41,215 nucleotides of DNA from a virus. The notes below the pieces were generated by a model. That model was not told where the DNA came from. It did not search any database and saw only the letters and a program-made list of their open reading frames with translations. Below are positions 1 to 41,215 of the stretch, piece by piece. The stretch is from IMG/VR virus record IMGVR_UViG_3300046450_002134, positions 1 through 41,215 of that record. One strand, written 5' to 3'. Position 1 is the stretch's first letter; each line of letters starts with the position of its first letter. Both the position numbers and the translations under genes were made by a program.

Positions 1-133
1 CTGCCGGCCCAATAAAGCCGGTACGTGTCGCCCGGATCTATATTCAGACACTGCCCCGGCACACGCTCCCATTCCAGCACTCGCCACTCGGGCGTTTTGT
101 GCCAGGTCGACACGGCGGAGTTGGGCACGTCCG
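1..133. repeat. Terminal direct repeat, left copy (circular overlap)
   Basis: Bases 1-133 match 41083-41215 with a single difference (A at 127, G at 41209). A gene passes through the join in frame, so this is the overlap of a circular assembly or terminal redundancy of a permuted genome. The mismatch changes Val to Ala in the tail protein and points to variation within the sampled population or an assembly error. Confidence 0.95.
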
Positions 134-662
134 GTGATTTTGTGTATTTGCAGCGCCAGAAAGCTGGCCAGCTCACGACCTTGTGATTGTAGCCACACCG
201 GACGCAGCCGATGTCCAGTGCCCACGGAATCGGCTCGGTGCCTGGCAATATAAACCGGCTGGCGAACAGAAACGCCCCGATCACGATCCCGTCGCGGAGG
301 GGGCCACTGTTGGGGATTGAATCCCAGGACCCGCCAACCCCTGGCGGCGGCTGACTCTGCCATGGCGTCGTGGTCGTGTTCAGGTCGGATGTTACCTCAG
401 TGCCGCTGATGTGCATCGCGAGATCATTGTCGATCAGATAATCCAGCCACTGGACAGAAGACTGATCGTATCGAATCCGCCAGAGCATCCCCGTCGGTTT
501 CGGCTGACTTTCCAACAGGGCGAACCGGTAATCCGGAAACGTTGTGATATCGTTATCGAGCCGGAAATCGAAGTCGCCACGCCATTGAAAAACCGTTCGG
601 GCGTGGCAGCGACCTGGGCAGCAATGATATTCCGAACACGCTTTACTCGTCGGGCGACCCAT
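1..662 (-). CDS. Tail-module protein, N-terminal part (gene crosses the contig junction)
   Basis: The reading frame opens with ATG at 662-660, overlapping the TAA of the previous gene (TAATG), and stays open to base 1. Through the 133-bp terminal overlap it continues in the same frame into 41082-40308, giving one protein of about 478 residues. The first 25 residues are rich in Cys and His (SEYHCCPGRCHAR), and another CxxC (CVRCG) lies near residue 155, which suggests a metal site or disulfides. No family is recognised. Its place at the end of the tail operon, after the large baseplate-like protein, suggests a tail-tip or accessory structural role. I found this part by translating the minus strand by hand; only the C-terminal part is open within the linear contig. 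Confidence 0.75.
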   Translation of the reverse strand, partial: MGRPTSKACSEYHCCPGRCHARTVFQWRGDFDFRLDNDITTFPDYRFALLESQPKPTGMLWRIRYDQSSVQWLDYLIDNDLAMHISGTEVTSDLNTTTTPWQSQPPPGVGGSWDSIPNSGPLRDGIVIGAFLFASRFILPGTEPIPWALDIGCVRCGYNHKVVSWPAFWRCKYTKSPDVPNSAVSTWHKTPEWRVLEWERVPGQCLNIDPGDTYRLYWAG

Positions 663-1237
663 TACACGACCTCCGTCCATCCGGCGGGTTGTTCGCCTGA
701 ATACTGCCAGTCCTGGGCGGGCGTCGACAGGTACACAATCCAGCCGTGGACCTGATTCGCAGCAACCCAGACCGAGCCGTCAAATTGGACAATATCGTCG
801 AGCGTCGCGCCGTCCCAATCGGCGTGGACAGTGCCGGTGCCGTCGTCGAGGATGTATCGGTCGCCGAGAACTTCGGACGGTGGTGCCGCTGTGAGGTCGA
901 CGCGATCGATCGCCGCGGCCTGGCGGATTGTCGGGAGTGTGATCAGCGTCGAGGAACACCCGACCCAGAAAACTTCGAAGCGGTCGTCAGCAGTGAGTGA
1001 CGCGCGACAGTAGTATTTCACGAGGGCCGACAGAGACTCGTCATACGCCCAGACCTTCGCCTCGCCGACGTATCGCCAGACCCCGGCAGAATCGGTGGCG
1101 TACGCGGCGACGATTGCCGAACTGGGCGTCAGTAGACCCGTGACCGCGTCGACGGCGGGCAGTTCGAGCGGTTGCCGCAGATAGCCGCGGACCTCGGCAT
1201 ACGGGCGGCCGGTTTGTTCTGATTGATATTTCGACAA
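662..1237 (-). CDS. Tail protein with DUF2793-like C-terminal module
   Basis: 191 residues. The start is a TTG at 1237-1235, preceded seven bases upstream by a strong GGGAGG ribosome site (1246-1251); no ATG fits. The C-terminal half carries PPSEVLGDRYILDD, then a DWDG segment, FDGSVWVAA and HGW.V. This pattern is known from DUF2793-type modules in phage and gene-transfer-agent tail proteins (GDRY.....G.W.GHDG.IA....G.W....P..GW). The N-terminal half is unassigned. It lies between the large baseplate-like protein (gap of 2 bases) and the junction-crossing protein (1-base overlap), so it is co-translated with tail-tip proteins. A structural role at the tail tip is inferred. Confidence 0.75.
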   Translation of the reverse strand: MSKYQSEQTGRPYAEVRGYLRQPLELPAVDAVTGLLTPSSAIVAAYATDSAGVWRYVGEAKVWAYDESLSALVKYYCRASLTADDRFEVFWVGCSSTLITLPTIRQAAAIDRVDLTAAPPSEVLGDRYILDDGTGTVHADWDGATLDDIVQFDGSVWVAANQVHGWIVYLSTPAQDWQYSGEQPAGWTEVV

Positions 1238-1239
1238 CG

Positions 1240-3441
1240 TCAGGCCTCCCGTTCGAACGAGAACCGTTCGAGTTTGAACGATTCGAGGTTCAGTTCGGTT
1301 CGCTGGGTCGGGCCTTGCAGCTCGTAACTGATGCCGACGATTTGCGGAAACCGGGCGGTCGCCGCAGACGGCGAGTTCGCGTCGAGCGACAGGTTGCGGC
1401 CTTCAACGCTCGTGATCAGGTTCGAGAGTTTGTATTCGGTGTGATCGATTGCGTCGAGCGTGACCGACACTGCCAGATCAGCCGAATCGTCCCAGCTCCG
1501 AACGTGTTCGAGGTACGCCGCGAGTTCTCGGGTGTCGTCGATCTCGCGAGTGAATAGAGCGAGGTTCCCGTCGGCCGTCGCGTCAGGGATTTCCTCGACG
1601 ACATTGACCGCCCCGACAGACACAAACGACACGGTATAAAGGCCGTCATTGCCGGTTGAGCCAGTGACCGCGATCCGGTCGCCTTCTTGCAACGGAACCA
1701 CGGGAGCGGAAGCGAGTATGAAAGCGTTGGCGGGCGCGTTGACCGATGCGATAGCCGGGTGTCGGTCGGCGTAGAGCGTCGAGGTCGTATCCACGCGGCG
1801 AACGTGGAACCGGCTGGACAGATCGATGATCGATCGCACCGTGTCGGCCTGCGGTGAACTGGCCTGTTTGGCCGCGATCTTGTGCCGTGCGAAATCTGAC
1901 TCGATCGAGCACGTGAGCCTGAGCGGTGGGTCGTTCGGGTAGGCTTGCAGTTGCGTGTGTAGTTCTGGCGGGATCGCTCCGGTCAGTCGGATCCCGCATT
2001 CGTCTTTCAGCACGGCGAACGGCCAGTCGGGTTCGATCCAGTCGTCCGTCTGATTTGCGCCGACAGTGTCGTCATAGCGCCGCTGATATTCCAGGAGAAA
2101 CCCGTTCTCGCCGATCAGTTCGCGGTCGGTGTACGTGTTGTCGGCGAGTGTTCCTCGATCCAGTCCCTCAGAGAGTGCCGGCAGAAACCGGCGGCGAGTA
2201 TTTAGAAGTATTCGCGTGCCGTCGGCCGGGTGCGGCTCGGTCAGGAGTGAGTCGAGATCAGTCGCCGTCGTCGGCGTGGTGCGAACCGAGTTGATCCCGC
2301 CGTCCTCGTTCAGGACGAATTTCCGGTAAACCGTACCGCTCGATCGTTCGTCGGGTTTGTTGAGGTCGTCGAGGTCGTCGGCGTCGTTCGCTTCTGGCCA
2401 CACCGGGTGCAACAGGAAACTCGACTCGACGACCAGCGGCGAGGTAAAACCTTCGATCTGATTCGCGAGCTCTGAGATTGACAGGTTCGCGTGGTAGTCG
2501 GCGACGTTGGTTTTTTCGCGACTGATGGCCTCAGTGCCGGGCCGTTGCAGGAAGACTGTTCGCCGGTCGCCGGAACCGAGGGCGTAGAATTTGAAAGCCG
2601 TGTGCAGTTTGTCGATGCCTGTCGTCGCGACGTCGTCGTCGAACTCCAGATACCAACCGAAGCCGAGCGGTTCCAGCACCTGGTCGAGACACTCGGAGAG
2701 CCACAGATCAGAATCGATCGAGACGTTGCGCACCAGTTCGTCCGCGTCGACGTCGTCGGCCACGAGCACTGATTCGAGGTCGCCCAGATCCGGGTTTCTG
2801 ACGTAGGTTTCCAGCGGGTTGAGCATTCGGCAGAGCGTGTGGACGACCTGCGGGAGCGTCCAGCGTTGACTGTGGGCGAGCTGAAGAAGTCGCGATGTCG
2901 GTGTTCGGGCCGATTCCGGTTGGGACCACCAATTTACGCCGGCGACCGTCTTGGTTGAGCGGTTGCCGACAATCCGATGATCCCACTCGGGATTAAACAC
3001 GATCGGTTGATCTACTCGATATGTTCGTATCCCGAACGCGCTCACGAAATGGCCGTTCGTTTTTTCTTCGCCAATCAGCCACGGTTCGATTCTGGCCGCC
3101 GGGCGGACGGCCTCGGTCGAGTCGCTCAGATAATGTGACTGCTCGCCGAGTTTGCCCCAGCACAGCCGGCGGGTCTTGCCGGTGTCGGGGCTGTAGGCGT
3201 GGACGTCGACGATTCGGTTGTAGCCGGTCGGGGTGACTGCGTCGACGAGTCGGTCGCCTGAGCGTTCGAGAGCCCAATCGAACGCAATCGCGTTGAGTTG
3301 CCTGCCGCCGGTGACTCGGGCGACGCGACGCGGGATCAGGAAATCCACTTCCTCGGCGGCGGTCGGCCAGTCACCGCCGTCAGGCCCGAGGAGCGTGATC
3401 AGGATTTGAGGGTCGTCGCGGATGGTTGTTGTGGCGGCCAC
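1240..3441 (-). CDS. Large tail/baseplate hub-like protein
   Basis: 733 residues, starting at ATG 3441-3439 immediately after the previous gene (stop at 3444). It is the largest tail protein after the tape measure and lies downstream of several small tail-tip genes, the position of baseplate hub or tail-associated proteins. I see no lysozyme, peptidase or glycosidase motif. The N-terminal third includes aromatic-rich segments (WWSQPES, LLQLAHSQRWTLPQVV), and the C-terminal third has an EGDRIAVTGSTGNDGLYTV segment typical of small beta-barrel domains in tail proteins. The function comes from size and position, not from a specific motif. Confidence 0.65.
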   Translation of the reverse strand: MAATTTIRDDPQILITLLGPDGGDWPTAAEEVDFLIPRRVARVTGGRQLNAIAFDWALERSGDRLVDAVTPTGYNRIVDVHAYSPDTGKTRRLCWGKLGEQSHYLSDSTEAVRPAARIEPWLIGEEKTNGHFVSAFGIRTYRVDQPIVFNPEWDHRIVGNRSTKTVAGVNWWSQPESARTPTSRLLQLAHSQRWTLPQVVHTLCRMLNPLETYVRNPDLGDLESVLVADDVDADELVRNVSIDSDLWLSECLDQVLEPLGFGWYLEFDDDVATTGIDKLHTAFKFYALGSGDRRTVFLQRPGTEAISREKTNVADYHANLSISELANQIEGFTSPLVVESSFLLHPVWPEANDADDLDDLNKPDERSSGTVYRKFVLNEDGGINSVRTTPTTATDLDSLLTEPHPADGTRILLNTRRRFLPALSEGLDRGTLADNTYTDRELIGENGFLLEYQRRYDDTVGANQTDDWIEPDWPFAVLKDECGIRLTGAIPPELHTQLQAYPNDPPLRLTCSIESDFARHKIAAKQASSPQADTVRSIIDLSSRFHVRRVDTTSTLYADRHPAIASVNAPANAFILASAPVVPLQEGDRIAVTGSTGNDGLYTVSFVSVGAVNVVEEIPDATADGNLALFTREIDDTRELAAYLEHVRSWDDSADLAVSVTLDAIDHTEYKLSNLITSVEGRNLSLDANSPSAATARFPQIVGISYELQGPTQRTELNLESFKLERFSFEREA

Positions 3442-3443
3442 GG

Positions 3444-4211
3444 TCAGCGCTCCTCGGTGGTGATCAGTGTCACGGCCGACGGTCCCGAGGCGTCGGCGGT
3501 GATCGCGATCGAGGGATCGCCCGAGGCCGAGGCGTTGTCGATCGCCTTAGTCGTCGCCCCGTTTCGAGCCACGATGTTGAACGTGTAGGCTCCGGCGTCG
3601 GTCAGTCCGGCGACATCGAACCGGTAGCGACGCTGAGAGGACGAGAACGGCGTGGTGACCTCGGCTGGCGACGTGGGGCCTGTCTGAACTTGTAGAGCGA
3701 ACTCGGTCGGTTGAGTGCCCGCCTCCAGCGTGTTGAGCCATACGAAGTCGAATCGGGCACCGCCTGACTCGCAGGCCGAGACCGTGAGCAGATAGCCCGA
3801 GCCGCGAATCTCGGTCGTGATCTCGGTCGCGGCGTCGGTGCCGAACACCTGCTCGGCACCGACCGCCGGGTTTTCCTGATCATCGCGCCACGTGCGAACC
3901 TGCACCCGATAGGCGGTGTTGAGTGCCATCGGGAACGCGAACGCCGAGATCGGCTCGGTCACGGTCGCGACGCGGGTCGTCTTGTTGCCGGTGACGACAT
4001 TTCCGAGGGCGAGGATATGGTGACCGGGTCGCAGCATCCGGTGACGACGGAACTCGATCGCCGGAGGTGGTGATCCCGCCGGGCCGCTGGCCACGTACAA
4101 CGACGCGCCGCCGGTGCCCGAGTTGCCGGCCGTCGTTGGATCGCTCGCGAACGGTCGGTCGCAGAACAGATAGCGGTTCCGTCGACTTTTGATGATGAGA
4201 CGACTCGGCAT
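3444..4211 (-). CDS. Tail protein with fibronectin-III-like domain
   Basis: 255 residues from ATG 4211-4209 (MPSRLIIKS), which overlaps the TGA of the preceding gene by one base. The open frame extends eight codons further, but the overlap start is preferred. The C-terminal part has the FnIII-like pattern YRFDVAGLTDAGAYTFN, which is common as a sticky or spacer domain in tail and fibre proteins. The rest is beta-rich with no catalytic motif. It belongs to the contiguous tail-tip operon. Confidence 0.65.
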   Translation of the reverse strand: MPSRLIIKSRRNRYLFCDRPFASDPTTAGNSGTGGASLYVASGPAGSPPPAIEFRRHRMLRPGHHILALGNVVTGNKTTRVATVTEPISAFAFPMALNTAYRVQVRTWRDDQENPAVGAEQVFGTDAATEITTEIRGSGYLLTVSACESGGARFDFVWLNTLEAGTQPTEFALQVQTGPTSPAEVTTPFSSSQRRYRFDVAGLTDAGAYTFNIVARNGATTKAIDNASASGDPSIAITADASGPSAVTLITTEER

Positions 4212-4894
4212 CAGGAGCCCCCAAAGATCGCGCACGGATAATCACGCACCCAGGTATTGCCGTTTTCGACGATCGTCACGCGGAGATAACACGACGAGTC
4301 ATCGAGGGCCGAGGTGATCACTGTCGCCGCCGTCATTTCGAAGTGATTCGCGACATTGGCGGACAGGGCGAACGCGACGTTGTCAGCGTCGTCGACTTGA
4401 AACACCACCGCCCCGGCCGAGTGTTCGCGGAGTTGCACGTCGCAGGTTGCCGTCGCGTCGAACGTGTCGAGGTCGACGAGCTGGCCGTCGGTTTCGAGCC
4501 ATGCGGTCAGTTCGATGTCGGTGCCGTCGATCGTCACGTCGAGCACCGGTTCGACCGTCGGAGTATTCGAAACCTCGTCGGAGAGTTGCACGGTAAACCC
4601 GGCCGATATGAGTTTCAGGTCGGCCAGATCAGGCGAGACGCCCGGTTGTTCGAAGGCTTGCAGAACGTAGTCGATCGGGGCGGCCGTCGCGTTGAGTGTC
4701 GCGAGGTCGACGGTCGCCTGATAGTAGCTCGTTTCTGTGGCGTCAGGGGTGAGGGCGAGCGAGAAGTTCGCGGCCGACGCGAGAGACCGAAAGATCCCGG
4801 CGGTGAAGTCCCACACCTGACCGGACTGATTGAAGATCGCCAGCCAGCAAGTCTGGCTTGCCTCGTGCGAGAGCGTGATTGTTTTGGTTGCCAT
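4211..4894 (-). CDS. Beta-rich tail-tip protein
   Basis: 227 residues starting at ATG 4894-4892 (MATKTITLSHE). The frame is open much further upstream, but that part is arginine-rich shadow of the sulfotransferase gene, and this ATG comes five bases after that gene's stop. The sequence alternates hydrophobic and Ser/Thr/Asp residues, with two apparent repeats of a beta-sandwich of about 100 residues (TVDLATLNA..., then DVTIDGTDIELTAWL...). This suits a phage tail or baseplate component. No enzyme motif is seen. Confidence 0.65.
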   Translation of the reverse strand: MATKTITLSHEASQTCWLAIFNQSGQVWDFTAGIFRSLASAANFSLALTPDATETSYYQATVDLATLNATAAPIDYVLQAFEQPGVSPDLADLKLISAGFTVQLSDEVSNTPTVEPVLDVTIDGTDIELTAWLETDGQLVDLDTFDATATCDVQLREHSAGAVVFQVDDADNVAFALSANVANHFEMTAATVITSALDDSSCYLRVTIVENGNTWVRDYPCAIFGGS

Positions 4895-4898
4895 ATTG

Positions 4899-5762
4899 TT
4901 AAGCCTTCGCGGTTGAGTGACCGAGTAGCGAAAGAAGCGGAGCGACCTCGGCCGAACGGCGATCGAGTTCGGCGTCAGCTCGTTCGCGGAACTCGGGCGG
5001 CATTTCTTCCCATGATGAATCGTAGACGACGTCGAGACCGCCCGGCTGGTCGGCGTATTTCCCGGCGAGGTATTTCTCGCGGCCAGCATCGCCAAACCCG
5101 ACGACGTCGCCGGTCACGGAGCCAATCACCGCCGGGTTGCCGGCGATCACGTGCGACGCCTCGACCGGACCCGACGCCGAGGGATCAACTCCGAGCCGTG
5201 TCAGAATCCGGTCAACGACGTCGCCGGTGTTTTTCGTCAGGTCGGAATAAGTGACGAACTCGATCGGGATCCGGTTCTGCATCAGGTAACCGAAGAACCA
5301 GTAATTCAGACAAAGCCATTCCGCGACACATTGCTCGGGATTCCAAGCTTCTGGAATGCCGGGCGGGAGTCGCCAGGCGTGGTGGCCGTGATAGCTCCCG
5401 ACCTGTTCGAGCGGGGTTTTTGAGATGAATATCGCGACCGGGTTCAACGGGTAGCGGTTGGCCTTGTGCCACTGTTCGAGCATCAGGGTCGGGTCTTTGG
5501 TCGAGTCGAGCAGCACTTCGGCGGCAGTGTGTGCGGCGGCGAACTGGTAAAACGGTTGCTCGCGATCCCAGCGTGACCAGAGCGAGCAATCGGCGGCAGG
5601 TGTTTTGCAGTCCCAGCAAACAGACGCGGGTTCGTTCGCGAGCCGGTAGACTTTCTGAGCCTCGCCGAGTGCCGCGATATCCGGGTGTCGGTCGAGGAGT
5701 GCCGTCAATAGCGTCGAGCCCGAATAGGCCGATCCGACGATCATCCCGAGGGTGTGTGTCAT
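4899..5762 (-). CDS. Sulfotransferase-family protein (PAPS-dependent)
   Basis: 287 residues; ATG 5762-5760 overlaps the stop of the glycosyltransferase (ATGA), so translation is likely coupled. The N-terminus has the 5'-phosphosulfate-binding loop GSAYSGSTLLTALL (about residues 10-23), then HPDIAALGE with the usual Glu. A Cys motif CWDCKTPAADCSLW follows (50-63), typical of bacterial members (CxCG...CPFW). Then come VLLDSTKDP (DSSK motif), TYSDL near 170 (usual YEDL), and a C-terminal HVIAGNP like the family's H..GNPMR. These motifs, in order, identify a sulfotransferase that would move sulfate from PAPS to a glycan or other acceptor. The 3'-phosphate-binding Arg of the usual RDPR segment appears replaced (FISKTPLEQVGSY), so activity should not be assumed. 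Confidence 0.8.
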   Translation of the reverse strand: MTHTLGMIVGSAYSGSTLLTALLDRHPDIAALGEAQKVYRLANEPASVCWDCKTPAADCSLWSRWDREQPFYQFAAAHTAAEVLLDSTKDPTLMLEQWHKANRYPLNPVAIFISKTPLEQVGSYHGHHAWRLPPGIPEAWNPEQCVAEWLCLNYWFFGYLMQNRIPIEFVTYSDLTKNTGDVVDRILTRLGVDPSASGPVEASHVIAGNPAVIGSVTGDVVGFGDAGREKYLAGKYADQPGGLDVVYDSSWEEMPPEFRERADAELDRRSAEVAPLLSLLGHSTAKA

Positions 5763-6643
5763 GCGCTCCGACTCCATTCGTCGAGGCGGTCGCGGCCCTC
5801 GGACATCGCGAGATCCATCCACCGCGAGCAGTTGCCGGTGTGGTAGCGGGGGTCGAGGAGTTTCGAGCTGGAGTGGCTGCGGACGTGGTCGATGTGTTCG
5901 TCGACCTGACGTTTGCGGTTGATGTCGTGTCCGACGATCGTCGGCAGAATTCCGGCCTGACGGAGCAACAGCCCGAAACCGACCTCGGTGTCGAAGTCGC
6001 CGGGGTTGTCGGGATTCAACTCGACCTGATCCATTGCCCGTTGATAGTCCCACGAGATCCCGAGACGCTTAATCGCGGGCGCGTGAATCATCGTCGCCGT
6101 GTGACCGAGCATTCCCCGCCAGTTGCGGCGGAGCCATCCATCACGAACGTGATCACGCGGGCTGATCTCGTATCCAACGGCAGGCGTCGAGGCCGAGCAT
6201 TGGCCGGCGTACCACTCCAGCAGGTCACGCCGTCGCGGGAACACGTCGGAGTGAGTGTTGAATTGCAACGTCTGCTGACAGAGGGCGAGTGCCACGTCCT
6301 GCGCGATCGAGACTGGTTGCGAGGCGTGCTGATACCCGTGGCAGCGGAGATAGTGAATCTCGACGTCGTCAGCCTGCAGCTCTGCAATCCGTTCGCGATG
6401 CTCGCCGGTCGAGCCGGTGTCAATGATCGTGATGTACGGCCGGAGCGTTTGAGCTCGCCAGAGTTCAACAGCCAGCTCGACCGGCTCGGGCGTGTCGAGG
6501 TGCGGAATCACGACCTGCACCGCGTACTCGTGCGGCTGTCGCGCAACGGTCCCGAGCCACGGCTTCGCAGCACCGGCGACGCGGCTCGGTGCCGTCAGGT
6601 CGTCGGGTGTTGGTTTTGTTGTCGGGTTCGCCGTGATCGACAT
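5759..6643 (-). CDS. Family-2-like (GT-A fold) glycosyltransferase
   Basis: 294 residues from ATG 6643-6641, with a GAGG ribosome site four bases upstream. After a disordered stretch of about 40 residues comes VQVVIPHLDTP, then YITIIDTGSTG, the two beta-strand/loop motifs of GT-A enzymes (usual VVIP..N and .V.DDGS.D). The NTHSDVF segment near 140 takes the place of the DxD metal-binding motif. Further on, GHTATMIHAPAIKRLGISWD matches the acceptor-side helix region. It probably transfers a sugar from a nucleotide donor. It lies between the tail fibre and the sulfotransferase, which suggests they act on the same substrate: fibre glycans, or host surface glycans. Confidence 0.65.
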   Translation of the reverse strand: MSITANPTTKPTPDDLTAPSRVAGAAKPWLGTVARQPHEYAVQVVIPHLDTPEPVELAVELWRAQTLRPYITIIDTGSTGEHRERIAELQADDVEIHYLRCHGYQHASQPVSIAQDVALALCQQTLQFNTHSDVFPRRRDLLEWYAGQCSASTPAVGYEISPRDHVRDGWLRRNWRGMLGHTATMIHAPAIKRLGISWDYQRAMDQVELNPDNPGDFDTEVGFGLLLRQAGILPTIVGHDINRKRQVDEHIDHVRSHSSSKLLDPRYHTGNCSRWMDLAMSEGRDRLDEWSRSA

Positions 6644-6655
6644 CGTTCCTCGTGC

Positions 6656-8347
6656 CTAAGTGTATTTTGTAAACGTGAGATCGTTCGTGCCAACTACCGC
6701 CGAACCTGCGGGAGATTCGCACACCCACAACGAGGTTGAGTTGGTGGTGCCAACTGCCACCGCCACCGTTCGCCCTGAAGCGTCGGACGCAGTGGCCAGG
6801 TCGCTAATTCGCGTCCAGCTTGCGGGGTTCGTCGCAGTTACTGCGTCATATACGCCATTTTCGAGCGGGTCAGTCTGCCCGGAAAGCAGTACACGGTCGC
6901 CGTCAGCGAGTGTGATTCCGTCAATTGGTGACGGATCCGACGCAGCGGCGAGTGTGTACTGGTAAACCTTGTCGGTTGCAGAACCCACGACGTAGCACTT
7001 CGTGTCGTCCGCACTGATCGCCACACCTGTCGGGCTGTAATCCTGCGCGTTGACACTCATTAATTTGGATGAATAGGAACCGGTGGAAATGTCCCACGCC
7101 GTCGAAAGCGTGTATCTGTAGACCGAGTCGTTTGTTGTTCCCACCACGTAACACTCAGTGCCTCCGGCGTTGAATGCCAAATCAAAAGGCGTGGCCAACT
7201 TGCCAGATACATCCATTGACTTGGATGCGTAGGAACCCGTGGAGATATCCCACGCCGTCGAAAGTGTGTATTGGTAGACGGTGTCGTTTACAAAACCCAC
7301 TATGTAGCACTTCGTGCCATCCGAACTAAACTGTAAACCGGTGGGCGAGGCTTCCTCGCCCGAGACATCCATTGACTTGGATGCGTAGGAGCCGGTGGAG
7401 ATGTCCCACGCCGTCGAAAGCGTGTATTGGTAGACGACGTCGTCGGTTGCAGAACCCACGACGTAGCACTTCGTGCCGTCCGAACTAAACTGTAAACCGG
7501 CGGGGACGGGCGTCTCTCCCGATACATCCATTGACTTGGACGCGTAGGAACCCGTGTTGATGTCCCACGCCGTCGAAAGTGTGTATTGGTAGACAGTGTC
7601 GTTATTCGGCCCCACCACGTAGCACTTCGTGCCGTCAGAGCTAAACGCCAGAGAATACGGGCTTGCCGCCTGCCCCGAGACGTCCATTGACTTGTTGGCG
7701 TAGGTGCCTTCGGAGTTGGTCAGATTTCCCGTGGACACGCAACGGGCCAACAACACGGCACCGGGCGTGCCACCGGCCGCGGCTCCCCAGCTCGGCAACC
7801 CCGCCGCCAGCGTCAGGATTTCGCCGTCAGTGCCTTTCGACAGGTTGGTCCATTGCGTGCCATCGTGGTAAAGAACGTCGCCCGACGCCGCACCGCCGAG
7901 CGTCGAATCAAGGTACGGGCCGACGACGTCAATGAATTCGAGTTCATTATTCGCCGCGTTGTAGGCGACGACTTCGCCGTCGGTCGTTGACAGGTTCGCC
8001 GTCGGCATCCCGAGAACGGTCAGTTCCTCGACACCGTCGTGATACTTAATCAGCCCCGTGTAATCGGCGACCGTTGTATCGACGGCGATCTCGCCGGCCG
8101 CGTCGACGGTCGGAGCCGCCCCGTTGGGGATCTCCAGCGAGTCAGCCCCGCCGAAGTCATGCACACCGGTAAAGACGTCGCCGGTCGTCAGCGCGTCGCC
8201 GCCACCGCCACCGCCGCCTGCAATGTAAATGTGCTTCGCCGTGGCGGCGTCCCAGGCAAGCACGAATTGATCGGCCTTCGCGGCGTCGTTGACATCGCGC
8301 AGACTCGCCAACGCCGGGGCGGTGGGGACGGAAAGTAAACCTGACAT
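6656..8347 (-). CDS. Tail fibre with five beta-propeller-type repeats
   Basis: 563 residues. The N-terminal region (to about 200) is low-complexity, with a GGGGGGG hinge near residue 46 and repeated YHDG/LTVLG and YHDGTQWTNL motifs typical of fibre shafts. Residues of roughly 205-465 hold five near-identical repeats of 52-53 residues (consensus SMDVSG...SPTGLQFSSDG then TKCYVVG, VYQYTLSTAWDI), a YVTN/NHL-like propeller or solenoid pattern. The C-terminus (DRVLLSGQTDPLENGVY ... TNDLTFTKYT) is the well-known fibre domain of many phages. It likely binds the host receptor. Repeats at DNA level make it prone to recombination and copy change. Confidence 0.8.
   Translation of the reverse strand: MSGLLSVPTAPALASLRDVNDAAKADQFVLAWDAATAKHIYIAGGGGGGGDALTTGDVFTGVHDFGGADSLEIPNGAAPTVDAAGEIAVDTTVADYTGLIKYHDGVEELTVLGMPTANLSTTDGEVVAYNAANNELEFIDVVGPYLDSTLGGAASGDVLYHDGTQWTNLSKGTDGEILTLAAGLPSWGAAAGGTPGAVLLARCVSTGNLTNSEGTYANKSMDVSGQAASPYSLAFSSDGTKCYVVGPNNDTVYQYTLSTAWDINTGSYASKSMDVSGETPVPAGLQFSSDGTKCYVVGSATDDVVYQYTLSTAWDISTGSYASKSMDVSGEEASPTGLQFSSDGTKCYIVGFVNDTVYQYTLSTAWDISTGSYASKSMDVSGKLATPFDLAFNAGGTECYVVGTTNDSVYRYTLSTAWDISTGSYSSKLMSVNAQDYSPTGVAISADDTKCYVVGSATDKVYQYTLAAASDPSPIDGITLADGDRVLLSGQTDPLENGVYDAVTATNPASWTRISDLATASDASGRTVAVAVGTTNSTSLWVCESPAGSAVVGTNDLTFTKYT
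7050..7710 (-). repeat. Tandem in-frame repeats of 156-159 bp in the fibre gene
   Basis: The core CATTGACTTG recurs at 7214, 7370 and 7529, with a shorter CATTGACTTGTTGG form at 7685, so spacings are 156, 159 and 156 bp. A diverged fifth unit lies near 7058. The units encode the 52-53 residue blades. The near identity of neighbouring units suggests recent duplication or gene conversion. Confidence 0.9.
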
Positions 8348-8349
8348 TT

Positions 8350-8712
8350 TCAGTTTCCGTTCTTCTGTGTTGTTTCGAGGCTGCCGTGCATTTTGTCGAT
8401 CTTTTCGGTGAGTTGTTCCACCGAGTCCGCGACTCGATGGACGGCGTCATGCCCTGATTGAGCGAGTTGCCGGGATTGCTCGCGAGTTATTGCGAGGTCG
8501 TCGCGAAACTCCGTACGCTGAGAACTTAGCGCCTCGGTGAAATCGTCGCGGTGTACGTTCAGTGCGAGCGTGAACTGGCCGCGAGTCTCGGCCGAGTCCT
8601 CGGCGAAGGTCTTGATCAGGCGGGGCAGCCCCTTCGTGATACCCCATATGAAAACGCCGCAAACCGCGGCGCTCGCAGTCAGTTCCTGCCAGTTGATGAC
8701 GCTCGATTCCAT
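8350..8712 (-). CDS. Small membrane-anchored coiled-coil protein
   Basis: 120 residues from ATG 8712-8710 (MESSVINWQ). The open frame runs further upstream, but that part is shadow of the neighbouring gene. One hydrophobic helix (LTASAAVCGVFIWGITKGL, about residues 11-29) is followed by a charged helical region with heptad-like spacing, ending in SVEQLTEKIDKMHGSLE. One membrane helix plus coiled coil resembles several small phage membrane proteins, including some class III holin-like or haemolysin-XhlA-like proteins, but its place inside the tail operon makes the role unclear. It could be a holin, a spacer or a fibre-associated factor. Confidence 0.65.
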   Translation of the reverse strand: MESSVINWQELTASAAVCGVFIWGITKGLPRLIKTFAEDSAETRGQFTLALNVHRDDFTEALSSQRTEFRDDLAITREQSRQLAQSGHDAVHRVADSVEQLTEKIDKMHGSLETTQKNGN

Positions 8713-8723
8713 GAGTGAGTTCT

Positions 8724-9356
8724 CTAAGTCTGATAATCGAAATCGACGGTCAACGTGCCCCCGGTTGCCGACAAAGCGAACCGTTGCCGATCTGATTGCA
8801 GGTCGATGTCTGGCGGGTAGACATCGGCCGTGATTGTCGCCAGTGCTTCTGTTCCCTCGTTTCCTTTTGAGTCGGAGTATTCGCCGCAACTCGAATCGAA
8901 CGGAGTAATCCCGAACCGCCAGCTCCCCGACGCGGCGAGGGCCGGTGTTTCGTATTCGTAGAGATCGACGCCGGCCGTGTAGTCGACAGCGGCGAGGAAC
9001 TCGGTTGGGTCGGTGTCGATGGCCGTCGCGGTGGTGATGCGAAACCGATCAGTGTCGGCCTCGATCCCGGCGGCCGACCAGTTGAGCCGATGCAGGTTGT
9101 ATGGCCGCACAGGCAGGCTCGATCCGAAATCGGTGGCGACTTCCGTGTCCTCGACGGCGATCACCTGAATCGGTGCCGGTGTCTCGCCGTTGTCGACCTG
9201 AGCGGTCAGCGTGCGGTCAGCCTTGAACGTCGACGAGTCCGCTCGGCGGCGGCCGATGTAGAGTTGGTGGTGACCGGCCCAGCTCGACGCGAACGTGATC
9301 TCGATCGCGTGCGGCCCGAGTTTGACGGCCGAGGTAATAACTGTTCCGAGCTGCAT
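8724..9356 (-). CDS. Beta-rich tail protein
   Basis: 210 residues from ATG 9356-9354. The composition is beta-rich, with no catalytic or membrane motif. FnIII-like spacing is visible (HQLYIGRRRADSS ... PIQVIAVEDTE ... RPYNLHRLNW), and a second sandwich-like half runs from about residue 105. It lies between the small tail-tip gene (9371) and the coiled-coil membrane protein. Probably a tail-tip or baseplate structural component; not recognised as a named family. Confidence 0.6.
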   Translation of the reverse strand: MQLGTVITSAVKLGPHAIEITFASSWAGHHQLYIGRRRADSSTFKADRTLTAQVDNGETPAPIQVIAVEDTEVATDFGSSLPVRPYNLHRLNWSAAGIEADTDRFRITTATAIDTDPTEFLAAVDYTAGVDLYEYETPALAASGSWRFGITPFDSSCGEYSDSKGNEGTEALATITADVYPPDIDLQSDRQRFALSATGGTLTVDFDYQT

Positions 9357-9370
9357 TTCCGACGGCCTTT

Positions 9371-9754
9371 CTAGGGTTGCAGTTGAACGAACCGAGCTTC
9401 GCCGATGTAGATCCAGCTTGCGAACTGGCGAGAGTAGAACCGCGACCGTCGTTGACGTGGGACGAGTCCGACGAACAGCGAGCGTCCGTAGGATTGCGAA
9501 TCGATGGTCAGTGTTGTTTCGCGGTTCGTGAGCGCGTTAAACGACTCGATGTCCGCCAGCAGTTCGGCCTCGGTGGCGTACCCGCCATAGATCCAGACTT
9601 GCGACGAGACGTTCCGCGACGTACGGGGGCCGGCGAGAACCGTGACACCGGGCACGCCGAACGCCGACGTCTCCTGCACCGGAGCGGCGAAAGCGGTTTC
9701 CTCGACCGGGCCGTGTGCCGTGAATGTAAACAGTGATCCGAACACGATCGACAT
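9371..9754 (-). CDS. Small tail-tip protein after the tape measure
   Basis: 127 residues. ATG 9754-9752 overlaps the tape measure stop by one base (TAATG). It lies directly after the tape measure gene, where distal tail or minor tail proteins are encoded in lambda-like phages. The C-terminal TLTIDSQSYGRSLFVGLVPR stretch resembles small beta domains that join the tail tube to the baseplate, but I cannot name the family. Confidence 0.6.
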   Translation of the reverse strand: MSIVFGSLFTFTAHGPVEETAFAAPVQETSAFGVPGVTVLAGPRTSRNVSSQVWIYGGYATEAELLADIESFNALTNRETTLTIDSQSYGRSLFVGLVPRQRRSRFYSRQFASWIYIGEARFVQLQP

Positions 9755-11388
9755 TATCGCCGCCCTCCAACTCGCAGCTGTGGCGGAACGTTACTGTTCG
9801 AATTCAACCGCGAGTGTGGTCGGGGTGCGTGAACGGTCTTGATCGATGCATTGGCCGGGCGGCCGGTAACGATCAACTCGACGGCGGGGGCGGGGGCGTT
9901 CATAGCGTCGACGGCGGCGGATATTCTGGGGCGTTCTTCTTTCAGAACCTTGATCAGTTCGAACACCGCGTCAGCCAGTTGAACTTCCCGGACGGTGGCG
10001 GGTTTCGCGGCGGTTCCGGGGATTACTGTTGCTCCCCAACCGGCGGCAACCGCCGTCGCCTCGCGCGCCAGCGTTCCGGCTCGGAATTTCTTCTCGTCGG
10101 CAGACAATTGTCGGGTGATCGAGTCGAGGGCGGCGACTGGATTGCGCCCGATGTTGCTGTCATAGGTCGTGGCCATCGCTTCCAGTTTCGTGGCGAACGA
10201 AGTGGCACCATAGCTCTGTTTGAGCGCCGGGATTTTGTCTCGCAGGATTGATGAGATCGACGTCACGTCGCCCGCGAGCATTAACTCGGTGGCGGCGTCG
10301 GCACCTTTGGCAATGTTCCGGATGGACGCTGTCGGCAGGGCGTCCAGCAGCGCCTTCTGATCACGGGCGAGCTTATCAGACTCGCGGAACGACGGAGCCC
10401 GGTCGCGGATTCCATACATTTCCTGCCGGAACGCCGGGTCTTTGATCAGCTTTTCCTGAGTGGTGAGAAACCGACCCTCGCCCGTCATGTTTTTCAGGAA
10501 TTTCGCCGCGCGTTTTGGGTCAGCGGCGATCGCTTCGAGGGCGGCGAAACTGTTTTTCGCGTTTGGTTCCGCTTTGCGTAGTTGGCGGTGCCACGCATTC
10601 AACGCGGTCGAGGTCGGCTCGCCTTCTGACTCGCTGGCCTGACCACCAAATATCGCAAACTCAGCCAGAATATCGCGTTCGCTGTTTCCGTACGCGTTGC
10701 CCGCGTTGACGGACATTGCCAATGCTTTCGCCACCTTAGCGGTTTTCGTGACTCGCAACGCCGAACCCGCCGCGGCCAGCCAGTTCGCGCCAGTCGTCGG
10801 ATCAGCCCCGCCGCGAGCCAGATCGAGAGCTCCCGCCGCGAGAAACTCAGCGTCTTCTGGTTTTGGTGCCACCAGGATCGCCGCTTCGACGGCCGCACCC
10901 GTTTGCTGGATTGTCGCCCCACCGCGGGCACTGAGTGCCGTACCGAATGCTTCTGTCGCGATCGCGGGTGTGGTTCGCGCGGCCCGAGCGATCCGGTCTC
11001 GTTCGGCCAGAACGTCTTTCTGGAGTTTCATCTTCACGGCAAGCTGGGCGTTCTGGTCGCCGCCGACGTTCAACGCCATCTGTCGTTCCAGATCCGCCAG
11101 GGGGATCTGGATGTTCGCCGCCTTCTGTTGCCGCTGGAGGATGTTGTCGTATTCTTGCCGCAACAACGCGGCGGCCGTGACAATCCCGCCAATCACCGAA
11201 CCGACGCCCGCGAAACCGGCAGCCGAGGCCAGCACTGACTTCGTCGACGCCGCGAACATTCCGCCGAAAGTCTTGCCGGCCTTCGCTCCCGTTTTGTCAA
11301 ATTCCGCGATCGCCTGTTTGCCACGTTGCCACGCCCGCACGGCCTGCGCGTCGTTAACGTCGAGGTCGATTGTGACGGTTCGGGACAT
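9754..11388 (-). CDS. Tail tape measure protein
   Basis: 544 residues from ATG 11388-11386. It is mostly helical and Ala-rich. Features in order: an N-terminal strand (VTIDLDVNDAQAVRAWQRGK), a Gly/Ala hydrophobic segment near 45-75 (FAGVGSVIGGIVTAAALL), a long helical middle with LAAAGSALRVTKTAKVAKALA, and a disordered basic C-terminus. This organisation, with the frameshifted chaperone just before it and tail-tip genes after it, is diagnostic of a tape measure. At the usual 0.15 nm per residue it would set a short siphovirus tail of about 80 nm; this estimate is inference from length alone. Confidence 0.85.
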   Translation of the reverse strand: MSRTVTIDLDVNDAQAVRAWQRGKQAIAEFDKTGAKAGKTFGGMFAASTKSVLASAAGFAGVGSVIGGIVTAAALLRQEYDNILQRQQKAANIQIPLADLERQMALNVGGDQNAQLAVKMKLQKDVLAERDRIARAARTTPAIATEAFGTALSARGGATIQQTGAAVEAAILVAPKPEDAEFLAAGALDLARGGADPTTGANWLAAAGSALRVTKTAKVAKALAMSVNAGNAYGNSERDILAEFAIFGGQASESEGEPTSTALNAWHRQLRKAEPNAKNSFAALEAIAADPKRAAKFLKNMTGEGRFLTTQEKLIKDPAFRQEMYGIRDRAPSFRESDKLARDQKALLDALPTASIRNIAKGADAATELMLAGDVTSISSILRDKIPALKQSYGATSFATKLEAMATTYDSNIGRNPVAALDSITRQLSADEKKFRAGTLAREATAVAAGWGATVIPGTAAKPATVREVQLADAVFELIKVLKEERPRISAAVDAMNAPAPAVELIVTGRPANASIKTVHAPRPHSRLNSNSNVPPQLRVGGRR

Positions 11389-11395
11389 TGCGAAC

Positions 11396-12213
11396 TCAGC
11401 AGGGAGAGGAGAGGCAGCGTTTAAGATGAGGCAGCAGGTAGACGATCAGGTTGGTCGGTTCGTAATCCGCGGGTGCCAGCCCCGAAGCCCACCGGAGACC
11501 GGTCAGGAGTTCGGGGCGGGTTGTTTTTTTTGGGCGAGTTCCTGAATGAGGGTGAGGATTCGAACGTAATCAGTTGCCAGAGCCGCCAGCCGTGGCAGCG
11601 AGTCCTGATCGAGCAGTGAGAACGCGCCGATCAGTTGCGGGGTCAGTCGATAGTTCAGACGCAGAACCTCACTGATGAAACTCGCAGTCAGGCCGTAATC
11701 GAAATCGATATCGTCCGTCTGGTTGGCTTCAATCATCGCCAGCACCGGCTCGGCCAGCGTGTAGAGATCCGGCCACCGCTTGCACTCTTTGGTTGTCCAT
11801 CCGGCTCCTGCCGGAACCATCACGTGTTTCTGATCCATGCACGACGGGATAACCCACTCGTTCCCGTCGTTCAGTTCGATGGCAGGTCCGGGATACAGTG
11901 GCGGAGTCGAGCGGGCGAGGTCGGCGGCCGTTGGTGGCGAGGCCGTGACCCAACCGACCCAGCAATCAGACGCGGCGATCGGGATCCACGTTTGACGATC
12001 GGGCAGGAAGCCGAGCGGCGGGTTGTTCGACTCGTCGGCGTCAGAGAACGGCAGCACGATCGCCCCGGTCGTTTTTTTGTCAGGACCGACACAGTCGGGG
12101 ATCGTGACGAGCGGGTCAGGATCTCCCGATTTGAGGAGATCGCCGAACCCGGCGTCGGCGAGCACGGCTCGCGACTGACGGGTTTCGTCGGGGATATACA
12201 GCAGAAAGTGCAT
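11396..12213 (-). CDS. Tail assembly chaperone, -1 frameshift product (gpGT-like)
   Basis: The fusion product made when ribosomes slip back one base on the eight-A run (11531-11524). After 230 shared residues the -1 frame continues for 42 codons (TTRPELLTGLRWASGLAPAD ... VYLLPHLKRC...) and stops with TGA at 11398-11396, eight bases before the tape measure ATG. The frame has no stop between the slip site and that TGA and fills the otherwise empty interval 11389-11502. A total of 272 residues matches the lambda G-T arrangement, in which the T extension recruits tail tube protein. I translated the extension by hand. Confidence 0.75.
11479..11531 (-). promoter_or_regulatory. Programmed -1 ribosomal frameshift signal
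   Basis: Read on the minus strand: zero-frame codons CAA AAA AAA give the slippery heptamer A AAA AAA within eight A residues (11531-11524). After a six-base spacer comes a perfect 8-bp stem, GCCCCGAA (11517-11510) with TTCGGGGC (11486-11479), which encloses a second hairpin ACCGG-TCT-CCGGT. Slip site, spacer length and stem all match known -1 signals. Confidence 0.8.
11503..12213 (-). CDS. Tail assembly chaperone, zero-frame product (gpG-like)
   Basis: 236 residues from ATG 12213-12211 (MHFLLYIPDE). A GTG at 12255 is open upstream but has no ribosome site. The gene lies between the major tail protein and the tape measure, the fixed place of the lambda G/GT type tail assembly chaperone, which coats the tape measure during tail polymerisation. 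No sequence motif defines the family; position plus the frameshift signal at its 3' end make the call. The last residues (ELAQKKQPAPNS) are read through a run of eight A residues, the slip site. Confidence 0.75.
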   Translation of the reverse strand: MHFLLYIPDETRQSRAVLADAGFGDLLKSGDPDPLVTIPDCVGPDKKTTGAIVLPFSDADESNNPPLGFLPDRQTWIPIAASDCWVGWVTASPPTAADLARSTPPLYPGPAIELNDGNEWVIPSCMDQKHVMVPAGAGWTTKECKRWPDLYTLAEPVLAMIEANQTDDIDFDYGLTASFISEVLRLNYRLTPQLIGAFSLLDQDSLPRLAALATDYVRILTLIQELAQKKQPAPNS

Positions 12214-12282
12214 GCGGTGGTTCCGGGAATGTGACGCGACATCCGTGTCGGCCACAAATTGCAGGTGTCAGGGCGAGATGGC

Positions 12283-13158
12283 TTAGGTGATGAGCTGACT
12301 GAGGGCGATCGTCGGGCGGCCGTTGATCGTGACGGTGATTCTGATCGTTGCGTCGCCCGTTCCCGACCCGCCGAGACTTTCGACGACGTACGTGCCCGAG
12401 GTGGCAGAGACCTTAATGTGAGTGGCGACGTCGTCGGCGTCACCGATGCTCCGGAGGTAGCACGTGAGCCCCGACGTGATTTGTGACGACTCGCCGAGTG
12501 AAAGTGTCGAGGCGAGCGACGCGTCGTCTGTGTCGATTTCGATCGTGTAGGCTTCCTCGTCGATCGTGCCGGCGTCAGCGTGGATCAGGCCAGAGTGAGG
12601 TTTCGCGGTGTAGCTAAAGCCCGTCCGCAGTCGCCATCCTTGAACGTTGATGGTCGAGCCTTTGACCGAGACCGGCCCGAGCTTGAACGAGGAGTTGACG
12701 GCCGGAGATTCGGTGATCGCGGCGCTGGTGTTAATCGTCAGCGGAGCGTTTCCGCCGACACTCAAGGCGCGGTAGACGAAGTTGATGTCGGCACCCTCGG
12801 CCGCCCCCTGTTCGGCACCGAAGTCGGTGACGTACAGGAACCCGCCGAGACTGGTGATCGTGACGTGACTGGATCCCGTTTCGCCCTTTTGACGGTACTG
12901 CATCGACGCCGAGGTTGAGACCACCAGTCCGCCGGCAGTGAGTGTCGGGCCGGCAGAGGTCAGGATTTCGTGAATGTCGCGAGAGGACAACGAGACCGAG
13001 TTCGCAGCACCGATCAGGGCCGAGGCCGTCGTCGCGACATCGCCACCGGCTCGGCGAACCAGCATCTGAACGTCGGCCGAGACGTTGACCGAGTCGAGGT
13101 TGTTCGCGGTCAGGGCGTCGAACAGCGCCGGGTAGATTCCGTAACGATCAGAAGACAT
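12283..13158 (-). CDS. Major tail (tube) protein
   Basis: 291 residues from ATG 13158-13156, with GGAG eight bases upstream; the frame is open 17 codons further without a site. The protein is rich in Ser, Thr, Ala and Gly, with beta-strand alternation throughout, including QYRQKGETGSSHVTITSLGG and a C-terminal immunoglobulin-like section (VSATSGTYVVESLGGSG). Abundant small polar residues, length, and position directly before the tail chaperone fit the tube protein of siphoviruses. The N-terminal segment may be a separate domain. Confidence 0.75.
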   Translation of the reverse strand: MSSDRYGIYPALFDALTANNLDSVNVSADVQMLVRRAGGDVATTASALIGAANSVSLSSRDIHEILTSAGPTLTAGGLVVSTSASMQYRQKGETGSSHVTITSLGGFLYVTDFGAEQGAAEGADINFVYRALSVGGNAPLTINTSAAITESPAVNSSFKLGPVSVKGSTINVQGWRLRTGFSYTAKPHSGLIHADAGTIDEEAYTIEIDTDDASLASTLSLGESSQITSGLTCYLRSIGDADDVATHIKVSATSGTYVVESLGGSGTGDATIRITVTINGRPTIALSQLIT

Positions 13159-13159
13159 T

Positions 13160-13816
13160 TCAGGTTCTCCGGCGGGAGCGTTGCCGGAACTTGATTCCGA
13201 GCGACGCAAATTTCGGGTGAGTTGGTTTCTGAACGGCGACGTATTCGTCCCCGTACACTTTTCGCAGTCTGCGGGCTTCGCCGGCGGTCATCGCTTCGAG
13301 TTCGGCCGCACGTTGCAGGGCCTGCCGTTGCATTTGTCGACCCTTGCCAGACTTGCCGGCCTTGAGTCGACTGGCGACGTAGCTCGGCGTTCGGATTTTC
13401 AGCCGACCACGTGTGGCCGTCGCCGTGACCTTCTGATTCGCCGAGGAGTTGACCATGCGTTGAGTTTCGCCAGACCACACCAGCGGCGGACGGCCGAGGA
13501 TCGATTTAACGTCCTTGTAGGCTCCTCGCGAGATAAACCGGTCACCGTTTTTGCCGGCGAGTTTCTTAACGCGGTCATAGGCCGACCGGTTCTGTCGAGC
13601 GAGGAACCCGAGACTGATCACCGACCGGCGTTGGCTGTAGCCGTATTTGCGGCCGGCTCCCGGTTTGAAATGCTCGGGGATATGCTTGTCGGCGTGGTAC
13701 TGCATCGCCACGCGGTTGGCGTTGTTGCTGGCCTTGTTGTGCGACCGCGTCAGCAGTTTCGGGTTGAAGTTCGTGCGGGTCTTAATCGTGATCCCGCCTG
13801 TTTTTTTGCCGGTCAT
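13160..13816 (-). CDS. Basic head-tail/neck protein
   Basis: 218 residues; very basic, with many Arg, Lys and Gln (for example KSGKGRQMQRQALQRAAELEAM). ATG 13816-13814 overlaps the preceding gene by four bases. Its place between the tail terminator-like gene and the major tail protein corresponds to gp10/HK97-type or lambda Z-like tail completion proteins. No defining motif was found, so the family is inferred from synteny only. Confidence 0.6.
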   Translation of the reverse strand: MTGKKTGGITIKTRTNFNPKLLTRSHNKASNNANRVAMQYHADKHIPEHFKPGAGRKYGYSQRRSVISLGFLARQNRSAYDRVKKLAGKNGDRFISRGAYKDVKSILGRPPLVWSGETQRMVNSSANQKVTATATRGRLKIRTPSYVASRLKAGKSGKGRQMQRQALQRAAELEAMTAGEARRLRKVYGDEYVAVQKPTHPKFASLGIKFRQRSRRRT

Positions 13817-14364
13817 GCCACCACCTCGAACATATAGGCGGCGATCAGAAACGGAGCCCCGTCAGGCGTCGATTCCGAGTCGGCGTTGGTTTCCTGCGGG
13901 GTGACAACTTCACGCGTGGGTTTGTTGAGTTCGAGGGCGTGAACGCCGTCGACGCCGGTGATGTTGGCGCGGGCGTAGGCTTCCTTGATGATCGCCCCGA
14001 TCGAGTTCATGAAGCTGATCAGGCGGTCCTTGCTGTTGCCTGCGTGGGCGACGTCGATCGCGGCCCGGAACTCGACCAGTAAATCGCCGGCGAACATATC
14101 GTTCGGGTAAATCGACCACGTCATATCAAGATCGTCAACGCGGGCGACCGTGCAACCGGGGACGGGTTGCGTGTCGAAATCCTGACCTGCGGGCGTGTCG
14201 GTGTTATCGTTTCGCCAGTACGGGTAATCGATCAGGTTGAACGCGGCCGCGTCAGTCCCCACACCCATCAGCGTCTGGAACGTCGGACACGTCGACAACA
14301 GCGAAGCCATTTTTTCGAATGGCAACGCAATCGCTCCGGTGGCGACGACCGAGGAAACAGGCAC
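13813..14364 (-). CDS. Tail terminator-like neck protein
   Basis: 183 residues from ATG 14364-14362. It contains VPGCTVARVDDLDMTWSIY and FAGDLLVEFRAAIDVAH, an alternation of strand and helix like the tail terminator (lambda U) fold, followed by a C-terminal strand (GAPFLIAAYMFEVVA) that fits the ring-forming edge strand. Order in the operon (head-tail connector, this protein, basic neck protein, tube protein) supports the call. Not recognised at family level. Confidence 0.55.
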   Translation of the reverse strand: MPVSSVVATGAIALPFEKMASLLSTCPTFQTLMGVGTDAAAFNLIDYPYWRNDNTDTPAGQDFDTQPVPGCTVARVDDLDMTWSIYPNDMFAGDLLVEFRAAIDVAHAGNSKDRLISFMNSIGAIIKEAYARANITGVDGVHALELNKPTREVVTPQETNADSESTPDGAPFLIAAYMFEVVA

Positions 14365-14385
14365 GGGGAACGGCTCCTGTCAGTG

Positions 14386-14775
14386 TTAGCGGTTACGAAC
14401 GGACGAGCGGCCGGGACTGCGTGACATACGGGAGTTTGACGATCTACTGAGAGCGAGCGTGATCATCGAGCCGGACTGAATCGCCAGCCCGAGGATCTGC
14501 CACTTGATCCCGGAAACGCCGCCCGTCCTGACCAGGCCGCCGCGATCCCAGGTGGTAGCGGCGGGGACCGTGACGAACGCCGAATCAGAAACTCGTTCGC
14601 CGGTTTCGTCGACGATCTCAATTCCGTCGATGTCTCCGGTGTCAACAATCGCGTCTGACCAGGTAGCCGCCACCGCCGAAGCAGTCGCGAAATACTCGAC
14701 GCCGCCAGTCTCCCCGAACGAATCAAAGAAGACTGACGACGCGGCGGCGAAGTGGTCATCAAACGCGTTTGCCAT
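14386..14775 (-). CDS. Head-tail attachment (FII-like) protein candidate
   Basis: 129 residues from ATG 14775-14773, nine bases after the capsid gene stop. The N-terminus ANAFDDHFAAASSVFFDSFGE resembles the opening helix of lambda FII-type attachment proteins (a short helix, then beta strands with ETGERV...). The C-terminal 25 residues are basic and Ser-rich. Position directly after the major capsid protein is that of head-closure proteins. The assignment is tentative. Confidence 0.55.
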   Translation of the reverse strand: MANAFDDHFAAASSVFFDSFGETGGVEYFATASAVAATWSDAIVDTGDIDGIEIVDETGERVSDSAFVTVPAATTWDRGGLVRTGGVSGIKWQILGLAIQSGSMITLALSRSSNSRMSRSPGRSSVRNR

Positions 14776-14783
14776 TGGCTGCG

Positions 14784-15746
14784 TTAGACCCCGGTGATGA
14801 GTTGCGCGGCGTCCGGGTAAACTTCCTGAACGTCCACGTCGAGACGTGAGCGGACGATTTTCGAGCGTGTTTGCGGTTCGTCGTATTCCTCGACGACGCC
14901 GCCGATTTCTGAACCGTCTTCGCCCCAGTGGAACGTGTTACACCAACGCGGGCGTTTCAGGTTTCGATCGGCCGAGTGAACGAACAGCAGCGCGTTGGTT
15001 TTCGTGAACACTGTCGACAGCGAAGCGGCGGACGCTTCGTTGGCGGTGTTCTTCATCGCTCCTGCAACGAAGAAGTGTTCCACGTCGAACACGCCCGCCA
15101 TGATGGACAGGTTTTTCAGCGCGGCGGCTTTCGGATCGTCGAAACCGGCGTACTTGATCCGGTCAAGGATCTCCGTGCATTGCAGGAGGTCCATGAGTCG
15201 ATCCCACTCGATCGCCATCGCGTTCGGGACGATCCCGATTCGATCGCGGACGGCTTTCTTGGCCGTCATCACGTTGGCGACCGGTGTCGCCGTGGCGTGA
15301 GTGGTCCAGGCGGTGCCGGCTGCCGTAGCGTTCGACACGGCGTCGACTTTGGCGATCACCAGGTCCTCGAGGTTCTGGAGCACCTGATCACGAGCACCCT
15401 GCGCGGCGAGAACTTCCGAGTCCCACCAGTCGCCGTAGATCTCGGCGTTGCGGGAATCGACCGGTTCTTCCGCACCGTATTCGTCAGTCGCGAACGAGCC
15501 CGAGGTGCCTTGTCGGCCGCCGCGTGAGTAGTTCGCCCCGCTGGCGCGTTTGGCGTCCTTCTTCTTCTTGAGGATTTCTGCGAGTTCGAGTTTCGGATAT
15601 TTGCCCGACTGTGTCACGACTTCGATGACGGGCGCGAGGCTCAAACCGATAAATCCTGCCTGATTCGCGGCCAGATCGAACTCGTCGAGACCGTCTCGCA
15701 GGTCGGGCCGAGCCTGACCCAGAGCGGCGGAGGGGGTAACTGCCAT
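14784..15746 (-). CDS. Major capsid protein
   Basis: 320 residues from ATG 15746-15744. The sequence follows the lambda E-like/HK97-fold pattern: an N-terminal arm, an E-loop-like basic Lys stretch (ILKKKKDAKRA near 58-68), a Gly-rich loop (YSRGGRQGTSGSF), a long spine helix with EVLAAQGARDQVLQNLEDLVIAK, and beta-rich P and A domains ending in RSRLDVDVQEVYPDAAQ. It follows the decoration protein and the protease, the order D-E of lambda-type heads. No propeptide is evident. Confidence 0.85.
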   Translation of the reverse strand: MAVTPSAALGQARPDLRDGLDEFDLAANQAGFIGLSLAPVIEVVTQSGKYPKLELAEILKKKKDAKRASGANYSRGGRQGTSGSFATDEYGAEEPVDSRNAEIYGDWWDSEVLAAQGARDQVLQNLEDLVIAKVDAVSNATAAGTAWTTHATATPVANVMTAKKAVRDRIGIVPNAMAIEWDRLMDLLQCTEILDRIKYAGFDDPKAAALKNLSIMAGVFDVEHFFVAGAMKNTANEASAASLSTVFTKTNALLFVHSADRNLKRPRWCNTFHWGEDGSEIGGVVEEYDEPQTRSKIVRSRLDVDVQEVYPDAAQLITGV

Positions 15747-15819
15747 TGTCTATTCCTCGTTCTGTGTGGTGATTGTGTGGTGGGGTGTGACGCGGAGCGG
15801 GGGTCAGGTTGCCGACTGG

Positions 15820-16203
15820 TTACGCGACGGCGGTTTCGTCCCAGATCGGCAGGATTTCGATGTAGTCGCCGTCTGTTCCGGCGGCTTCCAGAGCGATGCC
15901 TCGTGGGTAAGACGTCGACGCGGCGGTGTCGTCAATTTTTCCGGCGGCTGCCGTGTAGACGGTCGCTCCAACGGCGATCGCACCGGCTGCAATCGCGGTC
16001 TGTGTGCCGCTGGCACCACGGAGCACGACGGACACCGCGTCCTGATCGACACAGTCAGCCGTCACGTAGCCGACCTCGTCGGCGTCCGTGAGTACGGCTG
16101 CGGCGAGTTCGCCACTGCTGAGGTTGACGCGGGAATACGCGGAGATCGTCGCCCCCGCGATGAATGTTCGAGTGTTGCCGGCGATCGGCTGACCATTGGG
16201 CAT
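15820..16203 (-). CDS. Capsid decoration/stabilisation protein (DUF2190-like)
   Basis: 127 residues from ATG 16203-16201, with AAGGA eight bases upstream; the long upstream open frame is Arg-rich shadow of the protease gene. The pattern ISAYSRVNLSSGELAAAVL, then DQDAVSVVLRGASGTQTAIA, then AIAVGATVYTAAAGKI and RGIALEAAGTDGDYIEILP is the repeated small beta-barrel layout of DUF2190/capsid-cement proteins. It would bind the outside of the capsid lattice. Placed between protease and major capsid protein, as lambda D. Confidence 0.8.
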   Translation of the reverse strand: MPNGQPIAGNTRTFIAGATISAYSRVNLSSGELAAAVLTDADEVGYVTADCVDQDAVSVVLRGASGTQTAIAAGAIAVGATVYTAAAGKIDDTAASTSYPRGIALEAAGTDGDYIEILPIWDETAVA

Positions 16204-16280
16204 TGTGCTATTCCTTGTGTTCTGGTGATGTCTGGTAATGTTGGGGATGGTTGGGGTGGGTTCAGGAACCCGGCCCGGTG

Positions 16281-17423
16281 CTAATTCTGGACGGCGGAGA
16301 GGTACGCGGCGTGCGCGGTCGGGTTTTCGCGAACGAGCGAGCGAACGGCTTTCTGACGCGACAAACCGGACGCGCATTTCGCGGAGAGCAACGAGCCCCA
16401 CGCCGCGATCGGATCGGTCGAGTCGGTGGCGGGGCCGGAGTCGGATCCCTCGTTGATCGGGTCGGAGCCGGGTGCCGGTTTTGGTTCGGGTTTCGCGGCC
16501 GCTGACGTTTCGAGTTCGGCGACCTTGGCCGTCAGTGACTCGTTCGTCGCTTTCAACGCGGCGAGTTCGTCGGTCTGCTGTTTCAGCCAGGCGGTGCTGA
16601 CCTGTTCGAGCGTCGCGGACGCCTCCATCTGACTGACCGCGAAATCGTTCGAGCAACCCGGCGCGGAGGCCTTGATCTCGACCAGTGTCGCGGGTGTCGG
16701 GGCGGTGTTGGTGGTGTCTGTCTTCACGTGAACTTCTCCCGGTGGGGATTGATGAAACGCCGCCGACAGACTGCGGAGAGCCTCCCGTTGTTTTTCGGCG
16801 GTCAGATTGAGCGGCTCGAACTCGCCAAGAGTCGAGACAGGCGAAACGGTTTTCGTGCAGAACCCGGCTTCAACGGCCTCGGCTCCGGATAGCCAGCGTT
16901 CGGAATCCATGAGTTCGGCGAGTTGTTCGGCGTCGAGCGAACTGACGGCGAGATATCGGTCGGTCAGTTGTCCGTTGATGATGTCCAACCGCTCGGCGAG
17001 GGCTCGCAGTTCGGTCGCTTTCAGTGGTTCGTAAGATTCGGCGGCGGCGTGATGCACCATCCACCAGCCGTTTTCGGCGATCACGACTTCGTCGCATTCC
17101 AGAGCGACGATCGTCGCGGCGGACATGGCAACCTCGACCTCGGCACGAGTCGGCTTGCCGAGACGGCGGATCTCGGATGCCAGAGCGTTTCCGCCGATGG
17201 TCGAGCCGCCTTCGGAGAGAATCCGCAACACGTAGCGGTCAACTTCGCCCGCTTCATCGACGAGTGCTCGGAACGTGTCCGGCGAGAAACCGCCCCACCA
17301 CCGCGTCGCGATGCGTTCGTAGATGTAGATTTCGGCGACGGTTTCGCCGCCCTGTTGAGTGACGTTCAACAGGTTTGAAACCGCGTCGAGATCGACGGTG
17401 TCAGTCTGATTTTTTGTTGTCAT
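16281..17423 (-). CDS. ClpP-like head maturation protease with scaffold-like C-terminus
   Basis: 380 residues; ATG 17423-17421 lies inside the last 23 bases of the portal gene. Residues of about 25-210 are an S14 (ClpP-type) domain: the oxyanion Gly segment LSEGGSTIGGNA (69-80), the nucleophile in AMSAATIVAL (Ser101) and the His in WWMVHHAA (His124). The C-terminal part (about 250-380) has a coiled-coil stretch (QQTDELAALKATNESLTAKV) and an acidic Pro/Ser/Asp linker, as in phage proteins where protease and scaffold are fused. The enzyme would trim scaffold and capsid components during prohead maturation. Confidence 0.85.
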   Translation of the reverse strand: MTTKNQTDTVDLDAVSNLLNVTQQGGETVAEIYIYERIATRWWGGFSPDTFRALVDEAGEVDRYVLRILSEGGSTIGGNALASEIRRLGKPTRAEVEVAMSAATIVALECDEVVIAENGWWMVHHAAAESYEPLKATELRALAERLDIINGQLTDRYLAVSSLDAEQLAELMDSERWLSGAEAVEAGFCTKTVSPVSTLGEFEPLNLTAEKQREALRSLSAAFHQSPPGEVHVKTDTTNTAPTPATLVEIKASAPGCSNDFAVSQMEASATLEQVSTAWLKQQTDELAALKATNESLTAKVAELETSAAAKPEPKPAPGSDPINEGSDSGPATDSTDPIAAWGSLLSAKCASGLSRQKAVRSLVRENPTAHAAYLSAVQN

Positions 17424-19026
17424 CGGGGTCGGTACTCACAGCGTTGACGACAATTCCGTCCGGCGTTGGCAGCGGCAACAGGTGCTGCCACGAGACCGGG
17501 GTCGGGTGGTCGGGATACTTCGCGTTGATCTGGTCGGCTCGCGCCATGGCCACCTCGATCGCGTCGCCGTAGGCGTCGATCACCTCGGGATAGAATTCGT
17601 CCCACTCGCGGCCGTGGCGTTTGGCGTGATACGTGACCGGGGATTCCTGCCCTTTGGAGAGCTGGACGTTGTCGGCCGTCGCGTCTTTCAACGGGTCGAT
17701 ATAAGGCCACGCGGGGCGGTTCCACGCGTGCTCGAACAGGTCGACATCCGCCGAGTCGGCGGCGTCTTGCAGCGTGGGGTCTTCGGCCAGCCATTGGCGG
17801 ACCTTCCACTCGTAAACCGGGCGGTAGAGTTCGTCGATCAGCCACGTCTGGAGTTCGCCGTAGCGTTCCCGCGACTTCTGAGTGATGGCTCGTTCGCCGC
17901 TGAAGTTGGTCCGGGTGCCGTCGTAGAGCAGGTCGGTCAGCGGGAGGTCCAGATTGACCGACATAATGCCCAGAATGAGCGACGACATTTCCGCGAACTC
18001 GCCGGCGTTGACGTTGGGGCTGAACGCGCTGAGCTTTTCGCCTTCTTTCCCGCTGTAGATCATGCCGGGGCCGAGGTCGACTTCCGTGTGATCCCAGCCG
18101 GAGCCGGTGACTTCTTCCATTTCGCCGAGGTCGGCGTCGTCGCCGCGTTGGTCGGTCGAGTTGGCCGCACCGAAACCGATGTCGCGTTCCCGCATCACAG
18201 ACCAGCAGGATTGAGTCTGCATAGCCACGAGCTTGGCGAAGCGGATGTCGTCGAGCTGGCCGGGCAGGTCATCCACGCGAGCGAGGGCGGTAACGCCGCG
18301 ATATTGAGTGAAACGCTCTGGCAGGTAGAGGTGGAGAACGAGCGGGTTGTCGTTGTCGTCGTACGCCAGCCGGCGAGTCATTTCGTCGACGCGTTCGACG
18401 GAGGCCGACGTGTCGACGTCCTCTTTAGTAAACCAATACTGCCGCACGGCTCCGGTTGACGAATTCGGCTCAACGCCGTGGATCGGGACGACGCTGTTGG
18501 TTCGCCGACGGGCGTTGCGTGGAGTTCGTAGGCGGTGAGCCTCCAGAGCCTGCAACTGACCGGTTTTCTTGAGTGGCAGGAACGCAACGTCGCCGTCGAT
18601 GATCACACGGCGAAGAGCCAGAGCAGCCAACGTGTGGAAGTTATGTTTGCGGCGGATGTCGCACGCGGTTTTCTTAGTGCTCCACTGTTTCCAGCGTTTT
18701 TTGAGCAGTGCGTCGAGGTCCTTGTCGCCGGTTTTTGGATTCAGCCGGAACCCGTCACGCATCACATTCGTGACCAGCCGTTTCACAGCCACGCCGACCA
18801 GCGGATCGTTGATCTCGAAGTGCCGGGCCATTTCCACCATGCGGAAAAACGCCTGATCGTTCTTCGTGTGAATGCTCGCCCCGACACCGACGGACGCCGT
18901 GCCGAGGTTGACCGAACGGAACCGGGATCCCGATTTCGTCATCCGGTACTCGGCCTGCATCGCGTCGAATGTTGTCTGTAGGCTTTGAGTTTTCGCCGGA
19001 CGAGGCCGGCGCGTAGGCGCGGACAT
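17401..19026 (-). CDS. Portal protein (lambda B-like)
   Basis: 541 residues from ATG 19026-19024, with GAGG six bases upstream; the 89 open codons further up are shadow of the next gene. Recognisable segments: RLVTNVMRDGFRLNPKTGD (stem entry), a central region with RVIIDGDVAFLPLKKTGQL and LVLHLYLPERFTQYRG, then the conserved FAEMSSLILGIMSVNLDLP and ANFSGERAITQKSRE-like helices (here TNFSGERAI) of lambda B-type portals. It forms the dodecameric ring at the capsid vertex for DNA packaging. The tail end overlaps the protease start. Confidence 0.9.
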   Translation of the reverse strand: MSAPTRRPRPAKTQSLQTTFDAMQAEYRMTKSGSRFRSVNLGTASVGVGASIHTKNDQAFFRMVEMARHFEINDPLVGVAVKRLVTNVMRDGFRLNPKTGDKDLDALLKKRWKQWSTKKTACDIRRKHNFHTLAALALRRVIIDGDVAFLPLKKTGQLQALEAHRLRTPRNARRRTNSVVPIHGVEPNSSTGAVRQYWFTKEDVDTSASVERVDEMTRRLAYDDNDNPLVLHLYLPERFTQYRGVTALARVDDLPGQLDDIRFAKLVAMQTQSCWSVMRERDIGFGAANSTDQRGDDADLGEMEEVTGSGWDHTEVDLGPGMIYSGKEGEKLSAFSPNVNAGEFAEMSSLILGIMSVNLDLPLTDLLYDGTRTNFSGERAITQKSRERYGELQTWLIDELYRPVYEWKVRQWLAEDPTLQDAADSADVDLFEHAWNRPAWPYIDPLKDATADNVQLSKGQESPVTYHAKRHGREWDEFYPEVIDAYGDAIEVAMARADQINAKYPDHPTPVSWQHLLPLPTPDGIVVNAVSTDPDDNKKSD

Positions 19027-19028
19027 CG

Positions 19029-19337
19029 TTAACCTCGGAAGGCGGGCGAGAACTTGGAATGCAGGACATTGCGGCGGCGACTGGCCGACGTGGTTCCGGC
19101 GGTCGCGTTGGCGGCGAGCCATTGCTCGGCCGACGCTTTTTGTGCCTGGAGTTCCGCAACGGAGAACTCGAACGTCTGGGCACCGTGGCGGGCTCGCGTG
19201 GGTCGCAGCGTGATCAACCAGTCGCACGCCTCGCGAAACGATTCTGCCTCGGTCGCCGAACTGTTGCGGCGATACGACGACGAATTCTTCCACTGCGCGA
19301 GAGCGTCAGCAATTGTTGATGCGCTGGTGAGAGCCAT
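19029..19337 (-). CDS. gpW-like head-tail joining protein candidate
   Basis: 102 residues from ATG 19337-19335. It lies two bases before the portal gene, the place of lambda W between terminase and portal. It is helical (TIADALAQWKNSSSYRRN, SVAELQAQKASAEQWLAAN) with a basic C-terminus. The segment FREACDWLITLRPTRARHG replaces the short beta hairpin of W, so this may be a functional analogue rather than a homologue. Confidence 0.55.
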   Translation of the reverse strand: MALTSASTIADALAQWKNSSSYRRNSSATEAESFREACDWLITLRPTRARHGAQTFEFSVAELQAQKASAEQWLAANATAGTTSASRRRNVLHSKFSPAFRG

Positions 19338-19424
19338 ATCGGCAGGGTGTAGCGATCACCCGGCCGATTGAATCAAAGTGCAGACTCGGAATTGTTTGTT
19401 TCGCGGAGTTATCCTCGATGCAGA

Positions 19425-19751
19425 CTATGCCGGCCCGCCGCGAGCCCACCGCTTGTCGAGTTCAAGCTCATATTCAAGCTGAGTGATTCCCCAATCCGTG
19501 CGCAGCGCCGTCCATTCCTTGACATCAAACCGCGAGGCTTCGAGCGAAGCGATCAAGCTCGGCAGCAACTCGATAACGGAGGCAAGGTGAGAATCCCAGA
19601 AATCCGAATCGTCGGCATCGACCGGAGCGGATTCAATGGGTGCCCAGACCGAGAACGGCTCGAACTCGTCGAGGCGCAGGCCGCGGAGATATAGCCACGT
19701 TGCCTGCGTGTGCCTATCGCTCGTACGGAACAGACCGCACATGAACTTCAT
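19425..19751 (-). CDS. Hypothetical protein of the cargo region
   Basis: 108 residues from ATG 19751-19749 (MKFMCGLFRTSDRHTQ); a TTG six codons upstream is possible. Not recognised. The protein is acidic, with a helix-rich middle (HLASVIELLPSLIASLEAS) and several Trp. Its first 38 bases overlap the end of the next gene in another frame. It is the last gene of the lower-GC block between terminase and head genes, and no attC-like site was found after it. Confidence 0.55.
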   Translation of the reverse strand: MKFMCGLFRTSDRHTQATWLYLRGLRLDEFEPFSVWAPIESAPVDADDSDFWDSHLASVIELLPSLIASLEASRFDVKEWTALRTDWGITQLEYELELDKRWARGGPA

Positions 19752-19968
19752 TCGCAGACCGTGGCTCAACAGTCACTGCACAGCCAACCAATCGTCCCCC
19801 CGCCTTGTATGTGTCAACGCCTCGCACTTCGATTCCATCATCGTCCAGAAATCGCACTTCAAATTGGCACCTTCCGTCTGGTGCCACAAATCTCACGGTA
19901 TCGCCAACCACTAACTCAACATCACAACTGACAGGGTGTCCCGTCTGAATTGTTCGCTTTTCATCCAT
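19714..19968 (-). CDS. Small beta-rich hypothetical protein
   Basis: 84 residues from ATG 19968-19966, which has an AAAGGTGG ribosome site about eight bases upstream; a GTG four codons earlier lacks one. The sequence (VELVVGDTVRFVAPDGRCQFEVRF... and later LVGCAVTVEPRS) looks like a single small beta-barrel (SH3/KOW-like), but I do not recognise a family. It is the first gene downstream of attC-like site 1, so it would begin the next cassette. Confidence 0.55.
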   Translation of the reverse strand: MDEKRTIQTGHPVSCDVELVVGDTVRFVAPDGRCQFEVRFLDDDGIEVRGVDTYKAGGRLVGCAVTVEPRSANEVHVRSVPYER

Positions 19969-19991
19969 CCGCACATCCACCTTTCATCGCA

Positions 19992-20078
19992 CATAACATC
20001 AAATGCACCGGAGCGGCGTCATCGTCGCTCCGGAATGGCCGGACTGTTAGCGGCGGCCCGGTGATTATTGTCGTTATG
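19992..20078 (-). repeat. attC-like site 1 (imperfect inverted repeat, 87 bp)
   Basis: Outer boxes CATAAC (19992-19997) and GTTATG (20073-20078) are exact complements. Inner boxes CACCGG (20006-20011) and CCGGTG (20058-20063) pair, and the centre carries a further hairpin (20008-20015 with 20026-20033). The TAA of the upstream ORF (20076-20074) lies inside the GTTATG box. End sequences are shared with sites 2-4 while the centres differ, as in integron attC sites. Confidence 0.65.
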
Positions 20079-20361
20079 ACTCTACCCCGAGAATCAAACG
20101 CATCAGTGTTCGCACGTCGTCCAGCGTCTTTCGCGGCCCGAATGATCCCAGGCCATTCACCTGCCACCGATCATCCCTTGGCCTCCACGCAATGCGAGCA
20201 TGACGCAAGCGATGGTGCCAGGCGTTTCTAATTTCAGGATGTGGCGTCAACACATACCATTCACCAGTGTCATCAAGCGTGAACCCGAGGGATTGCATCC
20301 CATTCACGTCATAACCATCTGTTGCAGCAGAGGCCTCATTGTCGTGTGTTTTTGTAGTCAT
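20074..20361 (-). CDS. Hypothetical cassette protein
   Basis: 95 residues from ATG 20361-20359, with AAGGGA five bases upstream. The N-terminal 30 residues are polar and likely disordered. The rest has GEWYVLTPHPEIRNAWHHR and ARIAWRPRDDRWQVNGLGSF, followed by a helix. Not recognised. Its stop codon is embedded in attC-like site 1, the arrangement of an integron gene cassette. Confidence 0.6.
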   Translation of the reverse strand: MTTKTHDNEASAATDGYDVNGMQSLGFTLDDTGEWYVLTPHPEIRNAWHHRLRHARIAWRPRDDRWQVNGLGSFGPRKTLDDVRTLMRLILGVES

Positions 20362-20404
20362 CGTTTCCCTTTCGGCCCGTGCTGAACCGTGGCGTTCGCT
20401 GTGC

Positions 20405-20677
20405 TCAGTCGATTGGTGCATCGGGAACGTAATTTGCCAGAAGTGCTCGCATCACGTCATCCGCGTTGAAGTCCTCAAACGCAAACACAGTGAAGTCATC
20501 TCGGTTGCCTCGAAACTTCATCGACCGATATGTCACAGGCCGAAACGTGTCTGTTGATTTAGGCCGCTCGTCAATAACTCGCACAGGTTCGTGAACCGGA
20601 AAATGGACTTCCGTGCATCCATCCTCGACGGCGTATCGCTGCCCGTCATGATTACCGCCAACGAAAAGACTCTTCAT
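20405..20677 (-). CDS. Small hypothetical protein of a widespread phage type (VGGxxDGQ)
   Basis: 90 residues from ATG 20677-20675, with AGGGGG seven bases upstream. The N-terminus MKSLFVGGNHDGQRYAV and TEVHFPVHEP match a common small phage protein pattern (FVGGPADGR...V) of unknown function. The C-terminus YRSMKFRGNRDDFTVFAFEDF is beta then helix. Overlaps the next gene start by four bases (ATGA-like junction). Function unknown. Confidence 0.65.
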   Translation of the reverse strand: MKSLFVGGNHDGQRYAVEDGCTEVHFPVHEPVRVIDERPKSTDTFRPVTYRSMKFRGNRDDFTVFAFEDFNADDVMRALLANYVPDAPID

Positions 20678-21021
20678 CGAACGCCCCCCTGTATTCGTCG
20701 CAACAGCGAACAATGCAATGAACCGGAGATGCGGTCCACGCTGTCTTCAGGGTACTGGTCTTCGTCGACCTCAACACGAAACAGCCACGATCGGGCATCA
20801 ACAGGATCGCTGCTCGCTCGAAATGCACGACGTGCCCGCACGACGATTCGCTCCAACTCATTGACGCGTCGCGAAAGAACTCGACCCGCACCAATCACGG
20901 TTGTCATGTTCACGCGAATGTCGCCTTCCCATTCTTCGGCTGCGACTATCTCTTTTGATTTGTTGATCGCTGGATGTTGTGCCATAAGCCAGATAACAAG
21001 GCGGTCAAGCCTATCCCTCAT
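20674..21021 (-). CDS. Helical hypothetical protein
   Basis: 115 residues from ATG 21021-21019 (MRDRLDRLVIWLMAQHP); a GTG ten codons upstream is possible. Largely helical and charged, with a RRVNELERIVVRARRAFRA stretch. Not recognised. It overlaps the next gene by four bases, so it is probably co-translated with it. Confidence 0.55.
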   Translation of the reverse strand: MRDRLDRLVIWLMAQHPAINKSKEIVAAEEWEGDIRVNMTTVIGAGRVLSRRVNELERIVVRARRAFRASSDPVDARSWLFRVEVDEDQYPEDSVDRISGSLHCSLLRRIQGGVR

Positions 21022-21088
21022 TGTCGCGTGTTTAGAATGGCCAGCCTTCACGTTCGGGCCGGCTTACCTTGGGTCGTTCTACAGTCAC

Positions 21089-21391
21089 TCAGCGTTTCGA
21101 CGATCGGAAACAATTCTCGCACGTCGCCACGCCGTCCGCGTCCCACGTCACGCTTGCATCGCACCCCAACGAGCACACCCAGAATCGGATTCCATCCGCC
21201 GCGAAGATCGGGGCCAGCGGCTCTACGATTTCGCACATTGCCCGGTAATGTTCACACATCTTCGCAATGTCTTCTGCTCGGACGTTGCCTAGCAGTCTGG
21301 CAGCCGCTTCCCATCCACGAGCACACTGTTCCACCTTATCGGCGGACGTGTCAGCCGTTCCAAGTCGCAGCAAATCCGAAGCGGCAAACAT
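21089..21391 (-). CDS. Small protein with C-terminal zinc-ribbon-like motif
   Basis: 100 residues from ATG 21391-21389 (MFAASDLLRLG). A helical N-terminal part is followed by FWVCSLGCDASVTWD and VATCENCF, that is CxxxC ... CxxC, a likely zinc-binding ribbon. No partner or reaction can be named. The next gene upstream also ends in a Cys pair motif, so two neighbouring small proteins may each bind zinc. Confidence 0.55.
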   Translation of the reverse strand: MFAASDLLRLGTADTSADKVEQCARGWEAAARLLGNVRAEDIAKMCEHYRAMCEIVEPLAPIFAADGIRFWVCSLGCDASVTWDADGVATCENCFRSSKR

Positions 21392-21398
21392 AGCAACA

Positions 21399-21671
21399 TT
21401 ACCTGCAATCAAAACATAATTTCTTATCGGCACTCTCAACAAACAGTTCCCCACAATCAATACACGGTTTCATTTCCATTCGACTACGAACAAGAGTCAG
21501 CTCCACCTGAGCCTGAAGCTTTTCCCAACCAAACCTCGCCATGTATCCTGCAACGGCCGAACGCACAGCATCGTCCGGAATCGCTCCAACAAACCCTTCG
21601 GTGTCCATCGTCCAGATATCAGCGGGCCACGGGCACTCAACGGGTAAAGGCATGACAGGTAACAATTCCAA
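21399..21671 (-). CDS. Small protein ending in a CxxC...CxxC zinc ribbon
   Basis: Up to 90 residues; TTG 21671, ATG 21653 or ATG 21608 could be the start, and none has a clear ribosome site. The C-terminus KPCIDCGELFVESADKKLC FDC is a compact four-Cys zinc ribbon (two CxxC pairs 14 residues apart), as in many small nucleic-acid-binding proteins. It begins just downstream of attC-like site 2, which overlaps its possible TTG start. Confidence 0.55.
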   Translation of the reverse strand: MELLPVMPLPVECPWPADIWTMDTEGFVGAIPDDAVRSAVAGYMARFGWEKLQAQVELTLVRSRMEMKPCIDCGELFVESADKKLCFDCR

Positions 21672-21746
21672 TGCACGCGAGTTGCCGACATCGCGCTTTG
21701 AAGTCGCAGAATCACACGCGGCAACCGCGTGATTGGTGGCTTTATG
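21657..21746 (-). repeat. attC-like site 2 (imperfect inverted repeat, about 90 bp)
   Basis: Boxes GTAAC (21659-21663) and TTTATG (21741-21746) mark the ends. The inner arms CACGCG plus GTTGCCG (21674-21679, 21681-21687) pair with CGGCAAC plus CGCGTG (21719-21731), 13 bp with one bulged base at 21680. The TAA of the gene at 21742-21996 lies in the TTTATG box. A single extrahelical base in the arm is a hallmark of attC, although its side relative to the ORF is not the usual one. Confidence 0.6.
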
Positions 21747-21996
21747 TGGCTACAGGTTCGGACAGCGAAAACTCACTGTACGCCATCCCTTCCGAACCAC
21801 CCGGCCTCATGACCGCTTCGCTCGAAACCTGAGAGACACGGCCCCAACAAACAGACTCGACGCCGTCTCCCCAACCATCATTCGCCCTCGCATACTCTCG
21901 TTCGTCTTCTAATTGTCGTTCGGCTGTCGCCCTTGCCGAGTCCTCAGAATCGTGCAATTCAAATCCGGCGTTGGCTGAGTACGAAAACCATTCCAT
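21742..21996 (-). CDS. Small acidic protein, single-gene cassette
   Basis: 84 residues from ATG 21996-21994. The pattern EWFSYSANAGFELHDSEDSA, then ATAERQLEDEREYARANDGW and VESVCWGRVSQ matches a small protein seen in many phages (Y...G...H.TEEEA...AE..L...R...A..GW...V..I.WG); its function is unknown. It is flanked on both sides by attC-like sites (site 3 upstream, site 2 over its stop codon), so alone it forms a unit of about 350 bp, like a typical integron cassette. Confidence 0.7.
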   Translation of the reverse strand: MEWFSYSANAGFELHDSEDSARATAERQLEDEREYARANDGWGDGVESVCWGRVSQVSSEAVMRPGGSEGMAYSEFSLSEPVAT

Positions 21997-22006
21997 CGCG
22001 AAACCA

Positions 22007-22092
22007 CTTACCTTAAATGCACCGGAGCAACCGTCGGCGCGGTTTTAGAATTCTCAGTCACCAGCGGTTGATCGGTGATTATAGGCGTCCGT
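22007..22092 (-). repeat. attC-like site 3 (partly degenerate)
   Basis: Shares AAATGCACCGGAGC with site 1 (14 identical bases) and CGGTGATTAT at the other end. Arms CACCG/CGGTG and CAACCG/CGGTTG (22028-22033 with 22065-22070) pair. The outer boxes (CTTACC, GCGTCC) have drifted from CATAAC/GTTATG, so this site may no longer recombine. The upstream ORF stops at 22103, 11 bases before it. Confidence 0.5.
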
Positions 22093-22102
22093 CCATTCTC
22101 AT

Positions 22103-22309
22103 CTACTCCCCGCTGGCGTTAGTCAGCCTCAGCCACTCGCGAAACGCCTTCGAGCGTTTTATGGTGGTCTCGATCGTCTCGGCGGCGTTGTCGCATTCCC
22201 GAAGATACTGGACCACCACCGGGTCGAGCTTGGTCCCATACGCGATCTTCGCTGTCCCGTCAGGGGCGGGCTTTCGCCCGGCCCCGGTTCGCTTGCCGCC
22301 GTGTTTCAT
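22103..22309 (-). CDS. Small ribbon-helix-helix-like DNA-binding protein
   Basis: 68 residues from ATG 22309-22307, with GGAGTG five bases upstream. The N-terminus KHGGKRTGAGRKPAPDG is the basic tail found in a large group of small phage/plasmid proteins. KIAYGTKLDPVVVQYLREC and NAAETIETTIKRSKAFREW then give a strand-helix-helix pattern typical of ribbon-helix-helix repressors. It overlaps the preceding gene (ATGA). It could regulate the duplicated promoter upstream, but nothing in the sequence proves this. Confidence 0.7.
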   Translation of the reverse strand: MKHGGKRTGAGRKPAPDGTAKIAYGTKLDPVVVQYLRECDNAAETIETTIKRSKAFREWLRLTNASGE

Positions 22310-22485
22310 GCGTTCACTCCCGCAATTCTTTCGTTCTGTCCTCGCCCGCAGTTGTAAATCAAATACCAGCCGCCCTTAACTACACCAGACACTGCTGCGT
22401 AGTGTTGGCTGATAAACACTGCCACGAATCCATCGTATTTGCCGTTCGCTGCGTTTTCCGCTTGCGCTTTAGTGTTGAATACCAT
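22306..22485 (-). CDS. 59-residue small protein behind duplicated promoter copy 1
   Basis: Found by direct translation (too short for a 60-codon cutoff). ATG 22485-22483 follows AAAGG eight bases upstream, and the stop overlaps the next start (GCATGA). The protein begins MVFNTKAQAENAANGKYDGF and continues with VAVFISQHYAAVSGVVKGGW and YLIYNCGRG, a probable small alpha/beta fold. Not recognised. Its 5' leader is identical to that of the gene at 22883-23125, so both are expressed from copies of the same promoter. Confidence 0.65.
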   Translation of the reverse strand: MVFNTKAQAENAANGKYDGFVAVFISQHYAAVSGVVKGGWYLIYNCGRGQNERIAGVNA

Positions 22486-22532
22486 CGTTTCGGCCTTTGG
22501 TTGAGTGTTGCGTTGTCGTGTCTTGTGCGGTC

Positions 22533-22572
22533 ATCTTAGCATCGTCTTGATTACCGTCAAGACGTCAGTCAA
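22533..22572 (-). promoter_or_regulatory. Promoter and operator-like palindrome, copy 1
   Basis: Minus strand: -35 TTGACG (22560-22555), 16-base spacer, -10 TAAGAT (22538-22533). A 26-bp imperfect palindrome (22547-22572, three arm mismatches) covers the -35. It would drive the gene at 22485, with a short leader of about 40 bases. Confidence 0.6.
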
Positions 22573-22596
22573 GGAATCCGGGAAGAATTCTCAAAC

Positions 22597-22629
22597 AAAA
22601 AAAGCCCGGCCAGAATCAACTGGCCGGGC
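22597..22629 (-). terminator. Rho-independent terminator, copy 1
   Basis: Minus strand: a 9-bp stem GCCCGGCCA/TGGCCGGGC with an 8-base loop (22629-22604) followed by seven T. It ends the transcript of the gene at 22647-22808 just before the next promoter. Confidence 0.85.
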
Positions 22630-22646
22630 TCGCTTGCCGCCGTGAC

Positions 22647-22808
22647 TTACCATTCTGCAAGCTCGGTCTTGAGTTCGATCTTTTCGCCATACACCCACAT
22701 CGCCAGATCCTTGACTTCGCCAATAGTTCCAGCGTCATTACTCGGGCCGTGCGGTCCAACGTATCGGTAAGCGTCTCGCGTTGCGTTTATCTGAATCGTG
22801 ATTGACAT
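22647..22808 (-). CDS. 53-residue hypothetical protein
   Basis: Starts at ATG 22808-22806 (MSITIQINATRDAYRYVG), with AAGGA seven bases upstream; the longer open frame includes repeat-derived sequence and is not used. It continues with DAGTIGEVKDLAMWVYGEK. Not recognised. It lies between the hairpin at 22841-22866 and terminator copy 1, so it forms a small transcription unit or the end of one. Confidence 0.6.
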   Translation of the reverse strand: MSITIQINATRDAYRYVGPHGPSNDAGTIGEVKDLAMWVYGEKIELKTELAEW

Positions 22809-22840
22809 CGTGTGTTCCTTTGGTTGAGCGTTTGAAAGAT

Positions 22841-22866
22841 GCCCGGCCAGAATCAACTGGCCGGGC
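22841..22866 (-). repeat. Third copy of the terminator hairpin, without T-run
   Basis: The same 26-base stem-loop as the two terminators, but followed on the minus strand by CATCTTTC instead of seven T. It lies 16 bases after the stop of the gene at 22883. It could act as a processing or stabilising hairpin, or be a decayed terminator. Confidence 0.8.
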
Positions 22867-22882
22867 TCGCTTTGGCTGAGGA

Positions 22883-23125
22883 TCACGCGACCACCTGTGC
22901 CGCCGTTCCGATCATTTCGGCGATGTTCTTATTCTTGTATCCGCTGATTGCTTCTTCGAAAGTCTTAAAGCTTCTGCCGGCACTCAGTGCCTTCGTCGTG
23001 TAAACAGTCACAGGAAAGAAGTGTGCCGGAGAATAGGAGACCATGACGTCGCGTTTTTCAGTTGAAAGCTCGACGTAAGTCGTTCCGTTGTTCGTTGTGT
23101 TGTCGATCTCTGTGATAAGTACCAT
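22883..23125 (-). CDS. Hypothetical protein behind duplicated promoter copy 2
   Basis: 80 residues from ATG 23125-23123, with AAAGG eight bases upstream, the same leader as the 59-residue gene. The N-terminal half is beta-rich (TYVELSTEKRDVMVSYSP), followed by HFFPVTVYTTKALSAGRSF and a helical end (KTFEEAISGYKNKNIAEMI). The K.F.TFEEAI..YK pattern resembles small proteins with an added regulatory helix, but no family is assigned. Confidence 0.6.
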   Translation of the reverse strand: MVLITEIDNTTNNGTTYVELSTEKRDVMVSYSPAHFFPVTVYTTKALSAGRSFKTFEEAISGYKNKNIAEMIGTAAQVVA

Positions 23126-23172
23126 CGTTTCGGCCTTTGGTTGAGTGTTGCGTTGTCGTGTCTTGTGCGGTC

Positions 23173-23212
23173 ATCTTAGCATCGCCTTGATTGACGTCAA
23201 GACGTCAATCAA
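23173..23212 (-). promoter_or_regulatory. Promoter and perfect operator-like palindrome, copy 2
   Basis: Minus strand: TTGACG (23200-23195), 16-base spacer, TAAGAT (23178-23173). The palindrome 23187-23212 has perfect 12-bp arms, TTGATTGACGTC and its complement, around AA, and overlaps the -35, a typical repressor-binding arrangement. Confidence 0.65.
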
Positions 23213-23236
23213 AGAATCCGGAAAGAATTCTCAAAC

Positions 23237-23269
23237 AAAAAAAGCCCGGCCAGAATCAACTGGCCGGGC
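23237..23269 (-). terminator. Rho-independent terminator, copy 2
   Basis: Identical stem-loop (23269-23244) followed by seven T on the minus strand, 22 bases after the methyltransferase stop codon. It separates the methyltransferase transcript from the next promoter. Confidence 0.85.
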
Positions 23270-23290
23270 GGGTGTCGACGTGGCGATCGC

Positions 23291-24031
23291 CTAAAATAGC
23301 ACACCCTGCCTCAATCGTTCGGCGGCAGTTTCGCAATACCGTTCCTCGCCCTCAATCCCGATCGCTCGTCGTCCGCTGTTTTTCGCGGCTCGCAACGTTG
23401 TACCGCTCCCCATAAACGGATCGAGGACGATTCCTCCCACGGGCACCGTTGGTTCCAACAGCCACCCCAGCATCTCAACCGGTTTCTCGACAGGATGCAC
23501 CCTGTCTGACGACGGCGTCGCCTTAAACTGCATGACATCGCTCCGCAGTTTGTTGTCGTCCACAAACTCCGCCGCCTTCCACCTGGCCGCGATCACCAGC
23601 TCATGTTGGTTGCGCCAAACCCTGCCCAGCCCGACGCGCCCCTTGTCCCACACCAACGACTTCAAAAAGTCGAACCGGCGATACATTTCCGGGTAGAACA
23701 CCGCGAAACTGTCAGCATTGCAAAACGTGAGCATGTGGCCGCTTCGCTTCATCTGTGCGACGCACAGATCAACCACCTGAGACCAAAACGATCCAAGGAC
23801 CGATGTGTCCGACCACGACCGCTGCCAGTCGACTCGAGACTGATAGTGCGTCGCCGGCATAAAGAACGGTGGGTCCGTGATCACGGCATCTACCTTGCCA
23901 ACGTGTGGCAGGATGTTTCGGCAGTCGCCGTGGTAAATCGTTATCCCGTCGTGCTCGTAGTAAGGCTCAACAGGCAGAACAAGAGCATCAACTTGATCGT
24001 CGGGCTTTTTGTCAGTCACGGCTGAATCCAT
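23291..24031 (-). CDS. DNA methyltransferase (N4-cytosine or N6-adenine, beta-type order)
   Basis: 246 residues from ATG 24031-24029. Motif IV DPPF (53-56) comes first, after HGDCRNILP; HPVEKPVEML (179-188) is the usual HP..KP motif, and motif I DPFMGSGTT (204-212) is C-terminal, binding S-adenosylmethionine. This order is that of beta-class amino-methyltransferases. No restriction endonuclease is beside it, so it is an orphan enzyme; likely roles are protection of phage DNA against host restriction or marking of packaging/regulatory sites. DPPF rather than DPPY leaves adenine or cytosine open. It lies between attC-like site 4 and terminator copy 2. Confidence 0.9.
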   Translation of the reverse strand: MDSAVTDKKPDDQVDALVLPVEPYYEHDGITIYHGDCRNILPHVGKVDAVITDPPFFMPATHYQSRVDWQRSWSDTSVLGSFWSQVVDLCVAQMKRSGHMLTFCNADSFAVFYPEMYRRFDFLKSLVWDKGRVGLGRVWRNQHELVIAARWKAAEFVDDNKLRSDVMQFKATPSSDRVHPVEKPVEMLGWLLEPTVPVGGIVLDPFMGSGTTLRAAKNSGRRAIGIEGEERYCETAAERLRQGVLF

Positions 24032-24040
24032 TCGAGTATC

Positions 24041-24125
24041 TATCCTTCAAATTCACCCGGGCGGCGGTCCACGTCGCACCCGATGGCAAGGCCGCTGGCC
24101 GGTGCCGGGTGATTTTGGGCGTTAT
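24041..24125 (-). repeat. attC-like site 4 (imperfect inverted repeat, about 85 bp)
   Basis: Arms CACCCGG (24054-24060) and CCGGGTG (24105-24111) pair, and GCGGC (24061-24065) pairs with GCCGC (24091-24095). The outer GTTAT box (24121-24125) contains the TAA of the gene at 24122-24649. The opposite outer box (TATCC) is weak. Shares GGTGATTTTGGGCGTTAT-type ends with the other sites. Confidence 0.55.
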
Positions 24126-24649
24126 TTTGCAGCAGGGCGGAGTGCCGTGCCGATGACACCAAACAGCCAGCGGAATACCTCGGGGCGGGTGTCGACGTGC
24201 TTGCCGTTTTCGAGTTGCACGTGAGCGTCGCGGCAGCCGGCGTGCAGGTGCTGCATTCCTCGGATCTGGTCGGGATCACGCAGACGGGTCTGGACCGCCG
24301 GGGCCGAGTAGTCTGTCTGGCGGGCGATGTAGCCGTCGGGCGTGGCGATCGGAACGCGGATCTCCAACCAGGTGACACCGTCCGGCGTGGTTTCGGTTTT
24401 CGTCGACGGGGCGGGTTCCGTCTCCGGTGCGGGCGTGTCCGCGTCGAATAATTCAGACGGCGGACATCCGGCCGCGATCCAGTGCAACACCTCCTCGGCG
24501 TCATAGGATCGATCCGGCCGCATCGGAAACCCGCCGAGCGACCGAAGTTTCTTCAGCTTGAACTCGGTCACTCCGCAGAGTTTCGCCAGATCTCTGAGGT
24601 TGTTGACCGTTCCGTCAGTTTGTGATTTCGCCGCCGTGCGTTTCGCCAT
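24122..24649 (-). CDS. Winged-helix (Nu1-like) DNA-binding protein
   Basis: 175 residues from ATG 24649-24647, with AAGGA six bases upstream. Residues of about 15-60 (NNLRDLAKLCGVTEFKLKKL ... YDAEEVLHWIAAG) form a MerR/Nu1-like winged helix-turn-helix, the DNA-recognition fold of terminase small subunits. A Pro/Thr/Glu-rich linker follows, and the C-terminal half is unassigned. It is directly downstream of the large terminase subunit and so is a second Nu1-like protein in the packaging operon. Its stop codon is inside attC-like site 4. Confidence 0.65.
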   Translation of the reverse strand: MAKRTAAKSQTDGTVNNLRDLAKLCGVTEFKLKKLRSLGGFPMRPDRSYDAEEVLHWIAAGCPPSELFDADTPAPETEPAPSTKTETTPDGVTWLEIRVPIATPDGYIARQTDYSAPAVQTRLRDPDQIRGMQHLHAGCRDAHVQLENGKHVDTRPEVFRWLFGVIGTALRPAAK

Positions 24650-24662
24650 CTGAAGTTCCTTG

Positions 24663-26663
24663 TTAATTCCGCCGCTGAGTTGCAACAAACGCCTGACCGG
24701 ATGGTGTCTTGAGGCCCGACCGTTTGACGGCCGAGCGGTTTCGCCGCTGAGTTGCGGCCACCTCCTGAGTCGATCGAGCCGGGAAACGATCCCACCTCGC
24801 GCCGTGTCGCGTGCCGTAATGCTCCGCACCGACGAGGCTGTAACGCCATGCGTCGCCGCGTTCGTTCGCTCCTGATTTGAGCCACTTGCCCGCCTCGAAA
24901 TACTCGTTGATCAGTTCGTCGAGGAACTCTTCGTCGTCACACGCTTCGAGCGGGATGCCGAAGAAGTCGACCGAGTCTCGCGTGACGAGGCCGGACGTCT
25001 GGTCGACTCGCCATTCCTGCGTCCGTTGCGTGTTGACGATCAGCAGGTCGCCGAGGCCGGCCTTTTTACGGGCGGCCAGCACCTTCGGCGGGACGTTGGT
25101 TCGCTGGTATCCCATCTGAAACAGGTCCGGGAAGTGCGAGTTGCTCGACCCCTTGATCGGCCAGGCTTTGTCGAAATCCTCGCAGAGGCCGTAGATCGTG
25201 TGGGAGACGTCGCCGTCGCCGGAGTCGATACAGACTCGCGTGGCGGTCATCGGGGCGAGGCCGTCGGCGTGTGGGTAACCGTCGCGGAACCATTCGAGCA
25301 ACAGTTCGCGGAACGCCTCCATCCCGTACGTGATGCCGGTGTCGACGAGCTGGCCGCGGCGACCCCAGAGTTTCCCCTCGCCGTTCTGGCGAGCCCAGGC
25401 GGACACGACCCAATGGAAAATCAGGTTGTCGTTGACTCGGCCGACATCGACGCCGATCGTGAGGAACCGAGCGAACTCCGGACAGACTCGCAGCGGTTCG
25501 TCGACGCCGAGGCGTTCGATGAGCTGGTGAGCGCTGACACGTTGCGGCCGCGGGTCGAACGTTTCGCCCTCCCACGAGTTGACGAAATGCCGGCGGAGTT
25601 CTGTGCGGTCGGTCGGGTTCGCCGTCAGAGCGGTGACGTGTTCGCGAGCAACGAGGCCGATCGAGATGCCCGGCAACAGACTCGCCAGCGTCGGCAACGG
25701 CCCGAACGAGGCGTGAGGGCCGACACGATTCGGGGTGCCGACCACCTTGCCGCGGCGGATTTTACAACCCTCGGGAACCCACAACCCGCCCTGCAACATT
25801 TCAAACCGCTGGTGCTCGTGGATCCGGCCGGAGCACTTTTCGCATTGATAGTACGCTGTCTGGAACGCCTTCGTCGGATCGAGGCGGCCGTTGAGTTTCG
25901 AGAACCGGATCCCGCCGGGAGTTTTCCCGTCGCCGGTTTTCAGTTGCTGGAATGCGTTGCATTTTGGGCACGGGACAAACCAGCCGCGGTTGTCACCGAG
26001 CAGCCGTTGCTTCTCGATGTACGATTCGCCCTTCAGTGTCGGCGTCGACATTTCGAGGATCTTCGAGCCGATATATCCCTTGGCTCGTTCGCACATCAGA
26101 TAACGAAAGTCCGCCTCGGAGTCGGTCGACGAGTGAACCATTTTGTCGGTCTCGTTGAGCACGACTACAAACGCCCCATAATCGGCGGCCGAACTAGCCG
26201 AACGAGACCACGCGCCATGCACGACGAACGTCGGGAGATTCATTTGGTCGCCGGCCTGCATGTGTCGCGGCGGACAGAGTTCAGCCAACCCCTCGGTGCG
26301 TTCGAACATCCGCCACGTTCTTTTAAGGACGCGTTTTGTCGAGCGTTCGTCGGCGTCGGCCCACGCCATCGGGTGCGGATTTGTCGCCCCAACCTTCGCG
26401 ACCACAAATTGCGCGAGTGTAGTTTTTCCAACCTGAGCCGCCGTCTGAATCGATAGCCGCTCGACTTCCGGATCGTCGAACGCGTCAAGGATCCCGACCG
26501 CGTGAGGGAACAGGTCCAGCCGTGCGCGGCCCTTGAGTTTCGAATCAGGCGGCATCGACACCGACGACGTGAGCCAGGCGGCCGTCGATATTTGCGGGCG
26601 CGGCAAAATACAATCGAGGACGTCGGCGCGAATCAGTGGCGATGATGAGAGTGGCGCAATCAT
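24663..26663 (-). CDS. Terminase large subunit (GpA family)
   Basis: 666 residues; ATG 26663-26661 overlaps the small subunit stop (ATGA). Walker A-like QTAAQVGKTT (73-82), Walker B VVVLNETDK with Glu171, a four-Cys zinc site (CPKC 232-235, CEKC 274-277), then a nuclease domain with GVDVGR (Asp406) and CIDSGDGD (Asp480, 483, 485). This domain order is that of lambda-type GpA terminases, which cut concatemers and pump DNA into proheads. The final 40 residues contain a short repeat (VAATQRRN, FVATQRRN), with matching DNA repeats at 24675-24760. Confidence 0.95.
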   Translation of the reverse strand: MIAPLSSSPLIRADVLDCILPRPQISTAAWLTSSVSMPPDSKLKGRARLDLFPHAVGILDAFDDPEVERLSIQTAAQVGKTTLAQFVVAKVGATNPHPMAWADADERSTKRVLKRTWRMFERTEGLAELCPPRHMQAGDQMNLPTFVVHGAWSRSASSAADYGAFVVVLNETDKMVHSSTDSEADFRYLMCERAKGYIGSKILEMSTPTLKGESYIEKQRLLGDNRGWFVPCPKCNAFQQLKTGDGKTPGGIRFSKLNGRLDPTKAFQTAYYQCEKCSGRIHEHQRFEMLQGGLWVPEGCKIRRGKVVGTPNRVGPHASFGPLPTLASLLPGISIGLVAREHVTALTANPTDRTELRRHFVNSWEGETFDPRPQRVSAHQLIERLGVDEPLRVCPEFARFLTIGVDVGRVNDNLIFHWVVSAWARQNGEGKLWGRRGQLVDTGITYGMEAFRELLLEWFRDGYPHADGLAPMTATRVCIDSGDGDVSHTIYGLCEDFDKAWPIKGSSNSHFPDLFQMGYQRTNVPPKVLAARKKAGLGDLLIVNTQRTQEWRVDQTSGLVTRDSVDFFGIPLEACDDEEFLDELINEYFEAGKWLKSGANERGDAWRYSLVGAEHYGTRHGARWDRFPARSTQEVAATQRRNRSAVKRSGLKTPSGQAFVATQRRN

Positions 26664-27193
26664 TTTTTCGTTTTGGCCGCCTTTTCCTGAATCTCTTTGA
26701 GCTTCAGCAGTTCAGCGGCGATCGATTCCCGTAGCTGTTTACTGAGGTTGTCGACCTCGGTTCGAAGTTGACGCCGGAGCCCGGCCTGGTGTTTTTTCGG
26801 GACGGCCGCAGTGGCCGGTAGCGTGTTAATGATCTGCTCGCAGCCGTCGGCGTAAAGTGTAAAAAACGTCGAGAGCACCAACTCGACCGCCGGCCGCGGG
26901 TACAGTTCTCCGCGCTGCAGATCGAGGTTGATCAGTTCGCGGCGAGTCTTGATCCGATCGTGTTCGAGTTGCTCCAGCTCCCTCGACAGTTTCACCTCGT
27001 TGAACGATTGATTTTCCGCCGACCCTTTTCGCCCGCGGGCGTCTCGCCATGCAAGAATCTTTTCGATCGGGTGCCCACGCTTGCCCGCGCAATTCGGAAA
27101 TCCGGGCTCTTTCATCCACCCGCGCAAAGCCGGCGGCGTGATCCCTAATTCCGCTGCGGCGGCGTTTCGACCCTTGATCCATTTTTCAGCCAT
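26660..27193 (-). CDS. Terminase small subunit (Nu1-like)
   Basis: 177 residues from ATG 27193-27191; a TTG three codons upstream is open but unsupported. Residues 1-60 (AAAAELGITPPALRGWMKE, HPIEKILAWRDARG) form the winged helix-turn-helix of Nu1-type subunits. A long charged helix (FNEVKLSRELEQLEHDRIKTR...) and a helical C-terminus for oligomerisation follow. It recognises the packaging site and guides the large subunit, whose start it overlaps. Confidence 0.85.
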   Translation of the reverse strand: MAEKWIKGRNAAAAELGITPPALRGWMKEPGFPNCAGKRGHPIEKILAWRDARGRKGSAENQSFNEVKLSRELEQLEHDRIKTRRELINLDLQRGELYPRPAVELVLSTFFTLYADGCEQIINTLPATAAVPKKHQAGLRRQLRTEVDNLSKQLRESIAAELLKLKEIQEKAAKTKK

Positions 27194-27399
27194 ACGCCAC
27201 AAGGTGGGAAGGAAGGAAGTAACTTTTCGGGGTGCTTATCTACACAAAAAACGCCATTACATAACCGCAAGGCGGGTAGGGGGGGCCGGGGAGGACCCGC
27301 GAAACGTCAAAATTCGGCCGTTTTTCATAGGGCAGCACCTCGGGTGGTGTACGCCCGGACCCGAGCGAAAGACGGCCGACCGGCCGCCAGAAGTCACGG
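27194..27399 (-). other. Non-coding interval upstream of terminase; cos/pac candidate
   Basis: About 200 bases without a convincing gene. It holds a G-rich run (27272-27298) and, on the minus strand, a weak CGCC/GGCG hairpin followed by six T (about 27244-27279) that could end the upstream transcript. Lambda-type phages keep cos just before the terminase small subunit, so the packaging site may lie here; no defined cos consensus can be read. Confidence 0.35.
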
Positions 27400-28461
27400 T
27401 CAACTCGCCGCCGTCGACCTGACTGGCCGAGCCGGTGGCGTCTCGTTGTGGTGCCGCGAGTGGAGGCCGAGGAGTTCGGCGAACGACAGCCGACCGAGGC
27501 TCGCAGCGGCGAATGCCGAGCGGTGATTCGGGTGCGTCCTGAGATGCGTGAGCAAGTCGTCCCGAGTCGAGCCGGGGAACGTCCAGCGAGGGCCGGCGAG
27601 GCGAGACGTCGAGGCTTGAGGCGAGGCCGCCGTCGTCTCGGTCAGTCGCCAGCGTCTCACCAGCTCGTCGAGGCCTTGCCAACCTTGGATCCCGAACCGT
27701 TGATCGTGAACGTCTCGCCACTCGAAATACGGCAACGAGGCCGGGAACGGGTGAGGCTCGGGAACGAGCTGGATCGAGAACGGCAGCGAGCCGGCGGCGG
27801 CCGCCGCCGCGAGGGCCGACTGAGCGGTTTTGCAAGGCCCGCACCAACTCGCGACGAACATCGTCACGACCGGCAGTTCGGCGACGGCGGGTGACTGACC
27901 GATCGGGTCGGTGTCCGTCCACGCAATATCGAACCGACGCGAGAACTTGAGAGGGCCAGACTCGACGTGTGCCGTGCCGGTGTTGTCGGTTGATAGATCG
28001 AGGCGAGCCAGGCGGGGCGAGAGCTTGAGGCCCCATTTCCGAACGCTCACCGTCGGCCGTGGATTGGCGAACGTGATCGAGCCACCCGACGGACCGAGCT
28101 CGTATTCCAAGCGGGTGCCGGGGGGGATGGTCAGCGTTGCCTCGGGCCGACGGAGCACGATCGGTGACGCGGGGTCAACGGTCAACGAACCGGAATCCCC
28201 GAGCAGTTCGTAGAGCGTGGCAACCAGCGAGGCCTCGGCCGAAACCGCCAGCGAAATATCTCGATCCTCGGGCGAATCATCCGGCGAGACAATTACAGGG
28301 GGGGGGGGATTTTTTTCGGTGGTATCGTCAGGCGGCGAGGCTGGAGCGATGCAGCCTGACAGGCCCGCGAACGTAAACAACAACAGAACCCACATTGCAG
28401 CGACGGCCAAAACGATAACCGATCGAGCCGCGAAACTTTTCAAGTCTCGGAGTTTTTCCAT
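27400..28461 (-). CDS. Thioredoxin-like lipoprotein (WCGPC)
   Basis: 353 residues from ATG 28461-28459, overlapping the protease stop by one base. The N-terminus has basic residues, a hydrophobic stretch and a lipobox LSGC (Cys37), so it should be exported and lipid-anchored. A Pro/Asp-rich linker and a beta-rich domain (SLTVDPASPIVLRRPEATLT) lead to a thioredoxin fold with PVVTMFVASWCGPCKTAQ (active site Cys207/Cys210). The C-terminal tail (about 285-350) is unassigned and His/Arg-rich. It could reduce or rearrange disulfides in envelope proteins. It follows a papain-like protease, so the pair may act together on a disulfide-linked protein wall; this is inference. Confidence 0.8.
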   Translation of the reverse strand: MEKLRDLKSFAARSVIVLAVAAMWVLLLFTFAGLSGCIAPASPPDDTTEKNPPPPVIVSPDDSPEDRDISLAVSAEASLVATLYELLGDSGSLTVDPASPIVLRRPEATLTIPPGTRLEYELGPSGGSITFANPRPTVSVRKWGLKLSPRLARLDLSTDNTGTAHVESGPLKFSRRFDIAWTDTDPIGQSPAVAELPVVTMFVASWCGPCKTAQSALAAAAAAGSLPFSIQLVPEPHPFPASLPYFEWRDVHDQRFGIQGWQGLDELVRRWRLTETTAASPQASTSRLAGPRWTFPGSTRDDLLTHLRTHPNHRSAFAAASLGRLSFAELLGLHSRHHNETPPARPVRSTAAS

Positions 28462-29279
28462 TACATCCCCCACGAGCTGAATGGCCGAGTCCGATCGAAC
28501 CCGGTCAGGTCGGTAACGCCACGCATGACCGAATAAGGCCGGCCGCATAGATAGTTGAGCGCCTCGGGATCAACTCGGGCGATCCCGTTTTCGCCCCAGT
28601 TCGAGCCCCATGAATTAGCGAGCAGAAACTGACCGGCGAGATTGAACCCGACGAGGCAAACCGCGTGCCCACCTCGGCCACCGTCCTCGCGGACATCGCG
28701 ATCAGTGAGCCGGCCTGTCGACGAGCCCATTCGTTTAGTCCAGAGCACGCCGCAAACGATCGAGCCGAAACCGGCTTCGAGGAATCGCCGGGCGTCGTCG
28801 ACCGAACTGATCTCGACCTGATTTTCCAGGCGGTAGTTTTTCGCCGCCGTGTAAGCCAGCCCGGTCAGAGACGAGCCGCGCTCGCCATACGGGGCGACTG
28901 ATTCGGGACAGACCCCGTCGGAGATCGCGGCCTGAACGCCGTGCGCGATCGTGCAACCCTGCCGGTTGTCGGTGCGACCGAGCCATTTCTGCTGGCCGTT
29001 CTGCCAGGCAAACCGCCGACTGAGTTGCGGGATGTCCTCCCAGCGACGCGACGCGAGACCGGCCGCACACTCCGCCGCCGTCGTCACCGCATGACCGACG
29101 CACGACGGGAGCGATCCCTGATTCTCGACGCGGAGGAACGCCGTCGGATCTAGTTCGTCGTGAACCTCGCCCTCGGCCGGGCTGGCCGCCGAGAACGCAA
29201 TCGAGGTCATATCGAGCCGCTCGTTGTCGGTCTCGCCGTGCTTCAGAATATCGTAGCCGGTGAAGAGTTCATCGCTCAC
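28461..29279 (-). CDS. Papain-like cysteine protease (C1 family)
   Basis: 272 residues. GTG 29279-29277 overlaps the previous stop (GTGA). Catalytic residues appear in order: Gln54 in VENQG, nucleophile Cys60 in SLPSCVGHAV, His205 in GRGGHAVCLVGF, and Asn222 in LLANSWGSNWGENG. GCTIAHGVQAAISDG and ESVAPYGE match the conserved middle of C1 peptidases. There is no signal peptide or propeptide, so it would be cytoplasmic unless released by a holin-type protein; two membrane proteins lie just upstream. Possible roles are lysis, envelope digestion or host takeover. An unusual enzyme for a tailed phage. Confidence 0.9.
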   Translation of the reverse strand: MSDELFTGYDILKHGETDNERLDMTSIAFSAASPAEGEVHDELDPTAFLRVENQGSLPSCVGHAVTTAAECAAGLASRRWEDIPQLSRRFAWQNGQQKWLGRTDNRQGCTIAHGVQAAISDGVCPESVAPYGERGSSLTGLAYTAAKNYRLENQVEISSVDDARRFLEAGFGSIVCGVLWTKRMGSSTGRLTDRDVREDGGRGGHAVCLVGFNLAGQFLLANSWGSNWGENGIARVDPEALNYLCGRPYSVMRGVTDLTGFDRTRPFSSWGM

Positions 29280-29722
29280 GGTTCAGATCCTTTCTCGAAA
29301 CCCGTCGCGAGTTGTCGGAACAGCTCGGCCGCAACGTCGCCGGGTTGCTCGCCAGTCGAGTCGATTAGCGTGGCGTTCATCGCCGCGACGATTGGCCCCT
29401 TTGACGCCGACACATCGGCGGCGACGCGAGAAACCCATTCGTCGTTGAGATCGGCCAGCGACGCAAACTCACCGGCCGCCGCGCGTGTTGCCAAATCGGC
29501 CGAGGTGGCCGACAGTCGTTTCGAGAGGCCGCGCCCAAACTCCGCCGACGCCGCGTGAGGAGTCAACGGTTCTGGCGCGACGATCGGGGCGACAGGATCG
29601 ACCGGCGAGACTGGTGTCGGACCGGACGGCAAACAGCCCGAGAAACACGAAACCAACCAGAGCCCCGAAACGATGACAACAAACAACGCGACACCGGGGG
29701 GAGTTTTCGGTTGTGTGCTCAA
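29276..29722 (-). CDS. Small lipoprotein
   Basis: 148 residues. A TTG start (29722-29720) is overlapped by the upstream stop (TTGA). Signal peptide with hydrophobic core VALFVVIVSGLWLVS and lipobox FSGC (Cys30), then a Pro-rich linker and a helical domain (ATRAAAGEFASLADLNDEW). Such small lipoproteins in phage lysis blocks can be outer-membrane spanin-like, but this one lacks an inner-membrane partner that I can name. Part of a run of overlapping membrane or envelope genes. Confidence 0.65.
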   Translation of the reverse strand: MSTQPKTPPGVALFVVIVSGLWLVSCFSGCLPSGPTPVSPVDPVAPIVAPEPLTPHAASAEFGRGLSKRLSATSADLATRAAAGEFASLADLNDEWVSRVAADVSASKGPIVAAMNATLIDSTGEQPGDVAAELFRQLATGFEKGSEP

Positions 29723-30180
29723 ACCGGCCCGCCTTCCACTTTGATGGCGGCCTCGTGATTGAGCCGGCGGACGAGTTGCTCGAACAGCTCCTCGGGCGTG
29801 TCAACATCGACCCCTGCGAGTTCCGGCACGTCGCTCGGGTTTCGGATCGCGTGGAGATGTTTGCCAAGCTGGTCGATCAGTCGCCCGCCGATCGCGTCGC
29901 CTCGCGACAAACAGATGACCGACAGCGTGCCCAGTGCTGCCGTTTCCGCGGCCTCCGAGGCAGAGACGCGACCGTTCGCCCGCCAGCTCGCGACGAGACC
30001 GGTCACGAGCGACACCAGCGACGCCAGACCAGCGCCGCCGGTCAGTGTCCAGTTCCCGACCGACGCTTCCGCCGCGCCATACTGAATGTCGGCGACATTC
30101 GACGCCGAGAGTGATCCGAAGATCAGGGCGAGGATCGGGCCGAGCATCGACAGGAGTTTCGCCCAGGGGAAATTGTTCAT
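29719..30180 (-). CDS. Membrane protein, holin-like candidate
   Basis: 153 residues from ATG 30180-30178 (ATGA overlap with the previous gene). Two hydrophobic helices, LLSMLGPILALIFGSLSA (about 9-26) and LASLVSLVTGLVASW (about 52-66), then a soluble C-terminal domain with GRLIDQLGKHLHAI and an acidic end. Two or three helices plus position in an envelope block suit a holin, but the 85-residue soluble tail is longer than usual. It shares an IQYG/MQYG motif with its upstream neighbour (ADIQYGAAEA, ADMQYGDATL), so the two may be relatives or partners. Confidence 0.6.
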   Translation of the reverse strand: MNNFPWAKLLSMLGPILALIFGSLSASNVADIQYGAAEASVGNWTLTGGAGLASLVSLVTGLVASWRANGRVSASEAAETAALGTLSVICLSRGDAIGGRLIDQLGKHLHAIRNPSDVPELAGVDVDTPEELFEQLVRRLNHEAAIKVEGGPV

Positions 30181-30617
30181 CGCGTGCCTTTCAGGACTTG
30201 AGACGCCTCGTTTTCGAGGCTTGAGAACTCGCCGCGAAGCGTGGCGTCGCCGTATTGCATATCGGCGGCCGAGTCAGCCGAGAGTCGATCGTTGAGAAAC
30301 CAGATAACCGCCGGAATCAGAATTTTCACCAGAGCGATCCAGATCCCGCCGCCGCTGAAAATGCCGAGGATCGTGATCGCGATATTGGCGACGATCCCGA
30401 GTCGCGACAGCACCGACGCCTCGAACTTTTTCGGGTTGCGGCGACACCATTCCTCGCCGCGTTCGGCGATCAACAGTGCGGCGGCGGCCGTGACCCGTTT
30501 GGCTTTCGAGCCCGAGAGATCGCGGTCGCGAACCCGTTTTCGTTTGAAACCGCGCGAGGCCGAGGCATAGCAGCGAGTTCGATCGACGATCGCCGCGTGG
30601 TAGGTTTCGAAATCCAT
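30177..30617 (-). CDS. Membrane protein, second holin-like candidate
   Basis: 146 residues from ATG 30617-30615, with GGAG nine bases upstream; a TTG three codons earlier sits too close to it. A basic cytoplasmic half (SRGFKRKRVRDRDLSGSKAK) is followed by two close hydrophobic helices (IVANIAITILGIFSGGGIW, IALVKILIPAVIWFL), then a short soluble end with ADMQYGDATL. It starts the membrane/lipoprotein block that ends with the cysteine protease and thioredoxin-like protein. Two neighbouring membrane proteins may act as holin and antiholin. Confidence 0.6.
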   Translation of the reverse strand: MDFETYHAAIVDRTRCYASASRGFKRKRVRDRDLSGSKAKRVTAAAALLIAERGEEWCRRNPKKFEASVLSRLGIVANIAITILGIFSGGGIWIALVKILIPAVIWFLNDRLSADSAADMQYGDATLRGEFSSLENEASQVLKGTR

Positions 30618-30635
30618 CCCGAGCAACTCCTGATT

Positions 30636-31649
30636 TTAGCCAGCGAAGGCGCGGCCGACTTTCAACAGGTCGTCCAGCCGATCGAGCGGCAAACGTTGAG
30701 CGAGTTCGGCCAGCGAGTGCTCACGAGAAAACCGAGCGTTCCGTTCGTCAGCCGTCAGCATTGCCGAGGGCCACGGCCGTCGAGGCAACGCGGCGACGAG
30801 CACAGCCAACCCGTCGACATAGCGTGACATCACGCCCGACAATCCCGAGCCCTGAATCATTTCGCCGGCCGACCATCCGCCGCCGATCGCCCACTGAGTG
30901 ACAGCGGCTCGGCGTAACGGTTGAGGCCCGAACGCCTCGGCGTCACCAGCGAGGCGAGACAGCTCGCGACGCAACAGACGCTCCTGACTGGCCGAGATCG
31001 GAAAGACACGGTCGTCACCGGCCGAGCGGAGCGGGGCGAGGTGACGTTCGACGATCGGGCAATTCGGGATGCGGTGCCGTTTACTGGTTTTTGAGGCCTG
31101 CCAGTCGATCAGGTCGGGCGTGATCGACGACCAGGTGATCGTCCGGAGATCGCGCAACCGGAAGCCCGTGTGAAACGCAAACACCATAAACGCTCGCAGC
31201 CAGACCGCCGACGAGACAACGCGGAGAGCTGGCGATCGCGTCAGGTGACAGTTCGGCCAGTTCGCGACGTCGGCGTTCTCGTAGGCTGCCGAGATCCGAT
31301 CGAGACTCGGGACGAATTTCGTCGCCGATGTCTTCCACCGTTTCAGCCGACGGCCCATTTCTTTGAGGCCGCAAATGAGAGCGAGATCGTTCACAGTTTC
31401 CTCGATCGTCCGTGCTGATAGCCCGGCAGCCTTCGCCAATACTCTAAAGGCGTCGAAATCCGCCGGCGTGATGTCCGTCGTCGTTTGTTGCGAGTGACGG
31501 TTCCAACAGTTGAGCCTGTGCCGAAGTTTAGCGGCCGTCTCGACCGTCAGGTCAGACCGCTCAACATAGTTAGAAACAGCCTCAACCAGTTTCAATATGC
31601 CCCCCCGACTAACAGTCGAGGGACTCCGTTCCCGAGATTCGAATTCCAT
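30636..31649 (-). CDS. Tyrosine recombinase (integrase-like, atypical active site)
   Basis: 337 residues from ATG 31649-31647. Core-binding domain to about residue 120; catalytic domain with Arg164 in HTGFRLRDLR, Lys187 in SKTSKR, Arg246 in PQPLRRAAV and Tyr277 in MSRYVDG. The usual His of HxxR is Gln243, and no His precedes the Tyr (IQGSGLSGV), so this is a diverged recombinase whose activity is uncertain. It lies about 180 bases from the tRNA-Pro fragment, the usual position of an integrase next to attP, and reads away from it. It is the first gene of the leftward set. Confidence 0.8.
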   Translation of the reverse strand: MEFESRERSPSTVSRGGILKLVEAVSNYVERSDLTVETAAKLRHRLNCWNRHSQQTTTDITPADFDAFRVLAKAAGLSARTIEETVNDLALICGLKEMGRRLKRWKTSATKFVPSLDRISAAYENADVANWPNCHLTRSPALRVVSSAVWLRAFMVFAFHTGFRLRDLRTITWSSITPDLIDWQASKTSKRHRIPNCPIVERHLAPLRSAGDDRVFPISASQERLLRRELSRLAGDAEAFGPQPLRRAAVTQWAIGGGWSAGEMIQGSGLSGVMSRYVDGLAVLVAALPRRPWPSAMLTADERNARFSREHSLAELAQRLPLDRLDDLLKVGRAFAG

Positions 31650-31829
31650 CTACGCAGTAAAAAACATCGGCAACGAAAACAGAACGAACGCCCACAAAAT
31701 GTACGGAAAGGTGTCAGCTCTAACGTTCACGGAACCAATCGTACGATCGCTGCCGGAGGCGTGTCACTAATTCCCGGAACAACCCGGCAATAAATGTCGA
31801 GCCGTGTCACACCGCCAGCCGCCGAGTTG

Positions 31830-31880
31830 AGCGCTGCGTTCGGGACGCAGAGGTCGCAGGTTCAAATCCTGTCATCCCGA
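31830..31880 (+). other. attP-like core: 3' part of a tRNA-Pro(CGG) gene
   Basis: About 50 bases match the 3' half of a proline tRNA: anticodon arm CTGCG-TTCGGGA-CGCAG (anticodon CGG), variable loop AGGTC, T arm GCAGG-TTCAAAT-CCTGT and acceptor strand CATCCCG plus discriminator A at 31880. No complementary acceptor (CGGGATG) or D arm lies upstream, so it is not a full gene. Temperate phages carry such fragments to restore the tRNA after integration. Confidence 0.8.
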
Positions 31881-31881
31881 T

Positions 31882-31909
31882 TTGACGCTCGTACTTAATA
31901 AGGTACAGT
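31882..31909 (+). promoter_or_regulatory. Repressor-gene promoter with operator
   Basis: TTGACG (31882-31887), 16-base spacer, TACAGT (31904-31909). The 16-bp site GTAC-N4-TAAGGTAC (31891-31906) lies between and over the -10. If transcription starts about seven bases after the -10, the message begins at the first ATG (31916), that is leaderless, as in lambda cI from PRM. Confidence 0.5.
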
Positions 31910-31915
31910 AGGGGG

Positions 31916-32173
31916 ATGATAATGCAAGAGGTAGGTCACTTCAGGGCAAACCTGAAACTCGCGTTGGCCGTAAAGGGCATCAGTCAAGGCGCATTAGCAA
32001 TTCGCCTCGACACGTCGCGGCCGTACGTCAACCGAATTCTAAATGGCAACGTTGAACCCTCGCTTTCGGCGTGCATGAAGGTCGCCGACACGATCGGGAT
32101 TCCGCTCCGAGATTTACTGATTGAGCCAGAAGCCTTTAGAAATATCGTGACACCACGCGAAGCCGCAAGCTAG
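31916..32173 (+). CDS. Cro/CI-type helix-turn-helix repressor
   Basis: 85 residues from ATG 31916, or 83 from ATG 31922. The second has an AGGGGG site six bases upstream; the first fits a leaderless transcript. The HTH_3 fold is clear: NLKLALAVKGISQGALAIRL, then DTSRPYVNRILNGNVEPSLS with the recognition helix at about 30-42. There is no C-terminal cleavage domain, so if it is the lysogeny repressor it is not of the RecA-cleaved type. Matching 16-bp sites at its own promoter and at the rightward early promoter suggest that it controls both. Confidence 0.85.
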   Translation: MIMQEVGHFRANLKLALAVKGISQGALAIRLDTSRPYVNRILNGNVEPSLSACMKVADTIGIPLRDLLIEPEAFRNIVTPREAAS

Positions 32174-32610
32174 AGCGCCTCGACGAAGTCGACGCCTGGC
32201 AATCCGGGGTAATGCCGAATTCTAATCAGCCTTAATCCCGTTTTCCCGGGCGATTCATCATCCGAGAATGACGCTTCGACTTTGAACTTTTGCAACGCTC
32301 CGTGACGATTCGGTGCCCGGTACGAGGCAACGAGATCGATCAGCCAGGGCGCGGGCGGCGGATCGTCGACCTGCGTGATTTTAGCAGCCAGCCAGATTGT
32401 TTCGTCGGGATTGTCAAGGTTAAATCGAACCTTATGGAAACACCATTCGATGGTGTCTGGATCGAGATCGGGCGAGGCTGAAATGGTCAGCGGTTCGGCA
32501 ATCTCGGCCTGAGGCCGAGGCCAATCCGCAAACCACACTGCCACGGAAGCCAGTGACAGAGCCCCCGTGACAACTGCCAATCTCCCGCGACGGGTTTTTA
32601 GAACAAACAT
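32170..32610 (-). CDS. Membrane-anchored protein in the immunity region
   Basis: 146 residues from ATG 32610-32608 (MFVLKTRRGRLAVVTG); the 106 open codons upstream are non-coding leader. One N-terminal hydrophobic helix with a basic front (RRGRLAVVTGALSLASVAVW) is followed by a beta-rich domain (DTIEWCFHKVRFNLDNPDET, TIWLAAKITQV..., GLRLIRIRHYPG). It converges on the repressor with a 4-base overlap (CTAG shared by both stops). Expression from a prophage is plausible, so it may be a lysogenic conversion or superinfection exclusion protein; no family is recognised. Confidence 0.65.
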   Translation of the reverse strand: MFVLKTRRGRLAVVTGALSLASVAVWFADWPRPQAEIAEPLTISASPDLDPDTIEWCFHKVRFNLDNPDETIWLAAKITQVDDPPPAPWLIDLVASYRAPNRHGALQKFKVEASFSDDESPGKTGLRLIRIRHYPGLPGVDFVEAL

Positions 32611-32721
32611 CACTCGTTGCCCCGAATTGCAAAACACCGGTATTTGCGCAGCATTATCGTTGCTTTGCAAGATCGGCAGTCCTGCCCCCGAAGTTTTTCC
32701 ACATATCATGAAAAACTCCGC

Positions 32722-32750
32722 TTGACGATATGTACCAGTTAAGGTACACA
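32722..32750 (+). promoter_or_regulatory. Rightward early promoter with operator
   Basis: TTGACG (32722-32727), 17-base spacer, TACACA (32745-32750; weak -10). The operator GTAC-CAGT-TAAGGTAC (32732-32747) has the same spacing and the same right half as the site at 31891-31906. It precedes the whole plus-strand early operon. Confidence 0.5.
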
Positions 32751-32803
32751 TGCCGGACCTTTGTGATTTCGGGTTTTCACACGACCTGAAGTCGACGCGA
32801 GCT

Positions 32804-32829
32804 GGCGGGGCCGCTTCATGAGCCCCGCC
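32804..32829 (+). promoter_or_regulatory. Strong GC hairpin in the early operon leader
   Basis: Perfect 8-bp stem GGCGGGGC (32804-32811) with GCCCCGCC (32822-32829) and a 10-base loop, with no T-run. A second stem (GCTGTC/GACAGC) follows. It could be an antitermination, attenuation or stabilising element in the leader before 32877. The remaining bases of 32611-32876 show nothing else I can name. Confidence 0.45.
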
Positions 32830-32876
32830 GGCTGTCTCACAGAGGCTGACAGCGGTTCTCGAACAGGAGCGAGGCA

Positions 32877-33173
32877 ATGGCAAACGGAACGCTTTTCCCG
32901 GACACGTCAGCGGACGCTCGGGATACACACGAACGCAGCGGCGCGGCGATGTCGAAGCGGCGGGCAGTGCTGACTCTGGTCGTCGATCACCCAGGCCTGA
33001 CTGCAGTCGAGCTTTGGCGAAATGCCAACGAACTCGGTCGAGACCTGAGTCGCCATGAAATCAGTCGGCGGCTTCCGGAGCTCCGTAAGGCCGGCCTCGT
33101 GGTCAACGGGCCGGCCCGAACGTGTGCCGTCGCCGGATCTCGCCAGATGACATGGAACGCGGCCACGCAATAA
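32877..33173 (+). CDS. Winged-helix DNA-binding protein
   Basis: 98 residues from ATG 32877, with AGGAG seven bases upstream. After a 25-residue flexible N-terminus, KRRAVLTLVVDHPGLTAVEL and SRHEISRRLPELRKAGLVVN give a MarR/winged-helix pattern with recognition helix and wing; the end (CAVAGSRQMTW) forms the last strand. It is the first gene of the rightward operon, where lambda-type phages encode cro or cII-like regulators, so early regulation is likely. Confidence 0.75.
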   Translation: MANGTLFPDTSADARDTHERSGAAMSKRRAVLTLVVDHPGLTAVELWRNANELGRDLSRHEISRRLPELRKAGLVVNGPARTCAVAGSRQMTWNAATQ

Positions 33174-33263
33174 GCGGGCGGAGAGAAAACCCAACGGAAC
33201 CAGCGTTGACCCCTGGGGTCAACGCCGACGCCACTCGATACCGACGGACCGGAGTCACGGACG

Positions 33264-33419
33264 ATGCACGAGTTTATTAGAGAGCTGGCCGAGTTTCTGA
33301 CCAGCCCGCGAGCCGAGATCCTTTTCGTCGGTGTCGCCAGTCTGCCGGCCCTTGTGTGGATCGCCTCCGCGGCGTGTCGCGGGCAGCGATATCCCGAGCG
33401 GGGGCGTGACGAGAAATAA
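33264..33419 (+). CDS. 51-residue single-span membrane protein
   Basis: Short gene found by direct translation: ATG 33264, GGAG nine bases upstream, TAA at 33417-33419. The N-terminus MHEFIRELAEFLTSPRAEIL leads into a hydrophobic segment (FVGVASLPALVWIASAA, about 21-37) and a basic tail. Small single-span proteins of early operons often inhibit host functions, but nothing specific can be said. Confidence 0.6.
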   Translation: MHEFIRELAEFLTSPRAEILFVGVASLPALVWIASAACRGQRYPERGRDEK

Positions 33420-33760
33420 CGAGTCAACGGATGACTTGCCCGGATGGTTTTTTCGTGACCCCGGAACGGCGAGTCGTTGAGCGGTTGCCGGATCGTGTCG
33501 ATCGGGTGCCCGTCAGCAGTAGCGGGGATGTTCGAGAATCAGCCCTGCGACACAGGCCCCGCTCGGTTGCTACCGCGACCGGGGGGGGATTCGAGGCTGG
33601 TTGTTCTAGCCTCGGGAGTTCTGATCTCTTCGGAGAAACGGGCTCAGAAGCGACGCCCGGCGGGCGGGCAGTTCTTATTCGCTCGCCGGGTGTTTTCAAA
33701 TCGCCAACCGTTGGCGATTTACAGGGAGTGTTTCAAACCCCAGGGACGGGAGTCGAGCGA
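33420..33760 (+). promoter_or_regulatory. Structured csrA leader with three hairpins and a CsrA-like site
   Basis: A stretch of 341 bases without a supported gene. Three stems in tandem: 33592-33598 with 33608-33614 (7 bp), 33653-33664 with 33682-33693 (12 bp, two G-U pairs, followed by TTTT) and 33698-33707 with 33711-33720 (perfect 10 bp, loop CCG). Right after them come TTACAGGGAGTGT (33719-33731), one base longer than the CsrA consensus RUACARGGAUGU, then two more GGGA motifs over the ribosome site. Suggests attenuation plus self-repression of csrA. Confidence 0.6.
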
Positions 33761-34036
33761 ATGGCGTTGGTATTGACGAGAAAAAAGGGTCAGGCGATCG
33801 CGATCGGCGACGCAGTCGTAACGATCGGAGCGGTCAGTCGAGGCGGGCTTGTGCGGGTCCTGATCGACGCACCTCGCGAGACGCGAATTCTGAGGACGGA
33901 ACTTATCACAGAAACTGGAGCGGAGCATGACGGAGCAAGCGAAGAACGAGGGCCGGTGGTCGAACAGCGCACTGACGGCGGGCGAGATGTACTGGCTGAC
34001 GTGCCACGTCCGGCAGATGGCCGAGGACCGTGCTGA
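33761..34036 (+). CDS. csrA: CsrA/RsmA-family translational regulator
   Basis: 91 residues from ATG 33761, with GGGAG eight bases upstream. ALVLTRKKGQAIAIGDAVV, VRVLIDAPRE and ILRTEL reproduce the five-strand CsrA core; Leu5, Arg7 and Arg45 (E. coli Leu4, Arg6, Arg44) are present, so RNA binding to GGA motifs is expected. The frame is open upstream to 33431, but that part is not CsrA-like. About 40 residues beyond the usual end are read through the start of the next gene in another frame, an uncommon overlap of 110 bases. The protein may redirect host post-transcriptional control during infection, and its own leader has a matching site. Confidence 0.9.
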   Translation: MALVLTRKKGQAIAIGDAVVTIGAVSRGGLVRVLIDAPRETRILRTELITETGAEHDGASEERGPVVEQRTDGGRDVLADVPRPADGRGPC

Positions 34037-34481
34037 GCCGGCGGATTCCTGGCCAGTGGCCGAGGCGGTGTTCTCGGTGCTCCTCGGCCGGGAAGTGACT
34101 CGGTGGAACATACAGACGGCGTTATCGGCCCTCGACGATGTGAGTGAGTCGCAGATCGTTAAACCATCCCACCAGGCGAAACCAGAAGCGCCGGGCGAAC
34201 TTGACCGCGAAAATGCCGCCGGGAGGATCGACTCAATCGATGAGGTGCTCGCACGGGAGGGCGTGAGGATCGACAAAATCGAGGGACGCCTGGAGTGCAG
34301 GGCTGCCATCGCGACCGGGTTCGCGATCGACCTGCGCGCCCTGTCCCAGCAAAACGCCGAACTCGCCCAACTGGTGACCCGGCTCGAACAACGGGTCGAG
34401 ACGTTCGAGAAACCGTTCGCGTTGAACTCGGGCGGCGAATTCCACGACGGCCTGCCGGACGGCGGCAGCCCCAGTGAGTAA
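33927..34481 (+). CDS. Helical hypothetical protein with C-terminal coiled coil
   Basis: 184 residues from ATG 33927, with GGAG six bases upstream. The N-terminal half (GEMYWLTCHVRQMAEDRAEP ... NIQTALSALDD) may be a small helical domain. The C-terminal part has a coiled-coil stretch (ALSQQNAELAQLVTRLEQRV). Its first 110 bases overlap the csrA tail, and its end overlaps the recombinase GTG by eight bases. Not recognised. Confidence 0.65.
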   Translation: MTEQAKNEGRWSNSALTAGEMYWLTCHVRQMAEDRAEPADSWPVAEAVFSVLLGREVTRWNIQTALSALDDVSESQIVKPSHQAKPEAPGELDRENAAGRIDSIDEVLAREGVRIDKIEGRLECRAAIATGFAIDLRALSQQNAELAQLVTRLEQRVETFEKPFALNSGGEFHDGLPDGGSPSE

Positions 34482-35661
34482 CCTCGACGCCCTGACAAAA
34501 CAGCTCGCGGCGATGGCTGCGACGCTCGGCGAGTTGACCGAACCGGTCGAGGGTGGCGACGCTCCCGCCCCCTCGGCTGGCGAGGTCACGTTGTACGATT
34601 TCTGGTCGACGAACCTCGACGGGCTCAAGAGCGAGAAGGTCGACGGTCAATATCGAAACACGCTGTGCCAGTTTCAGAACCGAGTTCGGAAATGTGACGA
34701 GTGTGGCGTCGTGATTGTGCCACTGAAGCGTCCGGCACAACGCACGGCAGCCCGGTTGATGAGAAGCCGCAATTGCCCGAAATGTAGTAGGAGTTGTAGA
34801 ACGACTCCCACAGCTCACGAATTAACCACAAACCTATTGGGGGCTTGGGTTTCCGTCTGCATTTCTGACGGTTATTCGGCGGTAACTTCGCGGCGGTGGC
34901 TGGCTCAAATCAGGGCCGTTCTAAACGACATGGTCGACCGCGGAATCGACGGCGTGAGGGCACCACGGCGGATGACCGGGCTGCCGCAAGGTGCTCGGAA
35001 CATTCAGCTCGTCGACCCGGCAGAAATCAGAGCGGTGTACGAGGCGTGCGAGGTGGCGAAGTTGTGGGATCCAGTTTTCTGGCGAACGTTGATCGTCGGG
35101 CTGACCTGCTACGGGTTCCGGATTGGCGAGATCACGTCCATTAAGTGGCGTGGCGTAAAGGTTGGCGTGGCGAAGGAAGGCGTGTTCTTCGGGAAGACTC
35201 CGCCGACCGTGCAGCTTCGGCTCGCTGGCGTGAACCATCCTCACGGCTGGCTGGTGTACGTCCCGAGGAAGCAGGCGGCGGCCAAACCTGACCCGTTGAT
35301 CCTACCACTCAGCAGAGTATTCCGGCAGCACTTGCTCGCCGCCAGATCACTGAAGAACGAGACCGGCCAGGTTTTGCCGATCAGCCAGGAAGCCGGTAAC
35401 TACACCCTGCGAGAGCCGGAGTTCCGGGCCGAGTTCCAACGGATCCGGCTCGCCGCCGGAGTCAAGGCAAAGTGGACCTTCAAGAGCCTGCGGGCGACGT
35501 GCGAAACCTTCTACGGCGACCAGTTCGGGAGCGACGACGCGAAGGCCCTGACCGGGCACGCCGACCGCACCGTCAGCGGCCAGAGCTACGACGAGAAATC
35601 GAAGCGGTTCTGTCGGCAGGTTGATCAATTCAAACTCAACGAACTATTCGAGGCGAAATAA
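34474..35661 (+). CDS. Second tyrosine recombinase, with Cys-cluster insertion
   Basis: 395 residues from GTG 34474 (no clear ribosome site; translational coupling likely). A core-binding region holds CDEC (74-77) and CPKC (101-104), a probable zinc finger not found in most phage integrases. The catalytic domain has Arg216 in CYGFRIGEI, Arg340 in FKSLRATC, His362 in LTGHADRT and Tyr372 in SYDE; the His of HxxR is Lys337. The set is closer to canonical than that of the other recombinase. It lies in the early operon, not at attP, so its target is unknown: excision, dimer resolution or another site. Confidence 0.85.
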   Translation: MSNLDALTKQLAAMAATLGELTEPVEGGDAPAPSAGEVTLYDFWSTNLDGLKSEKVDGQYRNTLCQFQNRVRKCDECGVVIVPLKRPAQRTAARLMRSRNCPKCSRSCRTTPTAHELTTNLLGAWVSVCISDGYSAVTSRRWLAQIRAVLNDMVDRGIDGVRAPRRMTGLPQGARNIQLVDPAEIRAVYEACEVAKLWDPVFWRTLIVGLTCYGFRIGEITSIKWRGVKVGVAKEGVFFGKTPPTVQLRLAGVNHPHGWLVYVPRKQAAAKPDPLILPLSRVFRQHLLAARSLKNETGQVLPISQEAGNYTLREPEFRAEFQRIRLAAGVKAKWTFKSLRATCETFYGDQFGSDDAKALTGHADRTVSGQSYDEKSKRFCRQVDQFKLNELFEAK

Positions 35662-35873
35662 TGGCAGAGCGGCAGTTGCTGCTATGGCCAGAGACATACA
35701 CCACGCGGTGCGTGGTGTGCGGGCGGAAGTTAAGTCGACGGCGATCGAAAAACCGAGGCATGGGGCCGAGGTGTGCAGCCAGTTTTATCAGTGTTAAACA
35801 CGAACGGAGTCGAAACAGTGAAAGAAACAGTGACAAGCTCAGAGAGTCAATCCGCGGTAATCCTGAACCCTAA
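35661..35873 (+). CDS. Zinc-ribbon protein, DUF6011-like
   Basis: 70 residues; ATG 35661 overlaps the recombinase stop (TAATG). TRCVVCGRKLSRRRSKNRGM and GPRCAAS give CxxC...GxGPxC, the pattern of DUF6011-type small phage zinc proteins, which often occur beside replication and recombination genes. The last 25 residues are polar and likely disordered. Confidence 0.7.
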   Translation: MAERQLLLWPETYTTRCVVCGRKLSRRRSKNRGMGPRCAASFISVKHERSRNSERNSDKLRESIRGNPEP

Positions 35874-35904
35874 GTCAGCGTGCCAGCTTCGAACTGAGGT
35901 ATTC

Positions 35905-36375
35905 ATGGAGGCGGGCGGGCAGACGGTCGAGGAGAGCCCGACAACGCCGTGCGAGCGGGATCGGGAACTGCGAGCGGACCTGATCTTCGAGGAGGCAATG
36001 GAGACGATTAAAGCACTCGGCATCCACGTCTACGACTTCACCGGAACAGAGATCACCAGTAAATCGCGGCGAGAGGGTGACCTGCGGTTCGAGGTGGGGC
36101 CTGATGAAGAGTTCGACCTCGTCGAGGCGATCGACGGGTGCTGCGACCTGATCGTTGTCGCGACGGGCACGCTGTCGACGATCGGCGTGCCGGACCGGCC
36201 GTTTCAGTCGCAAGTAGACACCGCGAACCTGCGAAAGATCGGTGCCGACGGGAAGTGCCAACGCCGAGACGACGGTAAAATCATTAAGCCAGACGGGTGG
36301 ACGGCACCTGATCACGTCGCTGTTCTGGAAAAACTGTTCGGCGAGTTCTCGCGAGCCGGCGGGGAGGGACTGTGA
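35905..36375 (+). CDS. All-alpha NTP pyrophosphohydrolase (MazG-like)
   Basis: 156 residues from ATG 35905, with GAGG five bases upstream; the longer open frame would overlap the zinc-ribbon gene. The metal-binding signature is visible: FEEAMETI (EExxE, 29-33) and EAIDGCCDLIVVATG (Glu74, Asp78, Asp81), followed by the typical NLRKIGADGK...DGKIIKPDGW tail. Members hydrolyse nucleoside triphosphates to monophosphate and pyrophosphate. In phages this may balance nucleotide pools or lower (p)ppGpp-type signalling. An HD nucleotidase-like gene follows nearby. Confidence 0.75.
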   Translation: MEAGGQTVEESPTTPCERDRELRADLIFEEAMETIKALGIHVYDFTGTEITSKSRREGDLRFEVGPDEEFDLVEAIDGCCDLIVVATGTLSTIGVPDRPFQSQVDTANLRKIGADGKCQRRDDGKIIKPDGWTAPDHVAVLEKLFGEFSRAGGEGL

Positions 36376-37145
36376 CCAAACCCAACGCCTCGCTGACGGC
36401 AGAGCCGGTGCTCGTCTGGGATTATGAGGCGATCCAGAACGAGGCACCTGTCGAGATCATTCAAGCGGCGGCAGTGCAGATCAAGTTGGTTTTGAGACGC
36501 ACTGCCGAGAACGTCATCGAACTCGGCAAACTGGTGAAGGTTGCGAAAGATAACTTACCGAGGGGTTCGTTCGAGTCGTGGGTTGTAACTGAAATTGGGG
36601 TCTCGACTGCCACGGCCCGCAATTGGAAACGGGCGTTTGATCACGCCGAGCAGTTTCGGGCGATCGCCAATCTGAACCCGACTGCCGTTTACGCACTCAG
36701 CGGCGAACACGTGACGACTGAAGCGATCGAGACTGTTAACCAACTCGCAGAAAGCGGGATGCAGGTCACGAAAGCCGACGTCGACCGGATTGTCGGCGGG
36801 CCGGTCGACGCGCTCGAGCCGATCACCGGGCCTGATCCGGACCCGGCCGAGGTGGCCAGTTCGGAGACCACGACGTCAGCGGACGACATTGATCACGACG
36901 TCGATCGAACGAGGCTGGCACCCGATCCGGTCGAGACTGCCGGCGGCTCCGCGGTCGAGCTGAAAATGGCGAGGGCGGTGTGGTCCAACCTTGCACGACT
37001 CGCGGAGATTAACGCCGGCGGGGCTGAGATCATCGCCCGCGAGGCGTGGAACGAGTTAAAGGCGGCGCAGGAGATGACGCTCGCCGACAACGGCAAACCG
37101 TGTGACGCGACGCTGCGGGCGTTCCTGACGGGAGCGGAGAAATGA
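36372..37145 (+). CDS. DUF3102-like protein
   Basis: 257 residues from GTG 36372 (GTGA overlap). Residues of about 30-105 (ENVIELGKLVKVAKDNLPRG, FESWVVTEIGVSTATARNWK) are the DUF3102 pattern (IIE.GK.L.EAK..L.HG.F..W...E.G.S..TA...M), often linked to phage and mobile-element DNA transactions. An acidic, likely disordered middle (DPDPAEVASSETTTSADDID) connects to a helical C-terminus. The exact role is unknown. Confidence 0.75.
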   Translation: MTKPNASLTAEPVLVWDYEAIQNEAPVEIIQAAAVQIKLVLRRTAENVIELGKLVKVAKDNLPRGSFESWVVTEIGVSTATARNWKRAFDHAEQFRAIANLNPTAVYALSGEHVTTEAIETVNQLAESGMQVTKADVDRIVGGPVDALEPITGPDPDPAEVASSETTTSADDIDHDVDRTRLAPDPVETAGGSAVELKMARAVWSNLARLAEINAGGAEIIAREAWNELKAAQEMTLADNGKPCDATLRAFLTGAEK

Positions 37146-37369
37146 GAGAGCTGGGGTTCCAGGCGCTAAAAACAGAACTCGCCGACTTGGACGAACACTA
37201 TCTCGACGAGCTGATCGAGCTGCTCAAACGGCAGGCCCGTGACAAGCGACCGAACCTGGCGGCGACGCCCTACGAGTTGATGGACAGCGAGATCGCAGAG
37301 GATTTTCTGAACCTCGCGCGGCTCGGCCTGTGGGTCGTGCAACGCGAACAACAATCAAGGAGAAACTGA
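37142..37369 (+). CDS. Small helical hypothetical protein
   Basis: 75 residues; ATG 37142 overlaps the previous stop (ATGA). The acidic helix LADLDEHYLDELIELLKRQA is followed by a basic loop and a second amphipathic helix. No family is recognised. Probably co-translated with the DUF3102-like protein and the HD protein. Confidence 0.6.
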   Translation: MRELGFQALKTELADLDEHYLDELIELLKRQARDKRPNLAATPYELMDSEIAEDFLNLARLGLWVVQREQQSRRN

Positions 37370-37918
37370 GTGATTCATTGCATCCCGACCTTTAGCGGCG
37401 AGGCGTTCGATCCGTTCGATCCGGACCCGTCCAAAATACATATCACCGATATCGCTCACCAGCTCGCCGCGCTGAATCGCTGGAACGGCGCGACGAACTG
37501 GTCGGCAACCAGTCCGCCGATCTCGGTTGCCGAGCATTCGGTCCGGGTGGCGAACCAGTGCCCTCGCATGTATCGGCTCGACGGCCTGTTGCACGACGCG
37601 GCCGAGGCGTATCTCGGCGACACTCCCCGCCCGTATAAGTGGCGGCTGACTTTGTTGGTGGCGGCCGAGGAACGGTTGCGGCGGGTGATCGCCGAGAAAT
37701 ACGGAGCGCTGGCTGATATTCCGAAGGAAGTCGTTTGCGCTGACGACAGGATGCAGGTCACCGAATTCCGTGACCTGATCGATACCCATTCTGACGGCTG
37801 GCGTGAGACGCTGCCGGACGCGGAGCCGTTCGACGAGACGATCAGAACCGTGTCCCCATCCGCCGCAGAAGTCGCGTTCCTGACGATGTTCGAAACCCTC
37901 ACACGCGGCCGCAGATAG
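37370..37918 (+). CDS. HD-domain phosphohydrolase (5'-nucleotidase-like)
   Basis: 182 residues from GTG 37370, directly after the previous stop. ITDIAHQLAALNRWNG, ISVAEHSVRVANQC and LDGLLHDAAEAYLGD give the HD metal-binding set (His30, His56, His75-Asp76, with Glu79), as in YfbR-type deoxynucleotidases and related phage enzymes. It probably dephosphorylates deoxynucleoside monophosphates. With the MazG-like enzyme it could convert dNTPs to nucleosides in two steps; this is inference. Confidence 0.75.
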   Translation: MIHCIPTFSGEAFDPFDPDPSKIHITDIAHQLAALNRWNGATNWSATSPPISVAEHSVRVANQCPRMYRLDGLLHDAAEAYLGDTPRPYKWRLTLLVAAEERLRRVIAEKYGALADIPKEVVCADDRMQVTEFRDLIDTHSDGWRETLPDAEPFDETIRTVSPSAAEVAFLTMFETLTRGRR

Positions 37919-37961
37919 CCGACACCGCAAACCACGAGCCGGAAAGACGGAGCGACATCAA

Positions 37962-38447
37962 ATGGAGGAACCAACCATTGAGGAACCAAGCATTGAGCAA
38001 CTGCTCGACGAAGTCGATTTTGACTTCACCAGCAGCTTGCCAAGGACGCCAGACCCGGCCGCGCAACTCGTGAGCGACCGGAGAGCAATCGCCGTCGCGA
38101 GGATTCACGGCAACACGACACGCGCGGCGATCCTGCGTGCGACATCGTTGCCGGCCGGGCGATACAGACGGGCGGTCGCCGAGGTTGATTCAGAGATTGC
38201 GATCCGCGACCGCCTGGTCGGTCAGGCGTATCAGAAGGGCCTGAGGACGGTCGCGGCAATTTGTAAACACACGAGGGTCGGTTCGGATCGGGTCAGGTCG
38301 GCCGCCCGCCGGCTCGGCCTGGAACTCGCCGACGGGCGGACACGGGCACAGCCGACGCCGAAGGTCGAACACCGCCACCACCTCGCACGGCTGGCGCGGG
38401 AGCGGCGAAAACAAGAAGACGTCGACGCGTGTCGCGGACGACGCTAA
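37962..38447 (+). CDS. Basic helix-turn-helix-like protein
   Basis: 161 residues from ATG 37962, with GGAG about nine bases upstream. After an acidic N-terminus, the rest is basic with two HTH-like patterns (TRAAILRATSLPAGRYRRAV and YQKGLRTVAAICKHTRVGSD). A DNA- or RNA-binding role is likely; no family is assigned. Confidence 0.6.
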   Translation: MEEPTIEEPSIEQLLDEVDFDFTSSLPRTPDPAAQLVSDRRAIAVARIHGNTTRAAILRATSLPAGRYRRAVAEVDSEIAIRDRLVGQAYQKGLRTVAAICKHTRVGSDRVRSAARRLGLELADGRTRAQPTPKVEHRHHLARLARERRKQEDVDACRGRR

Positions 38448-38467
38448 CAACGATCAGAGGATCCCGG

Positions 38468-38800
38468 ATGACGAGTCGAGTCAGCACAACGGAAACACCG
38501 CAGCCGAAACAACAGTGCCCCCTGTTTATACCGTTGAAAACTGAGTTCTATGAGGCGTTCTGTGAGGGCTCGAAAACGGTCGAATACCGGCGAGCGGGGG
38601 CGGGGTGGAACTCAAAGACCTGCCGAGTCGGCAGGGCAGTCACGATCAGCAAAGGTTACGGCAAACAGCATCGGCGGAACGGGATGATCGTGGGCTTCTG
38701 TTTGTCGGACCTGCCGTGCAGGACTGCCGCCTGGCGAAAGTGTTACGGCGACGACTCAGGGCCGGCGGCGTGCATCACGATCGAGATTTACAAAACATAG
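38468..38800 (+). CDS. ASCH-domain-like protein
   Basis: 110 residues from ATG 38468, with AGAGG seven bases upstream. PLFIPLKTEFYEAFCEGSKT and VEYRRAGAGW, followed by VGRAVTISKGYGKQHR and MIVGF, match the ASCH pattern (K..YFE.I..G.KT.E.R....VG..V.I..G). ASCH domains bind RNA and occur in phage early regions; the exact activity is unknown. Confidence 0.7.
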   Translation: MTSRVSTTETPQPKQQCPLFIPLKTEFYEAFCEGSKTVEYRRAGAGWNSKTCRVGRAVTISKGYGKQHRRNGMIVGFCLSDLPCRTAAWRKCYGDDSGPAACITIEIYKT

Positions 38801-38816
38801 ACCGGAGCGAGCATAG

Positions 38817-39917
38817 ATGGCTGGAGAATGGATTAAAATCGAGTCGGTGACTCCTGACAAACCGGAGGTGTTTCAGATGGCCGAATCGCTCGGGATCGAT
38901 CCCGACGCCGTCGTCGGGAAGCTCCTCAGAATCTGGGTGTGGGCCGACCAACAGACGATCGACGGTAACGCTCGCGGCGTGACGCGAGCGTTACTCGACC
39001 GTCTCACAAGCGCAGCAGGTTTTGCCGACGCGTTGGTCTCGGTCGGGTGGCTGGTCGATACGGACGACGGCCTGACGTTCCCTCGATTCGGCGAGCACAA
39101 CGGCAAAACCGCAAAATCACGGGCTCTAGGTGCTAAACGTGCCGCCAAGTCACGGTCGGAGCGTGACGGGAGCGTGACGGGAGCGTTACCGGGCCGTGAC
39201 CTAGAGAAGAGTAGAGTAGAGAAGAGTAGAGTAGAAGAAAAAAAACCTCCACCACCTTCTCAGCCGGTTGGCGACGTTGCTGGTATTGGCCCGGTGATCC
39301 TGACTGAGCCCGCCGCGGGTGGTGGTGGTAATTTGAGAACGGTTGAAAACGGACAAACGGAAGGCGGGGCACGACAGGCACCGGTCACGGCGAAGACGTG
39401 GCAAACCCTGACGGCGGCTCTGACCTCGGCCGGGCTGAACATGGCCGGCGAGGCTGTGAGGTGGGCTCGCCAGAACGGGGCGACGCCCGAGCATTGCTTC
39501 GACGTGCTCGACCATTGGCGAGCGAACCCCGAGGCCTGGACGGTCGGGATCATTTACACGCGATTCAAGGATCCGGCATTGTGCAACCAGCCGGCGGCAT
39601 TGTACTGGCCGACGCCGGCGGCTCGCGTCATCACGACGAACAGTGACGCCGATGCTCGCGACCGTCAGACCGACCAGATTGCCATGATGAACGCCGACAA
39701 ACAGCGAGCGTCGGTGTCCCGCGGCGAAGTCGACCAACTGACCGCCGAACACGGAGCCGCGATTGACGAACTGACCGACGTCGACCGCGAGGCGTTGCTC
39801 CCTGCCGGATCGTTTCGCGAAACACTGAAGCGGCGAGGTTGGCGCACGCCGACGATCCGTGGTCGAGTGCTGCGAGCTTACGTCGAGACGTATCTCGCCG
39901 AACCAGTCACCAGTTAA
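38817..39917 (+). CDS. Replication initiator / replisome organiser
   Basis: 366 residues from ATG 38817. The N-terminal 100 residues (WIKIESVTPDKPEVFQMAES, VVGKLLRIWVWADQQ, GFADALVSVGWLV) form a winged-helix domain as in lambda O-type and DnaD-like phage initiators. A low-complexity basic linker (DLEKSRVEKSRVEEKKPPPP) is encoded by DNA repeats, and a helical C-terminal domain (TWQTLTAALTSAGLN onward) may recruit the host helicase loader. It is the only replication-type gene found, so the phage must use the host replisome. Initiators often contain their own origin. Confidence 0.7.
   Translation: MAGEWIKIESVTPDKPEVFQMAESLGIDPDAVVGKLLRIWVWADQQTIDGNARGVTRALLDRLTSAAGFADALVSVGWLVDTDDGLTFPRFGEHNGKTAKSRALGAKRAAKSRSERDGSVTGALPGRDLEKSRVEKSRVEEKKPPPPSQPVGDVAGIGPVILTEPAAGGGGNLRTVENGQTEGGARQAPVTAKTWQTLTAALTSAGLNMAGEAVRWARQNGATPEHCFDVLDHWRANPEAWTVGIIYTRFKDPALCNQPAALYWPTPAARVITTNSDADARDRQTDQIAMMNADKQRASVSRGEVDQLTAEHGAAIDELTDVDREALLPAGSFRETLKRRGWRTPTIRGRVLRAYVETYLAEPVTS
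39161..39240 (+). other. Candidate replication origin (iterons plus purine-rich tract)
   Basis: Inside the initiator gene: two tandem 11-base units GCGTGACGGGA (39161-39182) and a diverged third, then two tandem 15-base units TAGAGAAGAGTAGAG (39202-39231), then an A-rich purine run to about 39247. Iterons next to a purine-rich, easily melted tract within the initiator gene are the lambda-type origin layout. They also encode the linker repeat, so protein-level constraint is an alternative. Confidence 0.5.
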
Positions 39918-39957
39918 TTTCACGCACGGCTGCGATGCCTTAAATGGAGATTTAACC

Positions 39958-40305
39958 GTGGTAGAGAACGTGGTGGAGAACGTGGAAGACACGGTTCGAG
40001 TGACAACCGATCTGGCAACGTGGATGAAGGCGGTCAAAACTCAGGACACATTCGCACCGAACCAGCGGGCACGGTTCGCCACTGAGTTTATCAATCGCTG
40101 GGGAGCGGTGGCCGCGATTCCCGAGGGCGAAGACAGCTCCGGCAGGCAAGCGATGCGGATGGCAACGCCCGAGGAACTGGTGACGCGGGCGTGTGAAACC
40201 GCAGAATTGCTACACCTGACGCTGGCCGCTCGCGGGTGGCTCGTCGCGGTGCCGGAGCCGCCGGTAAAGTCTGACAGACCGGAAATTGAAGGGCCGGCAC
40301 AGTGA
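39958..40305 (+). CDS. Hypothetical protein, last gene of the early operon
   Basis: 115 residues from GTG 39958, with GGAG eight bases upstream; the longer frame overlaps the initiator gene and is not used. TTDLATWMKAVKTQDTFAPN, RFATEFINRWGAVAAIPEGE and MRMATPEELVTRACETAELL suggest a small helical protein that I do not recognise. It ends two bases before the tail operon end coming from the other side. Confidence 0.6.
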   Translation: MVENVVENVEDTVRVTTDLATWMKAVKTQDTFAPNQRARFATEFINRWGAVAAIPEGEDSSGRQAMRMATPEELVTRACETAELLHLTLAARGWLVAVPEPPVKSDRPEIEGPAQ

Positions 40306-40307
40306 CG

Positions 40308-41215
40308 CTAAACGCCGGCCATCGCGTTCGTGATGAATCGCGGGAGCATCGGGGCCTCCATCGTCACGAACGTGCCGTTGGTTTTGACAAGCCCATCGTA
40401 CACGGCGGTGAGTATAATCCGGGAGCCACTGGCGAGGGTGTCGACCGAGACAATCGGCATCCGTGTGATTTCGGAGAAAACGACGGGGGGAATAAATGAC
40501 CATGTTCCGAACACCGCATTCGTCAACGGAACACCGCCGGAGATCGTGCCAACGGTATACTGATCCGTGTGATTCGTTGAGTTGGCGTGCCACTCCCTGC
40601 GATAGTACCGGTCGACGAACCCGGAAAGCGCGTGATCTGTCGTTTCCCAATACTCATTCACATCATTCCGGCTGCTTGGGTTGACAGGCTGACCGGGCAC
40701 GTGTGGTCGCGGGCCGAGAGTCATGGACGACCCCAGCGCAGCGAGTAATACGTTCGGGCTGCCTGGCGAGGGGCCGGCGGCGTGGGGAGCCGTCAGAAAT
40801 AGAGTCTTCCCGCCGAGATCCAGCCAGTCGCTGAGTGCCTGGTAATGGACCGCGGGCGGATCCACCGTTGCGGTATATTTCCCCGTCAGCTCGATGAAAT
40901 CAGTCCGGTCAACATCAAAGCCGGCCAGTGTGTCCGGACCCGGTGCGACACCTCCGCCGCTATTGCTGGCCCACCCGCGAAACTCCGCCGTGTTCCCGCT
41001 CGCCGGCGATAGCCCGGTGCCGCCGAACTGCGAGGCACCGAGGTTGTGCCAGATGATATTGTCCGGCACGCACTGCGACGGGCTGCCGGCCCAATAAAGC
41101 CGGTACGTGTCGCCCGGATCTATATTCAGACACTGCCCCGGCACACGCTCCCATTCCAGCACTCGCCACTCGGGCGTTTTGTGCCAGGTCGACACGGCGG
41201 AGTTGGGCGCGTCCG
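40308..41215 (-). CDS. Tail-module protein, C-terminal part (same gene as 1-662)
   Basis: This is the C-terminal portion of the junction-crossing gene; it stops with TAG at 40310-40308. The apparent GTG start at 41195 is an internal Val codon of the longer frame. The segment contains a GGKTLFLTAP stretch after SDWLDLG, which resembles the strand-turn-helix of an alpha/beta (Rossmann- or amidotransferase-like) fold, but this is not enough to assign a function. The C-terminus is beta-rich. The gene meets the plus-strand early operon tail to tail: the last early gene stops at 40305 and this one at 40308, with two bases between them, so no room is left for a separate terminator. It is the last gene of the leftward late transcript. 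Confidence 0.75.
   Translation of the reverse strand, partial: DAPNSAVSTWHKTPEWRVLEWERVPGQCLNIDPGDTYRLYWAGSPSQCVPDNIIWHNLGASQFGGTGLSPASGNTAEFRGWASNSGGGVAPGPDTLAGFDVDRTDFIELTGKYTATVDPPAVHYQALSDWLDLGGKTLFLTAPHAAGPSPGSPNVLLAALGSSMTLGPRPHVPGQPVNPSSRNDVNEYWETTDHALSGFVDRYYRREWHANSTNHTDQYTVGTISGGVPLTNAVFGTWSFIPPVVFSEITRMPIVSVDTLASGSRIILTAVYDGLVKTNGTFVTMEAPMLPRFITNAMAGV
41083..41215. repeat. Terminal direct repeat, right copy (circular overlap)
   Basis: Right-hand copy of the 133-bp terminal overlap, identical to 1-133 except for one base at 41209. Trimming it leaves a circular unit of about 41,082 bp. Confidence 0.95.

Follow-up and report, generated by a model that had tools for sequence, protein, structure and literature searches.

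The question raised by this locus is whether the attC-like sites between the terminase and portal genes of a virus delimit integron gene cassettes, and how such cassettes would be moved in a genome lacking a recognisable integron integrase. The window, i.e. the whole stretch of DNA that was analysed, comprises 41,215 nucleotides (positions 1 to 41,215 of IMG/VR record IMGVR_UViG_3300046450_002134) and its features are listed in Table 1. Our reading, in which we have good confidence, is that of a CALIN (clustered attC sites without the integrase gene intI), namely a small, partly decayed cassette array that sits among the structural genes, in their operon, of a temperate phage of planctomycetes.

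Table 1. Positions of the attC sites, cargo units and bordering phage genes in the window
Feature	Position	Strand	Remarks
Portal protein	17401..19293	-	phrog_21, E 3e-52; synteny with five relatives; downstream border of the insertion, together with small ORF 19029-19337
Unit of site 1	19425..19980	-	two small ORFs (19425-19769, 19714-19980); no family match
attC site 1	19992..20078	+	49.8 bits, E 8e-11; fold z -3.0, -3.1
Cargo ORF	20074..20421	-	stop in R' of site 1; no family match
Fifth attC	20310..20399	+	33.0 bits, E 2.7e-6; degenerate R' GTTCGC
Unit of site 2	20405..21671	-	approx. four short ORFs with overlaps (20405-20713, 20674-21051, 21089-21460, 21399-21671); no family match
attC site 2	21658..21746	+	50.2 bits, E 6e-11; fold z -3.6, -2.7; strong stem
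Unit of site 3	21742..21996	-	one 84-aa cargo ORF that ends within R' of site 2
attC site 3	22010..22088	+	35.0 bits, E 8e-7
Unit of site 4, first part	22103..23125	-	ORFs 22103-22309, 22306-22485, 22647-22886, 22883-23125
DNA N6/N4 methyltransferase	23291..24031	-	Pfam PF01555, E 9e-25; phrog_67, E 9e-51
attC site 4	24039..24126	+	36.5 bits, E 3e-7
ORF between site 4 and terminase	24122..24829	-	weak small-terminase-like match, phrog_57, E 6e-4
Terminase large subunit	24663..26663	-	phrog_15, E 9e-80; upstream border of the insertion

The cluster is flanked by genes for terminase, portal, head protease and major head protein, and two tyrosine integrases are encoded in the window. These structural genes around the array, the integrase and the related prophages in host genomes are the features of a temperate tailed phage. 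Phage gene matches and synteny bear out the initial annotation, which had placed the array between the terminase and portal genes of such a phage. The termini of the window overlap by 133 bases, 132 of which are identical, and the genome is therefore circular or terminally redundant. Homologous terminases occur in planctomycete genomes (best approx. 50% identity), which supports a planctomycete as putative host.

The gap between terminase and portal measures 5.4 kb in the window, compared to approx. 0.3–0.7 kb in five relatives (one viral, four prophages) in which both genes were present, a length that allows for an unmatched N-terminus of the portal protein. The closest relatives lack the entire insertion, and the covariance model described below gave no attC hit (E ≤ 1) when run on loci from related phages and prophages totalling 102 kb. 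As the gap of the relatives is short and free of attC, the whole attC block is an insertion between terminase and portal. Near-identical DNA was not found in the phage collection by megablast. Contig L011 was considered as evidence for variation at site 2 and rejected, since its sequence agrees with that of the window without a single difference over 7.9 kb, up to the contig end.

A covariance model was built from an alignment of 48 diverse sites, all taken from genome contigs of bacteria, mostly planctomycetes, and none from phage records. Compensatory changes were present in nine of the 18 predicted pairs of this alignment (n = 48), i.e. the stem covaries. Searched against the 41 kb window, the model gave five matches, all on the plus strand and within 4.1 kb, with E-values, which are rough, between 6e-11 and 2.7e-6. 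At least two close attC sites found by covariance model characterise a CALIN. A sixth attC was not detected in the 41 kb; the sole extra match was site 1 in reverse (18 bits). A further site hidden in the methyltransferase unit was sought with the filters of the model switched off and was not found. The initial annotation had reported four attC-like sites and had proposed a covariance-model run, folding of the single strands and comparison with related phages as checks. Its coordinates were right within a few bases and the model matched each of its sites, while the fifth attC had been overlooked.

A sequence-only profile found three of the five sites, a direct-repeat search recovered only parts of attC sites, and a 13-base motif with up to three mismatches was not significant on its own. 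At gathering scores, Rfam did not recognise any attC in the window and gave just one weak hit that resembles a tRNA. Folded as single-stranded DNA, sites 1 and 2 were far better than shuffled sequences (z between -2.7 and -3.6), and sites 3 and 4 moderately better. The fifth attC, which overlaps the 5' part of the cargo ORF next to site 1, folded no better than shuffles and is therefore rated the weakest of the five.

The sites have the imperfect palindrome with an unpaired base on one of the inner arms, but both outer boxes, R'' (CATAAC) and R' (GTTATG), are intact in site 1 only. The conserved planctomycete arms ATGCACCGGAG and CCGGTGAT are exact in site 1 and varied in sites 2, 4 and the fifth. 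In site 2, R' is degenerate (TTTATG in place of GTTATG). Site 4 retains R' as GTTATT, whereas its R'' is degenerate and has lost AAC. Site 3 has lost both R boxes and retains the inner arms ATGCACCGGAG and CGGTGAT. It had been called degenerate before, which is correct, and, read from the sequence, the same applies to sites 2, 4 and the fifth. Since both outer boxes survive in site 1 alone, the array is probably decaying, and it may itself no longer recombine. The bulge, an extra G of ATGCAC against GTGAT, assigns plus polarity to every site of the window; site 2, the bulge polarity of which had been considered unusual, is not the odd one out.

A search pattern derived from site 1 (TGCACCGGAG, loop, CCGGTGAT, six bases, CGTTA) was found in 110 stretches of genome contigs, which are frequently grouped into arrays and are most prominent in Rubripirellula obstinata. 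Most of the records with this pattern belong to Planctomycetota; the others include a few bins of cyanobacteria, proteobacteria and further groups. Four planctomycete genomes with such sites were searched for intI, and it scored above the curated cut-off in all four. In strain SV_7m_r, at least 12 attC sites form one run adjoining intI and are all directed away from it, and the genome bin.28 has the same layout. The ORFs of these bacterial arrays follow the polarity of the sites and their stop often lies exactly in the TAA of R''. As the same sites flank intI in arrays with ORF stops in R'', the sites of the window are the attC type of planctomycete integrons, from which polarity can be read. 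Phage terminators or regulatory hairpins that merely resemble attC would also be intergenic and fold, as the sites do. It is however very improbable that the sites are of this kind, given that sequence and bulge fit planctomycete attC with E-values down to 6e-11, that the same sites stand in arrays adjoining intI and that the exchanges described below break between G and TTA.

An ordinary cassette carries its gene in the polarity of attC, with the gene end at R''. No such cassette was observed in the window, where the sites have plus polarity, the cargo genes lie on the minus strand and three stops fall inside R'. At site 1, the TAA stop of the cargo ORF is the complement of TTA in R', and the stop of the ORF between site 4 and the terminase is inside R' of site 4. 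The initial annotation was right in locating the stops 20074, 21742 and 24122 in an outer box, but this is not the arrangement known for integron gene cassettes, as it had stated, because in bacteria with this attC type the genes follow attC and stop in R''.

To determine the direction of intervals between sites, ORFs were scored for codon use; in the case of phages, the training sequence came from regions other than the arrays. In 32 viral records with arrays of this site type (15 groups), 84 intervals were reversed, 5 normal and 55 undecided, compared to 26 reversed, 207 normal and 156 undecided ones in bacterial contigs of 41 genomes. A gene along attC is thus a usual feature and no strict definition, with 26 of 233 bacterial cassettes differing. 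Four of the five normal viral intervals belong to L184, a prophage record with a bacterial-type array. The number of this record resembles that of an isolate genome in IMG. When L184 was left out, viral and bacterial intervals differed with p = 9e-52 (Fisher), but intervals are not independent and the counts by group therefore weigh more. Thirteen of the 15 phage groups were wholly reversed, one was tied and one (L184) was normal, while a reversed majority was observed in one of the 41 bacterial genomes, based on a single call. In a gene-call-free test, open frames with a length of 100 codons or more were counted by the box in which they end. Among viral records, 12 such frames ended in R'' and 49 in R', versus 122 in R'' and 28 in R' among bacterial ones (p = 4.5e-17). 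The IMG/VR contigs are computer-called as viral; for approx. half of the array-bearing contigs scanned with PHROG, the few proteins tested included a match to a known gene of phages (terminase, tape measure, primase or helicase). Reversal is no rule for all phages, as the genes of phage TJE1, which is outside this group, follow their attC. The comparison of viral with bacterial arrays suggests that the phages keep and trade their own set of cassette genes.

Because the array of the window is mostly degenerate, the case for mobility rests on related phages. These have the same site type with different genes in between, and arrays differ on backbones that are 94–97% identical. L137 and L183 are 97% and approx. 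91–95% identical on either side of the array and have one and four attC sites, respectively. The left break lies between G and TTATG in L137, and the common attC diverges directly after CGTT. L175, L181 and L146 have a common backbone around the array, within which mainly the attC sites are common. One unit is 99% identical between L146 and L181 on backbones of approx. 70% identity, and the identity is bounded by CGTTA at both ends. Both unit boundaries fall exactly on the crossover point of R', as expected for a cassette moved by IntI. A similar unit is common to L174 and L181.

The degeneracy of four of the five sites and the invariant contig L011 would also fit a fossil, i.e. a host integron stretch taken up in a single event of illegitimate or homologous recombination, the sites of which have done no more than decay, while no cassettes moved in or out in this phage lineage. 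We consider this unlikely, since a captured host stretch would have the gene direction of the host, while the genes of the window are reversed, and since the related phages display turnover and exchange of exact units. The intI gene of a complete integron is absent from the window, as the initial annotation had noticed, with no TIGR02249 match in its record, and a search of 37 viral records gave only weak generic matches and none over the cut-off; the presumed enzyme is therefore the IntI of the host, supplied in trans. A tyrosine recombinase encoded by the phage could take this role instead: in addition to the two integrases of the window, a recombinase gene in L139 ends within the last attC, and L146 has a relative of the window integrase adjoining its array. 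Given the unit boundaries, which are those of IntI, and the weak, generic matches in the viral records, such a mover is improbable.

A host IntI in trans would explain the locus as follows. Planctomycete-type attC hairpins separate the cargo units, and IntI would act on the folded recombinogenic strand, cutting at R' between G and TTA, so that units could be gained, lost and exchanged. Since the genes are antisense to attC polarity, the cassettes would be read from the phage operon and not from an integron promoter. The recombinogenic strand is the mRNA-like (coding) strand of the cassette genes. The substrate of IntI is the bottom strand of attC in its folded form; in Vibrio cholerae, the location of this strand on the leading-strand template limits excision, and inversion of the array raises it (PMC11023631). 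If the phage genes are codirectional with replication, the recombinogenic strand would be part of the lagging-strand template and should recombine more readily, and reversed polarity may confer an advantage in recombination.

The reversal could also be inherited and not selected, if one inverted attC entered an ancestral phage operon and spread by recombination, with genes in operon direction being retained. One near-identical attC is common to otherwise unrelated phages and was not found as an exact pattern in 392 planctomycete genomes, and the cassette genes are mostly codirectional with the adjacent phage genes. Yet the arrays of L175 and L181, among the few exceptions, oppose the surrounding genes and are reversed all the same, and a single event would have to account for approx. 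15 groups with arrays at unlike loci. We give such a founder event a chance somewhat short of even.

The cargo consists mainly of small ORFs, among which 20405-20713 in the unit of site 2 has a coding signal. The 68-aa ORF next to site 3, 22103-22309, has an 80% identical relative adjoining attC in phage record L142; a search of viral contigs for relatives of this ORF and of the cargo ORF ending in site 1 gave nothing new. The ORF between site 4 and the terminase probably starts near 24650, and the terminase–portal gap of the relatives contains no homologue of it. The unit of site 4 contains five genes in nearly 2 kb and is thereby large for a single cassette, which counts against the reading as a CALIN.

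The DNA methyltransferase, which plausibly shields phage DNA from restriction, is a recurrent cargo of such phage arrays and, in this sample, the sole cassette family in both phage and bacterial arrays. The bacterial methyltransferase cassettes (L115, with an array beside intI, L047 and L083) are reversed like those of phages. The methyltransferase of the window is 32% identical overall to the copy beside intI, so their descent is old. Methyltransferases of approx. 60% identity in three viral contigs had no clear adjoining attC (best E 0.07). Among reversed chromosomal cassettes, four of six confident ones had strong PHROG matches, compared to one of ten controls in the same direction; in this small sample, the result is no more than suggestive of a phage origin. 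We propose tentatively, as a possibility that may well not hold, that planctomycete phages maintain their own polarity-inverted cassette economy, exchanged via host IntI, from which the reversed host cassettes such as the methyltransferases of L115, L083 and L047 are derived.

The origin of integron cassettes is a long-standing open question. If reversed cassettes are phage-derived, phages would be one source of cassettes, and a polarity-marked phage pool would single out candidate phage-derived cassettes in any integron array. The strand choice of the integrase is held to set cassette orientation for expression at attI, and excision is held to be limited by the way in which chromosomal arrays are oriented (PMC11023631). 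With the recombinogenic attC strand consistently on the coding side, these phages offer a natural test of such ideas. Reversed polarity, a phage-associated attC subtype and the exchange of exact units between phages were not found in the literature searched, which was covered in part.

Phage CALINs were described in 2023 for TJE1, P12002L, PH101 and Myoviridae MW202573, with methyltransferase cargo and recombination by IntI1 at five of six tested sites (Qi et al., PMC9892861). The window is a member of this known kind, including the methyltransferase: both have attC clusters without intI that carry small unknown genes and DNA methyltransferases, and several ORFs between sites were reported in one case there as well (PMC9892861). 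It differs in the planctomycete attC type, the single polarity and the reversed genes, which in TJE1 run along attC. With the chromosomal integrons of planctomycetes (Rubripirellula obstinata, SV_7m_r and others), the window shares the sequence and structure class of attC, but those have intI, longer arrays and genes mostly along attC that end in R''. Phages of Vibrio anguillarum with a captured chromosomal integron likewise bring integron material into a temperate phage; they still have intI, together with some of the cassettes of the host array (PMC9892861), unlike the window, which has no intI and genes opposite to those of host arrays. New here are cargo genes that run against attC polarity and have their stops in R' and not in R''.

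The cassette cargo of two phage arrays carrying the same attC type as the window (contigs L135 and L191) includes homing endonucleases. The genes concerned are GIY-YIG endonuclease genes, one of which is of the SegE type.

Features of the window and of related phage arrays (window positions unless a contig is named)
Feature	Position	Remark
GIY-YIG endonuclease gene	L135 10281-10835	in phage cassette array
GIY-YIG endonuclease gene	L191 17904-18350	in phage cassette array
ORF	28461-29279	papain-type cysteine protease-like, judged by eye
tRNA-like sequence	31823-31880	Rfam RF00005, 30.1 bits, barely above threshold

Within the unit of site 4, repeats were found at 22472-22629, 22835-22872 and 23112-23269. 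They comprise a pair of 158-nt blocks with 94% identity to each other, each of which takes in both the sequence preceding a small minus-strand ORF and the start of that ORF, and the hairpin GCCCGGCCAGAATCAACTGGCCGGGC, present in three copies in this region. Blocks and hairpin are modules of promoter/terminator-like type, recurring around small genes that differ from one another.

Relatives of the protease-like ORF occur in two other array-bearing phages (L137 and L139) with 25-27% identity. The tRNA-like sequence, at which ARAGORN predicted no tRNA, adjoins the integrase gene (30636-31649) and is perhaps a remnant attachment site.

Among the viral records, G024 holds adjacent fragments (L178 605-1130), located by an attC, that match the integron integrase family at residues 1-33 and 288-315. 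Judged from these matches, the stretch appears to be an intI whose middle has mostly been deleted.

Viral record G040 contains two attC clusters of opposite polarities (L192 5814-14520), and two clusters lie approx. 17 kb apart in G035 (L187/L188). The phage record G023 (70.7 kb; L176/L177) has a terminal repeat of 127 bases located within an attC, and its array therefore spans the record ends.
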